In this document: piece after piece, positions 1 to 64,000 of the stretch | Layout of the letters: each line of letters starts with the position of its first letter | How positions within the stretch are numbered: the first letter of the stretch is position 1 | Source of the DNA: a virus | Virus record (IMG/VR): IMGVR_UViG_3300021963_000041 | Coordinates: 1-64,000 of that record | Strand: one strand, 5' to 3' | DNA length: 64,000 nt | Notes under the pieces: model-generated | Seen by the model: only the letters and a program-made list of their open reading frames with translations | Told to the model about the DNA's origin: nothing | Databases searched by the model: none | Program-made: the position numbers and the translations under genes

Positions 1-133
1 TTGTCAGCACTTCGTCAGTATCTACATTAACCTTCTGCACAACGATCTCACCCTTTGCAGCTATCTCATCAATCTTTGGACCTAACATCTTACAAGGTCC
101 GCACCATGGTGCACTAAAATACAAATATTTCAT
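1..133 (-). CDS. thioredoxin (3' part outside the window)
   Basis: Reverse-strand ATG at 133 opens a reading frame that runs off the window edge after 44 residues. Residues 10-15 are WCGPCK, the redox-active CXXC of thioredoxin, preceded by the usual hydrophobic strand (YLYFSAP) and followed by helix alpha-2 and the NVDTD segment typical of thioredoxin beta-3. The start gives a short N-terminus (9 residues before the active site), common in phage thioredoxins. It is a cytoplasmic dithiol reductant. In this phage the obvious client is the class II ribonucleotide reductase at 52808-54667, whose family is recycled by thioredoxin; that link is inferred. Only the C-terminal half of the fold is unseen. 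Confidence 0.85.
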
Positions 134-134
134 A

Positions 135-794
135 TTACTCTAATCTTAATTCGTGATGATCATGTGGCAATGCTAGCTTAGCTATTGGCTGCTTCTCCAT
201 GATGTTTATTACTTCTTGTAATGAGATAGGTTCTAAACCATTCCCCTCACAACCAACATCCATTGCCTTACCTTTATGTAATCGTACATCAGGCATTAGG
301 TGAACGTGACCGTGTAAGTGGATCACTCCATTGTTCATGTTATTCCAGCTTGCAATCGGATAGTGCATACAAACAAAATCGTATCGCTCCATAGCAGACT
401 TTGTAGTGACACCAGGACGTACAACATTGAGATACAAGTACTCATGTACTGAGCTGAATAGACTTTGTATACCCTCTTTGTTTCGTTGAATGTGATGATC
501 GTGGTTTCCAAGTACCAAGTGAATATTCTTACACACTAGTCTGTTACGAAACTCAGCAATACTCTCAAATCCACCAAACGACCAATCACCTAAGTGAATC
601 AGTATGTCGTTCTCCCCAACCAATGCATTGATGTTATTCACCAATGCATCGTTCATATGACTAAGGGATTTGAACTCTCTGGTCAATCGTTGAGCATTAG
701 TCCACTTAGTAGTGGCTGAGCAGATGTTTGCGTGGTTGTAGTGAGTATCACTCGTAAACCATAACCTTTGTCCTTTTTCTAATACTAATTTCAT
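135..794 (-). CDS. calcineurin-like metallophosphoesterase
   Basis: 219 residues with the full metallophosphoesterase motif set: DTH with D16/H18, GD ending at D70, GNHD at 96-99, a lone H144 (HYP) and HGHVH at 161-165. These ligate a dinuclear metal centre that hydrolyses phosphomono- or diesters. The substrate cannot be read from sequence. It lies in one block with an RNA ligase and a P-loop kinase, so a 2',3'-cyclic phosphate or nucleotide phosphodiesterase role in RNA repair is a reasonable inference. Its own promoter (799-829) puts the -7 box 4 nt before the ATG, so the mRNA is probably leaderless. A second, unrelated-looking member of the superfamily is at 10622-11374. Confidence 0.85.
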
Positions 795-798
795 AACC

Positions 799-829
799 TA
801 AAGATAACAACTTTATTTCGATTTTGCAA
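799..829 (-). promoter_or_regulatory. Bacteroidota-type promoter of the metallophosphoesterase
   Basis: On the minus strand CTGTTGC (-33 element), 19 nt, then TATCTTTA (-7 element), ending 4 nt before the ATG at 794. This matches the TTG-N19-TAnnTTTG pattern of Bacteroidota housekeeping sigma promoters and predicts a leaderless transcript. It lies immediately after the stop of the AAA+ gene. Confidence 0.75.
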
Positions 830-837
830 CAGCTTTG

Positions 838-1968
838 TTAAAAAACTAACGAAGCTCTTGTGCCTTGTTCCTTCAAGCGATACTGAACTCTAGGAAACCC
901 AGTAGGCTGAATCATGATGGTTTTGCCTTTGCGATCCACGATATCGTACTCGTGTGGGTCAAGTGATAACTCCCAGTAACCTGGTAAAACTAATTCTGGA
1001 TCCTCTGCGCTAGGCTGCTCTGGGGACTCGCTGTTCAATAGTCTCTCTACCACCGACTGCTTCTCGTTAAGTTTCTTAGACTTCTTCTCTGGTCTAGTAG
1101 CCTCAACGTGATCCACAGCCTTACGAGAAATCTCTATGTCATTCCCAGGTACCCAGCTTGTTGGATAACACTCAAACTCATGTCCGTCAAGGACTTCAAC
1201 TACATTGTAGTACTTAGACTCCGCTTTAAGATTCAGGTGTCGTCCACATGCAATCGCATCCTCATTGAACAAATTCATCTCCTTGATGAGATTTGTCAAC
1301 AAGTCGAATGTACGCATGTTCACTTTCTCAAAGAATTGATGAATAGACTCTCGGTGGTCTTTGTTGATCAACATATCGTCAATCACCTCATCGACTAGTT
1401 CGAACTCTAAGTCGCCATACGCTTTGCGGTACTTGATTCGATTAAGTCGGTTGATCAAGTACTCGTTGATACGCTCCTCGTTCACCGTCAGTAAGAAGAT
1501 CAATCGAGTGCTATAGTTACCATCCATCAACGATAACATATCGTACTGGTTGTCTCTATTGTACACCTTCTCGAACTCATCGATAAAGATGATGCACTGT
1601 CCCAACTTAGGATTCGTAAGGAAGTCCACAAACTCAGAACCTTCATAAGGCTCACCAACAATGATCACCGGCAGCTGAGAGTCCATACAGAACTTCTGTG
1701 CTGTAATTGTCTTACCGGTACCTTTCAGTCCCGTTAGTAAGATACCTAGGTTCTTGTTGCTGTTGTGCTTCCAAGACTCTAACCATCGATCTACAATCGA
1801 ATGATCTCCATACACCTTCTTAGGCATTACGAAGTCTTCCTTCTGTACTAGATAGAACTCTCCACTGCGTGGGTCTCTCTTTAGCATGTAGTTACCTGCT
1901 GGCAACTTGTCATACGTTGCATCTACATCCGTGAATGTTAAGCGATGCCCTGATTGAATTATACTCAT
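838..1968 (-). CDS. AAA+ ATPase
   Basis: 376 residues. Walker A GLKGTGKT is at 80-87 and Walker B IIFIDEFEK at about 126-134, followed by a sensor-1-like segment (LLTVNEE) and arginines where the finger is expected (RLNRIKYR). This is an ATP-driven remodelling protein of the AAA+ type. The N-terminal 50 residues are a small beta-rich region and the last 100 residues are poorly conserved and charged. It sits between the RNA ligase and the phosphoesterase on one strand, so it may serve RNA repair, but no partner is evident. Replication clamp-loader subunits were considered; the sequence lacks the SRC-type arginine finger. Function unknown beyond ATPase. Confidence 0.75.
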   Translation of the reverse strand: MSIIQSGHRLTFTDVDATYDKLPAGNYMLKRDPRSGEFYLVQKEDFVMPKKVYGDHSIVDRWLESWKHNSNKNLGILLTGLKGTGKTITAQKFCMDSQLPVIIVGEPYEGSEFVDFLTNPKLGQCIIFIDEFEKVYNRDNQYDMLSLMDGNYSTRLIFLLTVNEERINEYLINRLNRIKYRKAYGDLEFELVDEVIDDMLINKDHRESIHQFFEKVNMRTFDLLTNLIKEMNLFNEDAIACGRHLNLKAESKYYNVVEVLDGHEFECYPTSWVPGNDIEISRKAVDHVEATRPEKKSKKLNEKQSVVERLLNSESPEQPSAEDPELVLPGYWELSLDPHEYDIVDRKGKTIMIQPTGFPRVQYRLKEQGTRASLVF

Positions 1969-1984
1969 GTAACTTATTTACTTA

Positions 1985-3106
1985 TTAGTGTGAATCTCCT
2001 ATATCATGTTTCTCTCCGTAGATTAGGTAATCTGGATTGATCACCTTCGCTACCTTATTACGCTCTCCAGTAAAGTACTTGATCACAATACCTTCGTGTG
2101 GTACTTTTGAATCCTCAATGTAGTTGTTGAATGTGTACTGATCTTGAACCTCTTGTGACCAATCTCCATAGTGAAGGATTGGAACATAAGGTAATGTTAA
2201 TTCGCGAGTAATGATTATCCAAGCATCGTAGGTTGACATATACTCTCCATTCCACTTAACATCAAAACCATTAAACTCTATGTCAGTCAAACCATAATCA
2301 TAGTTCTTCTGAATACCAGCTCCAAAGATTTCTCCATAAAGGATGATACCTTCACCAATCTCTTTAGTACCATACCCCTTTGCTAATGCCCAAAGCTTGG
2401 CTTTGATATCTAGTTTCTCAGCAATAGTAGCCCATACATCTGTATCATAGAATCCTTGTGAGTCAGAACCTTTCTCTACGTTATGAGATCCATATACATA
2501 CTCATACTCAACCCACTCATTACCAAAGAACTTTTTCACCTTATCCCAGATCGACAACTTAGACTTCTTAACAATACCATAGCGAGCATTTGTACCATGA
2601 ATCTTTCTAGTAATCTCAACTAGATCATTCTCAGTAAACATTCCAGCTACGTTCTTCAAGTTAGGGAACTTGTAGTAGATATGGAAGTTAGGATTATCTT
2701 GGTATCGGATCTTACGACCTGATGATAATTGTACCTGACGTACTGGTGGTTCATACTTGTAGATGTTCATTGCGTACATCATGTCCTTACCATCATAGTA
2801 GTTTTCCATGAATGGAATGTATTGTACTGGAATGATCAAGCACTCAGAGTATACACCTCTCAGCTTAACAGTACGCACACGTCCACCTTTACGCAGGTAG
2901 CTAGTCACGTTCATATCGTCTGAAAGCTCTTGAGGAATGACAGCATCTGTAGTAGCTATCACAACCAAGTCATTCACCTCGTATGCATCCTTCTTGATGA
3001 TAGCTTGCCAGCCACCCACCAATGCAAGCTCGATATTGTCTGCTCCTGCTATTGGTAAAATCTCTCCGATTGTACCAACATAACATACACTGTTATTATT
3101 TTCCAT
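1985..3106 (-). CDS. RNA ligase, Rnl5/Naegleria-Deinococcus type
   Basis: 373 residues. The C-terminal half is a nucleotidyltransferase domain: motif I KIHGTN with adenylated Lys168, motif III near VYGSHN (204-209), motif IIIa GIILYGEIFG (253-262), motif IV EGIVIKY (338-344) and motif V lysine in VAKVIN (about 354). The N-terminal 120 residues resemble the OB-like module that precedes the catalytic domain in DraRnl/NgrRnl (note VRTVKLRGVYSECL at 77-90). Such enzymes join a 3'-OH to a 5'-phosphate in nicked RNA or RNA/DNA duplexes using ATP. The P-loop kinase at 3733-4131 could supply 5' phosphates. DNA ligase is unlikely given KxHG in place of KxDG and the missing BRCT/Zn parts. Confidence 0.85.
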   Translation of the reverse strand: MENNNSVCYVGTIGEILPIAGADNIELALVGGWQAIIKKDAYEVNDLVVIATTDAVIPQELSDDMNVTSYLRKGGRVRTVKLRGVYSECLIIPVQYIPFMENYYDGKDMMYAMNIYKYEPPVRQVQLSSGRKIRYQDNPNFHIYYKFPNLKNVAGMFTENDLVEITRKIHGTNARYGIVKKSKLSIWDKVKKFFGNEWVEYEYVYGSHNVEKGSDSQGFYDTDVWATIAEKLDIKAKLWALAKGYGTKEIGEGIILYGEIFGAGIQKNYDYGLTDIEFNGFDVKWNGEYMSTYDAWIIITRELTLPYVPILHYGDWSQEVQDQYTFNNYIEDSKVPHEGIVIKYFTGERNKVAKVINPDYLIYGEKHDIGDSH

Positions 3107-3380
3107 AGTCTGAATATTTTAAACCCCATTGTAAATTAAACCACATCATTTCGTTCTCTGCTCTCTTAGCTGACATTCGAAATGTATTGATAAGATACTT
3201 CTTACCCCAATCTCTAAACTCCTCCGACTGCTTCATAGTCATTGTGTACTGTTGGAACCAGTTGTCCACCCCTAAGATATCATTGTAGGTAACCTCATGT
3301 CCAGCAATCTCAAACATCTTGTTGATAAGATCGACAACTGCTTGCTCTTGCTTTTGTTCTCTAGTCAATCTCTTCGCCAT
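3096..3380 (-). CDS. hypothetical protein (94 aa)
   Basis: Predicted mostly helical, charged, with tryptophan-rich segments (DNWFQQY, MMWFNLQW). No family recognised. It overlaps the RNA ligase start by 11 nt and the upstream gene by 20 nt, so it is translated as part of the RNA-ligase operon. Confidence 0.6.
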   Translation of the reverse strand: MAKRLTREQKQEQAVVDLINKMFEIAGHEVTYNDILGVDNWFQQYTMTMKQSEEFRDWGKKYLINTFRMSAKRAENEMMWFNLQWGLKYSDYGK

Positions 3381-3729
3381 CGGTTTCTAGTGTTAATGAA
3401 TACTTCTCCTGCACTCCTGGAATTGCTGTGAAGATTGGTGTTACTTTGTAGACTGAGTTGAGTGTGTGTAATAAATCATAACCCTCAAACTCCTCTTGCT
3501 TCTGTACTTGCGAAGTAGCAAACCAGCGATCTCCATAAGTCACAAACAAAGAGCAATACTGGTTGCTAGTCAATAAGCTGACCATGCATGCATCAATCAC
3601 AAATCCTGGATTATATCCATTCGGATGATTGTTATCAAACTTCGTATCTTCGATCTTCTCAACCTTAACGGGAATGTTTGTATACTTTCCAAAGTTGATA
3701 TTGTTTATATTATCTCTAGGTCCGTTCAT
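3361..3729 (-). CDS. hypothetical protein (122 aa)
   Basis: Acidic, mixed alpha/beta protein of unknown family. No signal peptide, membrane segment or catalytic motif is visible. It starts 3 nt after the kinase stop and overlaps the next gene by 20 nt, so it is cotranscribed with the P-loop kinase and RNA ligase. Confidence 0.6.
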   Translation of the reverse strand: MNGPRDNINNINFGKYTNIPVKVEKIEDTKFDNNHPNGYNPGFVIDACMVSLLTSNQYCSLFVTYGDRWFATSQVQKQEEFEGYDLLHTLNSVYKVTPIFTAIPGVQEKYSLTLETDGEEID

Positions 3730-3732
3730 ATC

Positions 3733-4131
3733 TTATAGTTTTACTTCAAAACGATCTTTCATTTGTTGTAGCTTCTCTTCTGGAACACCATGCTGATTAA
3801 CTCCCTCATGACGATTCTCAACAATCACAGAGTACACTCTATAACCCCAAGCCTTTGCCATATCATAGTAAGGCTGCATCTCCCACTCCTGAGTGAATGT
3901 ATTAGACACTACAATAGTCTCATGCATTCCAGTTGTATGATTAACAATCATAGCTGTGTTGACCCAATTCTGACACGACTGGTGTGCTTCTTTGATCTTG
4001 GTTGGATCAAACTTATACTCACCTTTGTCCATAAAGAACTCGTCAGTCTCAAAGTGTGTACCACCTAATGACTTAGCGAATGTTGACTTGCCTGCTCCAG
4101 GCACTCCTCTGACTAGATATAAAGCTTTCAT
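3733..4131 (-). CDS. P-loop kinase, polynucleotide-kinase/N4BP2-like
   Basis: 132 residues. Walker A GVPGAGKST spans residues 9-17 right after the first strand. A conserved TDEFF follows, then VVSNTFTQEWEM, where the kinase families AAA_33/N4BP2/PNK carry the strand-3 motif and substrate-binding residues. Proteins of this size are single-domain nucleotide or polynucleotide 5' kinases. Position at the head of an operon that contains an RNA ligase argues for 5'-OH RNA kinase activity; that is inference. It has its own promoter at 4136-4166 with a leaderless-type spacing. Confidence 0.7.
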   Translation of the reverse strand: MKALYLVRGVPGAGKSTFAKSLGGTHFETDEFFMDKGEYKFDPTKIKEAHQSCQNWVNTAMIVNHTTGMHETIVVSNTFTQEWEMQPYYDMAKAWGYRVYSVIVENRHEGVNQHGVPEEKLQQMKDRFEVKL

Positions 4132-4135
4132 ATTG

Positions 4136-4166
4136 TAAAGATACTATATTTGTTTTGATTAGACAA
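4136..4166 (-). promoter_or_regulatory. promoter of the kinase/RNA ligase operon
   Basis: TTGT, 19 nt, TATCTTTA, ending 4 nt upstream of the ATG at 4131. Predicts a leaderless mRNA for the kinase-RNA ligase-AAA+ block. Confidence 0.7.
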
Positions 4167-4767
4167 CATCTGGGACAAATAAAATTGTTGGATTGTCCTT
4201 ATGGATTTCTGGAACGTCTCCTTGTAACGATAAGTACTTGTTGAACGACATAACATCAAACTTCTTAGTGATTAAGTGATAGCCATTCTTAGTTGGAATG
4301 CAAGATATTATCTTCGGTCCATCTGGCTTCATAATCGAGTCAATAATGTGAACAATCCTATGAACAACAATCTCATCCTTAGTATCAATATCGACAATCC
4401 AAGTCTTTGTATCATTTGGCTCATGATTGTTTCGACCAATAACTGTCTCCAAGCTAGACTTGATTGCCTCAGGTTGACCACTAGCAATTAACTCAGCATT
4501 GTGTCGTAAGCACTCTAGAGCAATTTTACTCCAGCTACGTCTGTTTAGATGGATGTACGCTCGAGCGTTAAACGTCTTACACAATAGCTTTATCTCCTCT
4601 ATGTTCTTGTCGAACTTCTCAAGACTGCTAATGTTATACGAGCGTATGATTCGGTTATTGGATCCTAGATTAGGAACCTCCTTCTTACGCTGAATGATCT
4701 GGACGAAGTAGAAGTAATCTCCCTTGAAGTTCAGCAGCGATCTTATTTGTTCAGTGTTATCTGTCAT
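4159..4767 (-). CDS. archaeo-eukaryotic primase (AEP)-like protein
   Basis: 202 residues. The AEP signature order is visible: motif I hhDxD as WIVDIDTKD with D126 and D128, motif II sxH as TKNGYHLI with H164, and motif III hD as LFVPDVV with D200 at the very C-terminus. AEP enzymes make primers or act as small template-directed polymerases or end-joining factors. The domain here is minimal: no PriCT, zinc finger or helicase is fused. No DnaG-type primase occurs in the window although helicase, polymerase and SSB do, so a priming role is possible. The call rests on motif spacing only, and family membership should be tested by profile search. Confidence 0.55.
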   Translation of the reverse strand: MTDNTEQIRSLLNFKGDYFYFVQIIQRKKEVPNLGSNNRIIRSYNISSLEKFDKNIEEIKLLCKTFNARAYIHLNRRSWSKIALECLRHNAELIASGQPEAIKSSLETVIGRNNHEPNDTKTWIVDIDTKDEIVVHRIVHIIDSIMKPDGPKIISCIPTKNGYHLITKKFDVMSFNKYLSLQGDVPEIHKDNPTILFVPDVV

Positions 4768-5030
4768 AACCTATTTGCAATTTTTCTGATTAAATCCTCT
4801 TCCTCAGTAGTCAACGACAAGCGAGCATTACCACTCAACTTATTGATTACCTCAGCCCACTCAAAATCCAAGACATTCATCTCCTGAGTTGGAATTAGGT
4901 TCTCACCGCTTCCGTTGTTAAGGTGACCCTCCTCTCGAAGGTATTCAATTATATCATGGATCTCACCTGGAGTACACTCACTTAGGAAATCCTCAACTTC
5001 AATATCTACTTCTGTGTTAAAATATGGCAT
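4764..5030 (-). CDS. hypothetical acidic protein (88 aa)
   Basis: Strongly acidic helical protein (DIEVEDFLSE, TEEEDLIRKIANRL). Its stop overlaps the ATG of the AEP-like gene by 4 nt, so the two are translationally coupled. No family recognised. Confidence 0.6.
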   Translation of the reverse strand: MPYFNTEVDIEVEDFLSECTPGEIHDIIEYLREEGHLNNGSGENLIPTQEMNVLDFEWAEVINKLSGNARLSLTTEEEDLIRKIANRL

Positions 5031-5044
5031 ATTGTATTAATTTA

Positions 5045-5128
5045 CTAAGCGAATAATGAGGCAATGATTCCAATGACAATGAACCAACCAATGACTAGCA
5101 AAGCTATTTTTAAATCGTCTTTTTTCAT
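5045..5128 (-). CDS. 27-residue single-span membrane peptide
   Basis: ATG at 5128, stop TAG at 5045. The peptide is MKKDDLK followed by about 20 hydrophobic residues (IALLVIGWFIVIGIIASLFA), a complete transmembrane segment with a charged cytoplasmic N-terminus. It fits exactly in the gap between two genes. Role unknown; a small holin-like or membrane-modulating peptide is conceivable. The preceding AT-rich leader without a Shine-Dalgarno sequence is like that of its neighbours. Confidence 0.5.
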   Translation of the reverse strand: MKKDDLKIALLVIGWFIVIGIIASLFA

Positions 5129-5129
5129 A

Positions 5130-5942
5130 TTAAAATTTTAAATTGTTTAACTCGTTTATTAACTCGACAGCGCTTACTTTAGGATACTCAATCTTCATTC
5201 GCTCTAAACTCTTATCAGCGTACACTCGGTACTCCATACTGATACCATTCTCCAACTTAACAACAACTGCATCATACTCAGTGTATTGATGGTTGCGACT
5301 AGCATATTGATTGTAGCGATAGTTTCTACCTGAAGTAACTTCAGCTGTTGGGAATTGTGCAGACAACTCAGCAACAACCTGCTCCACCGCGCTCTTTTGT
5401 TTATTCTCGTGAGCTTTCTTAGCTTCGATAGATTCGATAGTTTCAGTGATTAACTCATCAACCTTCTTGGTATTCTTGTAACCACGATTCGAAGTCTTGT
5501 AATCAATACCAGCACCACTCACATACATCTTGTATCCGTGGCTCTTACCAAAACGTGACCAGCCAGCATAAGATACGTGTTCTTGAACTCTGATGGTATA
5601 ACCTGCACGAACAATCTGAGCGAAAGGATACTCACAAGTAGCTTCATACTGCTCTAAAATCTCACGTGAGTTGTAGTCACGTTTGTAAGCTTTTTCACTA
5701 GCAGTTCTGATCTCAGTTTTGAGAGTGTAACCAGAACCTAGCGCAGCAGCAAATTCCTTAGCAGCTTCTACCTGAGCGTTACCTTCACCGGCGATCTTAG
5801 CAACACGATTATCAGCAGCAAGTTTATCCTTACTAAACTGAACCTCAACAGCTTCTTGCTTCTTAGCTTCAAGCTCAGCTTCTGCCTGACGTTGTTTAGC
5901 AATCATCTCTAATTCTGCGTTTGTTAATTCCATAGTTTTCAT
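5130..5942 (-). CDS. hypothetical protein with N-terminal coiled coil (270 aa)
   Basis: Residues 8-60 are heptad-rich and Ala/Glu/Lys/Gln rich (coiled coil). Then comes a beta-rich Tyr/Arg/Asn-containing region (GRNYRYNQYASRNHQYTEYD) and a helical tail. A second ATG (residue 4) exists, but the first lies at the standard distance from the conserved leader. It is served by the promoter at 5978-6008. No enzymatic motif seen; possibly a DNA-binding or virion-associated protein. Confidence 0.65.
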   Translation of the reverse strand: MKTMELTNAELEMIAKQRQAEAELEAKKQEAVEVQFSKDKLAADNRVAKIAGEGNAQVEAAKEFAAALGSGYTLKTEIRTASEKAYKRDYNSREILEQYEATCEYPFAQIVRAGYTIRVQEHVSYAGWSRFGKSHGYKMYVSGAGIDYKTSNRGYKNTKKVDELITETIESIEAKKAHENKQKSAVEQVVAELSAQFPTAEVTSGRNYRYNQYASRNHQYTEYDAVVVKLENGISMEYRVYADKSLERMKIEYPKVSAVELINELNNLKF

Positions 5943-5977
5943 ATTGTGTGTGTTTTAATTGTTTCCCTTTTACTTTG

Positions 5978-6008
5978 TAAAGGTCCTACCAATTTCTCGA
6001 GTTTGCAA
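5978..6008 (-). promoter_or_regulatory. promoter, GACC variant, with conserved leader
   Basis: TTGC, 19 nt, GACCTTTA, then a leader of about 35 nt ending in ACACACACAAT-ATG. The -7 box and leader are nearly identical to those upstream of 7036, pointing to a duplicated regulatory unit. The GACC variant recurs at 7070 and 43811 and differs from the usual TATC. Confidence 0.65.
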
Positions 6009-6044
6009 CTATTCCTTTAATTTTTTTTCAAAGTTATGAACAAG

Positions 6045-6281
6045 TTATGAACCGATGTTTAACTCATATGAGTATCGTGGTTTGCAGTCGTCCTCTTCAT
6101 AACGATCTTCGTAGAAGACAATACCAGCATTGGCTAGTTTGAAATGCGCATCAGGATCGATCTCATTCCAGAAGCCTATTCTCATGTAGAGTATATCACC
6201 CTTCATCCAAAACTGGAGTTGGCTCTCTTCGTAGCCACACTCCAACATCTTGTTCTTTATGTCTAAAATGATATCGCTCAT
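6045..6281 (-). CDS. hypothetical acidic protein (78 aa)
   Basis: Start chosen at 6281 (MSDIILDIK), directly after the upstream stop. A longer frame begins at 6368 but would overlap the membrane protein by 85 nt. Acidic, with aromatic beta segments (ILYMRIGFW) and a DxxYEEDD stretch. No family recognised. Confidence 0.55.
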   Translation of the reverse strand: MSDIILDIKNKMLECGYEESQLQFWMKGDILYMRIGFWNEIDPDAHFKLANAGIVFYEDRYEEDDCKPRYSYELNIGS

Positions 6282-6283
6282 AA

Positions 6284-6475
6284 CTAATTCTTTAAGATGG
6301 CAATAATTCCAACTATGATTAAAACCATAGCTAACGGGATCCAAAGTGGAGCAGTCACCCACCACCATGACCAGTATTGTACTGGGCCAATCTCAGCTAG
6401 CTTTAAGGTTAAGAAGATTAAAAATAATACAGTCCCTAGACCTATTCCGTTACTTGATGATTTATTTTCTGACAT
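6284..6475 (-). CDS. two-span membrane protein (63 aa)
   Basis: Two hydrophobic segments, about residues 13-31 and 40-60, are separated by a Trp-rich turn (YWSWWW). The N-terminus is polar and serine-rich. Small size and two spans fit a phage holin or spanin-like membrane protein, but the nearest lysis gene (lytic transglycosylase) is 2.5 kb away, so no function is assigned. Confidence 0.6.
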   Translation of the reverse strand: MSENKSSSNGIGLGTVLFLIFLTLKLAEIGPVQYWSWWWVTAPLWIPLAMVLIIVGIIAILKN

Positions 6476-6476
6476 A

Positions 6477-6854
6477 TTATATAGCTTGAGTTAACATGAT
6501 ACGATTATTTTCTTTGCTCATTGTTAGAGTAGGCACGTTAGCCAACCAACGATTGAGACGATCAAACTCCCAAAAGAAGTAAGGAGCATTGCACCAAGGA
6601 CCTGAGTTCCAACCACTACCAGTGAACCCTGAATCCACATAGTAACTTTGTGCTTCTAGTACACGAGGATTTCCAGACTTACGCTCCTCGTTAAGCCACT
6701 TCTTAAACTCATGGAGCTTGACTTTGTTGTTAGACTTTTCTTTCATGAAACGCAACAATAAGTTGTGAATGTACTGTCTCATGTTTTCGCGTTTGAGTTT
6801 CCAAACTAAACTCTTCAATTCTGATACTGAATTTGATTCTAATGTGTGTGACAT
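6477..6854 (-). CDS. hypothetical protein (125 aa)
   Basis: Basic helical N-terminal half (VWKLKRENMRQYIHNLLLRFMKE), then an aromatic Gly/Trp/Pro-rich middle (GFTGSGWNSGPW, YFFWEFDRLNRWL). No known family. The stop is 2 nt from the next start. The gene lies downstream of a possible TTTG-N18-TATATG promoter that I consider weak. Confidence 0.55.
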   Translation of the reverse strand: MSHTLESNSVSELKSLVWKLKRENMRQYIHNLLLRFMKEKSNNKVKLHEFKKWLNEERKSGNPRVLEAQSYYVDSGFTGSGWNSGPWCNAPYFFWEFDRLNRWLANVPTLTMSKENNRIMLTQAI

Positions 6855-6880
6855 ATATCTATTATTTATTGATTACAAAA

Positions 6881-7036
6881 TTAAGCTCTACCACTGATGA
6901 TTGCATCTAACAATGCAGCAGCATAGAAACTACCAAACATTAATACTACGAAAGCGATACCACCGTAAAACTCTTTCGGATCTTCTTTGCGAGCCTGGTT
7001 AAGAACTCTGAACATTTCTAAAACTTCGTTTTTCAT
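6881..7036 (-). CDS. small membrane protein (51 aa)
   Basis: ATG at 7036, TAA at 6881. The N-terminal 24 residues are charged (EMFRVLNQARKEDPKEF), followed by one transmembrane span (about residues 26-47, IAFVVLMFGSFYAAALLDAII). The promoter and conserved ACACACACAAT leader directly upstream support it as a real gene. Function unknown. Confidence 0.6.
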   Translation of the reverse strand: MKNEVLEMFRVLNQARKEDPKEFYGGIAFVVLMFGSFYAAALLDAIISGRA

Positions 7037-7069
7037 ATTGTGTGTGTTAATTGTCTCTCTTTTACTTTG

Positions 7070-7100
7070 TAAAGGTCATACCTTATTTTCGTGTTTGCAA
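7070..7100 (-). promoter_or_regulatory. promoter, GACC variant, with conserved leader
   Basis: CTGTTGC, 19 nt, GACCTTTA. The downstream leader matches that at 5943-5977 almost base for base over about 35 nt. Drives the 51-residue membrane protein. Confidence 0.7.
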
Positions 7101-7124
7101 CAGTTAGGCAAACTTTTTTTTAAA

Positions 7125-8093
7125 TTATTTTACCTTGATCTCAACTTTGATCGGATCTTCTAGACCAGTAGAGGTGTAGAGCATGATACCATCAGTTCTA
7201 ACTGCAGTGTGTAGAAAGAATGTAGCCACAGTTCCAGTACGTGAACTACGCACTCCAATGATAAGCGGCATCTCATTCATTATTGGTGTAAAGAATGGAA
7301 TCTTGAATGATGGAATACTAAGTACTCTGAGGGTTGGATTCCAATCGAAGTGTTGGAAAGGAATGATGTGATCTTCTGATACAGCTGGAAGCTCGATCTT
7401 AGAAGGTGTAGCATTCTGAACGAGGTGGTTAAGACCATTCATACCCTCCTTCAAGTGCCACTTCTTAATATAAACCTCAACCTCACCCATGCTAGTAGCA
7501 AGCTGTTTAATCTCCTGCTGGAAACGAGCTACATCGGCTTGGTTACGCACATAGCTGATACCAGTACCTCTCACACAGATTGGACCTACACCAGTAGCTT
7601 GAGACCTCCAGTCAGTTAATGACTTTGCACAACAACGGCATACCGATACGTTACTATCCCAGTCAGGTTTTACTCGTAGAGTCATTCCACGATGATCAAC
7701 AGACTTGATCTGAGTAACAGTTAATGTACATGGATTCATTGGCCACTTGTGCACCTTAGCAATATAACGAGCTGAGGTAGGACTAACCACAATAGGAACA
7801 TGACATGAGTCAACCAATATAGTAGTTGGATCTGCAGCCTTCTTAGTCAGCTCCTCACGTCTCTTACATCTATCGATTGCACCCCACTGCTTATCTGACA
7901 GCTGGCCGTACTTCAACAACTTACTGCGTAAGTCTAGTAATAAGTTAAACATCCCATTATACTTCATCAACCAGGCATGAGCCTCGTTCATGTGAGATGG
8001 GACCTGAATCTGTACAGGTACTGTAGGTTTCTGAGTTTGTGGTCTATTGTAGCTTTTTGTGCGGTAAGCTGAACCGGCCATTTGATATGCCAT
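7125..8093 (-). CDS. zinc-binding protein with DUF6011-like motif (322 aa)
   Basis: Residues 152-173 carry a Cys cluster of the form CxCC...GVGPIC, resembling the treble-clef-like DUF6011 motif (CxxCGRxLxDP...GxGPxC) common in phage and plasmid proteins. The flanking regions have no recognised fold: a basic N-terminus with Pro/Gln, a helical segment at 38-85 and a beta-rich C-terminal third. It probably binds zinc and nucleic acid. The promoter at 8124-8154 lies just upstream with a leader of about 30 nt. Confidence 0.65.
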   Translation of the reverse strand: MAYQMAGSAYRTKSYNRPQTQKPTVPVQIQVPSHMNEAHAWLMKYNGMFNLLLDLRSKLLKYGQLSDKQWGAIDRCKRREELTKKAADPTTILVDSCHVPIVVSPTSARYIAKVHKWPMNPCTLTVTQIKSVDHRGMTLRVKPDWDSNVSVCRCCAKSLTDWRSQATGVGPICVRGTGISYVRNQADVARFQQEIKQLATSMGEVEVYIKKWHLKEGMNGLNHLVQNATPSKIELPAVSEDHIIPFQHFDWNPTLRVLSIPSFKIPFFTPIMNEMPLIIGVRSSRTGTVATFFLHTAVRTDGIMLYTSTGLEDPIKVEIKVK

Positions 8094-8123
8094 AGTGTGT
8101 GTGATTGTGTTTCTTTAACAGTG

Positions 8124-8154
8124 TAAAGATACAACCATAAAACCGTTTTGGCAA
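8124..8154 (-). promoter_or_regulatory. promoter of the zinc-binding protein
   Basis: CTGTTGC, 19 nt, TATCTTTA, then a leader ending CACACACACT-ATG similar to those at 5943 and 7037. A shared upstream element TTTGCCTAAACTG also occurs before the 7100 promoter. Confidence 0.7.
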
Positions 8155-8199
8155 CAGTTTAGGCAAATATTTTTTAAAAAAAATGTAACTGACTGATTA

Positions 8200-8679
8200 T
8201 CAGTTAGTTAGAGTTCCACTAATAATGAGGGAATCGCTTATCAATCCTAGTTTTTTCAGCTGTTTCTCCGAAAAACTCTTATGACCACTGATGCTTGCTG
8301 TACCAGTCGCCTTTGATTCAATTAAGTGCTTCAACTTACTACACTCAGATGGCATTAGCTGATAACTTCGTACGATACGATAACCATCATGTACAGCCAA
8401 GATCATTTGCTCAGTATCTCTAAGCTTCTGCATCTTGTTGTTTGACAACCAATGAAACTGCCAACTACCTCCTTCACGACAACATTTAATCTCAATGTGA
8501 CCCTTCGTGATTGGATTGTAAGCATCTGGACCTTGAGGTTCTGGATTATAGGATACACCATGTTTCTCAGCTGCTAGTAGTTCTAAGTACTTCTGATTGT
8601 ACAACACATCACCTATTCCATTCTCGTCACAGAATTGCTTTATCAATTCCAAACCTTCTAACAACTTTACTGTATCCAT
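8200..8679 (-). CDS. PD-(D/E)XK-like nuclease candidate (159 aa)
   Basis: Start set at 8679, where TAATG couples it to the upstream stop; an ATG two codons earlier is possible. A glutamate-containing helix (YLELLAAEKHG) is followed by GPDAYNP and then HIEIKCC, giving the D...ExK arrangement of PD-(D/E)XK endonucleases about 11 residues apart. The context Q-G-P-D and S-W-Q-F-H-W after the ExK strand is typical of restriction-like enzymes that recognise 'type plus locus' DNA. Could be a host-DNA-degrading or restriction-type nuclease. Based on motif spacing only. Confidence 0.5.
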   Translation of the reverse strand: MDTVKLLEGLELIKQFCDENGIGDVLYNQKYLELLAAEKHGVSYNPEPQGPDAYNPITKGHIEIKCCREGGSWQFHWLSNNKMQKLRDTEQMILAVHDGYRIVRSYQLMPSECSKLKHLIESKATGTASISGHKSFSEKQLKKLGLISDSLIISGTLTN

Positions 8680-8981
8680 TAACATCCAAAATCAAAATAA
8701 TCTTCCCAAACCTCCTTTAGCTTCTGACGAGCTTGAGCAGGAGTTAGCTCTTCTAGTAACCAACTATCTAAGATAGCTTGCACATCATTGTACGCCCACT
8801 CGTTATCTAATGAAATGGGATCGAGTGTATCGAATACCCATTGGAGTACTGAGTTATCTGAGTGGTCAGGATAACCTTGCATTCGTTCTTTTATTGTCGC
8901 AGTGTCTTCTCCGTAGATCACTGGACTGAGAGATTTACCATACTCGATGGATCTCATTAGTTGATCATAATCTGTTGACAT
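8679..8981 (-). CDS. hypothetical acidic protein (100 aa)
   Basis: Start at the second ATG (8981, MSTDYDQL), just past the transglycosylase stop; the first ATG (8999) would overlap it by 17 nt. Acidic and helical, rich in Trp (VLQWVFDTLD, ILDSWLLEEL). No family recognised. Confidence 0.55.
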   Translation of the reverse strand: MSTDYDQLMRSIEYGKSLSPVIYGEDTATIKERMQGYPDHSDNSVLQWVFDTLDPISLDNEWAYNDVQAILDSWLLEELTPAQARQKLKEVWEDYFDFGC

Positions 8982-8982
8982 A

Positions 8983-9504
8983 TTACCAGGTTGGTTCAAA
9001 GTTATATACAGCTAGAGCATAACCATTAACACAAGGTCGACCTGTGTTGTAGCATCCGAAGACAGTCTTCCAGTCACCATACTTGTTATACAAGTTACGC
9101 AATAACTTCATACTAGTTCTAACATTATATTCTATATCGCTACGCAACGTTGCCACTGGAACACTCTCTCTATTGATATAGCTAGCTGTTGATGGCATGA
9201 TCTGCATAGGACCTACTGCACCTGCACTTGAGGTTTGTTTGTGATTATACCTCCAGTCAAATGGACCTCGATATCTTGTCTCAGCATACGCTATGCCATA
9301 AGCATACTTTTTTGGTATGTTAAAGCTGTCAGCATATTGCTCGATGTTGTGATACATCTGCAAGCAGGGTGGGTCGTTTGGTTGTACGCTTTTGTGAGCA
9401 TCTACTAATGATAGCTCGGTAGTAGCGTTTTCGTTGATTGTCTGAGAGAAAGCTAGCGCAGCCAAAGCTGCAGCTAGCAATCCTAATAGTTTTACTTTAC
9501 TCAT
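8983..9504 (-). CDS. lytic transglycosylase (SLT domain), exported
   Basis: Residues 1-20 form a signal peptide or N-terminal anchor (MSKVKLLGLLAAALAALAFS). From about residue 60 the SLT/goose-lysozyme-like fold is recognisable: catalytic Glu in AYAETRY, then SSAGAVGPMQIMPSTA, then DIEYNVRTSMKLL and the final YNTG. It cleaves the MurNAc-GlcNAc bond of peptidoglycan in the periplasm, either in host lysis or in DNA injection. A second cell-wall enzyme (M15 peptidase) is at 36507. Its start codon overlaps the stop of a membrane protein gene by 1 nt. Confidence 0.88.
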   Translation of the reverse strand: MSKVKLLGLLAAALAALAFSQTINENATTELSLVDAHKSVQPNDPPCLQMYHNIEQYADSFNIPKKYAYGIAYAETRYRGPFDWRYNHKQTSSAGAVGPMQIMPSTASYINRESVPVATLRSDIEYNVRTSMKLLRNLYNKYGDWKTVFGCYNTGRPCVNGYALAVYNFEPTW

Positions 9505-9836
9505 TACTTACCGGGTTCGTTAATATTCTGATAAATCTTTCCTGCATAGAGCTTGAAGATCATCATACCAACCGAATCCGAGTAAACTTGATAACTGCCA
9601 GTACTTCGATCAATGATCAACATCTCGTTAGCGTCATTGACAGCTACAGAGATTGTTTGTGGGTACTTGACGTTGTGATAGGGATTGGTATCCTTACTCA
9701 CATGCTCTTTGCTTTTGAACATATAAGTATAATAACCAATCGTGAAACCTAGTCCTAGAGCGACAACAATGAGTAAGTTGTTAAGGAATTTACTAAAGAA
9801 GTTCTTTACTTTTTCTGAGTTAATTGTGTTTTTCAT
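9504..9836 (-). CDS. single-span membrane protein (110 aa)
   Basis: Transmembrane segment at about residues 20-40 (LLIVVALGLGFTIGYYTYMF) after a basic/polar N-terminus, then a 70-residue extracytoplasmic beta-rich domain. It overlaps the exported lytic transglycosylase by 1 nt (translational coupling), so a lysis-accessory (spanin-, holin- or inhibitor-like) role is possible but not shown. Confidence 0.6.
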   Translation of the reverse strand: MKNTINSEKVKNFFSKFLNNLLIVVALGLGFTIGYYTYMFKSKEHVSKDTNPYHNVKYPQTISVAVNDANEMLIIDRSTGSYQVYSDSVGMMIFKLYAGKIYQNINEPGK

Positions 9837-9847
9837 AACTTTGGTTT

Positions 9848-10240
9848 TTAATTTATTGCTTTTTTGATTTTACGTGATACTTTGATTGATTGTAGTCTGA
9901 ATCTACGAGTGAGACAATTCCATTCGATTGCAACCGGAGCAAGGTCTCTTACGGAACAAGTGAGTCGTTCTAATATTCGACGTACTGCACTCTGATACTG
10001 GTAAGCTTTAACATATGACCAATACAATTCAGCATTGCGAGAGTTGGGAGATGTCCATCGTCCATTGTGGAATGTAGCTAGTCTTGTGGTTGAGTGGGTA
10101 TGATTGTCATGTAATTTAACTTCTACTGCATCCGACTTAGTACCTTTGTGATACTGATCACGCTCAAACACTAACCACATATCATCACCTACTGAAATAC
10201 TATCTCTGAAGTACTTAGAGAACTTTTCTTCTACTCTCAT
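9848..10240 (-). CDS. hypothetical basic protein (130 aa)
   Basis: Beta-rich N-terminal half (DDMWLVFERDQ) and a basic C-terminal helix (RRFRLQSIKVSRKIKKAIN). No family recognised. Starts 2 nt from the stop of the upstream winged-helix-like gene. Confidence 0.55.
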   Translation of the reverse strand: MRVEEKFSKYFRDSISVGDDMWLVFERDQYHKGTKSDAVEVKLHDNHTHSTTRLATFHNGRWTSPNSRNAELYWSYVKAYQYQSAVRRILERLTCSVRDLAPVAIEWNCLTRRFRLQSIKVSRKIKKAIN

Positions 10241-10241
10241 C

Positions 10242-10595
10242 TTAGTTTAGATTAACGTTGAATAATTCATCTACATGACTGTTGATCTTCTCTTTACCTT
10301 TAGCTGTAACAAAGACATATTCAATATCGTCGTCACCTTCAATGCTATCAATAAAACCTCGATCCTGGAGTTCTTGAAAGATACTCTTAGCTACAGCTAT
10401 CTTCATAAGTCTTTCAAAGCCTTCCTCATCCATCGGTGGTTCATCACTACCTGTGAGCCAATGTTGAAATAATGCCTCTCCGAAGACTTCTCTTACAAAC
10501 TCTTCTCTGATTGGATACTGATCGTCGATGGTCTCTAAGACTGCCTCGACAATAAAATCGAGCTTCTCCTCGATTGCTTGTGGATAATTTGTCAT
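10242..10595 (-). CDS. small acidic protein, possible winged-helix (117 aa)
   Basis: The C-terminal part shows a winged-helix-like pattern: a helix (IFQELQDRG), then FIDSI, an acidic turn, YVFVTAKGKE, as seen in MarR/PadR-type wings. The N-terminus is acidic and helical. Could be a transcriptional regulator, but the acidic composition argues against simple DNA binding. Own promoter at 10623-10653. Confidence 0.5.
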   Translation of the reverse strand: MTNYPQAIEEKLDFIVEAVLETIDDQYPIREEFVREVFGEALFQHWLTGSDEPPMDEEGFERLMKIAVAKSIFQELQDRGFIDSIEGDDDIEYVFVTAKGKEKINSHVDELFNVNLN

Positions 10596-10621
10596 AACCT
10601 TTGTGTGTTTATTAATTTATC

Positions 10622-11374
10622 CTAAATATACAACCTCTTTTTCGTTTTTGCAACAGGTTCATCCCAAATAATTTGATTTGTTGCTTGATCCCAGGTAAAC
10701 ATGAATGGAAGATTGGCATAATTATATCTCTCATCCAGTATTGATGCATTGAAAAAGTGAGTGTGCCCATTAAAGTAGTAACCGTGACCACCGTGAATGT
10801 GTCCACATACGTGAATCTTAGGTCTAATTAGCTCAACACGCTCCTTCAATAGCTCACACCCAAGTAGCGGTGTGTTGTATGGAGCACCTGATGTATCTAA
10901 ATACGTCTGAGCAGGACCGTGTGTGATAAGGATATCTGTATTCGGTGGAATCAAAGACCACTTCTCTCGTAAGTCTTCACCATTGCGAGGAAGATTGAAA
11001 GCCCAATTGTAAAACTCAGGTTGCCAAGGCGTACCCCAAATACGAACATTGTCTTCTGGATAATCACCATTAGGACCATCGTAGTATAGTGTTAGATTCT
11101 CATCTTGCAGATACTCAATAGTCTTGTACCCAGTCAATACACCTCTAGCCCACTCAGGATCAGTCTCCATTATACGATCATGATTACCTGCAATGAACAC
11201 TTTTGTATCGTAGTGATCAATTGCATCAAACCATTTAAAGAATTCTTCTGCTTCATATGGACTATATCCAGAGTTCATGAAATCACCAGCATGGATCAAC
11301 AAGTCACCACCTGGTAAGTCTTCCTCGCAGTGACGATGCTTCGTATGCGTGTCTGATATTAGTGTAATTTTCAT
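10622..11374 (-). CDS. metallophosphoesterase, Icc/Ser-Thr phosphatase-like
   Basis: 250 residues with canonical motifs: SDTH near the N-terminus (D8, H10), GGDLLIHAGDF, FIAGNHDRI, ILITHGP and CGHIHGGHG. The size and the CGHIHxxHG ending resemble the MPPED/UDP-diphosphatase-like branch acting on phosphodiesters. Substrate unknown. Start at 11374 is 4 nt after a -7 box (leaderless). The promoter of the next gene is embedded in its last codons. Confidence 0.85.
   Translation of the reverse strand: MKITLISDTHTKHRHCEEDLPGGDLLIHAGDFMNSGYSPYEAEEFFKWFDAIDHYDTKVFIAGNHDRIMETDPEWARGVLTGYKTIEYLQDENLTLYYDGPNGDYPEDNVRIWGTPWQPEFYNWAFNLPRNGEDLREKWSLIPPNTDILITHGPAQTYLDTSGAPYNTPLLGCELLKERVELIRPKIHVCGHIHGGHGYYFNGHTHFFNASILDERYNYANLPFMFTWDQATNQIIWDEPVAKTKKRLYI
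10623..10653 (-). promoter_or_regulatory. promoter inside the 3' end of the phosphoesterase gene
   Basis: CTGTTGC, 19 nt, TATATTTA, followed by a leader of about 27 nt to the ATG at 10595. It overlaps the coding end of 10622-11374. Confidence 0.65.
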
Positions 11375-11378
11375 GAGA

Positions 11379-11409
11379 TGAATATAGTCACTTATTTTCG
11401 ATTAAACAA
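11379..11409 (-). promoter_or_regulatory. leaderless promoter of the second phosphoesterase
   Basis: TTGT, 19 nt (contains AATCGA, a recurrent spacer word), TATATTCA, 4 nt, ATG at 11374. Overlaps the end of the small ORF 11392-11493. Confidence 0.65.
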
Positions 11410-11493
11410 CGCTTCATACAAACCCACAAAGGCAGTTAGTATGATGTTGAGTGATCCAATAATGAAGGCAGTAATTCCGTTTAGTAGTCGCAT
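11392..11493 (-). CDS. 33-residue membrane peptide
   Basis: ATG at 11493, TAA at 11392, filling the gap after thymidylate synthase. The peptide is almost entirely one hydrophobic span (ITAFIIGSLNIILTAFVGLY) with a basic tail. Its 3' end overlaps the next promoter, so expression as a peptide is plausible but unproven. Confidence 0.4.
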   Translation of the reverse strand: MRLLNGITAFIIGSLNIILTAFVGLYEALFNRK

Positions 11494-11497
11494 CTTG

Positions 11498-12706
11498 TTA
11501 GTTTGATAGTGGTGCTTTAATTGGTGGGTGTGATTTGTAGTTCATAAGCTGCAAGTCTTCCTCCAACAAACATTTACAGAAGTTATCATTGCTGAAGCCA
11601 TTGAACAGAGCAACAGCATCGATCGGACCTACTCCACACTCTCCAGACTCTGTAGGCCAAAACTCTGTATTGATGTTTAGCTTTGGTAACTTGTAAGGAC
11701 TTCTAGAGTGGTAAGGTATCTCGTGCCAATCAAAGTGCTGAGACATACCACCACTAAATGGCATCAACTCAGATACAGCCAACTGATAAGCATCAACTCC
11801 CATCGCTGCCATCAACAAGTCGGTACGCTCATCAGGAGATAACCTTCTACCAATCTGCTCCTTCGCTTGCTCAATGTGGTTGTTGTATAAGTGTACGTCA
11901 CCGAGATTACCAATCAACTGATCAGGAATCATATTAACCGCTTTGGCAATAATTTCTAACAACAATCCGTAGCTTGCGATATTAAACGGAAGACCTAAGA
12001 ATGTATCTACTGAGCGTTGATTCCACATTAAGGAAATATACCGCTTACCATCTCTTTCTTGAGTATAAACTTGGAAGCCGTAGTGGCAAGGTGGAAGTGC
12101 CATTTGATCTAGCTCACCCACATTCCAAGCATTGACCATCAATCGTCTTGAGTCTGGGTTTGCTTTAAGTTCTTTGATTAGGTTTGCAATTTGGTCTATG
12201 TACATAGAACCAGCTTCATATATAGTTTCACCGTTATCTGCTTTCAGAGTAGTTTCAATTCCTTTACCTACTCGCCAACCTCTCCATTGAGCACCATAGA
12301 TGGGACCTAATTCACCAAACGCTTTAGCATGCCAGTTATCAAGACTCATTGCTTTGATAAACTCATCTTGTGTAAATTTTCTAGGTACCTCAAACATAGT
12401 AGTCTTACTCATGTTTTCATACCACCTCTCATAACTCTTGTATGCATCACCATCCCAGATGTGACAGTTATTCTCATTGAGAAACTTAATGTTAGTGTCA
12501 CCTCGTAGGAACCAAATCAACTCTGTTGCAATAGTCTTGAACGGCATCTTCTTTGTAGTCAGCAAAGGAAATCCATCACTCATATTGTGACGGATCTGCT
12601 TTCCAAATACCGAGATAGTACCAGTGCCAGTTCGATCAGCTTTCTGTACACCATTCTCTAAAATGTCTTTGAGTAGGTTTATGTACTGGGTATCTAGTTT
12701 GTTCAT
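11498..12706 (-). CDS. thyA: thymidylate synthase ThyA, enlarged (402 aa)
   Basis: Converts dUMP to dTMP with methylene-tetrahydrofolate. Start set at 12706 (MNKLDTQYINLLKDIL), the ThyA N-terminus; a longer frame to 12775 has no homology. Seen: RTGTGTISVFGKQ, FPLLTTKKMPF, the ELIWFLRGDTN helix, the active-site LPPCHYGFQVY and the dUMP/folate-binding SLMWNQRSVDTFLGLP and DVHLYNNHIEQ. The family norm is about 264-316 residues. The extra length is an insertion around residues 95-165 and another near residues 300-335 (LSPDERTDLLMAAMG). With dUTPase, RNR and a Dcd-like protein it makes the phage largely self-sufficient for dTTP. Confidence 0.93.
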   Translation of the reverse strand: MNKLDTQYINLLKDILENGVQKADRTGTGTISVFGKQIRHNMSDGFPLLTTKKMPFKTIATELIWFLRGDTNIKFLNENNCHIWDGDAYKSYERWYENMSKTTMFEVPRKFTQDEFIKAMSLDNWHAKAFGELGPIYGAQWRGWRVGKGIETTLKADNGETIYEAGSMYIDQIANLIKELKANPDSRRLMVNAWNVGELDQMALPPCHYGFQVYTQERDGKRYISLMWNQRSVDTFLGLPFNIASYGLLLEIIAKAVNMIPDQLIGNLGDVHLYNNHIEQAKEQIGRRLSPDERTDLLMAAMGVDAYQLAVSELMPFSGGMSQHFDWHEIPYHSRSPYKLPKLNINTEFWPTESGECGVGPIDAVALFNGFSNDNFCKCLLEEDLQLMNYKSHPPIKAPLSN

Positions 12707-12707
12707 A

Positions 12708-12821
12708 TTAGTTTTTACGCTTAAAAAATTCTTTCGCTCTATCAAAGAGTAGTTCGAAATACAATTGCACTTCAAACAATCTGTAGCGGACTAAGTCGAT
12801 AAATTTATTGATCATGTTCAT
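12708..12821 (-). CDS. small hypothetical protein (37 aa)
   Basis: ATG at 12821 (MNMINKFIDLVRYRLF), stop at 12708, ending 2 nt before the thymidylate synthase start. Amphipathic, basic C-terminus (RAKEFFKRKN). It overlaps the preceding small gene by 17 nt, in keeping with the packing here. Low-confidence gene. Confidence 0.4.
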   Translation of the reverse strand: MNMINKFIDLVRYRLFEVQLYFELLFDRAKEFFKRKN

Positions 12822-12972
12822 CTTGTATGTTTTTATGAATTTGTGTTTCTAGTATTGCAATCATCTGATCAAGTTCTTCACAAAGCTCATCTTGCTCCCA
12901 ATCGGTAAGACCTCGAGATGATAGTAGTTCTGATATCTCACAGACTCTTTGGTATATCTCTTCTGTCGTCAT
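12805..12972 (-). CDS. small acidic helical protein (55 aa)
   Basis: ATG at 12972, TAA at 12805. The sequence is acidic and helical (ISELLSSRGLTDWEQDELCEELDQMIAILE), likely a coiled coil. Starts 4 nt after the 207-residue gene's stop. No family recognised. Confidence 0.5.
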   Translation of the reverse strand: MTTEEIYQRVCEISELLSSRGLTDWEQDELCEELDQMIAILETQIHKNIQDEHDQ

Positions 12973-12975
12973 AAT

Positions 12976-13599
12976 TTAATCCCACCAACCTCTTAATCCT
13001 GAACCATCGAACCAATTGTTCCATGCACCATTCTTATCTTCAGCCTTATCTAGAAACACATCAAAGTGTGATGCCTTCTGACCTTCTAGAATAGTCCACA
13101 GCTCAGTCCACATTTGGCTCTCAATCTCATGAGCTCGAGCAAACACTTTACGATTGTGAGCTTGTTGCTCTGGAGTATCTGAGTCTTTTAGTCTCCAGTA
13201 ACCTTCTTCGTCCGCTGGTTCAAATTCAAACTTGGTATTCTGAAGTTCTCCTAACTCAGCTTCAGCTAATTCAATAAAGTTATCTTCAATGAAGTGTTCC
13301 ATTAACTTTGCAGCACGCCACATTTTCATCACCTTCTTAGACCTAGAACGATCTTCCTCCATACCACGCTCATCAATTTTTGCTGCCATATCCATCAATG
13401 CAGTTTTCATAAATGGTAGTACTGCATTATGACCCGAATACCAACGATAGTTGTATAAATCCTTTCTGAACAACCAAAGGTTTTTAAAAAACCTAGGCAT
13501 GTCATGTCTTAGAAAGTCCCAAGACTTCCAATACCATCTCTGTCTATTGATCATTCGTTCAACGCTATCGAAGAATGTATCTGCTGCTTTTATTTTCAT
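12976..13599 (-). CDS. hypothetical protein (207 aa)
   Basis: Highly helical and Trp/Arg-rich at the N-terminus (WYWKSWDFLRHDMPRFFKNLWLFRKDLYNYRW), acidic in the middle, with a Gly/Trp C-terminus (WNNWFDGSGLRGWWD). The C-terminal motif looks like something conserved in large phages, but I cannot name the family. No membrane span or catalytic motif. Confidence 0.6.
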   Translation of the reverse strand: MKIKAADTFFDSVERMINRQRWYWKSWDFLRHDMPRFFKNLWLFRKDLYNYRWYSGHNAVLPFMKTALMDMAAKIDERGMEEDRSRSKKVMKMWRAAKLMEHFIEDNFIELAEAELGELQNTKFEFEPADEEGYWRLKDSDTPEQQAHNRKVFARAHEIESQMWTELWTILEGQKASHFDVFLDKAEDKNGAWNNWFDGSGLRGWWD

Positions 13600-13602
13600 A
13601 AC

Positions 13603-13869
13603 TTATGCTTCTCCCATTGGTCCTCCATATGGATATGTCGGAAATGATTGTGATTGTTGTTGAATTAGGTGATTCTGAAGCTCCCTGATTGCCAATCCCA
13701 AATCTCTACTATACTCCAGAGATCGAGTGATCATTTCATCCTGCTCCTCGTCAACTTGATTAAGAGCTTCTAACTCTCTTTGTATGGCTCGTATGTGAAT
13801 TATTGCTCCGGTCAAGCCTAAGCCTAATAAGAACACAAGTGCCATTAATGCTACTACGATTGCTTCCAT
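13603..13869 (-). CDS. membrane-anchored coiled-coil protein (88 aa)
   Basis: Start at 13869 (MEAIVVALMALVF), where TAATG couples it to the upstream cREC-like gene; an upstream ATG would overlap that gene by 25 nt. Residues 2-25 are a transmembrane helix, residues 30-70 an acidic coiled coil, and the tail is Gln/Pro/Tyr-rich. The architecture matches the protein at 14338-14670, so the two may be paralogs or partners. Confidence 0.6.
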   Translation of the reverse strand: MEAIVVALMALVFLLGLGLTGAIIHIRAIQRELEALNQVDEEQDEMITRSLEYSRDLGLAIRELQNHLIQQQSQSFPTYPYGGPMGEA

Positions 13870-14297
13870 TATGCTGTATGTGGTACCAACCATCTACCAC
13901 AATCTTGTGGCAAGCGATTAATGTGTTTATAGTTATTAATATAGCCCATCATGTTAGCTGATCCAATAGCGTTAGCGGAGTGAACCATTACTCGACATAC
14001 TGGAGCTCCATCCATCCACTGCTGTACCAACCACTTAGTACAATCCATTCCAGTTTTCTCTGTAATGTTGTCGTAGTTGATTGTGTAGTTCTTTGTAACA
14101 CCATACAACCACTCGTTCATTGCACTATCACCTAAGTCATGATCCAAAGAGATGAGTTCAACATTCTCCAAGCCAACTTCAGTAATCTTGTCTACAAACT
14201 CATCGTAACTTCTTACGACTGTCCATTGTGGCGCATCTACTAGCTCCTCGGCTAGTGGTGTGCGCACGTCATCTAAATAAATGTAATATCTTTCCAT
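13869..14297 (-). CDS. cyclic-phosphate-processing receiver-like protein (cREC)
   Basis: 142 residues with the receiver-derived signature of the cREC family: YLDDVRTP at 7-14, SLDHDLG at 50-56, a Cys-Trp containing helix and VHSANAIGSANM at 105-116. The family was defined in RNA-repair gene contexts and is proposed to process cyclic-phosphate RNA ends. The acidic LDD and LDHD residues would bind metal. In this genome an RNA ligase, a P-loop kinase and metallophosphoesterases lie 10 kb downstream, so an RNA-end-healing function is consistent. It sits beside a tRNA cluster. Biochemical role inferred. Confidence 0.65.
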   Translation of the reverse strand: MERYYIYLDDVRTPLAEELVDAPQWTVVRSYDEFVDKITEVGLENVELISLDHDLGDSAMNEWLYGVTKNYTINYDNITEKTGMDCTKWLVQQWMDGAPVCRVMVHSANAIGSANMMGYINNYKHINRLPQDCGRWLVPHTA

Positions 14298-14310
14298 AGC
14301 TTCAAAAAAT

Positions 14311-14711
14311 AAATGCAGGTTCTTGTGACGGGTTAATTTATCCGTTTAATTGTTTCTTGGTTTGTTTTTCAGCTTCTTTTACCATAAAGTAGGTATCGAT
14401 CAGCTTGTCGATTCGTTTGTCTGTATATGAATTGCATGCAGTAACTGCATCCGTGATTTGATTATTCACACCCCTGATTCGATCGTCAATAGCTTTGTAG
14501 ACTTCGTTATCTTGGTGGTGCATCTCTCTATCAACATTCAAGAGCCATTCCTCTAGTTGTTGAATACGTGTTTGTTGCTTGTACGCCTTCACAATGCTCA
14601 CAATAATAAGAGCAGCAAATGCCACTCCCACCATTGTTAACACTCCAAAAGCAAATGATAGTGTTTCCATATCGTTTTCCTTTTTTTGAATATGTCAAAG
14701 AACCTGCATTT
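14311..14711. repeat. 14-bp perfect inverted repeat around a small membrane gene
   Basis: AAATGCAGGTTCTT at 14311-14324 and its exact reverse complement at 14698-14711 flank the 14338-14670 gene. The inner word TGCAGGTTC is also part of the T arm of the tRNA-Leu at 15207-15284. The right copy abuts the 3' end of tRNA-Arg. Confidence 0.6.
14338..14670 (-). CDS. membrane-anchored coiled-coil protein (110 aa)
   Basis: Transmembrane helix at about residues 5-28 (FAFGVLTMVGVAFAALIIVSIV), then a long charged coiled coil (residues 30-100) containing an Asp/Asn/Thr-rich section. Same layout as 13603-13869. The gene is bracketed by a 14-bp inverted repeat, which hints at insertion as a unit. Confidence 0.6.
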   Translation of the reverse strand: METLSFAFGVLTMVGVAFAALIIVSIVKAYKQQTRIQQLEEWLLNVDREMHHQDNEVYKAIDDRIRGVNNQITDAVTACNSYTDKRIDKLIDTYFMVKEAEKQTKKQLNG

Positions 14712-14712
14712 G

Positions 14713-14785
14713 TGATCCGATCAGGACTCGAACCTGAAACCTACAGCTTAGAAGGCTGTTGCTCTATCCATTGAGCTATCGAACC
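14713..14785 (-). tRNA. tRNA-Arg(UCU)
   Basis: 73-nt cloverleaf. Acceptor GGTTCGA pairs with TCGGATC (two G-T wobbles). D arm AGCTCAATGGATAGAGCA, anticodon loop CTTCTAA (UCU) and T loop GGTTCGAGTCC are all visible. No encoded CCA. Reads the AGA codon, rare in many hosts and used by the phage. Confidence 0.9.
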
Positions 14786-14791
14786 GATCCG

Positions 14792-14863
14792 TAGTCCCAC
14801 GGGGAATCGAACCCCGCTTTCCAGGATGAAAACCTGGCGTCCTAACCGATAGACGATGGGACC
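14792..14863 (-). tRNA. tRNA-Glu(UUC)
   Basis: 72 nt. Acceptor GGTCCCA/TGGGACT, D arm GTCTATCGGTTAGGAC, anticodon stem CCAGG/CCTGG with loop TTTTCAT (UUC), T arm CGGGGTTCGATTCCCCG. Only 6 nt separate it from tRNA-Arg, so they share a transcript. No encoded CCA. Confidence 0.92.
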
Positions 14864-14869
14864 ATTAGT

Positions 14870-14900
14870 TGAATATACAACTTATTCCTCAGACTTCCAA
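14870..14900 (-). promoter_or_regulatory. promoter of the Glu/Arg tRNA pair
   Basis: TTGG, 19 nt, TATATTCA, located inside the 3' end of the 14882-15100 gene and ending 6 nt before tRNA-Glu. Confidence 0.6.
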
Positions 14901-15100
14901 ACACTGAGAAGTTGATTTTTCCAATACTCAGCTGCTGGTCGTAGGATCAGATAACCCATGAATCCTATAACAAAACCAACAATACTAAAACCATCCTCTT
15001 TGAGCCATATCATTAATAACTCTGCACCCAATGTCATCATTGAGAAACCTAAAAACCAATATAAAAAATTGGTTGCAAACTTTAACACTTTACTCCACAT
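14882..15100 (-). CDS. two-span membrane protein (72 aa)
   Basis: Hydrophobic spans at about residues 10-32 and 38-58 with a basic/aromatic N-terminus (MWSKVLKFATNFLYWF) and a charged tail. It sits between two tRNA pairs. Unknown function. Confidence 0.6.
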   Translation of the reverse strand: MWSKVLKFATNFLYWFLGFSMMTLGAELLMIWLKEDGFSIVGFVIGFMGYLILRPAAEYWKNQLLSVWKSEE

Positions 15101-15115
15101 ATATAATTAATTTAG

Positions 15116-15201
15116 TACTACTGGCCGGAATCGAACCGGCACGGCCATCACTGGCCAAGGGATTTTAAGTCCCTCGTGTCTACCTATTCCACCACAGTAG
15201 C
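15116..15201 (-). tRNA. tRNA-Leu(UAA)
   Basis: 86 nt, class II with a long variable arm (TGGCCAGTGATGGCCG). Acceptor GCTACTG/CAGTAGT, anticodon stem AGGGA/TCCCT, loop CTTAAAA (UAA), T arm GCCGGTTCGATTCCGGC. Spaced 5 nt from the second tRNA-Leu. Confidence 0.9.
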
Positions 15202-15206
15202 ATTCG

Positions 15207-15284
15207 TGCCCCCTGCAGGACTCGAACCTGCACCCGAAGACTAGATCCTAAGTCTAGCGCGTCTACCAGTTCCGCCAAGGGGGC
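15207..15284 (-). tRNA. tRNA-Leu(UAG), short variable arm
   Basis: 78 nt. Acceptor GCCCCCT/AGGGGGC, anticodon stem CTAGA/TCTAG with loop CTTAGGA (UAG), T arm GCAGGTTCGAGTCCTGC. The variable region (TCTTCGGGT) is shorter than usual for a leucine tRNA, so recognition by host LeuRS may be altered. Confidence 0.88.
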
Positions 15285-15288
15285 TAAT

Positions 15289-15410
15289 AAAAAAAGGTGT
15301 AGTTGATTTTATCAGGAATCTGGGATCTGCCTCAGCAGCGCTTCACACACCATAAGAGAGTTACTAAGTGTGTACCCTTGCGACACGTCTCTCCACGTCT
15401 ATCAACCTAC
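15289..15410 (-). ncRNA. candidate structured RNA upstream of the tRNAs
   Basis: About 110 nt without a gene between 15402 and tRNA-Leu(UAG). On the minus strand GTAGGTTGAT (15401-15410) pairs with ATCAACTAC (15299-15307) over nine base pairs with one bulged G, closing the region, and a run of seven U follows. Inside are ACACAC/GTGTGT, a CTGC-TGAG-GCAG hairpin and GGAGAG/CTCTCT that could form a pseudoknot. GC content is higher than in flanking intergenic DNA. It could be an sRNA, a ribozyme-like element or a complex terminator. The stop codon of the upstream gene lies in the 5' strand of the closing stem. Confidence 0.4.
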
Positions 15411-15617
15411 GCTTTTTAGCACCTTCTTTCTTACTGACTTCTTCTTTGTAACCTTTTTCTTTGATGTTGCTCTCGGAAGATTCTTGTAAGTAATTTCAAC
15501 ACTAACGGGACCGGTCTTTGTCACTGAATAATCATATGTCCAAACTGTCTTAGCATCTTCATCTTCATAAACCCTTGTAAACTTCTCAAAGACCGGTTCT
15601 TCCCTTTTTTTAGCCAT
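15402..15617 (-). CDS. hypothetical protein with lysine-rich tail (71 aa)
   Basis: Beta-rich acidic N-terminal 50 residues (VYEDEDAKTVWTYDYSVTK), then a strongly basic tail (TSKKKVTKKKSVRKKVLK) suited to nucleic-acid binding. ATG overlaps the upstream stop (TAATG). Unknown family. Confidence 0.55.
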   Translation of the reverse strand: MAKKREEPVFEKFTRVYEDEDAKTVWTYDYSVTKTGPVSVEITYKNLPRATSKKKVTKKKSVRKKVLKSVG

Positions 15618-15769
15618 TAACGTTGCTTGTTGAATTTAGTTCGGTTTGGTTTACCAAACTTCACATCAGTCTTTGGTTTTTCCGATTTCTCACGAAACAA
15701 TCCTTTTCCAGTTGTTGCCTTCATCCACTGATCAAGACATTCGATTTTTAACTTCCAGTTACCTGCCAT
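15617..15769 (-). CDS. small basic protein (50 aa)
   Basis: ATG at 15769, TAA overlapping the next start at 15617. Basic and hydrophilic (GKGLFREKSEKPKTDVKFGKPNR). Coupled to the lysine-rich protein, with the promoter 15788-15818 upstream. No family recognised. Confidence 0.5.
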   Translation of the reverse strand: MAGNWKLKIECLDQWMKATTGKGLFREKSEKPKTDVKFGKPNRTKFNKQR

Positions 15770-15787
15770 ATGTTTGTTTTATTTCTT

Positions 15788-15818
15788 TAAATATACTACC
15801 GTTTGTTCGTTTAGACAA
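15788..15818 (-). promoter_or_regulatory. promoter for the small basic proteins
   Basis: CTGTTGT, 19 nt, TATATTTA, leader of about 18 nt to the ATG at 15769. The -33 box lies just after the stop region of the zinc-ribbon gene. Confidence 0.65.
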
Positions 15819-15821
15819 CAG

Positions 15822-16229
15822 CTATTCCTCAAAACTTTCAATGTCACCTTGGATTAGTATTGTCACATACGATGTACCATCTTCACCTACTGTAGTGTAC
15901 TCTGCATGAGCGATCTCCTCTTTACGAGTCTCCACCATCTGCTTGTAGCTCTCAATCTCCTCAGGTGCACCAAAGCTACCAACCTCATATGCATTGAAAC
16001 CTTTTGCACGGATCCTATAAGATCCATGTCCAACAAGCTCTTCTAGCTCGTACTTAGGGGTCCACTCATCACCCTCACTCTCTTTGGTATCCCAATTTGA
16101 TATGTAGAACTTACGACTGTAACCGCAATGCAAACATAAGATATGTTCTTCTCCAGTCTTATACTGGAACTCCTGGTGGGCTTCATTACCACACTTAGGA
16201 CATTCTATGTAATCTGATATTGATCCCAT
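15822..16229 (-). CDS. zinc-ribbon protein (135 aa)
   Basis: Residues 10-35 form a CPKCG...CLHCG zinc ribbon. The rest is an acidic beta/alpha region ending in a beta strand (TSYVTILIQGDIESFEE). A similar N-terminal ribbon appears in 31730-32200, so the two could be related. Function unknown; zinc ribbons of this type bind nucleic acid or protein partners. Overlaps the upstream stop by 1 nt. Confidence 0.6.
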   Translation of the reverse strand: MGSISDYIECPKCGNEAHQEFQYKTGEEHILCLHCGYSRKFYISNWDTKESEGDEWTPKYELEELVGHGSYRIRAKGFNAYEVGSFGAPEEIESYKQMVETRKEEIAHAEYTTVGEDGTSYVTILIQGDIESFEE

Positions 16230-16603
16230 TATTCTTCTTTACTTCCTGTGTTAAAGTTTTTGACGTAGTTGTAGAATTGAATGAGTGCGTTGAAGAGTTC
16301 AGCACTTGCACTATTCTTTGCAGTCTCTATATACTCCTCAACCCACTCATCGATTGGAAAACCTATATCATACAAATCATAGATTGCATGTGATACGGTT
16401 TTGTCCTTTGTAGTCTTCTTCAGATATTTAAACAACTCCTCGCTCTGACGAATACGATTATCTAGAAAAGGTACGAAGCTGAGTTTGATTGTAGCATCTG
16501 TCTCCACTCCGTAGTAGATTTTGAAATAGCCTCCAGCAACTTTATCAAAGTCGTAGACTGGTTCAATTCTAGTTATCTTTTCTTGCAGCTCGCTCATCTT
16601 CAA
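16229..16603 (-). CDS. hypothetical protein (124 aa)
   Basis: Helical, acidic C-terminal half (EEYIETAKNSASAELFNALIQFYNYVKNF). No recognised motif. A second ATG two codons in is an alternative start. Overlaps both neighbours. Confidence 0.55.
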   Translation of the reverse strand: MKMSELQEKITRIEPVYDFDKVAGGYFKIYYGVETDATIKLSFVPFLDNRIRQSEELFKYLKKTTKDKTVSHAIYDLYDIGFPIDEWVEEYIETAKNSASAELFNALIQFYNYVKNFNTGSKEE

Positions 16604-16784
16604 AAAATTTGATGGCTAACTGAATGATATGAGCTACTGAGCTATCTGGATGTTCATGCTTTATCTCTAGCAACCTATACGCTATGTATCCGGTTGGATA
16701 GGATTCACCATACTTACTGAACAATCTACTGAGTTCAGTTGTTCCAAATAACATTCGGTACGCTTCGTGTCTATCGTCAGCCAT
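16569..16784 (-). CDS. hypothetical protein (71 aa)
   Basis: Helical, charged (ELSRLFSKYGESYPTGYIAYRLLEIKHEH). Starts where the DksA-like gene stops (1-nt overlap). Unknown. Confidence 0.5.
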   Translation of the reverse strand: MADDRHEAYRMLFGTTELSRLFSKYGESYPTGYIAYRLLEIKHEHPDSSVAHIIQLAIKFFEDERAARKDN

Positions 16785-17011
16785 TACTTGTAATTGCCTT
16801 GTTGTTGTTTATACTGATTAAGTGTCTCCAAAGCTTTCGGATCACGAATTACCTCAACTTCTTGATATCCGTCATCTTCCAGATTACCAACCTGCACTAT
16901 ATTGTGACCAAACCTTGATGTGGTTGAATGCTCCACGCAAGTAGTTGCTGTTGGTAATGCTTTCAATCTTCCAGCTGGAATTTCAATTCCGCAAACTTTA
17001 CAATTCTTCAT
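16784..17011 (-). CDS. DksA/TraR-type zinc-finger protein (75 aa)
   Basis: Residues 4-30 read CKVCGIEIPAGRLKALP..TTCVEH, the C4-like zinc finger of DksA/TraR proteins (CxxCGxxIPxxRLxALPxATxCxxC) with the last Cys replaced by His. Full DksA has a coiled coil before the finger; here the finger is N-terminal and followed by 45 unrelated residues. TraR-like phage proteins bind the RNA polymerase secondary channel, but without the coiled-coil tip that role is uncertain. Promoter at 17038-17068. Confidence 0.6.
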   Translation of the reverse strand: MKNCKVCGIEIPAGRLKALPTATTCVEHSTTSRFGHNIVQVGNLEDDGYQEVEVIRDPKALETLNQYKQQQGNYK

Positions 17012-17037
17012 ATGCTCTGTGTTTTTAAATGTTAGGC

Positions 17038-17068
17038 CAAAGATACGACCATAATCTTAAATAGACAA
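17038..17068 (-). promoter_or_regulatory. promoter with perfect TAnnTTTG box
   Basis: CTGTTGT, 19 nt, TATCTTTG, the exact Bacteroidota -7 consensus, with a leader of about 26 nt to 17011. Confidence 0.75.
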
Positions 17069-17081
17069 CAGCTGTGAAAAA

Positions 17082-17423
17082 CTATTTCCATTTACCGTTC
17101 TGCACAATCTGTGCAATGATACCATAGATTGATAGGTCCTGGAAAGTGTCCTGAGTAGATTCAGTAGTCACTTTAGGGTTCTGGTTCAACAATACAAGAT
17201 TCTTCAAACGATTCATCTTATCATTCATTCGGAACCATAACCCCGTAAGTGATAACTTAACTTCCTCGGGAGTTTCTAGATTAGTGCCAACACTAATGTT
17301 TCCTTTCCCATAGTCAATCATTTTGCCTGCGAACAGATCATACTGCTCGGCAACAATACGCTCAAACTCTTGAGCGATTTCAGGGTACTTCTCCTTTAGT
17401 TCAGTGACATTCTTACTTGCCAT
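17082..17423 (-). CDS. DUF1599-like protein (113 aa)
   Basis: Pattern typical of DUF1599: a YGKGNISVG segment, LWFRMNDKMNRLKNLVLL (helix with R/D/K/R residues) and ESTQDTFQDLSIYGIIAQI at the C-terminus. Family members are small helical proteins in phages and bacteria, some linked to nucleotide or DNA modification loci. That fits a phage with a predicted 7-deazaguanine system, but the activity is unknown. Overlaps the DUF4494-like gene by 11 nt. Confidence 0.6.
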   Translation of the reverse strand: MASKNVTELKEKYPEIAQEFERIVAEQYDLFAGKMIDYGKGNISVGTNLETPEEVKLSLTGLWFRMNDKMNRLKNLVLLNQNPKVTTESTQDTFQDLSIYGIIAQIVQNGKWK

Positions 17424-17640
17424 AAACGTCAGGAGTAGTTGCTGGGTGAATAACCTCTACGATGCGAGATTGGCTTGCTGAGCTGATTTCGAAATCTGCC
17501 ATTGTGCCTTCCATGAATTTTACAACACGGGTTTCTGCTTCGGTTACTGACATTGCATCAACTAGGTAACGCTCTGTTTTAGTTTTCACCTTTCCTTTGT
17601 CATCTTCAAATTTTACTTTGACTGCTACTGTGTAGTTCAT
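17413..17640 (-). CDS. DUF4494-like protein (75 aa)
   Basis: KTERYLVDAMSVTEAETRV with an upstream basic strand is the core of DUF4494, a small family restricted mostly to Bacteroidota and their phages. Function unknown. Taxonomically informative: it supports a Bacteroidota host. Confidence 0.65.
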   Translation of the reverse strand: MNYTVAVKVKFEDDKGKVKTKTERYLVDAMSVTEAETRVVKFMEGTMADFEISSASQSRIVEVIHPATTPDVYGK

Positions 17641-17650
17641 ATTATATTGA

Positions 17651-18568
17651 TTAAATTGTTTCTACTAATATACCATTCTTTTTACGATATTCCAACAATG
17701 CTGCCTCTTTTGCTTTACATTCTAACATAATATCGATGTCATGTCCATAAGTGTCAATACACTCGTAGATGAAGTCAGCATGCGCTTGTATCTTGGCTTT
17801 AGGATCTTCTATCTGTCTCGCAGACGAATAATGGACCACCGGCTTAATGCCTTCTGGCCACGTGGAGATAGCCAACTCCAGAGCCTCAGCGTGGGATAAA
17901 TCACCAGGATGGCAACTGTGGTGGTGATAATCGAAAACAATAGGAACACCAACCATCCTATGTATGCCATGATACAAATCGTAAGTAGTGTAAAGGCTTT
18001 GCTTATCGTCATTTTCGATCGTAAGTCTTTTCTTAGTGTTCGGATCAAGTTTATCATAACTCTCGCACCAGGTTTGTAGTACAGCATTCTTATCATTGTA
18101 TGCTGCACCGACGTGAATATTAATTTTATTGTACACACTAGGCTCAAATCCCATCAGGTCAAATAACTCTGAGTGATGACGTAAGTCAATCATAGTGCGT
18201 CTAACTACATCCGGATTAGAAGATCCTAAGATGTTGAATGGTCCAGGATGGAATGTAAGTCGTTGGCCTACCTTAGTAGCGTAGTCACCAATAGCCTTAC
18301 AATACATCTTTATCTTATCGTACTGAGGGAGATCCTCATACTCGTACTCACTGCTCCATGGGAATATGTCAGAGCCAATACGGTAGAACTTGATACCGTT
18401 ACGCTCATTCCACTGAACAATTTGAAATAAATCTCGTAGGTTCTGTAATCCCAACTCCCCTACATATTCTAAGCCCAACTCAGTGAACTTAGACTTACGG
18501 CAAGTACGTCCAGCAAAGATATTCTGCTTACGTAGTTCCGTATTGATACATGCATAACCTAGATTCAT
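17651..18568 (-). CDS. uvsE: UV damage endonuclease UvsE/UVDE
   Basis: 305 residues, TIM-barrel AP-endonuclease-like enzyme that nicks 5' of UV photoproducts and abasic sites. Seen in order: GYACIN at the N-terminus, RIGSDIFPWSS, LTFHPGPFNILGSS, NIHVGAAYNDK, LTIENDD, PIVFDYHHHSCHPG and PVVHYSSAR. These contain the His/Glu/Asp ligands of the three-metal site. Length matches the family (about 300). Phages carrying it can repair UV damage without host excision repair. Leaderless promoter at 18573-18603. Confidence 0.92.
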   Translation of the reverse strand: MNLGYACINTELRKQNIFAGRTCRKSKFTELGLEYVGELGLQNLRDLFQIVQWNERNGIKFYRIGSDIFPWSSEYEYEDLPQYDKIKMYCKAIGDYATKVGQRLTFHPGPFNILGSSNPDVVRRTMIDLRHHSELFDLMGFEPSVYNKINIHVGAAYNDKNAVLQTWCESYDKLDPNTKKRLTIENDDKQSLYTTYDLYHGIHRMVGVPIVFDYHHHSCHPGDLSHAEALELAISTWPEGIKPVVHYSSARQIEDPKAKIQAHADFIYECIDTYGHDIDIMLECKAKEAALLEYRKKNGILVETI

Positions 18569-18572
18569 ACCG

Positions 18573-18603
18573 TAAAGATACGGTCTTATCTTCGATTATG
18601 CAA
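18573..18603 (-). promoter_or_regulatory. leaderless promoter of uvsE
   Basis: TTGC, 19 nt, TATCTTTA, 4 nt, ATG at 18568. The -33 element overlaps the stop of the NUC1-like gene. Confidence 0.75.
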
Positions 18604-19186
18604 CAAGATAGTCGGAAAATTTTGCTTTGGTTGGTTTGATGTTGGGAAAGTAGTACTTGTAGGTCTTCTTAGACTTCTCTAGTGTGATTATCTTATAGAA
18701 TCCAGCTGGTATTGTTGCGCCAGTTGGTAGCTTCTTTGACGTCTTATCGAATACAACAACAATCTTAACTGATACCGGTTCTGCTTTTGCCCACTCACGC
18801 TCTTGTATCTCTAACATACGCCACACACCTCTGTTTAGATATTGATCTTGTAGTGCGCAGTTTAGATAGCTGAAGGTTTGACGTAGCATTGGTGTAGTAC
18901 AATTGAAGTCTGCAGCAGGAGCCATATGACCTTTGTCATATACATTGTTAGCGTAGTCAGCATTGTCTGAAGTCTTAATGGAATCGCATGTGTAGAAGTC
19001 CATTCCTGAGCGAGATGCTGTACCAGCTGGACACTGTACTGTGTACTTTACCCATAAAGGACTTTCTAGCTTTTCGCTATACATAACTTCGTAGATAGAT
19101 GTTTTGACTTTAACTGAGTCTCTTAAAGGTTTTTGTCCAAAGACCAGTGTTGGAATTAATAACAGTAGTAATAATAGTTTTCTCAT
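18596..19186 (-). CDS. secreted DNA/RNA non-specific endonuclease (NUC1 type)
   Basis: Residues 1-18 are a signal peptide (MRKLLLLLLLIPTLVFG-Q). The catalytic motif is YDKGHMAPAAD (the DRGH family motif with K for R), followed by a metal-binding Asn/Gln segment (FSYLNCALQDQYLNRGVW) and the C-terminal beta region of Serratia/NucA-type nucleases. Predicted to be exported to the periplasm or medium, unusual for a phage-genome-degrading nuclease. It may destroy extracellular DNA, competing phage DNA during injection, or recycle nucleotides. Overlaps the ClpS-like gene by 4 nt. Confidence 0.85.
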   Translation of the reverse strand: MRKLLLLLLLIPTLVFGQKPLRDSVKVKTSIYEVMYSEKLESPLWVKYTVQCPAGTASRSGMDFYTCDSIKTSDNADYANNVYDKGHMAPAADFNCTTPMLRQTFSYLNCALQDQYLNRGVWRMLEIQEREWAKAEPVSVKIVVVFDKTSKKLPTGATIPAGFYKIITLEKSKKTYKYYFPNIKPTKAKFSDYLVA

Positions 19187-19452
19187 ATTGGTAGTAATTT
19201 AGCAGGGACTTCCTGGTCTATAAATAGTTGTAAAATTGTTCTAGCCTTCTCCATCTCAGATACTTTAAAAGTCTTAACAACATACTCACCACGATTAACT
19301 ACCATGTGAGCACAGTTGTATGATTGAGTATCCTCATAACCTAAGCAGTACTTGATCACCTCTGCTACAAGTTCTAGTTGATTGAGTTCGTGATGGTATA
19401 CGACAAGCGCTACTTGTGTAGCCTTCTTTCTTACCATTTGCCTTCTGGACAT
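19183..19452 (-). CDS. ClpS-like adaptor protein
   Basis: 89 residues following the ClpS/L7-L12 fold pattern: a strand (VALVVYHHELN) in the place of ClpS LLLHNDDYT, a helix (QLELVAEVIKYCLGYE), AHMVVNRGEYVVKTF matching MLxVHxxGxxVV, and a final helix ending PAKLLPI like the ClpS C-terminus. ClpS delivers N-degron substrates to ClpAP. The N-degron pocket residues (Asn-Asp-Asp in NDDYT) are not conserved, so the adaptor may have different specificity. Identification is by pattern, moderate. Confidence 0.55.
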   Translation of the reverse strand: MSRRQMVRKKATQVALVVYHHELNQLELVAEVIKYCLGYEDTQSYNCAHMVVNRGEYVVKTFKVSEMEKARTILQLFIDQEVPAKLLPI

Positions 19453-19862
19453 TGATCGTTTAAGCTTCGTACTTTTGCGCTAAGTGGACATCCACACTTA
19501 CCACACTTCATACCTCGAATCTGTTTTGTCTTATTGTCTACAACAACTGTATGCAATCCAGTTGACATTTGAGCAAAAGGACAGCCAGCACATATTGATG
19601 CTCTAGCTAATGCAATCTCCTCTGCTACTGGATCATCAATTAGTAGATTGGTCCAGCCATCTACAATGTGTTGCATCTTATTGAAGATTGTAGATTTTGG
19701 TATACGCTTGTTTTTCAGTTTTAAGATACCAACTTGTATGTAATAAGCTGGAACTAGAAATGGTGTCAATATGATTGCTTTTGTAATCTTGTACCACTTC
19801 TTCCTTCTTACATTTGGTAAGTGCTTACGCTCTTGTCGAGCAATCCATTCTCCAGTTTTCAT
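19431..19862 (-). CDS. Cys-rich zinc-binding protein with membrane segment (143 aa)
   Basis: Basic N-terminus, a hydrophobic segment at about 28-48 (ITKAIILTPFLVPAYYIQVGIL), then C..CP (SICAGCPF) and CGKCGCPLSAKVRS...CPEGKW. The two Cys pairs can bind zinc or an iron-sulfur cluster. A similar Cys cluster seems to recur in Bacteroidota phages, but I cannot name the family. Overlaps both neighbours by 4-22 nt. Confidence 0.6.
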   Translation of the reverse strand: MKTGEWIARQERKHLPNVRRKKWYKITKAIILTPFLVPAYYIQVGILKLKNKRIPKSTIFNKMQHIVDGWTNLLIDDPVAEEIALARASICAGCPFAQMSTGLHTVVVDNKTKQIRGMKCGKCGCPLSAKVRSLNDQCPEGKW

Positions 19863-20491
19863 ATGTCATGTAATCCTTTTAATAGTTGTTGTTTCTCTTC
19901 CTCTGTTAATAAGTCTAGTGAACTTAATGCCTGAGCATGCTCCTCACTAGTCATCATTTCATCTAGTGTATTACGATAGTCCTCAGGACGATCATATGCT
20001 GTTGTCTTGAAATCCTTTCTACTAATATCTCCAACCAATACAAAGTAGCAATTGTAGCATAGCACCTCTAAGTTCTCTCTTCGGTGATCAGTTGCATTAC
20101 CATTAAGGTGGTTTAGTATTAGTGGTGTCTTGAGATCGGTTGGTCTCTTTGTACAGTACCCACAGTGGTTACACTTCTCCTCAATGTATCCACTGATGAT
20201 CATTCTACGCAGTAGTCTGTCTTTAGGATATTGTGGATACTTTCCTAATAGGATATCATCTAACTGAAATCTTTTCTTTGATACGTGTGTCTTGGATATT
20301 CCTAATCCTGATTGGTTTAGGTGTGCTTCAAATAAGCTAATACCTTCATCGTTCTTGTATAGCTTTGCGAATCGCTTATACAATCCATAACTAACACGAA
20401 GGTACTCTGCGGCAGCTCTATTGCTGCGAGTAACCTTCATCGCTTGTTCTATTTGCGATTGTAGTAGTATTGATGTTCTTGCCTTCTTCAT
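19859..20491 (-). CDS. HNH endonuclease
   Basis: 210 residues. Zinc pair CNHCG at about 108-112, then the HNH core LILNHLNGNATDHRRENLEVLCYNCY (H, N, H positions and second Cys pair). The N-terminus has a helix-turn-helix-like stretch (NRAAAEYLRVSYGLYKRFAKLY), as in free-standing phage HNH homing endonucleases. Unlike nearly all other genes it has a strong Shine-Dalgarno sequence (AAGGAGGTT), which hints at recent acquisition. Likely a mobile nuclease rather than a packaging HNH, since no terminase gene is near. Confidence 0.85.
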   Translation of the reverse strand: MKKARTSILLQSQIEQAMKVTRSNRAAAEYLRVSYGLYKRFAKLYKNDEGISLFEAHLNQSGLGISKTHVSKKRFQLDDILLGKYPQYPKDRLLRRMIISGYIEEKCNHCGYCTKRPTDLKTPLILNHLNGNATDHRRENLEVLCYNCYFVLVGDISRKDFKTTAYDRPEDYRNTLDEMMTSEEHAQALSSLDLLTEEEKQQLLKGLHDI

Positions 20492-20493
20492 GT

Positions 20494-20502
20494 AACCTCC
20501 TT
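20494..20502 (-). promoter_or_regulatory. strong Shine-Dalgarno of the HNH gene
   Basis: AAGGAGGTT on the minus strand, 2-3 nt upstream of the ATG region at 20491. Rare in this window, where most starts have only an A/T-rich leader. Confidence 0.6.
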
Positions 20503-20505
20503 GTG

Positions 20506-20988
20506 TTATAGCTTAAGCATCAACTGCCTAGCTACAATACATTTACTATAATCTTCGATTGATATGAAGTACTCTAATGCTTGCTGCACTCCATTCTTCC
20601 AATCTGCTTTTTTTGATGTTATATATACTCCAGTACCATTAAGTTCAAACAATCTAATAGACTCTGTATTCTGAACAACTCCTTCGGCAACCGCTTGTAA
20701 GATTCTGTCATACACAAACTCACTGTTGCTCTCAAAAAACTCATCAGCCTCCTCCTCCTCTAGCACCGGAATCGATGGTATCTCTGAATACTTGAATGTG
20801 TCTACTTCTTTCTCAACATCAAGGATTTCAATATCATCTACATTATATAAGTCTGCTAGTTTCCACACCAACTCATCGCGATCCTGAATACTCTTCACAG
20901 TTTCGTTGTGAACAGTGTTTGTACCATCAAAGACCTTCACCACATACGTCTTTTTCCTTTTGCCTGCAGACAGCACTATTATCTTCAT
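20506..20988 (-). CDS. hypothetical acidic protein (160 aa)
   Basis: N-terminal beta-alpha-beta unit (MKIIVLSAGKRKKTYVVKVFDG), an acidic middle (EEEEADEFFESNSEFVYDRI) and a helical C-terminus. No known motif. Upstream lies TATTTATAT, a box also seen before 36118, 51697 and 59892. Confidence 0.55.
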   Translation of the reverse strand: MKIIVLSAGKRKKTYVVKVFDGTNTVHNETVKSIQDRDELVWKLADLYNVDDIEILDVEKEVDTFKYSEIPSIPVLEEEEADEFFESNSEFVYDRILQAVAEGVVQNTESIRLFELNGTGVYITSKKADWKNGVQQALEYFISIEDYSKCIVARQLMLKL

Positions 20989-21011
20989 AACGCTTTCTTT
21001 TATATAAATAG

Positions 21012-21167
21012 TTACCTGCTGACAACATATAGTTCTAGAAATTGTTTTAGACTGAGACGCTTGACTTGAGCAAAATGGGTTGCTGCTTTATATCTTGATA
21101 GAGCAAATACTCTGAAGATTGGCTCTTTGTGTTTGTCGGTTCTTGAGTAGTAGTGATAGTATTTCAT
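21012..21167 (-). CDS. small basic aromatic protein (51 aa)
   Basis: ATG at 21167, TAA at 21012. Tyr/His/Lys-rich (MKYYHYYSRTDKHKE) with a helical C-terminal half. It overlaps the upstream stop by 4 nt (ATGA-type coupling). No family recognised. Confidence 0.5.
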   Translation of the reverse strand: MKYYHYYSRTDKHKEPIFRVFALSRYKAATHFAQVKRLSLKQFLELYVVSR

Positions 21168-21409
21168 CTTGAATATCTTACTTGTAATTTTTGTATATCT
21201 GTTAGGAATTGCTCTAAAGTTAAAGACTTATTTGTGTCAGTCTTTACTCTAGCAATAACTAGTAGTTCTGGATTACTATCGATGATTGACATAAGCGTTT
21301 TTAAAGCTTGACCTCCCCAAAAAACTCCAAATGAAGATTCTCCTAATAGGTTTGCTTCATTAAGAGCATCTTGCTCTGTATCACCTGGCATTAGTAAGAA
21401 GTACTGCAT
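21164..21409 (-). CDS. hypothetical protein (81 aa)
   Basis: Alternating helix and strand; contains FGVFWGGQALKTLMSIID. It overlaps the glycosyltransferase stop by 1 nt and is therefore the last translated member of the glycan cassette, but no enzymatic motif is seen. Confidence 0.55.
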   Translation of the reverse strand: MQYFLLMPGDTEQDALNEANLLGESSFGVFWGGQALKTLMSIIDSNPELLVIARVKTDTNKSLTLEQFLTDIQKLQVRYSR

Positions 21410-22731
21410 TAGTGTATTGAATATAGGTGTTCTGGTTTTACTGTTGGGTTTACCACAACCATTTTCTCAGGTGCTCTGTCAATCTTTCTGTTGACAGTGA
21501 TCGTGAAAGGTCCGTATTCAAAGGCTCCTGGCTCATCCACATTCTCATGGATGATGTGCTGCAGATTCACTAGGAACTCATTGAGTAGTTGATTGGTTAT
21601 GTCTTTTAACTTAAACGATATTAGAATATCATCCTCTCCTGGTACAAACTCACTAGCTAACTTGAATCGATCAGCAGCCTTTAGTTGATTGTACATATAA
21701 CCATACTCCTTCCATGTCTCATCGGAGATGTTCAGCAGATTGTTTGCAGCATTGTGAAACGAGTCATAATACTCCTGCATCTTTTCTATAAAAGACTCCT
21801 CCGGAACATACACCTTTGTGAAGAAAGGCTCTATGATAGGAAATACTGTTTGTATATCAGCGCCTTCTAAATCCATATTTGCTGCAACATTGTAGTAATA
21901 TTGCTTAATGTACCCATCAGGAGTTAATGCACCATGACTAAAAGCTCCCCACAATACAGTGAATCGTGTAAGCTCATGTTGGTCAGCTAATTGCTGTACT
22001 CGAAGTCTTTCTTGTGCTGCTGTATTATTTTTATCAAACCAGTTTGGGCCTCTACTAGATGTACAAGTAAAGTGATAAGCTAATGCTCTCCAAGTTTGGA
22101 CTATTTTGGTTCCGTTGAGAACCATTCGGATCAACATATCGCTATCCTCTCTCGATCGTCTGAATATAGTATCATGACCTCCAACTGATAACCACTCTCT
22201 CTTGTACATTGTAAATGGTGCAAAGAAGTACATAGACCATCGATCTTCTTTATGCTGCTCAGCAAATTCAGTCCATCCCTCCAAGTCAAATGTAAGCGGA
22301 TCTAATCCAAAATCCTTAGTAATCTTTTCAGGACCATCTGGGTGTAATGGTGGTTCTACTCTTGTTGAACAGACCATCATACCAGGCTCTAAACCTTTCA
22401 GCACTTCTAAATCGTAATCCTTACAGATCACCATATCCGACTGCAAATAAGATACAATGTCGTTAGAAGCTTGCTCAAACATCTCATTAATGTTCCTAGC
22501 ATAGCCATAGCAGATAGGTAACTCGTTTCTAAGAATCTTTAGATTAGGGAAGGTTTCTTTTTGTGTTAAAAGCCACTCAAAGGTTCCTTGATTATCACTA
22601 TCAATGAATACAATGATCTCATGATCTCGTCTTGATAGGTTTTGCTCTAACGATTTGAATAGTAGCTTAGTGTGATTAATCTCATTACGAGCTGTATTTG
22701 TACAGAAGGTTATTTTTCTTGTGTCGTTCAT
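21409..22731 (-). CDS. family 2 glycosyltransferase with C-terminal extension
   Basis: 440 residues. GT-A domain in the first 270: FCTNTARNEINHTKLLFKSL, a VFIDSDNQG strand, the QSDM metal-binding (DxD-like) segment at about 97-100 and the acceptor/ED motif GGHDTIFRRSREDSDMLI. The last 160 residues are unrelated to known catalytic parts. Transfers a sugar from a nucleotide donor to an unknown acceptor in the cytoplasm. It overlaps the SDR gene by 1 nt, at the end of a long sugar cassette. Confidence 0.82.
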   Translation of the reverse strand: MNDTRKITFCTNTARNEINHTKLLFKSLEQNLSRRDHEIIVFIDSDNQGTFEWLLTQKETFPNLKILRNELPICYGYARNINEMFEQASNDIVSYLQSDMVICKDYDLEVLKGLEPGMMVCSTRVEPPLHPDGPEKITKDFGLDPLTFDLEGWTEFAEQHKEDRWSMYFFAPFTMYKREWLSVGGHDTIFRRSREDSDMLIRMVLNGTKIVQTWRALAYHFTCTSSRGPNWFDKNNTAAQERLRVQQLADQHELTRFTVLWGAFSHGALTPDGYIKQYYYNVAANMDLEGADIQTVFPIIEPFFTKVYVPEESFIEKMQEYYDSFHNAANNLLNISDETWKEYGYMYNQLKAADRFKLASEFVPGEDDILISFKLKDITNQLLNEFLVNLQHIIHENVDEPGAFEYGPFTITVNRKIDRAPEKMVVVNPTVKPEHLYSIH

Positions 22732-23504
22732 TATTTTAATTTTGCGTAAACATTTCTTATTCCTTGCTCCAATCCAATAAGTTGAATTGGCATACCAAAG
22801 TAATTACCTGTATAGTCTTTTGATGCATCTGTGTTGGTATCATTTATCATGATTCCAACTTTATATTTACCAAGTCCATTGATAATACTAGCAACGTCAC
22901 TTAACTTGTATTTCTCCAAGTAGCAACAATCTATCGATGCAGGTGGATCAAGAGCTCTGATGTAGTAGTCGACTAGCGATACCAAATCTTCCATATAAAA
23001 GAAATCCCAGAACTTATCCATATGAATACTCATATCCTCTTTATCTAGGTAACGTAAGATATTAGCTTTGATAAATCTAGTATCCCACTCATTCTCATCA
23101 AACACTGAATAGATTCTTAGATTGTAATAATTCTCTCTATCCTCCATAGCACGTGCTATAACCTTCTTACTAAGACCGTATGGTTGATTAGCAGCATGTA
23201 TCTCAGCTCCTGATCCAAACGTAATGAATCTACCAAAGTGCTCTTGATTATCTACAAGATTCCAAAACATATTGATATTGTCTGACAATGTTGTATCGCT
23301 ATCAGGTTTCAATCTGCTACCTCCCGATACAGCTGTATGTATCACTACATCAAAATACTTTCCTTTGAGGAATTGGGAAGTTGCTACATAGTCAGTCAAA
23401 TCAAAATCCTGTCTAGTTGCTAGAGTTATGTCATACTTTGTTGACAATCTGGAGTGTATGCTCTTTGCTATATAACCATTACCGCCGGTGATCAGTATCT
23501 TCAT
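22731..23504 (-). CDS. NAD(P)-dependent sugar epimerase/reductase (extended SDR)
   Basis: 257 residues with the Rossmann signature ITGGNGYIA (4-12) and a YGLSK (YxxxK) catalytic pair. Short, lacking the C-terminal substrate domain length of GalE (about 338). Resembles the small 4-reductases or 3,5-epimerase/4-reductases that finish deoxysugar synthesis. In a cassette with Gmd and a 3-dehydratase-like enzyme it is the natural candidate for the last reduction (GDP-colitose-synthase-like or fucose-synthase-like); inferred. Confidence 0.8.
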   Translation of the reverse strand: MKILITGGNGYIAKSIHSRLSTKYDITLATRQDFDLTDYVATSQFLKGKYFDVVIHTAVSGGSRLKPDSDTTLSDNINMFWNLVDNQEHFGRFITFGSGAEIHAANQPYGLSKKVIARAMEDRENYYNLRIYSVFDENEWDTRFIKANILRYLDKEDMSIHMDKFWDFFYMEDLVSLVDYYIRALDPPASIDCCYLEKYKLSDVASIINGLGKYKVGIMINDTNTDASKDYTGNYFGMPIQLIGLEQGIRNVYAKLK

Positions 23505-23977
23505 CGCTTTAAGTTGATGTAGGTTGGGTGTTTCTTAGTTAATGAGTATGCCATTGCTGCGTCAAGATCATCCAAATCATCTGGATGAAAACTCTTTACA
23601 TTATCGAATACACTCATGATGCGCTTATCATCATCTGACCAGTGTGAGAACCCTAGGTAGCCATACTCTCTATCTCTACCACCACCAACAATATTTACTG
23701 GTATATTCTCATGATCGAGATAATTGCGGATCATCTCAAAAGGTCTATATATTGCAAATGGAGTGATTGAGTAAACGTATGGAGTCTTTCCGTCCATAGC
23801 TAATCCTATTGCCATTCCCATCATAGCCATCTCTGATGAACCTACATTAAAGAATCTGTCAGGATAGTCATCACGAACTTGATCCCAAAGTCCATAACCC
23901 AAGTCGCCAGTGATTAGATAGATGTCTGGGTTTGTAGACATCTCTCTGTGTAACATCTTTGCAAAGTCTCTTCTCAT
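23501..23977 (-). CDS. transketolase C-terminal (pyrimidine-binding) subunit
   Basis: 158 residues corresponding to the Pyr domain of ThDP enzymes: ITGDLGYG, FFNVGSSEMAMMGMAIGLA (conserved catalytic Glu of the GxxE region), and the IVGGGRDREYGYLGFSHWSDDD segment seen in DXS/transketolase Pyr domains. It lacks the third (TKC) domain. It forms a functional pair with 23974-24591; the genes overlap by 4 nt, so stoichiometric translation is expected. Confidence 0.83.
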   Translation of the reverse strand: MRRDFAKMLHREMSTNPDIYLITGDLGYGLWDQVRDDYPDRFFNVGSSEMAMMGMAIGLAMDGKTPYVYSITPFAIYRPFEMIRNYLDHENIPVNIVGGGRDREYGYLGFSHWSDDDKRIMSVFDNVKSFHPDDLDDLDAAMAYSLTKKHPTYINLKR

Positions 23978-24591
23978 AATTCAGTTGCTTGTTTGTAATT
24001 TTCTTCAGACATGACGTGGTAGTGTGCATTCAATCCTTTTAAGAATGGATACTGCTCTACTGTCGTGTATCGTAAATTAATTGATGGTAAGAATGCTTTT
24101 AGTCTTGTTGAGATGTAATCGACATCAACCTCTTTATAGGCACACAATCCGTTAACATTAACATAGACCTCAATGTTATTGATACCGAGTTCTTGTATAG
24201 TCTTCAGTGACTCCCAAATACTTCCTTCGGCAGCTTCACCATCACTAATCATAACCCAAACCTTTCTATTAGGATTAGCTACCGCTCGACCTAACGCTAC
24301 AGTCAGACCTAATCCTAGACTGCCGGTTGAACAGTATATCTTATTCTCCTCATCACGATGTGGATGGCCTCCATGCTTCTGGAATAGCATCTCAGCATCA
24401 ATGCCATGATACTTTTCTAAGCATACATAAAGAGCTAATGCACAATGGCCTGCAGACAAGATGAATATATCATCCTTATCCATCTTAGAAAACATTTCGT
24501 CAACAATCTCAACACTCGATAGATAGCTACCAAGATGTCCTAGTTTATTTTTGTAGGCAATCTCTACTATTCTTTTTTTAAGGTCTACCAT
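23974..24591 (-). CDS. transketolase N-terminal (PP-binding) subunit
   Basis: 205 residues with GHLGSYLSSVEIVDEMF, the tight turn GSLGLGL and the ThDP pyrophosphate motif SDGEAAEGSIWESLKTI...NVNG (GDGxxxxG..N pattern). Split transketolase pairs occur in bacterial surface-sugar clusters. Context (Gmd, 3-dehydratase-like, FabH-like) suggests transfer of a two-carbon unit onto a keto-deoxysugar to make a branched sugar rather than pentose-phosphate metabolism; inferred. Confidence 0.83.
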   Translation of the reverse strand: MVDLKKRIVEIAYKNKLGHLGSYLSSVEIVDEMFSKMDKDDIFILSAGHCALALYVCLEKYHGIDAEMLFQKHGGHPHRDEENKIYCSTGSLGLGLTVALGRAVANPNRKVWVMISDGEAAEGSIWESLKTIQELGINNIEVYVNVNGLCAYKEVDVDYISTRLKAFLPSINLRYTTVEQYPFLKGLNAHYHVMSEENYKQATEL

Positions 24592-25553
24592 ATAAATCGC
24601 TTTTTGTAATACTGTACTATACCATTAATCTCATTGGAAAACAACTTTTTTGGTTCCCAACCTAAACTTCGAAGTTTGGAATCATCTAAGGCATAACGAA
24701 CATCTTGACCAGGTCTACTATAAGAAAAGTCAACATACTGATCAATATCATGAAAGTCTTCCCAATTCTCAATCTCAACAAATTTAGTAATCACCTGCTT
24801 GATTGTATCGATGTTTGATTGTTCAAACCCACCAGCAATATTGTATATCTCACCACTCTGTCCTTTTTCCATTAAAGTAATAATAGCTTCTGCTGTATCA
24901 TCAGCATGTAGCCAGTTTCTGTATGGTGTACCGCCATTGTGTAGTGGAATCTTGCGACCTAGACTTAATAACTTTACAGCCTTTGGTATTAGCTTCTCAA
25001 CATACTGACCGATACCATAGTTGTTAGTGGGTCTAACAATCATGTAAGGTACTTTATGAGTTCTACCCCAAGCCATGATTAGCATATCAGCTGCAGCTTT
25101 TGTAGCTGAGTATGGATTACTTGGCTTTAATAAGTGCTCCTCATCATGAGCTCCCTCCTCAATATCACCATACACTTCATCAGTGCTGAAATGGATTAGT
25201 GTAGGTTTTTGTGCATTCTCACCTCTATGGTTTTTAATCAACTCAAGTAGGTTGTGTACGCCATCTACATTAGACTTTACAAACTCTTGGCTACTAGCAA
25301 TGCTATTACCTACGTGGGTCTCTGCTGCTGTGTTGATTACAAAATCACAATCATAGAGAAACTTTAGTTCATTGATATCACAATGTACAAAAGAAAAGTT
25401 ATCATACTTTCTAAATTCCTCTAATAAACTTTTATTAGATGCGTAGGTGATTCTATCAACACCTTTCACATACCAACCCTTATCTAAACACTTTCTTGTT
25501 ATGTAGGATCCAATGAACCCTAGACACCCAGTTATGTAAACTACTCTTTTCAT
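24585..25553 (-). CDS. NDP-sugar 4,6-dehydratase (RmlB-like SDR)
   Basis: 322 residues. ITGCLGFIGSYI nucleotide-binding motif, the DRITYAS segment characteristic of RmlB, STDEVYGD with the Asp/Glu pair for 4,6-dehydration, PYSATKAAAD (YxxxK) and RPTNNYG. Close to dTDP-glucose 4,6-dehydratase, but with RmlB-type parts shortened. Produces a 4-keto-6-deoxy sugar nucleotide. Overlaps the transketolase subunit by 7 nt. A second 4,6-dehydratase (Gmd) is 2 kb upstream. Confidence 0.87.
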   Translation of the reverse strand: MKRVVYITGCLGFIGSYITRKCLDKGWYVKGVDRITYASNKSLLEEFRKYDNFSFVHCDINELKFLYDCDFVINTAAETHVGNSIASSQEFVKSNVDGVHNLLELIKNHRGENAQKPTLIHFSTDEVYGDIEEGAHDEEHLLKPSNPYSATKAAADMLIMAWGRTHKVPYMIVRPTNNYGIGQYVEKLIPKAVKLLSLGRKIPLHNGGTPYRNWLHADDTAEAIITLMEKGQSGEIYNIAGGFEQSNIDTIKQVITKFVEIENWEDFHDIDQYVDFSYSRPGQDVRYALDDSKLRSLGWEPKKLFSNEINGIVQYYKKRFIW

Positions 25554-25556
25554 ATG

Positions 25557-26456
25557 CTAATTTGTATTATCAATGTTAATCCAAGTTGGTGGATAATAGT
25601 TACCATTCATCCAAGATGATGGATGATAACTTCTTAACCAATTTGTTGGACAAATTATCTTCTTTTCAGGATTCTTACATAGATAAGCTCCCCACCAAGA
25701 GTATGAACTATTTGCTGTGATGTGATGATCACATAAGCTCATTAAAGCTAAATCCTCTTTCTCAGAATCTGTACAGACTTTCTCACCACCTAGCGGATCA
25801 ACAAACCATATATTATCTCCAACCAATATCTCCTTACAATAAGCAATATCATTTGAAAAAACAACAAAATTGTAATCCTCAGCTGGCAAAAAGTTTTGTG
25901 TGATAGCCTCAATGTAGTAGTCGCTATCCAATATTGCAAAGTGGTGATTTGGCATAAGGTAATCTCCTCTACGCAAATGTATACTCACTGTTGGCTTATC
26001 TCCCAAAGACGTTTTAATCTCAGCCATTCTACGTTCGGCTTGTTGTTGGAGGTCTTGTTTGTATTGCCAACCAGCAACTTCATTTCCAATATCATTATAC
26101 CAATAGACATATGTATCAAAACGACCTACTAAATTGTAGTTTGTATTTGGGTCTAATTGAAATAAGCTTCTATCGTAGTTGGTGGTATGAAAATCAATAG
26201 GTCTATTTACAAAGTCTCTAAAGAACTCCTTTGGCTTTACAATAACTGGAACATCCAGCAAATCAAATATGCGGATATGTGTGTTAACCATTTCACCAGT
26301 GGATAGGTAATCTACCACACCACCATCCAACATCTCTTGTGAGAATACTATAGTTTTATTATTCGCCTTCGCTACAGCAGCTAGACTAGCATAAATCTGC
26401 AACTGAGAGCATAACCCTCCTGAAGACCCCATATCAGCTAGCGTAATGTAACTCAT
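25557..26456 (-). CDS. family 11 glycosyltransferase (alpha-1,2-fucosyltransferase-like)
   Basis: 299 residues. Starts with the GT11 N-terminus (GGLCSQLQIYASLA), has the donor-binding motif VSIHLRRGDYL (HxRRGDY) in the middle and ANSSYSWWGAYL near the C-terminus. GT11 enzymes move fucose from GDP-fucose. The adjacent Gmd supports a GDP-deoxyhexose donor. It overlaps gmd by 4 nt. Confidence 0.87.
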   Translation of the reverse strand: MSYITLADMGSSGGLCSQLQIYASLAAVAKANNKTIVFSQEMLDGGVVDYLSTGEMVNTHIRIFDLLDVPVIVKPKEFFRDFVNRPIDFHTTNYDRSLFQLDPNTNYNLVGRFDTYVYWYNDIGNEVAGWQYKQDLQQQAERRMAEIKTSLGDKPTVSIHLRRGDYLMPNHHFAILDSDYYIEAITQNFLPAEDYNFVVFSNDIAYCKEILVGDNIWFVDPLGGEKVCTDSEKEDLALMSLCDHHITANSSYSWWGAYLCKNPEKKIICPTNWLRSYHPSSWMNGNYYPPTWINIDNTN

Positions 26457-27430
26457 TTGCTGTAAATGTTTAACCAGTACTCAATCATCTCATCCATCAT
26501 ACTCTCAAAAGTGTATGTTGGAGTCCATCCCAACTCTGTACGGATCTTTGTTGAATCTCCTTTAAGATAAGGTAACTCTTCAGGTCGCAAGAACTTCTGA
26601 TTCTGTACCACATACTGTTTGTAATCCAGACCCAACTTACCAAATACGTACTCACACATATCGCGTACGGATCTTGTCTCGCCAGTAGCTACTACCCAGT
26701 CACCAGGTTGATCCTGCTGTAGGATTAGATGCATTGCTCGTACGTAATCGTAGGAGTGACCCCAATCACGATACGCATCCATGTTACCTAACTCTAACTT
26801 ATCTTCTAAGCCCAAACTAATCAACACCGCTGCCTTCACCACTTTGTTTGTTACAAAGTTGGATCCTCGTCTAGGTGATTCGTGGTTAAATAAAATACCG
26901 TTGCTAGCATGTAGTTTGTAAGCATTACGATAGTTACGTACAATATTGTAACCAAACACCTTAGTACATCCATATGGAGATACTGGATTCATTGGTGTGG
27001 TTTCTCTTTGGTATCCATCAGAGTCAACACTACTACCAAACATTTCTGAGCTACTAGCTTGATAGAACTTTGCTTGTGGACATGAGCGTCTATAAGCTTC
27101 TAATATATTCAACACTCCTACCGCATTTGTTTGAGCTGTAAATTGTGGAATGTCATAGCTGATTCGTACATGACTCTGTGCTGCTATGTTGTAGATTTCA
27201 TCTGGCTGAATCTTATCTAGTAAGTGCTCAAGACTCGATTGGTCTAGTAAGTCACCATAATAGACATTCATATCATACTTGATGTTCTCAATTCTACTTT
27301 GTTGATGCTCAGGTACGGAATTTCGTCTAACGATTCCATGAACCTCATAGCCTAGACTCAAAAGGTACTCGGCTAAATAAGATCCATCCTGACCTCCAAC
27401 TCCTGTAATAAACGCTTTTTTCTTACTCAT
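26453..27430 (-). CDS. gmd: GDP-mannose 4,6-dehydratase
   Basis: 325 residues with the diagnostic Gmd N-terminus ITGVGGQDGSYLAEYLL and GYEVHGIVRRNS, AAQSHV, the SSSEMFG motif with catalytic residues, YGCTK (YxxxK), NHESPRRG and DYVRAM. Converts GDP-mannose to GDP-4-keto-6-deoxymannose, precursor of GDP-fucose, colitose, perosamine and related sugars. Length (family about 350-370) is slightly short. Best-identified enzyme of the glycan cassette. Confidence 0.93.
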   Translation of the reverse strand: MSKKKAFITGVGGQDGSYLAEYLLSLGYEVHGIVRRNSVPEHQQSRIENIKYDMNVYYGDLLDQSSLEHLLDKIQPDEIYNIAAQSHVRISYDIPQFTAQTNAVGVLNILEAYRRSCPQAKFYQASSSEMFGSSVDSDGYQRETTPMNPVSPYGCTKVFGYNIVRNYRNAYKLHASNGILFNHESPRRGSNFVTNKVVKAAVLISLGLEDKLELGNMDAYRDWGHSYDYVRAMHLILQQDQPGDWVVATGETRSVRDMCEYVFGKLGLDYKQYVVQNQKFLRPEELPYLKGDSTKIRTELGWTPTYTFESMMDEMIEYWLNIYSK

Positions 27431-28026
27431 ATCTGGTTTGTCTTAAAAATTTTCATTTGTGTGAGGTCTGGCCAATCATTAACGGTCCATTGTACTGGCG
27501 TTGTTGCTATTGCTTGTGGCAATTTGTCTAAACCTAGCTGAGCTGTTTCTGGTGTCATATAGTAATGATAACCCATCGTATCTATATCTTGATCTCTCCA
27601 TAATACATCAGGCTCTCTCCCATCATACGACATTTTTTTCAATATTCTCGCAGCTTCTAGATTATCTGTTAAAATAATACCACCTCTACCGAGGTTGAGA
27701 TGCTTACGAAATTGGAAACTGACGTTCATAAACGTACCAGGAATGTAGCTATCCTTTTTCCACAATACTGCAGCATCAATGACATTGTCAGTGACGTAGT
27801 AATAATCAAGCCACTCCTCATTTCTCCACATCAAATCTATACCCAATTTATTTGCTAACATTGGAATCGATAGGTATGTGTGTTTTGGTACGTCTATTGA
27901 CTTAGCTTTGGTGTAGCGTAAGCATAACTCTACACCATGAGTACAGCTATCTATTGCGATTGCATAAGGAGCTCCGTAGAACTCTGCAATTTGTTTTTCA
28001 AACTCCTTTATAGTATTAAAGCTCAT
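27427..28026 (-). CDS. short DegT/DnrJ-type sugar aminotransferase
   Basis: 199 residues, about half the usual 370-390. It retains the PLP lysine context VSFQFRKHLNLGRGG (SFxxxKxLxxGxGG), N-terminal FYGAPYAIAIDSCTHG and the C-terminal MTPETAQLG. Missing: the usual PTF/FV.D and EDxA segments between strands 3 and 5. Not a frameshift, since the frame is intact and packed between two genes by overlaps. Possibly a minimal aminotransferase or a partner of the full-length DegT protein at 29910. Confidence 0.65.
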   Translation of the reverse strand: MSFNTIKEFEKQIAEFYGAPYAIAIDSCTHGVELCLRYTKAKSIDVPKHTYLSIPMLANKLGIDLMWRNEEWLDYYYVTDNVIDAAVLWKKDSYIPGTFMNVSFQFRKHLNLGRGGIILTDNLEAARILKKMSYDGREPDVLWRDQDIDTMGYHYYMTPETAQLGLDKLPQAIATTPVQWTVNDWPDLTQMKIFKTNQI

Positions 28027-28546
28027 TTTCTAATATTTTTGCGCTCTCTAAAATTCTTTCTCGTTCACGAGGTTTGATTGGTCTAGCTGGACTGCCAGCG
28101 TATATCATCCAAGGTTCTGTATCCTTCGTTACTACTGAGTTTGCTCCAACAATACATCCTTCACCCAAAGTTACACCAGGAAGTACTGTACAGTTAACTC
28201 CTAAGGTGGCAAACTTTTTGAAGGTTATAGGTTTGTTGATCACAGTCCTATACTCAATAGGGACTACTGGTGAAATAAGACCTTGTGTAAAGTCGTCTGA
28301 AGCACATACAATACGACCACCTGATCCTATATTAGAGAAGTCCTCCATAGTCAGTAATGCACTTGCTCCTCCAATAATAGAAACGCTAGGAGCAATATGA
28401 ATATAGTTACCAATCTTTGCTTGAGTTGATAGGTACACCCACATATCAATTGCAACGTGGTTTCCAATCTCAACTAATTCCGGTCTAGTGATGATAGCCT
28501 GCTCATGCACTCTAACATCATAACCAATGTTCTTGAAATTTGTCAT
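28016..28546 (-). CDS. hexapeptide-repeat acyltransferase (LbH)
   Basis: 176 residues. Imperfect hexapeptide repeats (GNHVAIDMWVYLSTQAKIGN, then VTLGEGCIVGANSVVTKD) form a left-handed beta helix, with a C-terminal GSPARPI loop as in CoA-dependent sugar O/N-acetyltransferases. Overlaps the short aminotransferase by 11 nt, a pairing that in bacteria makes N-acylated amino sugars. Confidence 0.85.
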   Translation of the reverse strand: MTNFKNIGYDVRVHEQAIITRPELVEIGNHVAIDMWVYLSTQAKIGNYIHIAPSVSIIGGASALLTMEDFSNIGSGGRIVCASDDFTQGLISPVVPIEYRTVINKPITFKKFATLGVNCTVLPGVTLGEGCIVGANSVVTKDTEPWMIYAGSPARPIKPRERERILESAKILENEL

Positions 28547-28550
28547 AAGT

Positions 28551-29498
28551 TTATTTTTGATAGTTTACCAAAACTGATCCCCATGTCCATCCAGATCCAA
28601 TTGCTGTAAGCATAATCTTATCTCCAATCTGAATTTCGCCGTTATTTAGAGCATCTTCCAAAGCAATTGGAATAGATGCACCGGCAATATTTGCATAACG
28701 ATCCATTACAGTCTTCACCTTATTCATAGGCAATCCGACCTCTTCTGCGACTATTTTGAGAATGTTTATGGATGGTTGATGTGGCACTAGCATTGCAAGA
28801 TCGCTTGCTTGTAAGTCTGCTTCTTGTAGCACATCTTTGATGGATGGTGGTAACACTTTGATTGCTTGATTCCACACCTCCTTACCTCTCATTACAAACG
28901 GCTTATCTAGGGATAGATTGAAACCGGTCATTCCAGTTCCATTACCATTTGCTTGGAGTTGTGTTACAATATAACCTTCCTCAGATGAGCTCAACACTAC
29001 TGCACCAGCACCATCTCCAAAGAAGACACAATGCTGATCATTCCAATTGGTTACCTTACTATAAGCTTCTGTAGCAATTATCAATATATTTTTACAAGCT
29101 CCTGAGCTTATTAGAGGTGCTGCTATAGACATAGCGTAAACAAAACCAGAGCATACTGCGTTTATATCAAACGCTGGTACATTCTTTTCAATATTCAGTT
29201 TATTATGAATGATACACGCCGTACTTGGTGATATCTGTTCTGGGCTTGATGTGGCTACAATAATCATATCCAAATCTTCCTTAGATATGTTGGCGCTCTC
29301 TAAAGCTCTTACTGCCGCTTCGTAACCAATAATTGAGGGTGTCTCTTGATCAGACGTAACTCTCCTTTCTACGATTCCCAACTTAGATTGTATCCACTCA
29401 TCTGTTGTACCAACATTTGCTTCAAGCTCTTTGTTTGTAACGATCCTAGATGGTAGATAGGAACCTACACCTTTAATTGTAACCCTTTCATGCTTCAT
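28551..29498 (-). CDS. 3-oxoacyl-ACP synthase III-like (FabH) in the glycan cassette
   Basis: 315 residues, full FabH length. Catalytic triad Cys116 (NAVCSGF), His240 (VPHQPS) and Asn270 (YANIAGAS) all present, with the DGAGA loop. FabH condenses acyl-CoA with malonyl-ACP. Its place between a cupin and an acyltransferase of a sugar cassette suggests it supplies or transfers an unusual acyl group to a sugar, as FabH-like enzymes do in some antibiotic and O-antigen pathways. Inferred role; catalytic capacity looks intact. Confidence 0.85.
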   Translation of the reverse strand: MKHERVTIKGVGSYLPSRIVTNKELEANVGTTDEWIQSKLGIVERRVTSDQETPSIIGYEAAVRALESANISKEDLDMIIVATSSPEQISPSTACIIHNKLNIEKNVPAFDINAVCSGFVYAMSIAAPLISSGACKNILIIATEAYSKVTNWNDQHCVFFGDGAGAVVLSSSEEGYIVTQLQANGNGTGMTGFNLSLDKPFVMRGKEVWNQAIKVLPPSIKDVLQEADLQASDLAMLVPHQPSINILKIVAEEVGLPMNKVKTVMDRYANIAGASIPIALEDALNNGEIQIGDKIMLTAIGSGWTWGSVLVNYQK

Positions 29499-29499
29499 A

Positions 29500-29910
29500 C
29501 TAGATGAATGTTTTGTCTAATGATTGTCCTTCATATGGACCAGTTTTATATTCGTATACTAATGTGTTATCCTCTTGAATCTCGTAATTGTGACCTCCTT
29601 CCAGAGTAAATGAAGCGTCGCCTGGATATAGGATTGGTGTAGCAATGATCTGATCATCTGTATCGTAGAAGATACATTTTACACTTCCTTGGATAACAAT
29701 CCAACTTTCCTGAGCTATCACATTGCGTGTACGCTCTTTCCAGATGTGCTTATGTGGTTTGAAGGTTTTACCCTTCTCCATATTAAGCAAAGCACACTGG
29801 ATGAAGTGATCCTCAGGGACCACTTCAACTCTTCCAGGTGTTAAGTCTTCTTTTCGAACAATTACGTGTAGTAATTTATCTGGATTAACTTTGCTATATA
29901 TCTTCTCCAT
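29500..29910 (-). CDS. cupin protein (136 aa)
   Basis: Beta-rich single cupin domain: PHKHIWKERT (first motif with His residues) and PGDASFTLEGGHNYEI (second motif). Could be a sugar isomerase/epimerase of the RmlC/WbtB-type or a metal-binding regulator. It overlaps the DegT-family gene by 1 nt, so sugar epimerisation or isomerisation is the likeliest role. Confidence 0.7.
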   Translation of the reverse strand: MEKIYSKVNPDKLLHVIVRKEDLTPGRVEVVPEDHFIQCALLNMEKGKTFKPHKHIWKERTRNVIAQESWIVIQGSVKCIFYDTDDQIIATPILYPGDASFTLEGGHNYEIQEDNTLVYEYKTGPYEGQSLDKTFI

Positions 29911-31055
29911 TACTTTGCAAAAAACTCTTTAATCTTGTCACAAACGTAATCAACATCTTCAATAGTCATACCATGATGCGCTCCCAATAAGAATCCATTT
30001 TTCATGATAGTGTCTGAGTTTTCAAACTCTTGTAAGTATTCACGATAGACAGGATGTCTTGTAACATTACCTGCAAAGGTAACTCTCGTTTGTACTCCAT
30101 TCTCCTCTAAGAAGTGTAGTAGTTCGTATCGTTTGTTAGACTGTAATGGGATTGCTAACCAGTTTGGTTTAATAGAATCATCAGGTAATACTAAATCACC
30201 AACACCTTGCAAGTTTTGAATATAACGCTCTACATTTGCTCTGCGGATTCCTTCAAACTGCTTGAATCGTTCTAATTGAACTAGACCAAATGCTGCATTC
30301 ATCTCAGAAGACTTAAAGTTGTATCCTAACACTCCATATAAGAACTTGTGGTCATATGGAATACCATCTACACTGTGGTTGAAGCGGTCTGACATAATTT
30401 CAGAGTTATCACCCATTCGTCCCCAATCTCTAAACTGAAGACAAACATTACGTAACTTCTCATCGTTGAACATTACCATACCACCTGCACCACCTGCTGT
30501 AATAACGTGACTTGCGTAGAAGCTTGTTGTAGCAATATCGGTCTCTGCTGTGTGAGTTACAGTGTCTGCTGAGTCTTCAATTAGAATAATATCCTCACGG
30601 CCCATTGCAACCAAGCCATCCTTCAACGCTTTCCAGTTTGGTTTGTTTCCAATTAAGTTTGGAATCATAAGAACCTTAACCTCATCGGTTACTGCTGCTA
30701 ATACCTCATCTACCTGAGCAACATAGTCATCTAATCCCACGTCTACAAATACTGGATCTAATCCCAACTGAATAATTGGAGCGAGTGTTGTAGAGAATGT
30801 GCATGCAGGTGTAATGACCTTTGTTCCTTTTGGAAGTCGCAAGCTAGCTAACGCTAGTAAACATGCAGAAGATCCTGAGTTAACAAACACACCATACTTC
30901 TTACCGAAGAATGCTGCTACCTTTTCTTCAAATTCAATTGATCGAGGACCGAATCCGGCTAACCAACCAGAACGTAAACACTCCTCAACAGCCTTAATTT
31001 CTTCTTCCCCATAAGACTCAAATTTATTAGGGGCATACCAAATTTTCTTTTCCAT
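29910..31055 (-). CDS. DegT-family sugar 3-dehydratase-like enzyme (Lys replaced by His)
   Basis: 381 residues, full length. PLP-binding segments FVNSGSSA (57-64) and EDSADT (160-165) are normal, but the residue that should be the Schiff-base lysine in the SFxxxK motif is His183 (SFYASHVITAGGAGG). Lys-to-His at this site is the hallmark of GDP-4-keto-6-deoxymannose 3-dehydratase (ColD) and of the E1 dehydrase RfbH, which remove the C3 hydroxyl. With gmd downstream, the ColD-type reaction making GDP-4-keto-3,6-dideoxymannose is the best inference. Promoter at 31071-31101. Confidence 0.8.
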   Translation of the reverse strand: MEKKIWYAPNKFESYGEEEIKAVEECLRSGWLAGFGPRSIEFEEKVAAFFGKKYGVFVNSGSSACLLALASLRLPKGTKVITPACTFSTTLAPIIQLGLDPVFVDVGLDDYVAQVDEVLAAVTDEVKVLMIPNLIGNKPNWKALKDGLVAMGREDIILIEDSADTVTHTAETDIATTSFYASHVITAGGAGGMVMFNDEKLRNVCLQFRDWGRMGDNSEIMSDRFNHSVDGIPYDHKFLYGVLGYNFKSSEMNAAFGLVQLERFKQFEGIRRANVERYIQNLQGVGDLVLPDDSIKPNWLAIPLQSNKRYELLHFLEENGVQTRVTFAGNVTRHPVYREYLQEFENSDTIMKNGFLLGAHHGMTIEDVDYVCDKIKEFFAK

Positions 31056-31070
31056 AAATGTTTATTTCTA

Positions 31071-31101
31071 ATAATATACCTAATATTGTCGACAATTACA
31101 A
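31071..31101 (-). promoter_or_regulatory. internal promoter of the deoxysugar operon
   Basis: TTGT, 19 nt, TATATTAT, leader of about 15 nt to 31055. Its -33 box lies in the stop region of the GT2 gene, so the enzymes from 31055 downstream may be transcribed separately from the glycosyltransferases upstream. Confidence 0.65.
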
Positions 31102-31728
31102 CGTATTATAGTAATTGTTTTGCTTTTCTTGTTTCTCAATCGTCTTTGGGTGATACAAACAAAAAGCTTGAGTATCAGCTGGTAGCATTGTATATGTTTT
31201 GAATCCCTCAAGTTTTTCGTGGACCTTATTGATCCACTTAATCTCTGGTTTGTTTTTCCAAATCCTCCACTGATAATCTGGCCAGTTGATATGCCCATTA
31301 GCCATCACATGCCAACCCCATTTCTGAACATGCTCTTCAGTCAGTCCCTCTACCGTATTAGCACGAGGTACCAAGTAAACCTCAGTATCTGGATTAAGTT
31401 CTAGTACATCAGGAAGATGACTGATCAACAACTCATTAGGTATTTCGTCTGCATCAATCTGAAAGATATAATCTCCTTTACACGATTTGGTAAGAAGGTT
31501 TTTCCAGTCAGCAAAGTGATTGTCAAAGTTGTTCTCGGATAGAGTAATGTAGTTACTGCTACTCAGTCTATGTAAGTAACCTAGCAACTCTGATGTTGGT
31601 TCGTTCTTAGTCATATCAACTAATACTACTATCTCATCCTGCGGTCTTTTGTTTTTTAATAAGAATGTAATGAGTCGTTGGATTTCAACGAACTCATTGC
31701 AAACTGTAATAGCGTAACTTATTCTCAT
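31096..31728 (-). CDS. family 2 glycosyltransferase, short
   Basis: 210 residues. GT-A N-terminus ISYAITVCNEFVEIQRLI, EIVVLVDMT, and FQIDADEIPNE, containing the DxD metal motif (DAD). Typical of WaaE/KdtX-like LPS glycosyltransferases, which share the DADE and HEKLEG segments. Transfers a sugar to a glycolipid or glycoprotein acceptor in the cytoplasm. Confidence 0.83.
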   Translation of the reverse strand: MRISYAITVCNEFVEIQRLITFLLKNKRPQDEIVVLVDMTKNEPTSELLGYLHRLSSSNYITLSENNFDNHFADWKNLLTKSCKGDYIFQIDADEIPNELLISHLPDVLELNPDTEVYLVPRANTVEGLTEEHVQKWGWHVMANGHINWPDYQWRIWKNKPEIKWINKVHEKLEGFKTYTMLPADTQAFCLYHPKTIEKQEKQNNYYNTL

Positions 31729-31729
31729 G

Positions 31730-32200
31730 TTATTGTATAAATCCTAAAAATTTACAAGCTGTATAAAAATTCTCAGATGCAAACATCTGTCCTTGACTCA
31801 TGTCAACCCTTCTAGCGTAAAACTCTCCTGGTTGACCTGGTACTGGATACTTTTGCTTATCTTCCTCAGGAATCTCTACAGCAGGTGCTGCTCTCCAACC
31901 CCAACTCTCTTTACTAGTACCATCTGGGAAGATGATTCCGTATGATGGAAAGTTGAGTACAACTGGGTACCATACTAAATTTGTCTTTGGGTCTACCCAA
32001 CGCAAGTCTTTGATCAATTCAGCTGTACCCTCTTCAATTCGCTGAACCATTGCAGAACCTTCTATGTTTAGAGTTGAGGTTGTGTAACCACACTCTAGAC
32101 ACATAGAACTATCTACGACTGTTCCGTCAGGTATTTGCTCCACTTCTGTAAAGCATTCGTGTGATCCGCAATGCGGACATATTACTTTAATAGGCTCCAT
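31730..32200 (-). CDS. zinc-ribbon protein in the glycan cassette (156 aa)
   Basis: Start at 32200 (MEPIKVICPHCGS), giving a short overlap with the upstream gene; the ATG at 32239 would extend it by 13 residues without homology. N-terminal CPHCG...CLECG zinc ribbon, then an unknown domain (WVDPKTNLVWYPVVLNFPSYGIIFPDG, SWGWRAAPAVEI). Similar ribbon to 15822-16229. No enzymatic role evident. Confidence 0.55.
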   Translation of the reverse strand: MEPIKVICPHCGSHECFTEVEQIPDGTVVDSSMCLECGYTTSTLNIEGSAMVQRIEEGTAELIKDLRWVDPKTNLVWYPVVLNFPSYGIIFPDGTSKESWGWRAAPAVEIPEEDKQKYPVPGQPGEFYARRVDMSQGQMFASENFYTACKFLGFIQ

Positions 32201-32420
32201 ATTGCAATGTGATTGACGTTCCGTTATTAAGTTCCACAATATCTCTCAGTATCTTATAGGCTTCCGAGTCACTATAGACTTCGAAGCGGCTGTAAGATTC
32301 TTCGTTTTCAAGCTTTTCGAATCGAAATTCCAAATTGCGAGATGTGAGTTCCTGAATAAGGAAAGTGTGTGAAAACGCTGAGTGCGTAATCAAATTGTAG
32401 CGGATGTGTTGATTATTCAT
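32187..32420 (-). CDS. hypothetical protein (77 aa)
   Basis: Charged alpha/beta protein (LEFRFEKLENEESYSRFEVYSD). Overlaps both neighbours by 8-14 nt. Nothing else recognisable. Confidence 0.5.
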   Translation of the reverse strand: MNNQHIRYNLITHSAFSHTFLIQELTSRNLEFRFEKLENEESYSRFEVYSDSEAYKILRDIVELNNGTSITLQYGAY

Positions 32421-33726
32421 TTTCTACTTTTTTAAGTTTAGGTAATTCAATTTTCTTTAATGTTGGAAGTTTTAATCCAACGTTTTGTGCAAACTTAACA
32501 TGCTTTTCCATAAGCTCACTCAGTTGTGTATCCATGTTAGCTAAGCTAAAGTTTGTCTTTGTGAAATATGCCTGCTTCTTACAACTATCTTTATAGTTTT
32601 TAGGGTTTTCAAACACATCACGCATAATATTCACTGCGTAACCATAGTCTACAGTAAACCATTGTGACTCTTGTAAGATGACATCTTGCCAAGCAGCAGA
32701 TGGATGTACATTAGTCAATTGTCCAGGAAGTAAAACCGACTCTTTTAGGAAGTCAATATGTCCAGACCAATTAGGAGCAATTACTGGCTTCAATGATAAG
32801 CTAGCTTCTGCTAATGGTCTTCCAAAACCTTCACCCTTAGTAAAAGTGATGTGTGCTTTGATCTTTGGATGATTGTATAAAGAGTTCATTTCTTCATCAG
32901 TAAGATCACCATGAATTAGATATACATTAGGTGTATTAGTAGATTTTACTGATTTGATAATCTGATTAATCTTGTTAAATATCTCTTCACGATCAAGTGG
33001 ACTAAAGTCTGCTGATGATGTTTTTAAAACCAATGCTGGTTGATTCTTTGGCATCTTATTCTTGAATGCTTCCAAGAAGGTTCTAATCAAACCGGATACA
33101 TTCTTACGATCCTCACCAAAGTCTCCTTGCAACCAGTGACCAACAAATAAGAATGCAGAATCCTCTTTAACTTCTTTCAACTGATCATCCACAGTCTTGT
33201 TGATCTTGTTAGTACTTTGGTACACATCTAAATCGACACCTTCAATCAACACTTCAATTGGTGTTGTTAGCTTTAATTCACCCTCCGGCTGCTTTGTTTG
33301 TTGGTTATGTCGCATCCATACAGACTCTTCTAAAACCCTTTTAGAGTGCTCAGATGAAGTCAACACTAAATCCATTCTGTTACATCCCTCAATCCATGGA
33401 GCTGCTGCAATTGTTGTTTCAATACCAGCTGTGATACCAATATTATACTTACCTAGACGTTGAAACTCATTAGGTACTGTAATTTGGATAAAGATGTCTG
33501 GTTGGGTTGCTAATTGAGGTTCTGTCAATAAACAATTCAAAATTGCTTGATGCTTTTCATTGTTTGGATCGAGAGCATTCATTGGAGTTCCTCCCCAACG
33601 AGTGTTCCAAATCTTAACATCATACTTATCTGATTTGATAAGTGAGTATGCTATGTCTCGTGATCTCGCTCCGTAACCTGATAGCGTGGCAACTGGTGCC
33701 ATTAATAATAAAACTGGCTTATTCAT
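32413..33726 (-). CDS. GT-B glycosyltransferase (GT4-like)
   Basis: 437 residues. N-terminal LLMAPVATLSGYGARSRDIAYSLI, then the C-terminal nucleotide-sugar domain with FLFVGHWLQGDFGEDRKNVSGLIRTF, VYLIHGDLTDEEMNSLY and FTKGEGFGRPLAEA (the EX7E-type acidic motif of GT4). Acts with the adjacent GT-B gene; both are long and probably build a glycan. Confidence 0.83.
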   Translation of the reverse strand: MNKPVLLLMAPVATLSGYGARSRDIAYSLIKSDKYDVKIWNTRWGGTPMNALDPNNEKHQAILNCLLTEPQLATQPDIFIQITVPNEFQRLGKYNIGITAGIETTIAAAPWIEGCNRMDLVLTSSEHSKRVLEESVWMRHNQQTKQPEGELKLTTPIEVLIEGVDLDVYQSTNKINKTVDDQLKEVKEDSAFLFVGHWLQGDFGEDRKNVSGLIRTFLEAFKNKMPKNQPALVLKTSSADFSPLDREEIFNKINQIIKSVKSTNTPNVYLIHGDLTDEEMNSLYNHPKIKAHITFTKGEGFGRPLAEASLSLKPVIAPNWSGHIDFLKESVLLPGQLTNVHPSAAWQDVILQESQWFTVDYGYAVNIMRDVFENPKNYKDSCKKQAYFTKTNFSLANMDTQLSELMEKHVKFAQNVGLKLPTLKKIELPKLKKVENE

Positions 33727-33729
33727 AAC

Positions 33730-35220
33730 TTATAGCTTAATGCTGATTCCCGATTTCTTGTTGTTAAATTTATTGACTTGATTCTTCACATTGTAAATTG
33801 TAAAGCGTTTTGGTGGTGTCCAGTTTTGCATGACTGTATCAACACATTCTGCAAATTTATTAGACATCCTCTCAGCTGTAAAGCCAGACTCAGTGCTAGT
33901 AGCCCATTCACGACCAGCATTGCCACATTTCTTACGGTCAGCTGGTGACATCGAATACCAATACATCATAGCTTCTGCTACATCACGGATATCACATCTG
34001 TCATCGAAGATATACGGAGTAGGGATAGAGCCTTGTAGATTGATTGCTGCTGGGAATACTGGTTTAACCCAAATACCACACTTAGTATACTTACCTCCGT
34101 GGTTAGTAGCAAAACTTTCATCAAACTTAATCCAATTACCATCCTCATCCTCAAAGCGACACTGATCTTGTAGACCTCCAGTTACATTATTGATTAGTGT
34201 ACGTCCGGTCATTAAAGCTTCTGTACTACTCAATCCCCATCCCTCATTAGAAGCAATATTGATTACTGTATCACAACAATTATACAATACATTCATATCT
34301 TCTGGTGATAGTCTTGCATCTGTGATTAAGATTTTATCCACCAACTCTGGGCAGATAGCATCAATCACAGCTGGTAAGTCTGTACCATTCTCATCGACTG
34401 GTTGAGTATGTAATACAAAACGTACATCATCTACAAAACCTGACTCAGTCATTTTATCATAAAACATCTTGAAAGCTAAAATAGCATCTGATGTCATCTT
34501 ACGACGAATGTTTCGGTTGTTGTAGAACACTACATAATCAGGATTAGCTTCACCAAATAGTTTCTTACGCATCTCAACTACACGGTCATCCTCTCTATCG
34601 ATTGGATAGAACACTTCGTGATTGATTCCGTGAGGAACGTATGAAGTCTTTGGTAGTGATTTAGCAATCAACTCATTAGCCGGCTTAGTGTCTAGGTCGA
34701 TATAATTCCCTTCACCCAATACCAATTTAGCAATGTTATCTGATTGCTTACTAATACCCATCAACAAGTCACAAGACTCGTAGTAAGGGCGATTGTAGTG
34801 TGGAGCTGGAAGATCGTCCCAAATGTGATAATAGAAGATTGGAACTCGCTGTCTCAATTCTGCTGACATACGATATAACCAAATCCAGTAACGTGGATCA
34901 GTAAAGTGTACAATAGCATCTACGCTATGACGCTCAATGATCAATCGTACCAAGTCTGGATCACCATATCCGTTTGTTGGGTATATTAGGACGCTCGGGT
35001 CCTCAATATTGAATTGCTTGCCAATCTCTTCGCTAAGATCCATAATCTGACCAGCTTCTGGATGTTGAACTGCTCCACCAACGTGGACGAAGTTATAGCG
35101 ATGTGCATTGCCTAGAATCAATTCTCGCGTCATTGTACCGATACCGCTAGGCAAGCGCATATCATCAGCAAGAAATAAGATCGTTTTTCGATCTGCTTTT
35201 GGGATGTAACCTTCTCTCAT
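33730..35220 (-). CDS. GT-B glycosyltransferase (GT4-like), large
   Basis: Start at 35220 (MREGYIPKADRKTILFLADD); the ATG at 35277 adds 19 residues that read through the intergenic region. 496 residues, GT-B: N-domain FLADDMRLPSGIGTMTREL, C-domain YNNRNIRRKMTSD, ILITDARLSPEDMNVLYN and SNEGWGLSSTEALMTG (EX7E). First gene of the glycan cassette, with a weaker promoter upstream (-7 TATATTAA at 35240-35247). Confidence 0.85.
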   Translation of the reverse strand: MREGYIPKADRKTILFLADDMRLPSGIGTMTRELILGNAHRYNFVHVGGAVQHPEAGQIMDLSEEIGKQFNIEDPSVLIYPTNGYGDPDLVRLIIERHSVDAIVHFTDPRYWIWLYRMSAELRQRVPIFYYHIWDDLPAPHYNRPYYESCDLLMGISKQSDNIAKLVLGEGNYIDLDTKPANELIAKSLPKTSYVPHGINHEVFYPIDREDDRVVEMRKKLFGEANPDYVVFYNNRNIRRKMTSDAILAFKMFYDKMTESGFVDDVRFVLHTQPVDENGTDLPAVIDAICPELVDKILITDARLSPEDMNVLYNCCDTVINIASNEGWGLSSTEALMTGRTLINNVTGGLQDQCRFEDEDGNWIKFDESFATNHGGKYTKCGIWVKPVFPAAINLQGSIPTPYIFDDRCDIRDVAEAMMYWYSMSPADRKKCGNAGREWATSTESGFTAERMSNKFAECVDTVMQNWTPPKRFTIYNVKNQVNKFNNKKSGISIKL

Positions 35221-35239
35221 GTTGTTTTTAGATATAACT

Positions 35240-35278
35240 TTAATATAACAAATTTTATAGTGGTTTCCCACTTTCATT
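35240..35278 (-). promoter_or_regulatory. weak promoter and hairpin before the glycan cassette
   Basis: -7 TATATTAA (35240-35247) 20 nt before the ATG; the -33 position reads TGGG, not TTG. In the spacer AGTGG-GAAA-CCACT forms a 5-bp GNRA hairpin that may end transcription of the upstream gene. Confidence 0.4.
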
Positions 35279-35282
35279 CAAA

Positions 35283-35708
35283 TTATCTTGGTCTTCTATT
35301 GCAATGTTTATCACCAGTCAAATAAGGCTTACGACAAGTTGTACCTTTAACATGGAATCGTCCACAACGACCACAACAAGTGCTTAACGGATTAGGCTTT
35401 GATTCGTCTAAGTCCTCTTCCTCATCATCTTCCTCTTCTCTCTCGTGACCACAATCTGCACACCCTTGATGTTGACCACCAAACATATGCTCATCGTATA
35501 CTGCATTAATGTAATCAGCAGACTTTGTGATCTTCGATTGCACCCATCCCTCTAGTTGAGTGATACCCTCCTTTTCAAGATGATCAGCTAATTGCTGTGC
35601 TCTTTGAGCAATTGATCGCAAATCTGTAAGTGCCATTGACACTTCATGGTCATCATGCTGCTGTTGAGGATAACCTGTAATGTTTTCTAGAAGTTTTCTG
35701 AGTTTCAT
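35283..35708 (-). CDS. Cys-rich acidic protein (141 aa)
   Basis: Helical N-terminus, then CADCGHE, an acidic run (EEEDDEEEDLDE) and CCGRCGRFHVKGTTC with more Cys, forming one or two zinc sites. Family not recognised. Stop-to-start overlap of 1 nt with the zincin gene. Confidence 0.55.
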   Translation of the reverse strand: MKLRKLLENITGYPQQQHDDHEVSMALTDLRSIAQRAQQLADHLEKEGITQLEGWVQSKITKSADYINAVYDEHMFGGQHQGCADCGHEREEEDDEEEDLDESKPNPLSTCCGRCGRFHVKGTTCRKPYLTGDKHCNRRPR

Positions 35709-36118
35709 TATTTATATTTTCTATTGTCAGCCCAATCTCTGAACATCATGTTACCACGTAAGTATGCATCCTCTTCCAACTTTCTTAAATGATCGTTATT
35801 CTGTGCATACTTTGGATCACTCGTATCACCTACTAACTCCATCTTCAATAAACCATTCATATTCTGATCATGGTGAATCATCTCATGAGCAAAGCTGCGT
35901 AAGATGTCTTTGATGTGTCTTCCGTGAGTGTATAGTGTAATCGACTTTTCTACTGGACTATAGTGTGCAGTAGGGTTGAACATTGGTTGTTCTATATCTT
36001 GTGGTTGCTTGTTGAGAATGACTCTAGGTGCAGGGTTAACGGATACACCGTTACTTCCCATGTACATAGTCAAGTCACCAAGACACTCACGTAATATGTT
36101 TAATTCTGGATCGGTCAT
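35708..36118 (-). CDS. zincin-like metalloprotease (136 aa)
   Basis: Contains FAHEMIHHDQ: HExxH extended to HEMIHH, the zinc-binding and catalytic helix of gluzincin/SprT-like proteases, with a possible third ligand Glu downstream (KLEEDAY). Otherwise no domain recognised. It is between a SLOG protein and a Cys-rich protein. Could act on host or virion proteins or be a structural remnant. ATG preceded by TATTTATAT. Confidence 0.65.
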   Translation of the reverse strand: MTDPELNILRECLGDLTMYMGSNGVSVNPAPRVILNKQPQDIEQPMFNPTAHYSPVEKSITLYTHGRHIKDILRSFAHEMIHHDQNMNGLLKMELVGDTSDPKYAQNNDHLRKLEEDAYLRGNMMFRDWADNRKYK

Positions 36119-36130
36119 TTGATATAAATA

Positions 36131-36550
36131 TCACGGAGTTAGAATGATCGCCTTTTTTCTAGCCTTTGTAAGCTGTTTAATTAAGTTAACAACCTTCTTA
36201 TCTGTCTGATTTGTGTCATCAAATACAACACACTTATTCACATATTGACAAAAGATTGTATTTCGTGTAAACATATTTTTATGGCTATAAGGTTGAGCAT
36301 AATAACCCTCTGACATTAAGCTGTACAGATTCTTATTTGTATGTGGTGCGTTCATCTCACGATACGTGTAACCTAACTCCAGTGCATACTTCTTTACATA
36401 CTTATCTGCTCCATGCAAGTCTCCCAAACCAACTATCACTAGTTCATCTTCTGGTGAGACATGCTCCTTCAACTTATGTATAAACGTCTTGATAATTTTC
36501 TTATTCTCAAACGTCTTTGTTCCCGTAATTCCTATTACTAGCTTGCTCAT
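36131..36550 (-). CDS. SLOG-superfamily nucleotide-binding protein (YspA/DUF2493-like)
   Basis: 139 residues. N-terminal ITGTKTF strand-loop, LVIVGLGDLHGADKYVKKYALELG (GxxxGAD motif of YspA/DprA-type Rossmann folds), and a C-terminal VVFDD strand. SLOG proteins bind nucleotides or NAD-related ligands, some in anti-phage sensing. In a phage it may bind or sequester such signalling nucleotides; that is speculation. It overlaps the endolysin by 44 nt. Confidence 0.6.
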   Translation of the reverse strand: MSKLVIGITGTKTFENKKIIKTFIHKLKEHVSPEDELVIVGLGDLHGADKYVKKYALELGYTYREMNAPHTNKNLYSLMSEGYYAQPYSHKNMFTRNTIFCQYVNKCVVFDDTNQTDKKVVNLIKQLTKARKKAIILTP

Positions 36551-36980
36551 ATAAATCTAGAACTGTATAACCTAATAAATTTTGTACATGACCTGGTTCA
36601 AAGCTTGGCCATCGCCATCCCGATTCCCAACCCTCTTCTTCAAAAAACCTCACTACCTTTAACCACTTGTTGCGCCAATAGTCTCGTGGATAACAATCTT
36701 CCCAACTCATCAATGCTCCATTGAATAGGAGACAAAAGTCTAAAGCCAATCCATAATTGTGAGCACTATAGCCACCCCTCTTTGTTGTTTGGAGTGGTCC
36801 TGGAGCAGTTCGTCCTAACCGAAACAACACATCTTGCTGTTCTACAGTACGACTACCCCAAACAACATAGACTGGGATCTTCTCTTTATGGCAGCGCTCA
36901 AATACTCTCGTTGCTGATGGAATCAACTTAGTGTTCAATGTATTGATTCGCTGCATTGAAACATCTAACAACGTACTCAT
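36507..36980 (-). CDS. M15 peptidase endolysin (L-Ala-D-Glu type)
   Basis: 157 residues with the M15C pattern: WGSRTVEQQDVLFRLGR, GGYSAHNYGLALDFC (HxxxxxxxD zinc ligands) and the C-terminal GWESGWRWPSFEPGHVQ with the last His. Such enzymes cleave the peptide stem of peptidoglycan. No signal peptide, so a holin is required. The lytic transglycosylase at 8983 is exported, so lysis and injection functions may be split between them. Confidence 0.87.
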   Translation of the reverse strand: MSTLLDVSMQRINTLNTKLIPSATRVFERCHKEKIPVYVVWGSRTVEQQDVLFRLGRTAPGPLQTTKRGGYSAHNYGLALDFCLLFNGALMSWEDCYPRDYWRNKWLKVVRFFEEEGWESGWRWPSFEPGHVQNLLGYTVLDLYEQASNRNYGNKDV

Positions 36981-37858
36981 GATTTAAGTCTCTCCTTTTT
37001 AGGACACAAAACCTCTTCACTAGCATATGGACAGTACTTACAAGCTGAACACGCAATTGCTGGATATTGACCTTCCATATTGTAGGTTCCATCCTCATTG
37101 AATGCACTCTGTACAAAGTCAATAAACATCTTACCAATCTTGTTTCTTGTAGGTTTACCACTAGCCGGAACAAATGTTTGAATACGCTTCATTGGGAAGT
37201 CACTATTCTCATTAATATTTCGACGTACAATTATATACTCCACATCTATCAGATCAGGATCAATACCTAACTGCTTTGCATAGAACTCCTTATATAGGAT
37301 TAGCTGAGCTGTCTTTGTTTGGTCAGCCTTTTGATATTTGTTCCACCCTTGGTTACTAGTCTTCAAGTCGATTATTTTATATCGTCCTGTGTTAGTTTCC
37401 TTAATAACAATATCAATGAACCCATTGAACTCAATGTTATTAATCAACCCCTGGTTTAATGGAATCTCAATACCAACTAACTCTGTATTCTTAGTACTGA
37501 AGTATTCTCTACGATGTCGTTGAAAGTACTTGAGGATAGCTGCTCCCTCCATATAAAACTGAGCGAGCTCTTGAGGTGTTGAGTAATGCACTCCACCATT
37601 CTTGGTAAGTGACTCCTTGTACTCCTCAAACAACGCTTGTTTAAGAGCCTCCTCTAAATCTATTGAGTCAGCCTCTTTGACTGACTTGAAGTATAAAACT
37701 TGTAAATAATCTTGGACAGTTTTGTGAAAGGCAGTACCAAAACAAGTGTTAATGGTTTGCTCATACTTTCTAAGACCATCGATATAATCAAGTTTCCATC
37801 TTCTAGGACAATTCGCGTATAGAGAGAATTGTGAATATGAAACTGTCTTTTTTGCCAT
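36977..37858 (-). CDS. RecB/Cas4-family PD-(D/E)XK nuclease
   Basis: 293 residues. N-terminal SYSQFSLYANCPRRWKLDY (the RecB/Cas4 'first Cys and QxxY' motif), GTAFHKTVQDYL (His), FNGFIDIVIKE (D of the active site), YKIIDLKTSNQ (D-L-K) and a C-terminal CSACKYCPYASEEVLCP cluster that with the N-terminal Cys can hold a 4Fe-4S. Likely a DNA exonuclease in phage recombination or host-DNA degradation. Leaderless promoter at 37863-37893. Confidence 0.88.
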   Translation of the reverse strand: MAKKTVSYSQFSLYANCPRRWKLDYIDGLRKYEQTINTCFGTAFHKTVQDYLQVLYFKSVKEADSIDLEEALKQALFEEYKESLTKNGGVHYSTPQELAQFYMEGAAILKYFQRHRREYFSTKNTELVGIEIPLNQGLINNIEFNGFIDIVIKETNTGRYKIIDLKTSNQGWNKYQKADQTKTAQLILYKEFYAKQLGIDPDLIDVEYIIVRRNINENSDFPMKRIQTFVPASGKPTRNKIGKMFIDFVQSAFNEDGTYNMEGQYPAIACSACKYCPYASEEVLCPKKERLKS

Positions 37859-37862
37859 ACAA

Positions 37863-37893
37863 TAAAGATACTAAATTAATTTTAATCTAGCAA
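37863..37893 (-). promoter_or_regulatory. leaderless promoter of the Cas4-like nuclease
   Basis: TTGC, 19 nt, TATCTTTA, 4 nt, ATG at 37858. Confidence 0.75.
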
Positions 37894-38112
37894 CTAGAGT
37901 GTATCGTTTTCTGGCAAGAAATCTTTATTAATATGACCACAGTGAGCGCAAGCAAATGCTTGGACAGGAGTCAGCATTTCTTGACCAGTAGGCGATACGA
38001 TAGGTGAGAATCTTTTGATAAGGTAGTTCACTACAAACTTCTCACTACCACACTCTTCGCAAGTATATGTGTCAGCTTGCGAGAAATCTAATTGTTGTTG
38101 TAATTGTTGCAT
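37894..38112 (-). CDS. two-Cys-pair zinc-finger protein (72 aa)
   Basis: Residues 18-21 CEEC and C-terminal CAHCG flank a beta hairpin region, forming a zinc ribbon. Unknown function. It follows the groEL terminator directly. Confidence 0.55.
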   Translation of the reverse strand: MQQLQQQLDFSQADTYTCEECGSEKFVVNYLIKRFSPIVSPTGQEMLTPVQAFACAHCGHINKDFLPENDTL

Positions 38113-38117
38113 AGTTT

Positions 38118-38139
38118 AAAAAAGGGGGCCGAAGCCCCC
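38118..38139 (-). terminator. rho-independent terminator after groEL
   Basis: On the minus strand GGGGGC-TTCG-GCCCCC (38124-38139) with an ultra-stable UUCG tetraloop followed by six U (38118-38123). Ends the hsp20-groES-groEL transcript. The most GC-rich element in the window. Confidence 0.92.
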
Positions 38140-38148
38140 GTTTATTGA

Positions 38149-39756
38149 TTAATAGTATGCCGGTGCAGACCCTTTCTCATCCTTCTCTTCAGGATCAAAA
38201 CTAATCACACACTCGGTTGTTAATAACGTACTAGCTGCTGATGTAGCTAACTCGATTGCTGTTCGTGTAACCTTAGTTGGATCAATGATACCAGCTACAA
38301 ACATATCAACAAAGCGATCATTACGAGCATCATAACCCCAAGTATCACTATCAATGTTTGCTACTAAAGCTTCAGCACTCTTTCCTGCATTCTCTACGAT
38401 TGCTTTGAAAGGTGCAAAGCATGCTCTCTTAACAATCTTAACTCCAACCTCTTGGTCTTCGTTCTCGACCTCAACATCAATCTGTGAGGCATTGTAAAGA
38501 GCAATACCACCACCTGGTACGATTCCCTCTTCAACAGCTGCACGAGTTGCATGCAATGCATCGTCTACACGATCTTTCTTCTCTTTGAGTTCAATCTCTG
38601 TTGCTGCTCCAATATTCAATACTGCAACACCACCGATCAACTTACTCATACGCTCTTTCAAGAATTGCTTCTCATAATCGCTATCAGCTTTCTCATACTG
38701 AGCTTTGATTTCTTCGATACGAGCCTTGATAGCTTCTGTATCACCAGCACCGTCAACGATGATAGTCTCATTTTGTGAAACAGTCACTGTACGTGAAGTA
38801 CCTAGCATCTCAATTGTCAGTTTCTCCAACTTCATTGCCTTTTGTTGAGCAACAACAGTACCACCAGTTAAGATAGCGATATCTTCTAGGTTGTGAATCT
38901 TACGATCACCAAATCCTGGAGCTTTGATTGCAACCACATTCAAGATACCACGAGCTTTGTTGAGTACTAATGCAGCTAAAGCTTCACCATCTACATCGTC
39001 AGCGATGATTACGAGTGGTTTGTTTTGCTTACTGCAAGTTTCCAATAATGGTAAGATGTCCTTGACAGAGCTAATCTTACGGTCGTAGATCAAGATGTAC
39101 GGATTCTCCAATGTAGTCGTCATTGTGTTGTTGTTTGTTGCAAAGTAAGGTGAAACAAATCCACGCTCAATCTGCATACCTTCAACAATCTCCAAAGTAG
39201 TCTCTGAGGTCTTAGACTCATCTACTTGGATTACACCATTCTTACCAACACTTTCCATAGCTTCTGCAATGATTGCTCCGATTGTAGAATCATTGTTAGC
39301 TGAAATAGTTGCTACTTGCTGAATCTCTTCATTTGTAACTACATCACGACTCATCTCACGAAGATTGTCAATAACCGCTGCAGATGCTTTATCCATACCA
39401 CGCTTAAGCTCGATAGGATTGTGACCAGCATTGATTGCTTTCAAACCTTCATTGTACATATAAGCTGCCAATACGGTTGCTGTAGTTGTACCATCACCAG
39501 CCATTTTAGCTGCTTTCATTGAAACCTCTTTTAAGGCCTGTGCACCTGCATTCTCTACTGGATCTTTTAGATAAATCTCCTTCGCTACTGATACACCATC
39601 CTTTGTGATAACTGGACCACCATGCTCACGTTCAATCATTACGTTACGTCCTTTTGGACCTAAAGTTGCTTGAACTGCTGATGATAACTGATTAACACCA
39701 CTACGCACTTTGTCGCGCGCTTCTGAATTGAAACTTAAAACCTTTGTCTTGCTCAT
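38149..39756 (-). CDS. groEL: chaperonin GroEL
   Basis: 535 residues, close to the 540-550 of bacterial GroEL. Conserved ATP-binding [24 protein letters not shown] and [12 protein letters not shown] (Asp87-type catalytic site), then the apical domain and the [10 protein letters not shown] equatorial segment. The C-terminal GGM repeats of E. coli GroEL are missing, replaced by [11 protein letters not shown] full chaperonin in a phage probably folds virion or replication proteins. Follows groES by 2 nt. Confidence 0.95.
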
Positions 39757-39758
39757 AT

Positions 39759-40055
39759 TTACTTTTTGATTTTTGTTAGTAAGTCGCGCTCTTGTACGAT
39801 ATGATAGTCTACACCATCATACTCCATTACTTGGGCTGCGAAACGTTGGTAGATTACAATGTCTCCAGGTTTGCAGGTTGTTTCTACAAACAGACTAGGA
39901 GCTGCCCAGAAACCTTTACCGGCTTCTACTACCTCTGCTTTTAAAGTTTTTTGATCATCCACTTCAGGTAATAAGATACCACCTGAGCTAATTTCATCCT
40001 GTTCGACAGGTTTGCATACTAGCTTATCGCTAATAGGTTCGAATACACTACTCAT
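39759..40055 (-). CDS. groES: co-chaperonin GroES
   Basis: 98 residues. Mobile loop EISSGGILLPE replaces the host-type GGIVLxG segment and contacts GroEL; the roof and core (VEAGKGFWAAPSLFVET, KPGDIVIYQRFAA) follow the GroES pattern. Cotranscribed with groEL. Promoter at 40078-40107. Confidence 0.93.
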   Translation of the reverse strand: MSSVFEPISDKLVCKPVEQDEISSGGILLPEVDDQKTLKAEVVEAGKGFWAAPSLFVETTCKPGDIVIYQRFAAQVMEYDGVDYHIVQERDLLTKIKK

Positions 40056-40077
40056 AATTATATAACTGTTGTTTTAA

Positions 40078-40107
40078 TTAATATACGAAAAAAAGACCCA
40101 AGAGCAA
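40078..40107 (-). promoter_or_regulatory. groES promoter overlapping the hsp20 terminator
   Basis: TTGC, 18 nt, TATATTAA, 22 nt before groES. The spacer is one shorter than the others. The -33 box lies in the loop of the hairpin of the preceding terminator. Confidence 0.6.
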
Positions 40108-40115
40108 GCGTTGGT
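40088..40115 (-). terminator. terminator of hsp20
   Basis: ACCAA ... TTGGGT (stem with a bulge, loop CGCTTGCTC) followed by C and seven U, immediately after the hsp20 stop at 40116. The stem is weak, so it may be leaky. Confidence 0.5.
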
Positions 40116-40526
40116 TTATTTAATTTGTAACTTTTTTGGTTTAGCTTCTTCTGCAAATGGAATAGTAATGATCAATAGACCATTCTCCATAGCCGCTGTA
40201 CTCTCTGATAAAGTGTACTTTGGTGAGATTTTGTAAGCTAGATTAAATGATCGACGAGCAATACCTCTACACTGATATGTGCGAGCTTCTTCTTCTCCGT
40301 CATGCTGCTTTGGTTTGTTGTAGGACACTTTGAGTACATCAAGTTCGATATCAATATCGACTTCACCTTTACTCAAACCGGTACAAGCGATCTCAAATAC
40401 AAGACCGTCTGAATGTTCGTAAATGTCTACTGGGTGTGGAATTTTGATCTCTGAAATAGATCCGAAACGCGAATGTGCGTTAAATAGGTCCCGGAATAGG
40501 ACGTCAAAAGTGACTTCTGTGTTCAT
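40116..40526 (-). CDS. small heat-shock protein (Hsp20/alpha-crystallin)
   Basis: 136 residues. Alpha-crystallin domain from about residue 40 with EIACTGLSKGEVDIDIELDVLKVSYN, YQCRGIARRSFNLAYKI and a C-terminal AMENGLLIITIPFAEEAKPKKLQI that includes the LxIxIP-type I-x-I anchor. Holds unfolded proteins for GroEL refolding. Preceded by an unusually strong Shine-Dalgarno sequence. Confidence 0.93.
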   Translation of the reverse strand: MNTEVTFDVLFRDLFNAHSRFGSISEIKIPHPVDIYEHSDGLVFEIACTGLSKGEVDIDIELDVLKVSYNKPKQHDGEEEARTYQCRGIARRSFNLAYKISPKYTLSESTAAMENGLLIITIPFAEEAKPKKLQIK

Positions 40527-40534
40527 AATGTTTA

Positions 40535-40540
40535 CCTCCT
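40535..40540 (-). promoter_or_regulatory. strong Shine-Dalgarno of hsp20
   Basis: AGGAGG 8 nt upstream of ATG at 40526. One of only two obvious SD sequences seen in the window. A CTGAG/CTCAG hairpin lies further upstream at about 40569-40584. Confidence 0.65.
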
Positions 40541-40613
40541 TAGATGGTTAATAAAAAATAATTCGTAACTGAGCTTGCCCTCAGGTCTGTATATAAATAG
40601 GGAGGGATTCGTT

Positions 40614-42857
40614 TTAAACGTGTCCCTCTCCAAAATTTAATGCGATGTTTGGCTCAGCAATCAATCCAGTTGGAATAGTTACTGTGTTCTCCATGTGATG
40701 CTTAACGATCTTAGATACCTCTTCAGCAATTTCTGCCGGTGCATTCACAACAAACTCATCATGAATCTGCAGCATGATATATGCATCCAATCCCTTCTCT
40801 TTGAACTCTTTGTGGATTGCAATAGCTGATCGGTTCATAATAGATGCAGCTAGTGATTGAATCTGGAAGTTCTTTGAGTTGTTAAGACCGTTCTTATACT
40901 CCATACGCAGTTGCATAATCTTCTGAGTCTGCTCAGGAGTCTTACACATACTCTTCATCATCTTAAACGATCTAGGTTCAATCAAGTTATCCTCGAACTT
41001 CTCATAAATCTGCTTCACACGATCCAAGTGACGAATACGTCCAGTCTTGTTCTTGATATACCCAAACGATTGAGCACGCAAGTGAGTATCACTCATCCAC
41101 TTAGCTAGCTCAGGAAAACCCTCAAGATAACCATCGATCAACTTCTGTGCTTCATTCATGTTAATGTTGAGAGATTGACCAATCTGCCAAGCTCCAGCTC
41201 CATAAGGAATTGCAAGTGCAATACCTTTAGCTCTCTGTCTCAACTCAGGACGCAAAGTCTTCACGAAGTTAGGATCACTCTTCTTAGCTGACATTCCTTT
41301 TAGTTTGAACGCTTGAATAGCAACACGACTATAAAGGTCCTCGTTCTCTAAGAATACGTTGATTAGGTTAGGGTCATTACTTACAGATGCAAACACTCGT
41401 GGCTCTAGTGAAGATTGGTCACAAATAATCAATCGACGACCATCCTCTGCTTTTAAGAAGCTTCGTAGAATATTGTTATACTTTAGTACCAAATCACTCA
41501 CCTCTCCTGGTTCTAATACACGAGGCATTTGCTGACAGTCAGAACTAAAACGTCCTGATGTAGTACCATGCTGCTTAAAGTACCAATAGTAACGACCGTT
41601 CTCGTTCCCATCTAGGAATCGATCAATGTATGCTGAGTTAATCTTGGTCAGTTTGTTGTAGTCACGCAACTTTGCAGCCCATGAATGATCTTTACTAAGA
41701 TGCTCAATCATATCATCGTTGAATTGATCGGTACCTTTGCGAGTCTGACTCATAGGTTTGATCTTCATGTACTTAAATACGATCTCTGCTAACTGCTGCT
41801 TACTACTGATGTTGAGATAGTTTCCTTCTTTCTCTTTCCACATATCCAAACTAATCTTAACAGCATCTCTAGTATCTAAGTCAGCTGGATCACCAGTAGA
41901 TAAGAATCGAGCTACACCATCCGGGTTCTCTGGATTCTCATACTTTTTCAATCGCTCAGCATAGTTACCTCGCTTCTTAGGTGGAAACGACTTTGTTGCT
42001 TTGAACATTACCCACTGCTTAGCAGCTGGAATAGTCATCAGGTCAGATATAATCTCTTGCTCAAGTTTAGCAAGCTCGATGGTGATATCGTTCTTTGTTT
42101 TCTGAATCAACTCCATATCGAGTTCAGTACCCTTCTCTTCCATCTGAATAGTAACAGTCTTGTACAGAGGCATCACCTCATCAACAAAGAAGAAGTCCCA
42201 CAACTCCTGCTCTTTTAGGATTGGTAGGTAGTAAGTCATCACACGAAGAGTTAAGTCAGTATCGGCTGCTGCATAGTTTCCTAGTAGCTGCATATCTGCT
42301 TTGTAAATCTCGTAGTTGTCTTTTGTAGTACTACCACCATTAGCTTTGATATTCTCCTTCATTAGGATCTGCTCCTCGTTGGCTTCTTTCTCGGCATTAA
42401 TACCAAGTTCAGCTTGCAACTCGATTGCAATATCTTTCAAACCAAATGGACCATCCTCTTTGAGAGTATGTCGCAGTAACATCGTATCGCAATAGAGGTC
42501 ATCACGAAGATCAATGCCATAGAAGTTCTTCGTGAACCGAATATCGAACGATCCGTTATGCATTACTAGCTTTTTGCCTTTAAGTAAGTTGATTAGTTGC
42601 TTAGCAACCTCATCACAACTCTTACCATCAATGTAAGAATCTACTAATGCCTGACTATCAGTATCCCAGTATCGTGTTGGGAAGTAATAACCCTCATCGA
42701 TATTTGCAGATACAGAGAAACCAATGATCATTCCTGTTCGAGGATTGACACTGGTTGTCTCAATATCGTATGCGATAATGTTTCCGTTCTTAATATAATT
42801 GGCTAGTTCAACAACACCAGCCATGTCTGTGATAATTTTATATGTTTTCTCCATCAA
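40614..42857 (-). CDS. DNA polymerase I (family A) with 3'-5' exonuclease
   Basis: 747 residues: exonuclease domain with DIET (D31, E33), then the polymerase domain with motif A DQSSLEPR (D480), motif B RQRAKGIALAIPYG (K544, L548, Y552) and motif C HDE at 699-701. No 5'-3' exonuclease domain, which is provided separately at 56130-57173. At the position of E. coli Phe762 this enzyme has Leu, the variant reported to be frequent in slower or temperate phages. Motif A DQSSLEPR and motif B ALAIPYG differ from the usual DYSQIELR/INFGxxYG. Replicative polymerase of the phage. Confidence 0.95.
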   Translation of the reverse strand: MMEKTYKIITDMAGVVELANYIKNGNIIAYDIETTSVNPRTGMIIGFSVSANIDEGYYFPTRYWDTDSQALVDSYIDGKSCDEVAKQLINLLKGKKLVMHNGSFDIRFTKNFYGIDLRDDLYCDTMLLRHTLKEDGPFGLKDIAIELQAELGINAEKEANEEQILMKENIKANGGSTTKDNYEIYKADMQLLGNYAAADTDLTLRVMTYYLPILKEQELWDFFFVDEVMPLYKTVTIQMEEKGTELDMELIQKTKNDITIELAKLEQEIISDLMTIPAAKQWVMFKATKSFPPKKRGNYAERLKKYENPENPDGVARFLSTGDPADLDTRDAVKISLDMWKEKEGNYLNISSKQQLAEIVFKYMKIKPMSQTRKGTDQFNDDMIEHLSKDHSWAAKLRDYNKLTKINSAYIDRFLDGNENGRYYWYFKQHGTTSGRFSSDCQQMPRVLEPGEVSDLVLKYNNILRSFLKAEDGRRLIICDQSSLEPRVFASVSNDPNLINVFLENEDLYSRVAIQAFKLKGMSAKKSDPNFVKTLRPELRQRAKGIALAIPYGAGAWQIGQSLNINMNEAQKLIDGYLEGFPELAKWMSDTHLRAQSFGYIKNKTGRIRHLDRVKQIYEKFEDNLIEPRSFKMMKSMCKTPEQTQKIMQLRMEYKNGLNNSKNFQIQSLAASIMNRSAIAIHKEFKEKGLDAYIMLQIHDEFVVNAPAEIAEEVSKIVKHHMENTVTIPTGLIAEPNIALNFGEGHV

Positions 42858-43104
42858 TGTGTGTTTCTATACGTTTTTGACATGCAATTAAAGCTTCTAA
42901 CTGACCGTAAGTTAAATCAAACTTAGTCTCCCGGTGATTGAAGTTGATAGTAACTTCATAACCCTCTCCGTTAGACCATTCTGTAACTTCAAGAAAGTCT
43001 CCTCGCTCAGCTTCTTTACCCATAGAGAATGTACACCAATCCTTGAGTGGTACAAATGCGCTAGGGCGTTGTGAGAAATCAATCTCTCTTTTCTTTCCTA
43101 TCAT
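42838..43104 (-). CDS. hypothetical protein (88 aa)
   Basis: Alpha/beta protein with a hydrophilic N-terminus and beta strands. Its end overlaps the polymerase start by 20 nt, so expression is linked to polymerase. Leaderless promoter at 43109-43139. No family recognised. Confidence 0.55.
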   Translation of the reverse strand: MIGKKREIDFSQRPSAFVPLKDWCTFSMGKEAERGDFLEVTEWSNGEGYEVTINFNHRETKFDLTYGQLEALIACQKRIETHIDGENI

Positions 43105-43108
43105 AAAG

Positions 43109-43139
43109 TAAAGATACTACCTTTTTTTCGAAAAACCAA
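43109..43139 (-). promoter_or_regulatory. leaderless promoter of the DNA polymerase operon
   Basis: TTGG, 19 nt, TATCTTTA, 4 nt, ATG at 43104. The spacer again contains TCGAAA. Drives the 88-residue protein and polA. Confidence 0.72.
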
Positions 43140-43140
43140 C

Positions 43141-43287
43141 TTAAAAGCCAGCCATACTGAGAAACATCTCATATAAAGCATCTTCCAGATAGTGAACACA
43201 CTCTTCGTGCGTACCCTGGAATAACACAGCGTTGGTTGATGAATCTACTACTTGGTACGTGTTGTTAATTAAGTGAAAAATTTCCAT
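43141..43287 (-). CDS. small hypothetical protein (48 aa)
   Basis: ATG at 43287, TAA at 43141. MEIFHLINNTYQVVDSS then a helical acidic C-terminus (THEECVHYLEDALYEMFLSM). It fills the gap exactly between promoter and neighbour. Unknown. Confidence 0.5.
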   Translation of the reverse strand: MEIFHLINNTYQVVDSSTNAVLFQGTHEECVHYLEDALYEMFLSMAGF

Positions 43288-43301
43288 AGCTTATTTTGTT
43301 T

Positions 43302-43517
43302 TTAGAATAATTTAGTAGCGTGTGTCCGACGACCGAATCGTAACACTGGTATAGCAGCGTTCTTCTTTTTGAAGTAGTAGTTCAATAGACGATTGTAAGT
43401 CCAGAACTTCTCACGAGATTTAGTTTTCTCGTTGTTATTAAAACTACCTGGTTTCTCATTAAACTCGGTAACTAGTGCGTTGATAATCTCTTCGCGGGTT
43501 TTAAATGTATTTATCAT
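43302..43517 (-). CDS. basic hypothetical protein (71 aa)
   Basis: Helical N-terminus, basic C-terminal half (SREKFWTYNRLLNYYFKKKNA, RFGRRTH). Likely nucleic-acid contacting. Unknown family. Confidence 0.5.
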   Translation of the reverse strand: MINTFKTREEIINALVTEFNEKPGSFNNNEKTKSREKFWTYNRLLNYYFKKKNAAIPVLRFGRRTHATKLF

Positions 43518-43522
43518 ATTTC

Positions 43523-43792
43523 TTATTTATCTTTACGTTGTCCTAATTTGCGAATGCTGTACTCAACCGTAACGGAAGTGACTGCAACCTCATTCAAAAA
43601 GTCATACTTATCAAATGTAATCCAACCTTCTCGAGTTGGTCTTTCAATAGTGTTTCCTGACTGAATCATATTAAACATTTCCTCATCAACTACCATTACA
43701 TCACCAGGACGATAATGTACTGCCGTTCTGCCGAGTCCAGCATCTTCGAGGATTTCATTCTTAACTGTCAATTTAAACTCTCTGTGTGTCAT
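43523..43792 (-). CDS. hypothetical protein (89 aa)
   Basis: Beta-rich (RPGDVMVVDEEMFNMI resembles a small barrel). Starts 19 nt after the GACC-type promoter. No recognisable family. Confidence 0.5.
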   Translation of the reverse strand: MTHREFKLTVKNEILEDAGLGRTAVHYRPGDVMVVDEEMFNMIQSGNTIERPTREGWITFDKYDFLNEVAVTSVTVEYSIRKLGQRKDK

Positions 43793-43810
43793 ATCTCTTA
43801 ATCTTATACC

Positions 43811-43841
43811 TAAAGGTCGTCACTTAATTTCGTATTTGCAA
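43811..43841 (-). promoter_or_regulatory. promoter, GACC variant
   Basis: CTGTTGC, 19 nt, GACCTTTA. Third instance of the GACC -7 box. Lies directly downstream of a terminator. Confidence 0.7.
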
Positions 43842-43859
43842 CAGTTTGACAAAAAAAAA

Positions 43860-43891
43860 AATAAAAAAAGCCAACTTTTTATGGTTGGCTT
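43860..43891 (-). terminator. rho-independent terminator after the DpdA-like gene
   Basis: Minus-strand stem AGCCAAC ... GTTGGCT (43869-43875 and 43884-43890) with an AT loop, followed by a long U-rich tract. Ends the 7-deazaguanine transcript. Confidence 0.9.
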
Positions 43892-43912
43892 CTTGACAGG
43901 GTAGAGGTCAGC

Positions 43913-44707
43913 TTATTTGCCGGTCATGCAACTTAGTCGCAAGTACTGCACATTCTTCTTTACTAGCTCCATATCAACATTACTCATGTCGTATGTCTCT
44001 AGGAAGTTGTGTGGAGTTGGAATCCGAGTAGTATGATCTACTCTAAAGTCCTGACCATGTGCAGCCGCTAGTACTGGGAATACTGAGTCTGTGCTGCGCA
44101 TTGCTGGATGATCGTAGTAGGAGAACTCTGTTGGATCACCTTGACCTAAACAGTGGATCGGTTTCAGTAATAGGTTGTGCTCTTTCAAATAGTCATAAGC
44201 CATCCAACGAGCTTCCTTAATACCTTGATCATCTTTGAAGTCTTCTAACCACGCCTGAGGAATTGCAATCTTAGAGAAACCAATTGTGCTAATCCAATCT
44301 TGCTCTAATCCCCATTTGTAAGCTTCTAGCCAATCCTCTTTAGTTTTACCTTGAGGACAGAAGAAGATTTCAGTGCTATCTAACAAGCCTTCAGCTTCCA
44401 TACGGTCGCGGAACTTGATAGCGTTAGCAATCGTAGCATCTTTATCAAACAATACATCTGGTGCGATTACTTCACTAGGTGCTAACTCTTTCACTACGTT
44501 GATCAACACATCTTCAGTCACTAAGGCACGCTCAGCTGCTGAATTGTCTAGTGTGATCCAGCGATCAAGATCCTCATCAATCTGATCATAGATGAACTGT
44601 CTGTACTCTGGTGATTGTACCCACAAATGGGCTAGTACAAACAATCTATCGCCAAGCTTCATCGGCTCTAAATTACTCAAGGGCGATATAACGTATACGT
44701 CCATCAT
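43913..44707 (-). CDS. tRNA-guanine transglycosylase/DpdA-like enzyme
   Basis: 264 residues. TGT-fold pattern: ITLDNSAAE with Asp54 (place of the TGT Asp102 in LxDDGG), IAPDVLFD with Asp84, FFCPQGKTKEDWLEA with Q-G (as in VQGG), STIGFSK, and CLGQGDPTEF...RSTDSVF with Asp207 (place of the nucleophile Asp280 in FDCVxPTR). Zinc ligands of canonical TGT are absent and the protein is shorter than bacterial TGT (about 380), as expected for phage DpdA. DpdA exchanges guanine in DNA for a 7-deazaguanine base. Lies beside folE, queE and two queD-like genes, which supports DNA, not tRNA, modification. Confidence 0.72.
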   Translation of the reverse strand: MMDVYVISPLSNLEPMKLGDRLFVLAHLWVQSPEYRQFIYDQIDEDLDRWITLDNSAAERALVTEDVLINVVKELAPSEVIAPDVLFDKDATIANAIKFRDRMEAEGLLDSTEIFFCPQGKTKEDWLEAYKWGLEQDWISTIGFSKIAIPQAWLEDFKDDQGIKEARWMAYDYLKEHNLLLKPIHCLGQGDPTEFSYYDHPAMRSTDSVFPVLAAAHGQDFRVDHTTRIPTPHNFLETYDMSNVDMELVKKNVQYLRLSCMTGK

Positions 44708-45066
44708 TATAGAGTGATTGAGTAGATTTGTTTGATTACAATTTCGTCTGCATCTACATCCTCTTCTAGTTGTTTTGCTACCGCATAGTCTAGAGATTTT
44801 CCTGGTGTAAGTTCAATCCACATCTCCTCTAAGAATCTAGAAGATTCAATGTTACCAAACTCATCACGTGTTACTTGGAACACTGCTACTTTTACTTGCT
44901 GTCTATTCATATTATTACTTGGATTAAAAATTAAGGAAGTACCACTACTGATAGTAGACCAATTTGTGTTTGGATTTATTGTGGTGGTGTATCCAGCTGT
45001 ATTTGTTGTAAGGATGCAACCGCTAGTGAGGTCACTAGTGGTTCCATAGTGAATTTTAGGCTCCAT
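44707..45066 (-). CDS. hypothetical protein (119 aa)
   Basis: Thr/Asn/Ser-rich first half (TTNTAGYTTTINPNTNWSTI), then an acidic helical half (LDYAVAKQLEEDVDADEIVIKQ). Overlaps both the DpdA-like gene and folE. It may be a small component of the 7-deazaguanine operon, but has no known fold. Confidence 0.5.
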   Translation of the reverse strand: MEPKIHYGTTSDLTSGCILTTNTAGYTTTINPNTNWSTISSGTSLIFNPSNNMNRQQVKVAVFQVTRDEFGNIESSRFLEEMWIELTPGKSLDYAVAKQLEEDVDADEIVIKQIYSITL

Positions 45067-45703
45067 AACGACTTTGATCTATAAGGTTAAAAAATTCTTG
45101 TCTTGTACCAATCTCGTTAGTCCAGAAGTATCCTGACATTTGAGATGTCTTCATTACTGATTCATGTTTGATACCACGACACTTAACGCAGTTGTGTTGT
45201 GATTCAATAACTACAGCTACACCGCGATTACCAATACACAAGCGATCAATATGATCATGAATCTGCTTAGTTAATGATTCTTGGATATTTGGACGACGTG
45301 AGTAGAAATCTACAATACGATTCAACTTACTCAATCCAACAACCATATCATCCTTCTCTTTACCTGGAATATATGCTACGTGAGCTACTCCTGAGAATGT
45401 TAGGTTGTGATGTGCACACATACTCATTACTGGAATACGTGTCTGACAAATCAATCCAGTATAACCCTCATCATTAGGGAATGCAGTGATTTCTGGTTCT
45501 GGTGAGATTGATCCTGCGATCAAATCATTAACCCAAGCTTTAGCTACACGATGTGGTGTACGATCACTATGTGGATCAGCTTTCCAATCGAATCCTAATG
45601 CTGTTAAGAATCCACCATAATACTCAGCAGCCTTTTCAATCATCTGCTTTTTCTCCTCTTCTGTACGAGGAATGTTTCCATTTGCTTTTTTAATTAACTC
45701 CAT
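45056..45703 (-). CDS. folE: GTP cyclohydrolase I
   Basis: 215 residues. Catalytic zinc site visible in SMCAHHNLTFSG and NCVKCRGI (Cys/His/Cys), with PHRVAKAWVN, GLSKLNRIVDFYSRRPNIQE and the C-terminal GxxT-type pattern. Opens the guanine imidazole ring of GTP to give dihydroneopterin triphosphate, the first step of folate and of 7-deazaguanine synthesis. Neighbours point to the second use. Adjacent P-loop kinase starts 6 nt upstream. Confidence 0.93.
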   Translation of the reverse strand: MELIKKANGNIPRTEEEKKQMIEKAAEYYGGFLTALGFDWKADPHSDRTPHRVAKAWVNDLIAGSISPEPEITAFPNDEGYTGLICQTRIPVMSMCAHHNLTFSGVAHVAYIPGKEKDDMVVGLSKLNRIVDFYSRRPNIQESLTKQIHDHIDRLCIGNRGVAVVIESQHNCVKCRGIKHESVMKTSQMSGYFWTNEIGTRQEFFNLIDQSRYGA

Positions 45704-45709
45704 CTCTTA

Positions 45710-46177
45710 TTAGTTATTTACTTTAATATACCAATTCTCAAACGCTTTTGCAACACCTCCAAGACCTAACTCCTCATCTCTTGCATCTGCTTCCTCAAAG
45801 CTAAGGTCATCCTTTGCAATCGATCGATCATAGAATCTATATCTACGAACATCGTCAGCAGCTTCTAGCCAAATCATATCAATGTTATCAAAACCAAATT
45901 CATTTACTAAACCCCATACAATACTTGCCTGACGAATACCATCAACAACAACTCTCTCATACTTCTCAATCTCAGCGATTAGTTCTTGAGCAATCTGCAT
46001 ATCAAGGTTCTGTGTGTTTTGTAACTCACTGCGAGTATTCTTACCAGAAACTCTTTTTACAATATCCGACACAGTAATTCGCTTTGCTTTTGTGATGTAA
46101 CATAAAGCATCTGCGTAAGTACTTTTGCCACTGCAGATTTTACCAAATAGTAAAACGATTCTCTTTGTTTGTAACAT
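45710..46177 (-). CDS. P-loop nucleotide kinase (155 aa)
   Basis: Walker A GKICSGKST at about 12-20, a VDG strand, and C-terminal DRSIAKDDLSFEEADARDEELG resembling the LID region of dNMP/adenylate-like kinases. Could phosphorylate a deoxynucleoside monophosphate; a deazaguanine nucleotide is possible given the operon, but this is inference. Leaderless promoter at 46182-46212. Confidence 0.7.
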   Translation of the reverse strand: MLQTKRIVLLFGKICSGKSTYADALCYITKAKRITVSDIVKRVSGKNTRSELQNTQNLDMQIAQELIAEIEKYERVVVDGIRQASIVWGLVNEFGFDNIDMIWLEAADDVRRYRFYDRSIAKDDLSFEEADARDEELGLGGVAKAFENWYIKVNN

Positions 46178-46181
46178 GATA

Positions 46182-46212
46182 CGAATATACGACTAAATTT
46201 CTACAATTCCAA
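46182..46212 (-). promoter_or_regulatory. leaderless promoter of the kinase-folE-DpdA block
   Basis: TTGG, 19 nt, TATATTCG, 4 nt, ATG at 46177. Overlaps the 3' end of the QueD paralog gene. Confidence 0.6.
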
Positions 46213-46534
46213 AGAATTCTCCATCCTCTGATACAGAACATCTACACAAACCAAAATAGTTTAATAAATCTTCTGCAATCATCTCACAACTCATTGCTCC
46301 AAAGTTGCAGCATCCATAAGCTGGATCGTACCAAGTCTTCGCAATGTGCTGTTTGATTTTATGTTTGAGATCGATAAACTCAATGTCACGATTCCCATGC
46401 GATACCTCCGCTCGGCAAAGGATTTGGAATGTGTGACGATGCAGATGTGCTAAGTACTCTACGTGTGGTAGATTACAATCAGGCCAGTGATGCAGACCTT
46501 CAATATCTAAACGAACTTCTACGAACTTCCTCAT
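46193..46534 (-). CDS. divergent QueD/PTPS paralog lacking the catalytic Cys
   Basis: 113 residues. Pattern of the 6-pyruvoyl-tetrahydropterin synthase fold: HHWPDC with two His, AHLHRHTF (H32, H34 zinc ligands), IEFIDLKHKI, then SCEMIAEDLLNYF and EDGEFFG at the end (Glu). In true QueD the motif is CxxxHGHxF; here the first residue four before the His is Leu28, and HGH is HRH, so the nucleophilic Cys is gone. A different reaction, such as CDG decarboxylation or another step, is likely. Next to dcd-like and folE genes. Confidence 0.6.
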   Translation of the reverse strand: MRKFVEVRLDIEGLHHWPDCNLPHVEYLAHLHRHTFQILCRAEVSHGNRDIEFIDLKHKIKQHIAKTWYDPAYGCCNFGAMSCEMIAEDLLNYFGLCRCSVSEDGEFFGIVEI

Positions 46535-47016
46535 TACTTTAAGTCTTTATTACCTTGCCATTGGCCGTTATACAATTCTGCTTCATTATTCTCAAACATA
46601 ATGATTTGAGCTACACGAGCACCTTTCTCAATGATGATAGGCTCAGTAACAATCATTACACCACCCATCTCATCTACTTCGAATCCTGGATCATACACAC
46701 CACTAGTGATAATTGCTCCACAACGAAGTACGCTAGAACGATGGCGAATAAAAGCTGTCATATTATTTGGTAACTTACATCCTTGCTCAAATGTTAATGA
46801 GTATGCTCCTGCACTAAGTTTGTAGATGAACTTTCCATCTGCATTAATCATTGGTGCTACTTCGTGGTAATCCTCAACTGCTGTCTTATCTGACATAACA
46901 GCTCCACCCATAATTCGTTTCACACCTTTCAGAGTAAGGTCATACCCTACCTGAGCTCTTGAGCCTTTATTATTAGTTTGTAGTAGCTCTTCTACTTGGA
47001 ATGCGTTTTGTAACAT
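46534..47016 (-). CDS. dCTP deaminase/dUTPase-family protein
   Basis: 160 residues with the Dcd/Dut trimer pattern: VGYDLTLKGV, YKLSAGAYSLTFEQG, AFIRHRSSVLRCGA (RSS motif), SGVYDPGFEVDEMG and KGARVAQIIMF. Could deaminate dCTP or hydrolyse dUTP; Glu at the Dcd catalytic position is not clearly aligned. Complements the separate dUTPase at 51721. Its start is overlapped by the small gene 46973-47140. Confidence 0.75.
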   Translation of the reverse strand: MLQNAFQVEELLQTNNKGSRAQVGYDLTLKGVKRIMGGAVMSDKTAVEDYHEVAPMINADGKFIYKLSAGAYSLTFEQGCKLPNNMTAFIRHRSSVLRCGAIITSGVYDPGFEVDEMGGVMIVTEPIIIEKGARVAQIIMFENNEAELYNGQWQGNKDLK

Positions 47017-47140
47017 AGTATTTAATTGTGTTTAAATCAATATAAGATAAATTTGGATAGTTTGCAACAAACAAATCTAGAAGATCGAAGTGAGCAAAGC
47101 TATCTGGACATAGTCCTATAAAGTGTAGGATTTCGTGCAT
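46973..47140 (-). CDS. small hypothetical protein (55 aa)
   Basis: ATG at 47140 overlaps the QueE stop (TAATG), TAA at 46973, overlapping the Dcd-like gene by 44 nt. MHEILHFIGLCPDSF then helical, basic tail (YYVTKRIPSRRATTN). Coupling supports it; function unknown. Confidence 0.45.
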   Translation of the reverse strand: MHEILHFIGLCPDSFAHFDLLDLFVANYPNLSYIDLNTIKYYVTKRIPSRRATTN

Positions 47141-47922
47141 TATACTCCTCGTTTTGTGTCGAATGCAATGATATGCTCACGACCGGTAAAATTATATCCA
47201 TTCTCTGTGCAGAAGTCAATCACCATTGGATAGACTCTGACCAATTCCTCACGATTATCTCCTGGAGGCATGATCCAAGTTTTATTCTTAGGAATACCAA
47301 GCTCAACTCTAAATGCTTCAATCTGTTCCCAAATCTCTGGCATCTCAACTGGATTACATACCGGCTTGAAGTGGTAGTTTGTATGGTATGCGATTGATTG
47401 TTTCATAGCTTCGTAATTCAAACGTAAGCTGTTATGCTTGTCGATCATCTTTTGATCAACTGCGATACCTTTCGGTGTAAGTACTCCCAACTTAGGTACG
47501 CTATTGCTAAACTTAGGACTGAGAGATATGAGACCGATTGGGTAATCTGTTTCAATGAAGTGACTACCTTCTGTCTCCATCGTAATAACAATACCTCTTT
47601 CATTTGCTAGGTGGGTTAATTCGTTAACTAAATCTGGGTGCATTGTTGGTGATCCACCCGTCAACATCATCTCCTTAATGTCTGGACGTTCGTCATACAT
47701 CTTGATGATATCGTTAAAAGTGAAACCACCCTTCTCTGGATGGATACTTGTATACCAAGAGTCACACCAACCACCTTCACCAAACCAACATCTGTGAGTA
47801 CATCCAGTTGTTCTAACTGCTACTGTTGGAAAGCCCGCTCTGGAGCCTTCACTCTGCACACAATAGTATAGTTCTACTATTGGCAGTTTCTTATCGTAAT
47901 CTGTAATTCTTCCTGCTTTCAT
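47140..47922 (-). CDS. queE: 7-carboxy-7-deazaguanine synthase QueE (radical SAM)
   Basis: 260 residues. IVELYYCVQSEGSRAGFPTVAVRTTGC is the QueE N-terminus; the iron-sulfur cluster cysteines are spaced CxxxCx7C (CTHRC...GGWC). LTGGSPTMHP (SAM-binding GGxP), METEGS and ISLSPKFSNS follow. It converts 6-carboxytetrahydropterin to CDG. The widened CxxxCx7C instead of CxxxCxxC is a known kind of variant in QueE. Directly precedes the 55-residue gene; coupled to an upstream 80-residue protein. Confidence 0.88.
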   Translation of the reverse strand: MKAGRITDYDKKLPIVELYYCVQSEGSRAGFPTVAVRTTGCTHRCWFGEGGWCDSWYTSIHPEKGGFTFNDIIKMYDERPDIKEMMLTGGSPTMHPDLVNELTHLANERGIVITMETEGSHFIETDYPIGLISLSPKFSNSVPKLGVLTPKGIAVDQKMIDKHNSLRLNYEAMKQSIAYHTNYHFKPVCNPVEMPEIWEQIEAFRVELGIPKNKTWIMPPGDNREELVRVYPMVIDFCTENGYNFTGREHIIAFDTKRGV

Positions 47923-47923
47923 A

Positions 47924-48166
47924 TTAAAATGGTAATTCGTCGTCTAAAATGTCTTGTACCGTTGGCTGCTCTGGTTGTGCAGTTTTACCAAAATACTGAT
48001 CCAGAAAGTCTACCGGATACATCATCACTGTTCCGCTATATTTTGGATTACTAATTTCTTGCGATTGTATAACAACTCCTTGAGCTACTGCTGCTGTTGC
48101 TACTCTTTTACCTAGGTCTGAACCTGCTGCATGCCCTAGGTATTCATAAAGTGACTTAAATTCCAT
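47924..48166 (-). CDS. small protein with SSB-like C-terminal tip (80 aa)
   Basis: Helical N-terminus, a beta segment (NPKYSGTVMMYPVDFL), a Gln/Pro/Glu-rich linker and the last residues ILDDELPF, resembling the acidic SSB-Ct (DDDIPF) through which SSB recruits partner enzymes. The rest is not an OB fold. It may dock onto SSB-binding host proteins, competing with SSB; that is inference. Confidence 0.5.
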   Translation of the reverse strand: MEFKSLYEYLGHAAGSDLGKRVATAAVAQGVVIQSQEISNPKYSGTVMMYPVDFLDQYFGKTAQPEQPTVQDILDDELPF

Positions 48167-48183
48167 AACCTGTGTTTTTTATT

Positions 48184-48462
48184 TTAACTATTTTCTTCAA
48201 TATACTCCAAAACTTCCATATAAGACCCTCTGTGTATATAGATTGGTGTTCCCTCTCCCACATAGGTGTTCCAGACATTATATTCTAGATATTCGATGGC
48301 ATCCTCTTCAGTCATCTCGTCACGCTGCATTAGAACTGTTACCATCCTACTTGCATCATATACCACCTTGCGAGTACCATTTGTATAAGTAATTCCTATG
48401 ACAGCCTCATCAAAGCCGTCAGCGAACATTGTTTGATCATTTGTTGAGCTTTCTGTCGTCAT
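48184..48462 (-). CDS. hypothetical acidic protein (92 aa)
   Basis: Beta-rich N-terminal part, an acidic middle helix (MQRDEMTEEDAIEYLEYNVW) and beta end. Overlaps the QueD gene by 26 nt. No family recognised. Confidence 0.5.
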   Translation of the reverse strand: MTTESSTNDQTMFADGFDEAVIGITYTNGTRKVVYDASRMVTVLMQRDEMTEEDAIEYLEYNVWNTYVGEGTPIYIHRGSYMEVLEYIEENS

Positions 48463-49015
48463 ATTCTAATACTCCTTTTGATTTAGCGTAATTAACAATA
48501 TCCGTAAGATTGGTAGCGTAAAAGTTTTCACGCTCTGCATCTGTAATACTTTCGTGGAATGCCTCCGTAAAACAGTTTGGTGTTTCGTAAATCTTTACAC
48601 CATGAATCTGTAAGCCTGTTTTTGCATCACCATATAGCTCATTTGTGAGCACTTCCATTGCTAAGTAAACTTCTTTAGCAATATTCTCCACTGAAGGGTT
48701 GCAATACTCTCCGTTACCATTCAAACTCATTAACCACAACTTAGTACCATAGTCTCTAGTCGTTTCGATTAGCTTTGTATCATGTGGATTAAGAATCATT
48801 CCATGATCTAGTATATCATCAATCCATTGACAGAATACACGCTTGATCTCTTTGAAGTCGATGGCATAACCAATCTCCTCCATATTTTCAAATGCAAACG
48901 TAAGTTCGTATAAATAAGTGTGTCCATGAATGTTGTAGCATTTCATAAACTCATTCATAACTCGATGTCCTGAATCGAAGTTACCCTTTCTTGTGATGTA
49001 TTGTATTTTGCTCAT
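48437..49015 (-). CDS. queD: QueD, 6-carboxytetrahydropterin synthase
   Basis: 192 residues. FDSGHRV (H17), KCYNIHGHTY with nucleophilic Cys26 and zinc ligands His30/His32, AIDFKEIKRV, a DHGMILNPHDT segment and NPSVENIAKE/YETPNCFTEA near the C-terminus as in QueD. It is longer than bacterial QueD (about 120). Makes CPH4 from dihydroneopterin triphosphate for QueE. First gene of the 7-deazaguanine block. Confidence 0.85.
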   Translation of the reverse strand: MSKIQYITRKGNFDSGHRVMNEFMKCYNIHGHTYLYELTFAFENMEEIGYAIDFKEIKRVFCQWIDDILDHGMILNPHDTKLIETTRDYGTKLWLMSLNGNGEYCNPSVENIAKEVYLAMEVLTNELYGDAKTGLQIHGVKIYETPNCFTEAFHESITDAERENFYATNLTDIVNYAKSKGVLEYDDRKLNK

Positions 49016-49018
49016 ATC

Positions 49019-49255
49019 TTAAACTAATTCTTCAAATATACCAACTAATTCTGAAACTACCAACAATCCTACAGCTAAACCTAAATTAAAAGGTATAGCA
49101 ACGTATCCGACAATACGAATTGCCGACTTAACGAAACTCACTAGTTGATGCTTCTTTGGATCTGGGTGTTTGAAATCTTCTCGTACCTCACGTGGTGGTA
49201 CTTGTATAACCTTCTCTGGGTCAATTACTACATTCTTGTGTTTGATGTTGTACAT
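49019..49255 (-). CDS. membrane protein (78 aa)
   Basis: Hydrophilic N-terminal 45 residues (KNVVIDPEKVIQVPPREVREDFKHP), then a hydrophobic span (IVGYVAIPFNLGLAVGLLVVSELVGIF). Overlaps the upstream coiled-coil gene by 35 nt. Function unknown. Confidence 0.55.
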   Translation of the reverse strand: MYNIKHKNVVIDPEKVIQVPPREVREDFKHPDPKKHQLVSFVKSAIRIVGYVAIPFNLGLAVGLLVVSELVGIFEELV

Positions 49256-49691
49256 ATTGTAACTTTTTATTTGCGATTTTTTTGTAATTGTGGTAGAGTT
49301 GGATTAGGTCTTGGTTTGGATCAGCTGCTAAAGCTTCATCCCAACAATCAATACCAAACTCAACTGCCAGCTTGTCTCGAAGCAATGCTAGCAACTTAGT
49401 TTCCTCCTCGTGATAATCCTCCATGAGTTTGTTGTAACGCTTTATGTATTTACGTTCAACTTCAATTAACTTTTCTTGCAAACTCTCAGCACTAGCAACC
49501 CATTTGCTGGTCACCTTCTTTTGCTCTTGTTTGCATAAAACTAACTCGTATTTTGCTTGACGTAGATAATCGCTATGGTCAAAGTCACCATGCTCTATTT
49601 GTTGTAACAAAAACGATCTGCCTTTCAAGGCATCTTTTCTTTTGAGTAGTGGTTTTTTCCTACCTCTTCTCCACCAATTGAAACGACTCAT
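49221..49691 (-). CDS. coiled-coil protein (156 aa)
   Basis: Basic Trp-rich N-terminus (RFNWWRRGRKKPLLKRK) followed by a long charged coiled coil (about residues 45-110). No known domain. Its promoter (49714-49744) is fused with a terminator hairpin. Confidence 0.55.
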   Translation of the reverse strand: MSRFNWWRRGRKKPLLKRKDALKGRSFLLQQIEHGDFDHSDYLRQAKYELVLCKQEQKKVTSKWVASAESLQEKLIEVERKYIKRYNKLMEDYHEEETKLLALLRDKLAVEFGIDCWDEALAADPNQDLIQLYHNYKKIANKKLQYVQHQTQECSN

Positions 49692-49713
49692 GTGTATGTA
49701 TTGTAAGTGTATA

Positions 49714-49744
49714 CGAATATACTGAAAAAGGCTTACGTTAGCAA
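49714..49744 (-). promoter_or_regulatory. promoter fused with a terminator
   Basis: TTGC, 19 nt, TATATTCG. The -33 box lies in the stem-loop of the terminator at 49725-49753. Confidence 0.55.
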
Positions 49745-49753
49745 GCCTTTTTT
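49725..49753 (-). terminator. hairpin terminator (bidirectional)
   Basis: AAGGCTTGC ... GTAAGCCTT stem with flanking A and U runs on both sides, so it may stop transcripts in either direction. Follows the stop of 49771-51174. Confidence 0.8.
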
Positions 49754-49770
49754 AAAATTTATTTTATCTC

Positions 49771-51174
49771 TTATTTGAGAGTCAGTCCAACTACAACACC
49801 CTGTAAACCAGAACCATCTGTAAAGGATGGTAATACTATTTTAAGTTTGTCATAAAAATTTGCTAAGCCAGCTCCTGATGCTGGTACTATAAGAATGTTA
49901 TCTTTATTAGCTAATACGAAATGTTCTGGGCCAACACCCTCTCCACCTTCATCACCCCCTTGCGACATATAGTAATCAAAACTAAAAGACACCAATTCTT
50001 TATAGAATCCAGCTCGATCAAGTGAGCCATCTTTTTTAATGTACTTTGCAATCCAACTATAATCGGTAGCTGTTGTTTTTTCAAACAACCCCATAAAACC
50101 TCTTCCAATTGCTTGAGCCAATTCCTCGTTAGATGGTTCACCACCCAAATCTATAAATTGCTTGTTAACTTCTTCAATCACAGTCGGCCATCCAGTTGTC
50201 TGAGAGTTACCATATCTAGCAGTCTCAGTTGGTACCTTTATGCCAGGTTTTTGTTTAGCAGTACCTGATAACGATGTTGTACCTAAACCTAGTTTAGTTG
50301 CTAAAGCCATATAGCCTTTATACAAACCTTCACGGAATCCTTTTGCTGTTCCAAAGCCTTTTTGTCCTCGAAGTCTTTTATTAACACCTCCAACTTCAAA
50401 AGGTTTACCTCCAACAACTAAGTCTCCCATACCGGTTGGTCGTGCACCACCTTTAAATAACATCGCCAACATCACCTCTACAATTCCCAGAGCTGGTGTG
50501 TCTTGCCATTTGTATACGACAAGCTCTTCAAAAGCCTTGTCTGAGAGACCCGTAGGTCCTTGGAAAGTACCTTTGATACTAGCCACTTTATTTAAAAAGC
50601 TTGTATACGATATCGAACGATCTGATAGGTATGCAGCTAACTTCATTTGATCGGTGTTGCCTGCATACATCTTATCAACCACAGCATCCACGTGCTTTGC
50701 ATCTGGTCCTAAAAATTCTGTTATCTTTTCTTCAATGACCTTCTCATAGTTACCCTGTCTCTTGAGTAGGGAAGCTACGCGATCTAATGTCTTTTGTGAA
50801 AAGTTAGAATCAGGATTACCTAGTAACTTTACCAAGTCAGAAGCTGTAATTTGCACATCTTCCTCCTCCCGTATTGGAGTAGGTGATTGCATCTTAATTG
50901 GTGCAACGTTATTGAAGTCCGGCATCTCTGTGATACCATTCTCTTTTAAAATCTCTTGCAGAAGTTTCAATTCTTTTTTACTAGAGAATTTACCATCCAC
51001 CATTGTTGGATACCCCTTTGGCAATCTGTAACACCATTCAGAAAGGATCTCATCATAATCTACATTCAAGGGTTTGCTATAGGTTTTAATCTCCGTAGCA
51101 ATCTTACTCGGTTTGATAGTCTTAAAATGAGAATCCAAATCTATGATGGATTGATTAGAAGTATCTCTCTTCAT
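49771..51174 (-). CDS. large hypothetical protein (467 aa)
   Basis: Predicted soluble alpha/beta protein. Central region: LGIVEVMLAMLFKGGARPTGMGDLVVGGKPFEVGGVNKRLRGQ style (D then FEV, with the Lys of a PD-(D/E)XK ExK replaced by Gly), so a degenerate nuclease-like fold is possible. No secretion signal. Overlaps the ferritin-like gene by 20 nt. Family not recognised; large intact length shows it is maintained. Confidence 0.6.
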   Translation of the reverse strand: MKRDTSNQSIIDLDSHFKTIKPSKIATEIKTYSKPLNVDYDEILSEWCYRLPKGYPTMVDGKFSSKKELKLLQEILKENGITEMPDFNNVAPIKMQSPTPIREEEDVQITASDLVKLLGNPDSNFSQKTLDRVASLLKRQGNYEKVIEEKITEFLGPDAKHVDAVVDKMYAGNTDQMKLAAYLSDRSISYTSFLNKVASIKGTFQGPTGLSDKAFEELVVYKWQDTPALGIVEVMLAMLFKGGARPTGMGDLVVGGKPFEVGGVNKRLRGQKGFGTAKGFREGLYKGYMALATKLGLGTTSLSGTAKQKPGIKVPTETARYGNSQTTGWPTVIEEVNKQFIDLGGEPSNEELAQAIGRGFMGLFEKTTATDYSWIAKYIKKDGSLDRAGFYKELVSFSFDYYMSQGGDEGGEGVGPEHFVLANKDNILIVPASGAGLANFYDKLKIVLPSFTDGSGLQGVVVGLTLK

Positions 51175-51697
51175 AGTGTAATAAGTCTAGTTTGTTTGAT
51201 ACATCAACTAATTGTGCAGCGTTCAATAAGTCTGAATACTCTGCGATTGATTGTACTTGAATTGTTCTGAACTCAGTTAAGAAATCGAATGTAGGTAAGT
51301 GAGCTGTGAACATAGCAGTTGAAATTTTGTTGTATTTGTCTCCCAAATCAAACTCCATCTCATAAGCTTTATTTACAATATCAATCAAACCATCAAACTT
51401 GCCTGAGAATTTAACTGCTGGTATTACTGGATTCGCATTCCAATCTACTAAGTAGTTTTGAATCTTTACAGCGTGCTCTAATTCTGCATTAGCTTCAGCT
51501 TCAAAGAAGGCAGCTGCTTTTAGATAAGCAACTCCTTTACACCAGTTGGCAGCGTTTCTGTAAAAATAATGTGCTGCATACTCTTCACCTAATGTGCTAT
51601 TCAAAGCATTGACAACATCCTCGTTAAGCGTCTTTGGTAAGAGAACTTGCGATTGTTCGGACGTTACTTTTACTACTGTTGATTGTGGTAATTCCAT
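51155..51697 (-). CDS. ferritin-like protein
   Basis: 180 residues, four-helix bundle. LGEEYAAHYFYRNAA (Glu/Tyr of helix A), AFFEAEANAELEHAVKI (ExxxExxHA in helix B), AYEMEFDL and FRTIQVQSIAEYSDLL (helix D) contain the usual di-iron carboxylates. Stores or detoxifies iron, or sequesters it during infection. The N-terminal 25 residues are extra compared with FtnA. A TATTTATAT box lies 13 nt before the ATG. Confidence 0.72.
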   Translation of the reverse strand: MELPQSTVVKVTSEQSQVLLPKTLNEDVVNALNSTLGEEYAAHYFYRNAANWCKGVAYLKAAAFFEAEANAELEHAVKIQNYLVDWNANPVIPAVKFSGKFDGLIDIVNKAYEMEFDLGDKYNKISTAMFTAHLPTFDFLTEFRTIQVQSIAEYSDLLNAAQLVDVSNKLDLLHYEERYF

Positions 51698-51720
51698 TTC
51701 TTATGTTTAATATAAATAGT

Positions 51721-52146
51721 CTAGTTTCCAGAAGATCCAAAACCACCTTCACCTCTTTCGGTTTCTGATAGTGTATTCATCTCCACCAACTCAATATCTG
51801 GATAAGGCATGATAATCATCTGACCCACTCTATCACCAACGCCATAGCGTCTTGATGGAATGCCTGACAATTTGTTAAAGGTGAACTCAATCTCTCCTCG
51901 ATAACCTGAGTCAATAACTCCAACACAATTTGATAGCATGATTTGCTGATTGCGTACTGAGCTTCTTGGAAAGATCAATCCAACATAACCTAGTGGAATC
52001 TCAAACGCCAATCCAGTCTTGTATGTGATTTGGAATCCTTCGTCATTGATGACCTCGACAGCTGTTAAGTCTAATCCAGCATCTCCTGGTTTAGCGTATG
52101 TTGGTATAACTGCGTTGGGGTGTAATTTTTTAACTGCTACTTTCAT
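51721..52146 (-). CDS. dut: dUTPase
   Basis: 141 residues with all five motifs: AGLDL (motif 1), FPRSSV (motif 2), VIDSGYRGEI (motif 3), VGDRVGQMII (motif 4) and RGEGGFGSSG (motif 5, mobile C-terminal arm). Trimeric enzyme that hydrolyses dUTP to dUMP for ThyA and prevents uracil incorporation. Overlaps the 63-residue gene by 4 nt. Confidence 0.95.
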   Translation of the reverse strand: MKVAVKKLHPNAVIPTYAKPGDAGLDLTAVEVINDEGFQITYKTGLAFEIPLGYVGLIFPRSSVRNQQIMLSNCVGVIDSGYRGEIEFTFNKLSGIPSRRYGVGDRVGQMIIMPYPDIELVEMNTLSETERGEGGFGSSGN

Positions 52147-52334
52147 AACTTAATTTGGTCTTCTATAAATTCTCTGAGTTTTGATAGCTCATAATTCAAC
52201 CAGTACTTACCTTTGTCATTGTATAACTTGACAAAGGTTTCTTTGTTTCCTGGTACGTAATAAAAATCTTCAATCTTAAATAAGGTGTCGTTGATTACAA
52301 CGTGCTTACCTACTAATGAAACTGCGTCTCTCAT
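52143..52334 (-). CDS. small beta-rich protein (63 aa)
   Basis: GKHVVINDTLFKIEDFYYVPGN suggests a small SH3-like barrel; C-terminus helical. Coupled to the dUTPase and PG-binding genes. Unknown. Confidence 0.5.
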   Translation of the reverse strand: MRDAVSLVGKHVVINDTLFKIEDFYYVPGNKETFVKLYNDKGKYWLNYELSKLREFIEDQIKL

Positions 52335-52615
52335 TCTTCTGATACTGGTCTTTCGAAAGGTGTTCCTTCTTGTACCATACCATCACCATCCAAGTCCTTT
52401 GCTTTGGGATTAAATTTTGTTTTTGTAGATGGAAGTGATCCGAATAATTCGATCCACATTGCTTCATCTACCTCACCATTTGCTGGTAAACCTCTCTCTA
52501 ATTGCCAACCCAATATTGCTAGCTGTGTAGCTCTATCGTACGACCCATTGGCTTCTACATTTAACTTAGCTTGCAACTCCGTTACAAGTGGTCCTTCTGT
52601 CATTCCTAGTATCAT
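52331..52615 (-). CDS. peptidoglycan-binding domain with calcium-loop tail (94 aa)
   Basis: First 55 residues follow the PG_binding_1 pattern (VTELQAKLN...GSYDRATQLAILGWQ..RGLPANGEVDEAMW). The C-terminal DLDGDGMVQEGT is an EF-hand/dockerin-like calcium loop. No catalytic domain is fused. Could be a tail or cell-wall-binding part, or a component of a lysis complex. Overlaps the neighbour by 4 nt. Confidence 0.7.
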   Translation of the reverse strand: MILGMTEGPLVTELQAKLNVEANGSYDRATQLAILGWQLERGLPANGEVDEAMWIELFGSLPSTKTKFNPKAKDLDGDGMVQEGTPFERPVSEE

Positions 52616-52806
52616 TGTTGTACTTTATTTTCTTTGTAGGGGCAGTGTCTGCAACCATTGTTGCAGCACCGTCCTCTACGTTTGTGATATGTTTCTGTCA
52701 TTACCATTCTACCATCCTCATAGTAGAAATCGTCAGGTTGTAGTTTCGGCTTTGAAAGCTTCTCTACATACAGCTGGAAGATCCAGTCCTCACTCGGCGA
52801 AACCAT
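52612..52806 (-). CDS. DUF5522-like small protein (64 aa)
   Basis: Start at 52806 (MVSPSEDWIFQL), immediately after the RNR stop; an ATG at 52869 would overlap RNR by 62 nt. The C-terminus TETYHKRRGRCCNNGCRHCPY matches the CCxxxCxxCP ending of the DUF5522 family of Bacteroidota. Cys-rich end probably binds metal. Placement behind RNR suggests an association with it, but function is unknown. Confidence 0.7.
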   Translation of the reverse strand: MVSPSEDWIFQLYVEKLSKPKLQPDDFYYEDGRMVMTETYHKRRGRCCNNGCRHCPYKENKVQQ

Positions 52807-52807
52807 C

Positions 52808-54667
52808 TTACACGATTTCGCATGCACCACCTGCACAAGCTGCCTCACCTTTGAGGTCTGTTGTGTCATCTAACTCAATCACTTTGGATAAGTCGATGCT
52901 GTGCAATGATTTCATCATCTCTTCGTAAACCTCCTCCGTACAATCTTCAAAAGGAGCTTGAGTGTATGTACCACCGTTGAAAGGTAATACTGATAGACCG
53001 TTGTAGTGATCGCGGTTCTCCCACATCCACTCACCAGCCATATCCCACTCCTCATCTCTCAATGATACTGTAGCAGATACATTGTGTGTATTGTTTCCTG
53101 AACGATGTCCTGGTTTAACCCACTCCAAGTGTACTTTCTTAATACGCTCTAGCAATTGGAAAGGTGATTCTGTTCTTAGGATCGCTCCTTCTGGTGCTTT
53201 TTGTGGAATAGAGATTACTGCTGTGTCATGCGGACGGAAGTACTCATCTTCAATTAACTCTGGGTGATTGATTGCAAGGTAGCTGTAAATTGCTTCATTC
53301 TTTCCTACGCGAATACGACGGATGTAGAAGTCATTATGCCATGCGTGAATACCTGAGCTTGTTCCTAATGTCAGTGATGTAGTACCAGCTGGTTTAACAG
53401 TTGTCGTACGAGCTGACTTGTTGATACCGATCAACTCTGCTACACGAATGTTTTCTTCCTTAACAACTTTAGCTGCTTCTTTCATGTTGTATCCTAATAC
53501 TGTACCAGATCCGATACCAGTCATAGATACTCCGATCAACGCATCCTTCTCAGTTGTACGTCTCCATACGTCACGTAGATAATGGAAGTTTGTGTAGCCT
53601 GCTTGTAGTGTTCCAATAAATGACGCTGCTTTCACACGAGCATTCAAGTCTTCTTGTGATTCAATATCCGATACGTTTACCTCACACAAGTTACAGAATT
53701 GGAATGGACGTAGTGCAATCTCGCAACATGGGTTGGTTCCCCAGTCTTTGTCGTTAGTCAAATAGATACCTGGCTCTCCTGCTCCTGATAACTCAACACG
53801 CTTCCAGATATCCATAAAGAACTCTTTGGTAAGTTTATGTCTCATTAATACAGCTGAGTTGTTTGCACGTCCACGTTGTGGATTGGTTTCCCACCAGTTA
53901 CCTGATTTGCAAGCGATCATTTCATCGTCGTCAGCACTAAACAAGCTAATAAGAGCTGCTCTACGAATACCTCCGGCAAGGACTGCATCCGCAATATGAC
54001 ATACGATGTCATGTACTTCAATTGGTGATAATTTGTCTCCATTTTCTTTTGCATCTAAAATACCTTGAACTTTCACAAGACACTCTTTCAGTGGTTGTGC
54101 ACCTGGAGCTTTACCACCTGATGTAACTAGACGAGCACCTTTTGGACGGATGTCTGAAAAGTCAAACTCCATACGAGATGTTCCGTGAAAGTAACTTTTA
54201 ATAAGAGCCTTAACTGCATCTGCCCATCCTTCGATAGAGTCAGCAATCAAGAATCGTTTTGTACGTTTAACGCTTGGTTTACGAATCTCCGGTAGAGCTT
54301 CTACGTGATGTTTTTGTACTGAGTACCCAACACCTGTTCCTCCAAGCAATAGGAACATTGCTTCACCAAATGCACGATAGTCATCGATTGGTAAGTAAGC
54401 ACAATTGTAAACTCTGTTAGGAGAAATCTCAATTGGCTTTCCTGCAAACTGCATAGACCTCATTGATGGCAAAATCTTTTTAGCATACACCATTTTGTAA
54501 ACTTCTTCTATCTCTTCCGCTAGGTTAGGATATTTTTTAAGGTGCATGTTCTTGTTGCGTGTTACCAACTCTTCCCATGTCTCTCTTCGTTGTAGCTCAG
54601 GAATGTACTTGGCGTATTTCATAAAAACCGTGATCTCACTAAGGATCTCGTTAGATAATGTCATCAT
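52808..54667 (-). CDS. nrdJ: class II (B12-dependent) ribonucleotide reductase
   Basis: 619 residues, monomeric RTPR-like. Substrate-site YNCAYLP, GGTGVGYSVQ, NPCCEIAL with catalytic Cys, CNLCEVN, GIGSGTVLG, GTTSLTLGTSSGIH, and C-terminal CAGGACEIV whose Cys pair passes electrons from thioredoxin. It needs adenosylcobalamin, so the host must make or import B12, and works with or without oxygen. A phage thioredoxin begins at 133. The only RNR class in the window. Confidence 0.92.
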   Translation of the reverse strand: MMTLSNEILSEITVFMKYAKYIPELQRRETWEELVTRNKNMHLKKYPNLAEEIEEVYKMVYAKKILPSMRSMQFAGKPIEISPNRVYNCAYLPIDDYRAFGEAMFLLLGGTGVGYSVQKHHVEALPEIRKPSVKRTKRFLIADSIEGWADAVKALIKSYFHGTSRMEFDFSDIRPKGARLVTSGGKAPGAQPLKECLVKVQGILDAKENGDKLSPIEVHDIVCHIADAVLAGGIRRAALISLFSADDDEMIACKSGNWWETNPQRGRANNSAVLMRHKLTKEFFMDIWKRVELSGAGEPGIYLTNDKDWGTNPCCEIALRPFQFCNLCEVNVSDIESQEDLNARVKAASFIGTLQAGYTNFHYLRDVWRRTTEKDALIGVSMTGIGSGTVLGYNMKEAAKVVKEENIRVAELIGINKSARTTTVKPAGTTSLTLGTSSGIHAWHNDFYIRRIRVGKNEAIYSYLAINHPELIEDEYFRPHDTAVISIPQKAPEGAILRTESPFQLLERIKKVHLEWVKPGHRSGNNTHNVSATVSLRDEEWDMAGEWMWENRDHYNGLSVLPFNGGTYTQAPFEDCTEEVYEEMMKSLHSIDLSKVIELDDTTDLKGEAACAGGACEIV

Positions 54668-54738
54668 AGATTTTGAATGTTGTATAAATTAGTATGTGTA
54701 TAAATATTGCGAAAAATATGTCTCAATGCGTTTTTTTC

Positions 54739-56106
54739 TCAAATTAACGTGTTTAATTCAGAAAATTTATTGGCCAAGGCTTTTCTTACTACCTCATCTT
54801 CATTCTGCATCAATTGCTTAGCTTCTTTACCCATTACTGTGTTTTCCGCATAGATATCAATCTTAGCTGTAGCCATATTCATCTTACTTGGGAAGGTCAA
54901 TCCATCTGGTCCGAATCGATTCTTGATAACGTGCCATCTACCAGTACCGCTAATCTTATCAGCCGTCTTACGAGATAGTGATACTACAAAGTCAGCAACC
55001 ATCACCTTAGCATACGATTCAGCAATCTTATCTGCTTCAATAACATCCTCTTCAAGAGCTGATCGGTTTGCTTGCGATGCTGTATACAAAGGTACTTGAT
55101 ATGTTCCAGCTAATCCACGCAACTCTTCATAAATGTTTCCTAGCATGATGTCATTTCGTACCGACCCCTTCACACCAGTATCTCTCAACAAGTCAGCGTA
55201 GTCAACAAGAACAACATCTGGTTTGATACCCTGCATGATACACTTATCTAGATGTGCTGATATTGTATTAACTGATGCAGTCTTAGTTGGGTAATACTTT
55301 ACAACTAACTTACCCTTAACTCCTTTGATAGCTTCAATAACCTCTTCCTGATGGTACTTTAAATCTTGAGAAGGAATACCTGAGTAGTGAGAGTCAAAGC
55401 GAGCTCCCACATAAGTCTCAGAAAGCTCTAGCGTGTAGTAAATAACATTCAGTCCTTTCTTAGCTGCATAAGCAGCAATGTTTACTAATGCCATCGACTT
55501 ACCAATACCAGCCGGAGCTACAAACACTCCCATCTCACCAGTACCCAATCCACCATCCATAATCTCATTAATCACATCCCACGGTGTCTCAATGGTGTTT
55601 CGTTTATTCTCAACAAAACGCAAAGCAATGTCATCAATGTAATCGTGACCGATATTCTTATCAGCACCTGCCTTCATTGCCTCATCAATACCACTTTTGA
55701 TCTCATCGTACTTCCCTGACTTGAGAAGTTCAACAGACTTCAGGATAGCTGCTTTTAGTTTTTGATTCTTACAAAAGTCTAGAGTCTTGTCTTTAATATA
55801 CTCACTATCTTCTGCATCTGCGAATTTCAAAACCTCTCGGATATTCTCTACAACGGTTGTTTTCAATAAGTCAATATCGACCTTATCCAACTCCACCTTC
55901 AACACCTCTAAAGTAGGTGGTGACTTGTATGTGTTAAAATATTCTAAGGTAGTCTTCGCAAGCCATTGAGCAGATTCAGATGAAAAGAATCGAGGATCGA
56001 TAATATCATGAACCTGCTGTAGGAAAGTTCTGTCTTTAATTAATATGGATAGGACTTTGTTTTGAAACGCTGATCCATAAAACTGTAATGTATCTTCTAC
56101 TTGCAT
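54739..56106 (-). CDS. DnaB-type replicative helicase
   Basis: 455 residues. N-terminal helical domain, then a RecA-like motor: Walker A VAPAGIGKSM, YYTLELSET (H1a region), Walker B VVLVDYADLL and YTASQANRS (H3 region) with a later Arg finger. No fused primase. Loads at the fork ahead of the family A polymerase. A promoter lies upstream at 56111-56141. Confidence 0.9.
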   Translation of the reverse strand: MQVEDTLQFYGSAFQNKVLSILIKDRTFLQQVHDIIDPRFFSSESAQWLAKTTLEYFNTYKSPPTLEVLKVELDKVDIDLLKTTVVENIREVLKFADAEDSEYIKDKTLDFCKNQKLKAAILKSVELLKSGKYDEIKSGIDEAMKAGADKNIGHDYIDDIALRFVENKRNTIETPWDVINEIMDGGLGTGEMGVFVAPAGIGKSMALVNIAAYAAKKGLNVIYYTLELSETYVGARFDSHYSGIPSQDLKYHQEEVIEAIKGVKGKLVVKYYPTKTASVNTISAHLDKCIMQGIKPDVVLVDYADLLRDTGVKGSVRNDIMLGNIYEELRGLAGTYQVPLYTASQANRSALEEDVIEADKIAESYAKVMVADFVVSLSRKTADKISGTGRWHVIKNRFGPDGLTFPSKMNMATAKIDIYAENTVMGKEAKQLMQNEDEVVRKALANKFSELNTLI

Positions 56107-56110
56107 ACTG

Positions 56111-56141
56111 TAACCTTACGAAATTTTTTCTAATCTTGCAA
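56111..56141 (-). promoter_or_regulatory. promoter of the helicase
   Basis: TTGC, 19 nt, TAAGGTTA: spacing exact, but the -7 box is weaker than consensus. Leaderless distance to 56106. Confidence 0.45.
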
Positions 56142-57173
56142 ACAATATTGATCAAGTTTCGTAGTAGTTTCTCGTAGCCACAATTCGACGTTCTTTATTG
56201 CATTAGTCATACCGTCGAGCATAAGCATCTGGTGGAATTTGATCTTAGCCAACTTGTCGGTAGGCTGCTCCATCATATCCATGATCTTCATCTTACTGCT
56301 CGTGTTGATGTTACTAACTCCAAGCTGTACAATCTCAAAGTACAATCTTAGGTCAGCTTCTGCTTGAAGTACTTTATCGTATATCTTAGCTTTGCTTTGT
56401 GCTTGAAGCTCTCTTGTATATTCGATAAAGTCATCCACAGTCATTACGTCTGTTGCTATTTTAGGAAACTTGTCTAGTAACGTCTTTGTACCAACTCCAT
56501 TTACTCCAGGAATGTTATCACTATCATCTCCAGTCAACGCTCTATACAAAGCAAAGTTCTGAGGAATGATTCCATACTGCTCAACAACGTCATCTACATA
56601 ATACATCTGTTTTTTTGTCGGACTCCAGATATGTACACGGTTATCTACTAACTGCATAAAATCTTTATCCGATGACATGATGAATACCTGAGAATCTTTA
56701 TTTGCTAGGTAATCATTGGAAAGATATGCAATGACGTCATCAGCTTCAGCTCGATCAATAACAATAGTATTAACTGGCATGATATCCAAGTACTCTGTCA
56801 ATCGCATTAACTGCTGCAGTTGGTTATCTTCTTTATCGACTGTCTCAGATCGATTCAATCGAATCTTGACTTTACGGTTTCCTTTGTAATCAGGATACAG
56901 AGACCTTCTACGTGCAGAGCCATCCTTTCCATCAAACACTATCACCAACCGAGTTGGATTGATCGCTTTGATAGCATGACCTACACTAAGTAGAAATCCT
57001 GAGATTCCTCCTACATGCTCACCGTTAGTATTTGTAACCGGACTTGCGGCATAAGCTCGTATGAAAGTGTTGAGGCCGTCAACAATCAACACTCTTGAGT
57101 TTTTGTGAACGGCCTCACTTTCATTCTGTCGTAACTTGAGCTCGTTTATTAATGCTTGGTACTTATTTATCAT
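56130..57173 (-). CDS. 5'-3' exonuclease / flap endonuclease
   Basis: 347 residues. VLIVDGLNTFIRAY and VIVFDGKDGSARR (acidic residues), RAEADDVIAYL, IMSSDKDFMQLVD, ALTGDDSDNIPGVNGVGTKTLL (helix-3-turn or H3TH) with the metal-binding Asp residues of FEN/T4 RNase H. Removes primers and supplies the missing nuclease of the phage polymerase. Overlaps the RecA gene by 1 nt. Confidence 0.92.
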   Translation of the reverse strand: MINKYQALINELKLRQNESEAVHKNSRVLIVDGLNTFIRAYAASPVTNTNGEHVGGISGFLLSVGHAIKAINPTRLVIVFDGKDGSARRRSLYPDYKGNRKVKIRLNRSETVDKEDNQLQQLMRLTEYLDIMPVNTIVIDRAEADDVIAYLSNDYLANKDSQVFIMSSDKDFMQLVDNRVHIWSPTKKQMYYVDDVVEQYGIIPQNFALYRALTGDDSDNIPGVNGVGTKTLLDKFPKIATDVMTVDDFIEYTRELQAQSKAKIYDKVLQAEADLRLYFEIVQLGVSNINTSSKMKIMDMMEQPTDKLAKIKFHQMLMLDGMTNAIKNVELWLRETTTKLDQYCLQD

Positions 57174-58321
57174 TAGTCAGTTAGCTCTTCATCATCTACT
57201 GATATCTCGTCTGGATTGATGTGATCTTGATCACGATACTTCATAACGAAGATATTGCAGATTTTATTGTAACAATATTGTTTTAGATTTTCATCTTTTT
57301 CTAACATTCCTCTCCAATCTTTGGACATGAACTTAATCTCTTCACCAGTCTCTTCATTAACTAGAGTATAGTAAGCACCTGCTTGTTTTAGTGCTCCATA
57401 GTCTTTCATCAAAGATAACCAGCTATTGTAATCGTCAATACCAGAATTGAAGTAGATGTCAAATGTAGCTTTCTTGAATGGAGGTCCCATACGGTTCTTG
57501 ATAACCTGAGCTTCTGTCTGTACTCCAATGATTTGTTCAGTCTTTCCAGATCCACTTTTCAGTTTACCAACTCCCTTTAATCGAATGCGACAGCTTGCAT
57601 GGAAACCTAAAGCCTTACCACCTGATGTAGTGTACTTGTCTCCAAACATTACTCCCATCTTCTCACGCAACTGAGATGTACATAATAATAGTACTCTCTG
57701 CTTTGCAATGATGTTTGTAATCTTACGCATTGCTTTTGACATCAAGATAGCTTTTGTAGTAGCCCAACCATCTTTTTCATAGTCAGCATCTTGTTCCACT
57801 TTTGTGGTAGCTGCTGATACAGAATCCAATGCAATTGTTACTAATCTGTCTTTTGAACTTTTGCGAACTGTCTCGATAATATTCTCGATTGCTTCAAACG
57901 CATCTTCAATTGTCTCAAGTGGCACGTATAGCATGTTAGCAACATCTACACCTACTGCACGTAAGAACTCTTCACTCAATGCATTTTCAGTATCAATGTA
58001 AACCGCAAGTCCACCTTTCTTTTGCGTATTCGCTAGTGTATGAGCTACAATCAAACTCTTTCCTGAAGCTTCCATACCCTGAAGTTCAACAATACGACCT
58101 ACTGGAAATCCACCATCAGGTCTGTTTGAGATTGCCAGGTCTAACAGAGAGGAGCCGGTACCGACCCACTCTGTTAAATCTGTTGGAGTTTCTTCCTCAC
58201 CACTTAGGAAATGCGCAGCCTTAAAGTCTTTGAACTTTTTGTTTAAGCTATCCGCTAGTAAGGAAGCTAGTTCGTCCCTTCCCGAAATTTCATCGGGTGT
58301 CTTATTAGTCTGCTTTGCCAT
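57173..58321 (-). CDS. RecA/UvsX recombinase
   Basis: 382 residues. Walker A GMEASGKSL, catalytic Glu in YIDTENALSEEF, Walker B VTIALDSVSAA, LCTSQLREKMG (L1), YTTSGGKALGFH (L2-like). Forms filaments for strand exchange, recombination-dependent replication and repair. Length (382) is close to RecA (353) and UvsX (390). Flanked by SSB and exonuclease genes as a recombination module. Confidence 0.93.
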   Translation of the reverse strand: MAKQTNKTPDEISGRDELASLLADSLNKKFKDFKAAHFLSGEEETPTDLTEWVGTGSSLLDLAISNRPDGGFPVGRIVELQGMEASGKSLIVAHTLANTQKKGGLAVYIDTENALSEEFLRAVGVDVANMLYVPLETIEDAFEAIENIIETVRKSSKDRLVTIALDSVSAATTKVEQDADYEKDGWATTKAILMSKAMRKITNIIAKQRVLLLCTSQLREKMGVMFGDKYTTSGGKALGFHASCRIRLKGVGKLKSGSGKTEQIIGVQTEAQVIKNRMGPPFKKATFDIYFNSGIDDYNSWLSLMKDYGALKQAGAYYTLVNEETGEEIKFMSKDWRGMLEKDENLKQYCYNKICNIFVMKYRDQDHINPDEISVDDEELTD

Positions 58322-58326
58322 AAGTT

Positions 58327-59106
58327 TTAGGTATTAAATAGTGAGTCAAATGCTGAAGTGATGTCGTCTGCTTTAGTAGCAGTAGTTGCTCCAGTGATTG
58401 CAGCAGCTGGCTTAGTACCATCTGTAGCTGTTTCACTTGAAGGGTCTAACCACTTCTGCAAAGCCTCAGTCATTTCTTCGTAGCTCAATTCTGTAAACAA
58501 CTCTGTGATGTTCTTTTGGTTGTTTACAATCATCTCTGCAACTTCTTTATCAGTTGTTGCTGGAGTTGTGTTTGGTTTCACACGTACTGTGAATGATGGG
58601 AAGGCTCCCTCTTTCTCTGCAGCAACGTGCTCTACAGTCAAGTCACGACCATTCATTAAGTCTGTGATATCACCATAATCTGGGTCAGCAATTACAGATA
58701 ACAACTCTGTGTAGATTTGCTTACCGAATGACCAGAACTTAACACCTTCATGTTCTGCACCACGTACAATAACTGGTACATACACTCGGAATTTAGGTTC
58801 GATCTTTTTTCCCAACTTCCAATCGTCTTTATCTCCAGACTTCTTCAACTTCTCAGCAAACTCAACAATAGGATCAGGTCGGCCATAAGAAACCGGTGAT
58901 ACCATTGTGCGCTTCCCAATCTCGTAGTGGAAGTACATTTCAATGAAAGGATTGTTTTTGTCGTGTGCGTAGGGTACGATACGTACTTGGGATTTTCCTA
59001 CTGGTGGTTTCCAAAGAAACTCGTTTGCTTTGTTTCCACCCCCGCCAGTGCTGGCTTGTTGCATAGCTTGCAGCTTTGCTTTGATTGCGTCTAGATTGAT
59101 CGCCAT
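58327..59106 (-). CDS. gp32-like single-stranded DNA-binding protein
   Basis: 259 residues. FLWKPPVGKSQVRIVPYAHDKNNPFIEMYFHYEIG matches the T4 gp32 core start; the OB fold continues to about residue 190. An acidic C-terminal tail follows a Thr/Ala-rich linker (TATKADDITSAFDSLFNT), as in gp32's protein-interaction tail. The zinc-binding Cys of T4 gp32 are absent. Promoter at 59147-59177. Confidence 0.85.
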   Translation of the reverse strand: MAINLDAIKAKLQAMQQASTGGGGNKANEFLWKPPVGKSQVRIVPYAHDKNNPFIEMYFHYEIGKRTMVSPVSYGRPDPIVEFAEKLKKSGDKDDWKLGKKIEPKFRVYVPVIVRGAEHEGVKFWSFGKQIYTELLSVIADPDYGDITDLMNGRDLTVEHVAAEKEGAFPSFTVRVKPNTTPATTDKEVAEMIVNNQKNITELFTELSYEEMTEALQKWLDPSSETATDGTKPAAAITGATTATKADDITSAFDSLFNT

Positions 59107-59146
59107 AACATTGTTTGTTTTTAATTGTTTAACTTAATTGACTCTT

Positions 59147-59177
59147 CGAATATAGGGAACTTTTCTTAAACTGACAA
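59147..59177 (-). promoter_or_regulatory. promoter of the SSB-recA-exonuclease operon
   Basis: TTGT, 19 nt, TATATTCG, leader of about 40 nt to 59106. Confidence 0.65.
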
Positions 59178-59233
59178 CTACGTGCCTAAACTTTTTTAAA
59201 TCCTCCCTGGACTCTTATAGCCTTACCTGTTAT

Positions 59234-59264
59234 ATAATATACGCAACCTTTCTCGATTAAGCAA
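59234..59264 (-). promoter_or_regulatory. second promoter upstream of the SSB operon
   Basis: TTGC, 19 nt (contains TAATCGAGAAAGG), TATATTAT. Two promoters in tandem (with 59147) over about 160 bp without a gene; nothing else is recognised there. Confidence 0.6.
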
Positions 59265-59265
59265 C

Positions 59266-59646
59266 TTATACTGCTAGCTCTTTTATTTGAATCATCTTGC
59301 AGTTGAACTCGCCATCAGCTAAAAGGAGTGTGTCCTTGTAGTTTGGCCATTCGATCGCAAACGACTTATCTAGTACGCCGTTATTTAGAACTCTAATTAA
59401 GCTGTTAAGTGCATTAATGCTATAAAAGGTATTTGTATCTTTCTTTCTGTTTATCGATATCGTATCTTTCAATCTTCTTTCGCTAGTCGATACGTTGTAT
59501 ACACAAATCACGTTGTTAGGTACCTGGACATAGGAATACACCTTCATGTTAGAAACATCGTCAGCGTTATACGCTTTGTATATCTGACCAATGCTAACAG
59601 TAAGTTTATCTACGTACGTGAATGTGCACAATAATTGTGGTCTCAT
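59266..59646 (-). CDS. hypothetical protein (126 aa)
   Basis: Beta-rich (FTYVDKLTVSIGQIYKAYN, SVQVPNNVICVYNVST-like strands). Ends right before the tandem promoters. No family recognised. Confidence 0.5.
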   Translation of the reverse strand: MRPQLLCTFTYVDKLTVSIGQIYKAYNADDVSNMKVYSYVQVPNNVICVYNVSTSERRLKDTISINRKKDTNTFYSINALNSLIRVLNNGVLDKSFAIEWPNYKDTLLLADGEFNCKMIQIKELAV

Positions 59647-59649
59647 TTG

Positions 59650-59892
59650 TTACTTCTTCTCTATCGCGTCAATCTGCTGTTTGAGTTTTGCAATCTCAGC
59701 ATCATTTTGTGCAGCTTTTTTATCTAGGTCCGCTTTCTTTTGTTTTAACGCTGCCACCTTTTGATCATCCGCAGCATTAGTAGTTGACTCAAGTTCATTC
59801 AATCTTTTGAACTTAATTTTATTCTCGCGTAAGTATGCTTCAAGCTCCTTGCGGATCAAGCTTTCTAATACGTCCAACTGTCCTTTTGCCAT
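59650..59892 (-). CDS. coiled-coil protein (80 aa)
   Basis: Lys/Ala/Asp-rich heptads in the last 45 residues (ALKQKKADLDKKAAQNDAEIAKLKQQID) make a clear coiled coil; the N-terminus is helical. Structural or accessory role unknown. Confidence 0.55.
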   Translation of the reverse strand: MAKGQLDVLESLIRKELEAYLRENKIKFKRLNELESTTNAADDQKVAALKQKKADLDKKAAQNDAEIAKLKQQIDAIEKK

Positions 59893-59926
59893 GATATCTT
59901 TTGCTAATAAATATCACGAGTTGGGA

Positions 59927-61228
59927 TTAAACGCTAAGGTTTTTGTAAGTGGTACCGTGCTTTATCTTGATTGGGAACTTCTCGAGATCAATTGCTTGAG
60001 GGATAACTTCCTCCAACAACCACGGAATCTGATCTGCTGGTGTATCGAATAGAATACTATCGTATGTGTATAGTACTGGCTTTACCTCACTATTCTCCAA
60101 TAGCTTATGCATCTTATTTAAGATAAGTACGTTTGTCTCAGTCTCATACATCTGCACAAAGTAATTGAATAATGTATATAAGGTTATGTCCTGATAATTG
60201 CTTAGTATCAGTCTTCTACCTGATATTGGACTTTCAATGTAGCCATCCTCCTCAGCCTTACTCCATAGATACTTTGCCATGTCGTTTGTCTTACTAAAGA
60301 ATGGAATGTGTAGGTATTGTTGTTGGATACCGCCATACAATTGTCTGAAGGTTCCTTCCTTAGCTTCTTCAATCTGTTCCTGAGTTGGATTATCTGTGTT
60401 ATGATAGTGACACGCTAAGTGTTCATATACATTATCGCTACCAAAGTCATAACCAATAATCTGAGCAATCAATCTTGGGTGATAAGAGTTAAAGTCAATC
60501 TCTACTAACGTACCTGGATCATATCTCGTTTGAAATACTGCTCTTGTCTCATCTTCTTTATTCAATGCTGCAAAGTTGATTCCACCAAAGCGATTACTAG
60601 GTCTTCCCGTTGTTGTGTAGAAGTTGTACTGAGTGTAGCAATACTCCTTATTCAGACTTAATGTTTGTCCAAACCGTTCTACAAACTTATCACGATTGAC
60701 ATTGATACCATTACTTTCTATACGATAGAAGGCCTCAGCTAATTCGTTTTGATAGAAGCTTAAACCAGGTTGAGTAATTTTAACCCAACTATCTTCGAAG
60801 ATTGATAATGCAATCTCTTCATGCTTGTATAGAGGTACTAAACTATTGACCTTATAGAAGTTTTGGTATTGTCTATTGTAGTGGTTTATGATAGTTGGTG
60901 TATCAGGTGTATATGGTTGGTTGGTATATAGGTAATACTGCATATTGCAATCTATAAATTGAGATACATCATAACCTACATATCTCATGCTCATACAGTT
61001 ATAGCAATATACTTTACGATCTTTTAGAAAGGATAGGTCATTGGAATTGTAGATGCCTTCAGGGTGTCCGTTGCTGATTGTTATAGTGTTACGGGTGTCC
61101 GTATCAATCAACACAAAACCAATAATCTTATTGAAGTGGTTGTGTAATCTACTATCCTCCACAATAGGATATAGGAATACAGACTGAGCTGTAAAATCCT
61201 GTAACTGCTGAATAGTATCCATAACCAT
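59927..61228 (-). CDS. second family A DNA polymerase-like protein, degenerate
   Basis: 433 residues. Polymerase motifs can be traced: RPSNRFGGINFAAL (before motif A), motif A VEIDFNSYHPRL (D245), motif B-like K290...LYGG with loss of the usual RRxxK helix, and motif C-like YTYDSILFD (D390) with YDS in place of HDE. No exonuclease motif is seen in the N-terminal 200 residues. Motif C loses one acidic residue, so polymerase activity may be weakened or specialised. Lies next to virion genes, and has its own promoter at 61234-61264. Confidence 0.65.
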   Translation of the reverse strand: MVMDTIQQLQDFTAQSVFLYPIVEDSRLHNHFNKIIGFVLIDTDTRNTITISNGHPEGIYNSNDLSFLKDRKVYCYNCMSMRYVGYDVSQFIDCNMQYYLYTNQPYTPDTPTIINHYNRQYQNFYKVNSLVPLYKHEEIALSIFEDSWVKITQPGLSFYQNELAEAFYRIESNGINVNRDKFVERFGQTLSLNKEYCYTQYNFYTTTGRPSNRFGGINFAALNKEDETRAVFQTRYDPGTLVEIDFNSYHPRLIAQIIGYDFGSDNVYEHLACHYHNTDNPTQEQIEEAKEGTFRQLYGGIQQQYLHIPFFSKTNDMAKYLWSKAEEDGYIESPISGRRLILSNYQDITLYTLFNYFVQMYETETNVLILNKMHKLLENSEVKPVLYTYDSILFDTPADQIPWLLEEVIPQAIDLEKFPIKIKHGTTYKNLSV

Positions 61229-61233
61229 ATGGA

Positions 61234-61264
61234 CAACTATACGTAACTTATTTCAATTATCAAA
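61234..61264 (-). promoter_or_regulatory. promoter of the second polymerase-like gene
   Basis: TTTG, 19 nt, TATAGTTG, ending 5 nt before the ATG at 61228 (leaderless). -7 box deviates from consensus. Confidence 0.5.
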
Positions 61265-61832
61265 CTAAAGTGATACGGGCAAACTCTAAAAAGTTTCGAA
61301 CTGCATAGTTTACACTAGGTACTCGGAGAGATGCTTTGTATAGCTCCATCTCATTGTGTGATATAATGTCCGACCTTTTGCCAGTCAACTTCCACCGAAC
61401 TACAACCGACGGATATAAACCACCATCAATTCCACCCCTCTTTCCAATAAGGTTGTATTGATCTTGATTAATTTCTATTGCATAACTCATGTCATCCTCA
61501 AGCTTCTCAACAAAGTATCTGTTATCATACCCTACAGTATAATCTTGTTCAGTAGGTATGTAGAGGTATGGTTTTGGTTCTACGTAGTTTAAAACAGTGA
61601 CATCAAAATTCTTTAAACGATCATATACGTAGTGGTCTGGATTAGTGTACAGTCTCTGCAACACACGATTACCAGGATTAGCAACTGGTCCCGTCTTAGG
61701 AACAGACCCAATAAGATGATATTCACCAACATATTCAACACCATCCAAACTAAACTCACCACCCTTCGTATAGAGATGGGTGTTGTCATTTCGACCTGGT
61801 GAAAATTCGCTGACTCTTCTATTGACTGCCAT
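61260..61832 (-). CDS. virion structural protein (190 aa)
   Basis: Beta-rich with a Gly/Pro/Tyr composition (YTKGGEFSLDGVEYVGEYHLIG, YNLIGKRGGIDGG). Overlaps the baseplate gene by 1 nt. Tail or baseplate protein by position and composition; exact counterpart unknown. Confidence 0.6.
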   Translation of the reverse strand: MAVNRRVSEFSPGRNDNTHLYTKGGEFSLDGVEYVGEYHLIGSVPKTGPVANPGNRVLQRLYTNPDHYVYDRLKNFDVTVLNYVEPKPYLYIPTEQDYTVGYDNRYFVEKLEDDMSYAIEINQDQYNLIGKRGGIDGGLYPSVVVRWKLTGKRSDIISHNEMELYKASLRVPSVNYAVRNFLEFARITLV

Positions 61833-63799
61833 TACTTATATCTCATTACTGTGTTTACTGTAGTAGTCCAATCGTTTGCTGTGATGCTATGCTCTACAGC
61901 TGTAACTTGCCAATCGTAAGCGCTTCTCACTTCGGATGGAATACGATCACTAGATACCATCTGACCAAAGGAGAAACCACCAATCCCATCTGTTGTGAAG
62001 CTAAACTCAAATGGAACAATCATACCTTTGCAATGATCATCGTCGCCAGCATTTACAGATTTTCCATAAGCTTCAATGATAGCCGACCTTGCAGCTGATG
62101 CTGTTGTGTCATTTACCTCCTCACCAAGATTATCAAACAATTCGGCAAACGAAGGTTTCTTTTCATTTGGTGCAGCTCCCTCACAATCACACTTTGGTGG
62201 ATCTGTTGCCGGTGGTGCTGCTAAATTCTTGTAACTGTTTCCCATTGTAAATCCTTTCAACGCATTTGCTCCACAGTTTCCTCCGGACTCTGTTTTTGCC
62301 TTTTGTTGTTTAGATCCACCCGCATACAGTGCCTGAGTTTTCATATTCTCAGTCATCTTCATATCCAGTTTCATTTCACGTAACGCAGAAGCCTTACCAC
62401 CAATGGCTTTTGATGGTACTTGATAAGCTGGAGCTGGATCATAGATTTTTGCATCTATCACAGAGATGGTTGGTACTTTCTTTGGGTCTGAGCAATCCTC
62501 ACTAGTAGACACTACTTCAAACTCCCACAAGTTTCCACAACAATCGTTAATTTTTCTCAATACGTTTTGTAGGAATGTCGTTAGTTTTGGATCGCCTCCA
62601 CTTTCAACAGAATCCAATTCAAGCATAAGAAAAACCGTATTAATCATTATGTTATCTAGTATAACCTTATTCCCCTGAATAGCTGACGCTCCTCCTCCTC
62701 CAACTGGTTTAGCTATTGTGCTGGCTTTGGACGTACCTGGAATAATACAAATTCTTGGGTCTGATGATTCTAAACTTGGGTGATTTGATATTAGCATGTC
62801 ATTGCTCGAAAGCTTTCCAATAGTGTATTTACCTCCCGTTGTAGGAATACAAAATCTATTAATTGCCGCTTCTAGTGTGGCATACGATATGTATCCTTCT
62901 GTAGCGTCAACCTCATTACCTATGACAGCACCAACTAGACCACCCTCGTACCAGCTAGAATCATCACCACCCTTATCTGTACGTTGTGGACCTAAATAGT
63001 TGTATTGTGCTATTACAGCAGTCTTACCATCTTGGCTTGCAACAGTTTGCAGGCCTGGCAAATACTTAGGTTTAGCTGTTTCAAAGTTTTCCCACAAATC
63101 ATGAAAAAACGTATACAAATCTGACTTATTTTCTACAGCGCTTTTTTCTTCTCCGTTTTCTTCGTTTTTATATTCTCGAGCACAATCTGGGCAATTATAT
63201 GTTGCTACCTTACTTCCACCAACAGCCTCTGATGCAGCTATCACCTCAATACTACAATCCCAAGTATTATCCCTAGTTAAGCTATATGAGAAGTTTGCTA
63301 CAATTCCTTGAATACCTGCGTAGTGTGTTTGTGATTCTGCTCGCTTATTCATTGCGCAAATTGCAATTGGATCGGCTGTATCCCTTCCTAGACCAATTGG
63401 ACCTAAACTCTTTGTTCCAGCTGCATCCACATTCCATCCCCATTCAACTCTACAACCCATTCCAGGAATAAAGTAGCATTTTTGCAACTCCCTAAGCTGA
63501 TCGTCTGAGAATGCTGTTAGCTTAATTGTAGCTTTTCGTGTTGTACCCAACTCACCTTGCTTTTTAACATCAACACCAGTTACTACTGGAAGTGGTCGAA
63601 CATAATTTGTTTCATAAAGAGGTCCGTTAGCTTTACTCGATAGTGTTACAAATTTACCGCCACAACCACCCGACAAGCTAGTGACATGAATCCATGGCAT
63701 GCGTTTTGCAGCCCAGGTAACACCCAACTGTGTACCACGACGATCAAGCTCAGCCTGCGTTGATCCAGGCACTGATTTTTTTCCAAAGGGACTACCCAT
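61832..63799 (-). CDS. baseplate/tail protein (655 aa)
   Basis: Long beta-rich protein with Cys clusters (YNCPDCAREYK; PPKCDCEGAAPNEKKP), a conserved-looking N-terminus (GVTWAAKRMPWIHVTSL...) and a C-terminal SFTTDGIGGFSFGQMV...VTAVEHSITANDWTTTVNTVMRY typical of the last domain of baseplate hub proteins. Downstream of a gp53/LysM-like gene, so a hub or hub-adjacent protein is likely; exact homology uncertain. Confidence 0.65.
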   Translation of the reverse strand: MGSPFGKKSVPGSTQAELDRRGTQLGVTWAAKRMPWIHVTSLSGGCGGKFVTLSSKANGPLYETNYVRPLPVVTGVDVKKQGELGTTRKATIKLTAFSDDQLRELQKCYFIPGMGCRVEWGWNVDAAGTKSLGPIGLGRDTADPIAICAMNKRAESQTHYAGIQGIVANFSYSLTRDNTWDCSIEVIAASEAVGGSKVATYNCPDCAREYKNEENGEEKSAVENKSDLYTFFHDLWENFETAKPKYLPGLQTVASQDGKTAVIAQYNYLGPQRTDKGGDDSSWYEGGLVGAVIGNEVDATEGYISYATLEAAINRFCIPTTGGKYTIGKLSSNDMLISNHPSLESSDPRICIIPGTSKASTIAKPVGGGGASAIQGNKVILDNIMINTVFLMLELDSVESGGDPKLTTFLQNVLRKINDCCGNLWEFEVVSTSEDCSDPKKVPTISVIDAKIYDPAPAYQVPSKAIGGKASALREMKLDMKMTENMKTQALYAGGSKQQKAKTESGGNCGANALKGFTMGNSYKNLAAPPATDPPKCDCEGAAPNEKKPSFAELFDNLGEEVNDTTASAARSAIIEAYGKSVNAGDDDHCKGMIVPFEFSFTTDGIGGFSFGQMVSSDRIPSEVRSAYDWQVTAVEHSITANDWTTTVNTVMRYK

Positions 63800-63803
63800 A
63801 ACC

Positions 63804-64000
63804 TTAACTATTTAATGTTTCGTATTCTTGAATGATTGTCGCTATGTTTCTTGGTATTCTTAATTGTATGCCTATTGGTAAATTTAGATCACCCTTTCCA
63901 ACTTCGTTAGCTTGTGCAATAATCCACCAGTAGCCTACATTGCCATAGTACTTGTTAGATAATAAATCCAACCTATCACCAATAGTGGTGATTATATACG
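63804..64000 (-). CDS. gp53/LysM-like baseplate wedge protein (5' part outside)
   Basis: Only the last 64 residues and stop are in the window (codons 63804-63998). They read GDRLDLLSNKYYGN, WWIIAQANEV and LRIPRN, a LysM-type repeat as found in T4 gp53-like and other myovirus baseplate proteins. Supports a contractile-tail phage. Confidence 0.65.
   Translation of the reverse strand, partial: YIITTIGDRLDLLSNKYYGNVGYWWIIAQANEVGKGDLNLPIGIQLRIPRNIATIIQEYETLNS

Follow-up and report, generated by a model that had tools for sequence, protein, structure and literature searches.

A QueD-fold paralogue predicted to take the place of QueC in a phage 7-deazaguanine DNA-modification cluster

Phages that decorate their guanines escape many restriction enzymes, and the usual pathway to such a base ends at preQ0, which is made by QueC. 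A block of genes at 43913-49015 of the 64,000-nucleotide stretch of DNA analysed here (the window) raises the question of what is made, and inserted into DNA, when a pathway of this kind is present without QueC. The window comprises bases 1-64000 of a 127,149-bp IMG/VR virus record. Because the record contains tail sheath, major head, portal and terminase genes, it represents a contractile-tailed phage and includes most of the genome; it may be incomplete, as related contigs reach about 160 kb. The hosts of phages related to the record are Flavobacteriia. Outside the block, a class II RNR-like protein is located at 52808-54667 (identified by visual inspection and from its neighbour in Chryseobacterium phage MA9V-3).

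An earlier, sequence-only reading of the window had described FolE, QueD, QueE and a TGT/DpdA-like enzyme as a cluster, and every one of these ORFs was found in its place on the minus strand with family or fold matches (Table 1), alongside a second QueD-like protein that we call QD2. The block additionally holds two proteins beyond that reading's list, a P-loop kinase (KIN) positioned between QD2 and FolE and a dCTP-deaminase/dUTPase-like protein, the gene for which is, in two groups of phages, next to QD2 or DpdA at most loci. The family assignments of FolE, QueE and QueD are sound by sequence comparison. QueE matches NCBIfam QueE models with E values down to 2e-13, under their cut-offs, and shares 66% identity with its counterpart in Flavobacterium phage immuto and 62% with the one in phage phiST; its alignment was too diverse for a scan of the collection. 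QueD matches TIGR03367 with an E value of 8e-17, under the cut-off, and alignment indicates that it keeps the zinc and catalytic residues (H17, C26, HGH 30-32, D70-H71, E110 and E144).

Table 1. Features of the 43913-49015 block and the matches on which their assignments rest
Feature	Coordinates	Strand	Evidence
Putative DpdA-type DNA guanine transglycosylase, 264 aa	43913..44707	-	AlphaFold model; phrog_20335 E 3e-51; phrog_19058 E 6e-8
119-aa protein, no family match	44707..45066	-	close relatives only (12 loci)
FolE, GTP cyclohydrolase I (GTP to H2NTP)	45056..45703	-	PF01227 E 5e-44; phrog_2197 E 2e-56
KIN, P-loop NMP-kinase-like protein	45710..46177	-	PF13238 E 5e-8; profile vs PDB 3lw7 (UPF0200/AdkA-like) E 5e-7
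QD2, QueD-fold paralogue, 113 aa	46193..46534	-	phrog_17812 E 4e-20; AF2 model; hhalign
dCTP deaminase/dUTPase-like protein	46534..47016	-	PF22769 E 1e-13; PRK02253 E 9e-26 (under its cut-off)
QueE, CDG synthase (radical SAM)	47140..47922	-	phrog_2076 E 3e-46
QueD, 6-carboxytetrahydropterin synthase, canonical	48437..49015	-	PF01242 E 1.5e-26; PDB 7v0f E 2e-6

Sequence searches of Pfam and NCBIfam with the transglycosylase returned no family match, and the Pfam-type TGT (PF01702) had no match in the 127,149-bp record. Since PDB fold searches by sequence alone gave nothing convincing for this protein or for QD2, the structures of both were predicted. The AlphaFold (AF2) model of the transglycosylase, built from 23 natural homologues, has a pLDDT of 93.9, and all 50 of the 50 PDB matches listed for it are tRNA-guanine transglycosylases (best E 6.7e-8). 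Residues D54, D84, Q119, S145, H185, L187, G188, E194 and D207 are invariant in 57 of 57 distinct homologues; D207, D54, D84 and Q119 we take, by motif order only, to be the equivalents of D280, D102, D156 and Q203 of Z. mobilis TGT (nucleophile, general acid, base-binding). None of the 57 contains a C-x-C-x2-C zinc motif, so the protein has a TGT barrel from which that motif is missing. Its profile matches the annotated DpdA of immuto, whose family is phrog_19058, with an E value of 3e-29, and a protein of Campylobacter phage CP220 with an E value of 6e-26; homology to recognised DpdA by BLASTP is 28% over 221 columns. With a TGT fold predicted, TGT-like motifs invariant and no non-TGT family among the matches listed, the TGT/DpdA-like identity proposed from sequence stands, and the protein is taken to be a DpdA that putatively exchanges guanine in DNA.

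QueC, reported as absent from the window by the earlier reading, is absent from the full 127,149-bp record as well: PF06508 had no match there, and the positive controls worked. QueF was likewise not found in the record. The second QueD-type protein, QD2, had been described as having lost the catalytic Cys. Its AF2 model (pLDDT 95.5) has the QueD fold, its best PDB matches are E. coli QueD (E 6.5e-6), and hhalign aligns it end to end with the QueD profile (E 3.6e-6). In the model and the homologue alignment, QD2 shares with E. coli QueD (PDB 4ntk) the T-fold, the three zinc histidines (H15, H32 and H34) and the pterin-anchoring Glu (E103). Unlike that enzyme, it has Leu28 at the position of the catalytic Cys, a Leu in all 134 homologues, and no counterpart of the Asp-His pair, yet it carries another invariant Cys, C83, which is new along with Arg49 and Glu52. 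H15, L28, H32, R33, H34, V44, R49, E52 and E103 are invariant in 134 of 134 distinct homologues. S82, C83 and E84 are invariant in the 133 of 133 homologues that cover them, which is due in part to the search pattern; homologues found by plain tblastn show the same residues. The absence of the Cys and the Asp-His pair rules out a true QueD, and the retention of the zinc and pterin-anchor residues together with the loss of the catalytic ones indicates an enzyme of the QueD fold whose active site has been remodelled and which, judging from the residues kept, still seems capable of binding a 2-amino-4-oxo pyrimidine ring.

At least 587 IMG/VR stretches match the QD2 family, and one scan of 84,980 species' cellular genomes yielded only five relatives, all on MAG contigs, making the family nearly virus-specific. 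HNH-like N-terminal extensions on QD2 of MA9V-3 and of locus L025 were judged to be mobile-element insertions and not a functional part of the protein. In a sample of 163 fetched QD2 loci, some of them redundant because some contigs were fetched twice, QD2 is accompanied by a transglycosylase in 152, which is of the window type in 79, of the Xanthomonas phage X1 type in 28 and of the DpdA1 (CAjan/Roos) type in 45. This pairing with three transglycosylase types suggests that QD2 serves the supply of the base and not one particular inserter. QueE is present in 122 of the loci, QueD in 118, FolE in 117 and QueC in none, and searches of whole QD2-encoding records for QueC were negative in 51 of 51 and in 50 of 50. 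The larger related contigs (about 160 kb) also lack QueC.

The same pattern was seen in isolate genomes, where full-length QueC was found in none of nine QD2-containing phages and in all seven controls with QueE and no QD2 (Fisher p 9e-5, or 1.4e-3 if a remnant in Vibrio phage D479 is counted as QueC; the lineages are not fully independent). D479 carries QD2 and an incomplete QueC-like protein whose P-loop motif is changed (SGIDS vs the SGGxDS of QueC), phage X1 has QD2 and a sub-threshold QueC match, and no QueE accompanies QD2 and DpdA in phage Roos. Mycobacterium phage Bipper lacks QueC, and no QD2 was detectable among its cluster proteins, indicating that absence of QueC does not by itself imply QD2; a 141-aa Bipper ORF considered as a QD2 relative filling the QueC gap was rejected for want of similarity.

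Could the host simply finish the job? The phage would then over-produce CDG, host QueC would make preQ0 for insertion by DpdA, and QD2 would act as a further QueD or in an accessory role. Many bacteria and archaea have QueC, which was found in 12 of 14 control genomes, and expression of a phage DpdA alone in E. coli results in preQ0 in the DNA (PMC6884629). However, all seven of the QueE-containing phages tested that lack QD2 encode their own QueC, unlike the phages with QD2, and if QD2 were a second QueD, its family would not have lost the Cys and the Asp-His pair throughout, so we consider this explanation quite improbable. The host probably does have QueC and could still convert some of the phage CDG to preQ0.

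These data are most consistent with QD2 taking the place of QueC as a predicted CDG decarboxylase. Its position where QueC would stand at the branch point, its QueD fold, its apparent suitability for zinc and a guanine-type ring, and its association with three different inserters together suggest an enzyme acting on free CDG, for which the simplest fitting reaction would be decarboxylation to 7-deazaguanine. The proposal that QD2 is the best candidate for this step, made earlier from the window alone, is strengthened by its membership of a family, enriched in viruses, whose usual companions are FolE, QueD, QueE and DpdA and do not include QueC, though the reaction itself is a prediction from sequence and co-occurrence.

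The kinase is a less expected component of the block, and one now defined well enough to test. It is encoded in 51 of the 163 QD2 loci; apart from two short fragments, each of these has the window-type DpdA, and the idea that it is a universal partner of that DpdA was dropped, as the regions read of D479, RHph_I1_18 and immuto contain no homologue. In three divergent phages (loci L034, L110 and L124) KIN is fused to the C-terminus of QD2; these fusions are 46-48% identical to one another, suggesting that the arrangement is old and has been kept. In L114, KIN runs into FolE. The fusions tie the kinase to the pathway, in which its possible roles are guanine recycling or an ATP-dependent step on CDG. 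A simple cofactor-free decarboxylase does not account for the QD2-kinase fusion in the three phages. We tentatively suggest, as a possibility that we do not favour, that in one large phage group the step replacing QueC is carried out by a two-part, ATP-dependent unit of QD2 and the UPF0200-like kinase, which would either activate CDG, giving an unreported base, or recycle guanine; for recycling, guanine released by DpdA would pass through GMP and GDP to GTP and so return to FolE.

The kinase also bears on two further explanations. QD2 might carry or activate CDG without decarboxylating it, with DpdA inserting CDG itself to give dCDG in DNA. An adjoining and sometimes fused kinase fits ATP-dependent activation, and a protein that has kept zinc and base-binding residues while losing the catalytic residues of QueD fits a carrier; we nevertheless regard this as unlikely, as a kinase present in 51 of 163 loci implies that ATP chemistry is not general, and phages that use QueC need no CDG carrier. 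Alternatively, modification could occur at the nucleotide level, the base being converted to a nucleotide that the adjacent kinase phosphorylates and a polymerase then incorporates, with the TGT-fold protein as an accessory. Although the kinase and dUTPase-like genes of the block, the kinase-QD2 fusion and the class II RNR-like protein would suit such a route, most QD2 loci have no kinase, the TGT-fold enzyme has conserved active-site motifs and three transglycosylase types accompany QD2, and we think this route very improbable indeed.

Among named isolates, the nearest relatives of the cluster are those of Cellulophaga phage phiST (NC_020842) and MA9V-3. Like the window, phiST has QueD, QueE, FolE, QD2, kinase and small DpdA in one operon and no QueC in its whole record; it differs in having a MazG-like gene in place of the dUTPase-like gene, and its QD2 and DpdA are 37% and 38.5% identical to those of the window. 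MA9V-3 shares the core gene set. Flavobacterium phage vB_FspM_immuto_2-6A (NC_055915) resembles the window in its QueE and in its DpdA, which the window-type profile finds, but it has QueC, QueF and a formyltransferase and lacks QD2, and so represents the preQ0/preQ1 branch.

The idea of a CDG decarboxylase is not new: DpdL and the bases dCDG and dDG are reported to date from 2023. Cui et al. (2023) reportedly detected both dDG and dCDG in the DNA of phages, delineated a transglycosylase subfamily, DpdA3, associated with extensive replacement, and put forward as a prediction the CDG decarboxylase "DpdL", the activity of which is said not to have been demonstrated. DpdL and QD2 would both perform a predicted CDG to 7-deazaguanine step in phages, for DpdL in phages with dDG, and QD2, likened to it by role and not by sequence, is probably DpdL. 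QD2 is distributed as expected for the published DpdL, in phages that have CDG synthesis and DpdA and lack QueC.

In the reading that we consider likely, the phage uses this block as a 7-deazaguanine DNA-modification cluster in which synthesis halts at CDG and a decarboxylation branch replaces the preQ0 branch. Given the gene content, folds, residue conservation, co-occurrence and QueC absence observed here, FolE, QueD and QueE would convert GTP to CDG, whose 2-amino-4-oxo edge would be held by Glu103 of QD2, placing the 7-carboxylate at the zinc site (His15/His32/His34) for removal to yield 7-deazaguanine. The small DpdA would then exchange guanine in finished DNA for this base, so that the predicted product is 2'-deoxy-7-deazaguanosine (dDG), possibly with some dCDG, and the modified base is predicted to protect the DNA against restriction enzymes whose recognition involves N7 of guanine. 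The block thus probably belongs to an already known type of anti-restriction system. With a candidate active site now defined, a few mutants would be enough to put the predicted CDG decarboxylase to the test. Common among viruses and operating alongside three kinds of transglycosylase, the QD2 family marks a second branch point of the pathway, and its sequence can flag viruses that probably carry 7-deazaguanine.

In three divergent phages the QD2 reading frame, which encodes a QueD-fold paralogue predicted to decarboxylate CDG, is fused to that of the UPF0200-like P-loop kinase; in two other loci the QD2 frame is continuous with an HNH-endonuclease-like N-terminal region. The 370-aa kinase-FolE ORF of L114 reflects either a real fusion or a lost stop codon.

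Many phage QueDs have HGY in place of the zinc-site HGH (Tyr in 56 of 94 aligned QueDs) and lack the first zinc histidine, with Cys and Asp-His retained; the QueD of the window, unlike these, is canonical. The GroEL gene of the window and the ORFs that follow it lie immediately downstream of the DNA polymerase region.

Features in the window and in loci of other phages (L-numbers)
Feature	Coordinates	Note
QD2-kinase fusion	L034:7887-8870	
QD2-kinase fusion	L110:7189-8154	
QD2-kinase fusion	L124:9935-10885	
Kinase in frame with FolE	L114:10321-11430	
HNH-like region-QD2	L002:6644-7525	
HNH-like region-QD2	L025:7278-8339	
QueD with HGY (example)	L001:2675-3169	
QueD with HGY (example)	L078:8342-8803	
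QueD with HGY (example)	L079:6502-6993	
Phage-encoded GroEL, then GroES-like and small heat-shock-like ORFs	window:38149-39756 and 39759-40526	
ParB-like protein, QD2, DpdA1-type enzyme, Vut_1 (YhhQ-like) transporter	L081:7303-9899	Faecalibacterium phage Roos; consecutive
QueC-like protein	L091:708-1514	Vibrio phage D479
141-aa ORF	L176:2047-2472	Mycobacterium phage Bipper gene 4; flanked by DpdA and QueD

Phage Roos has no QueE; its base or CDG may be supplied by the host or medium. In the D479 QueC-like protein, which adjoins a nicotinamide phosphoribosyltransferase, SGIDS replaces SGGxDS, and this protein is possibly a repurposed QueC. The Bipper ORF, present in phages without QueC, occupies the place of QueC as seen in related mycobacteriophage operons. 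It contains an H-x-H motif but does not detectably resemble either QueD or QD2, and is a possible second substitute for QueC.
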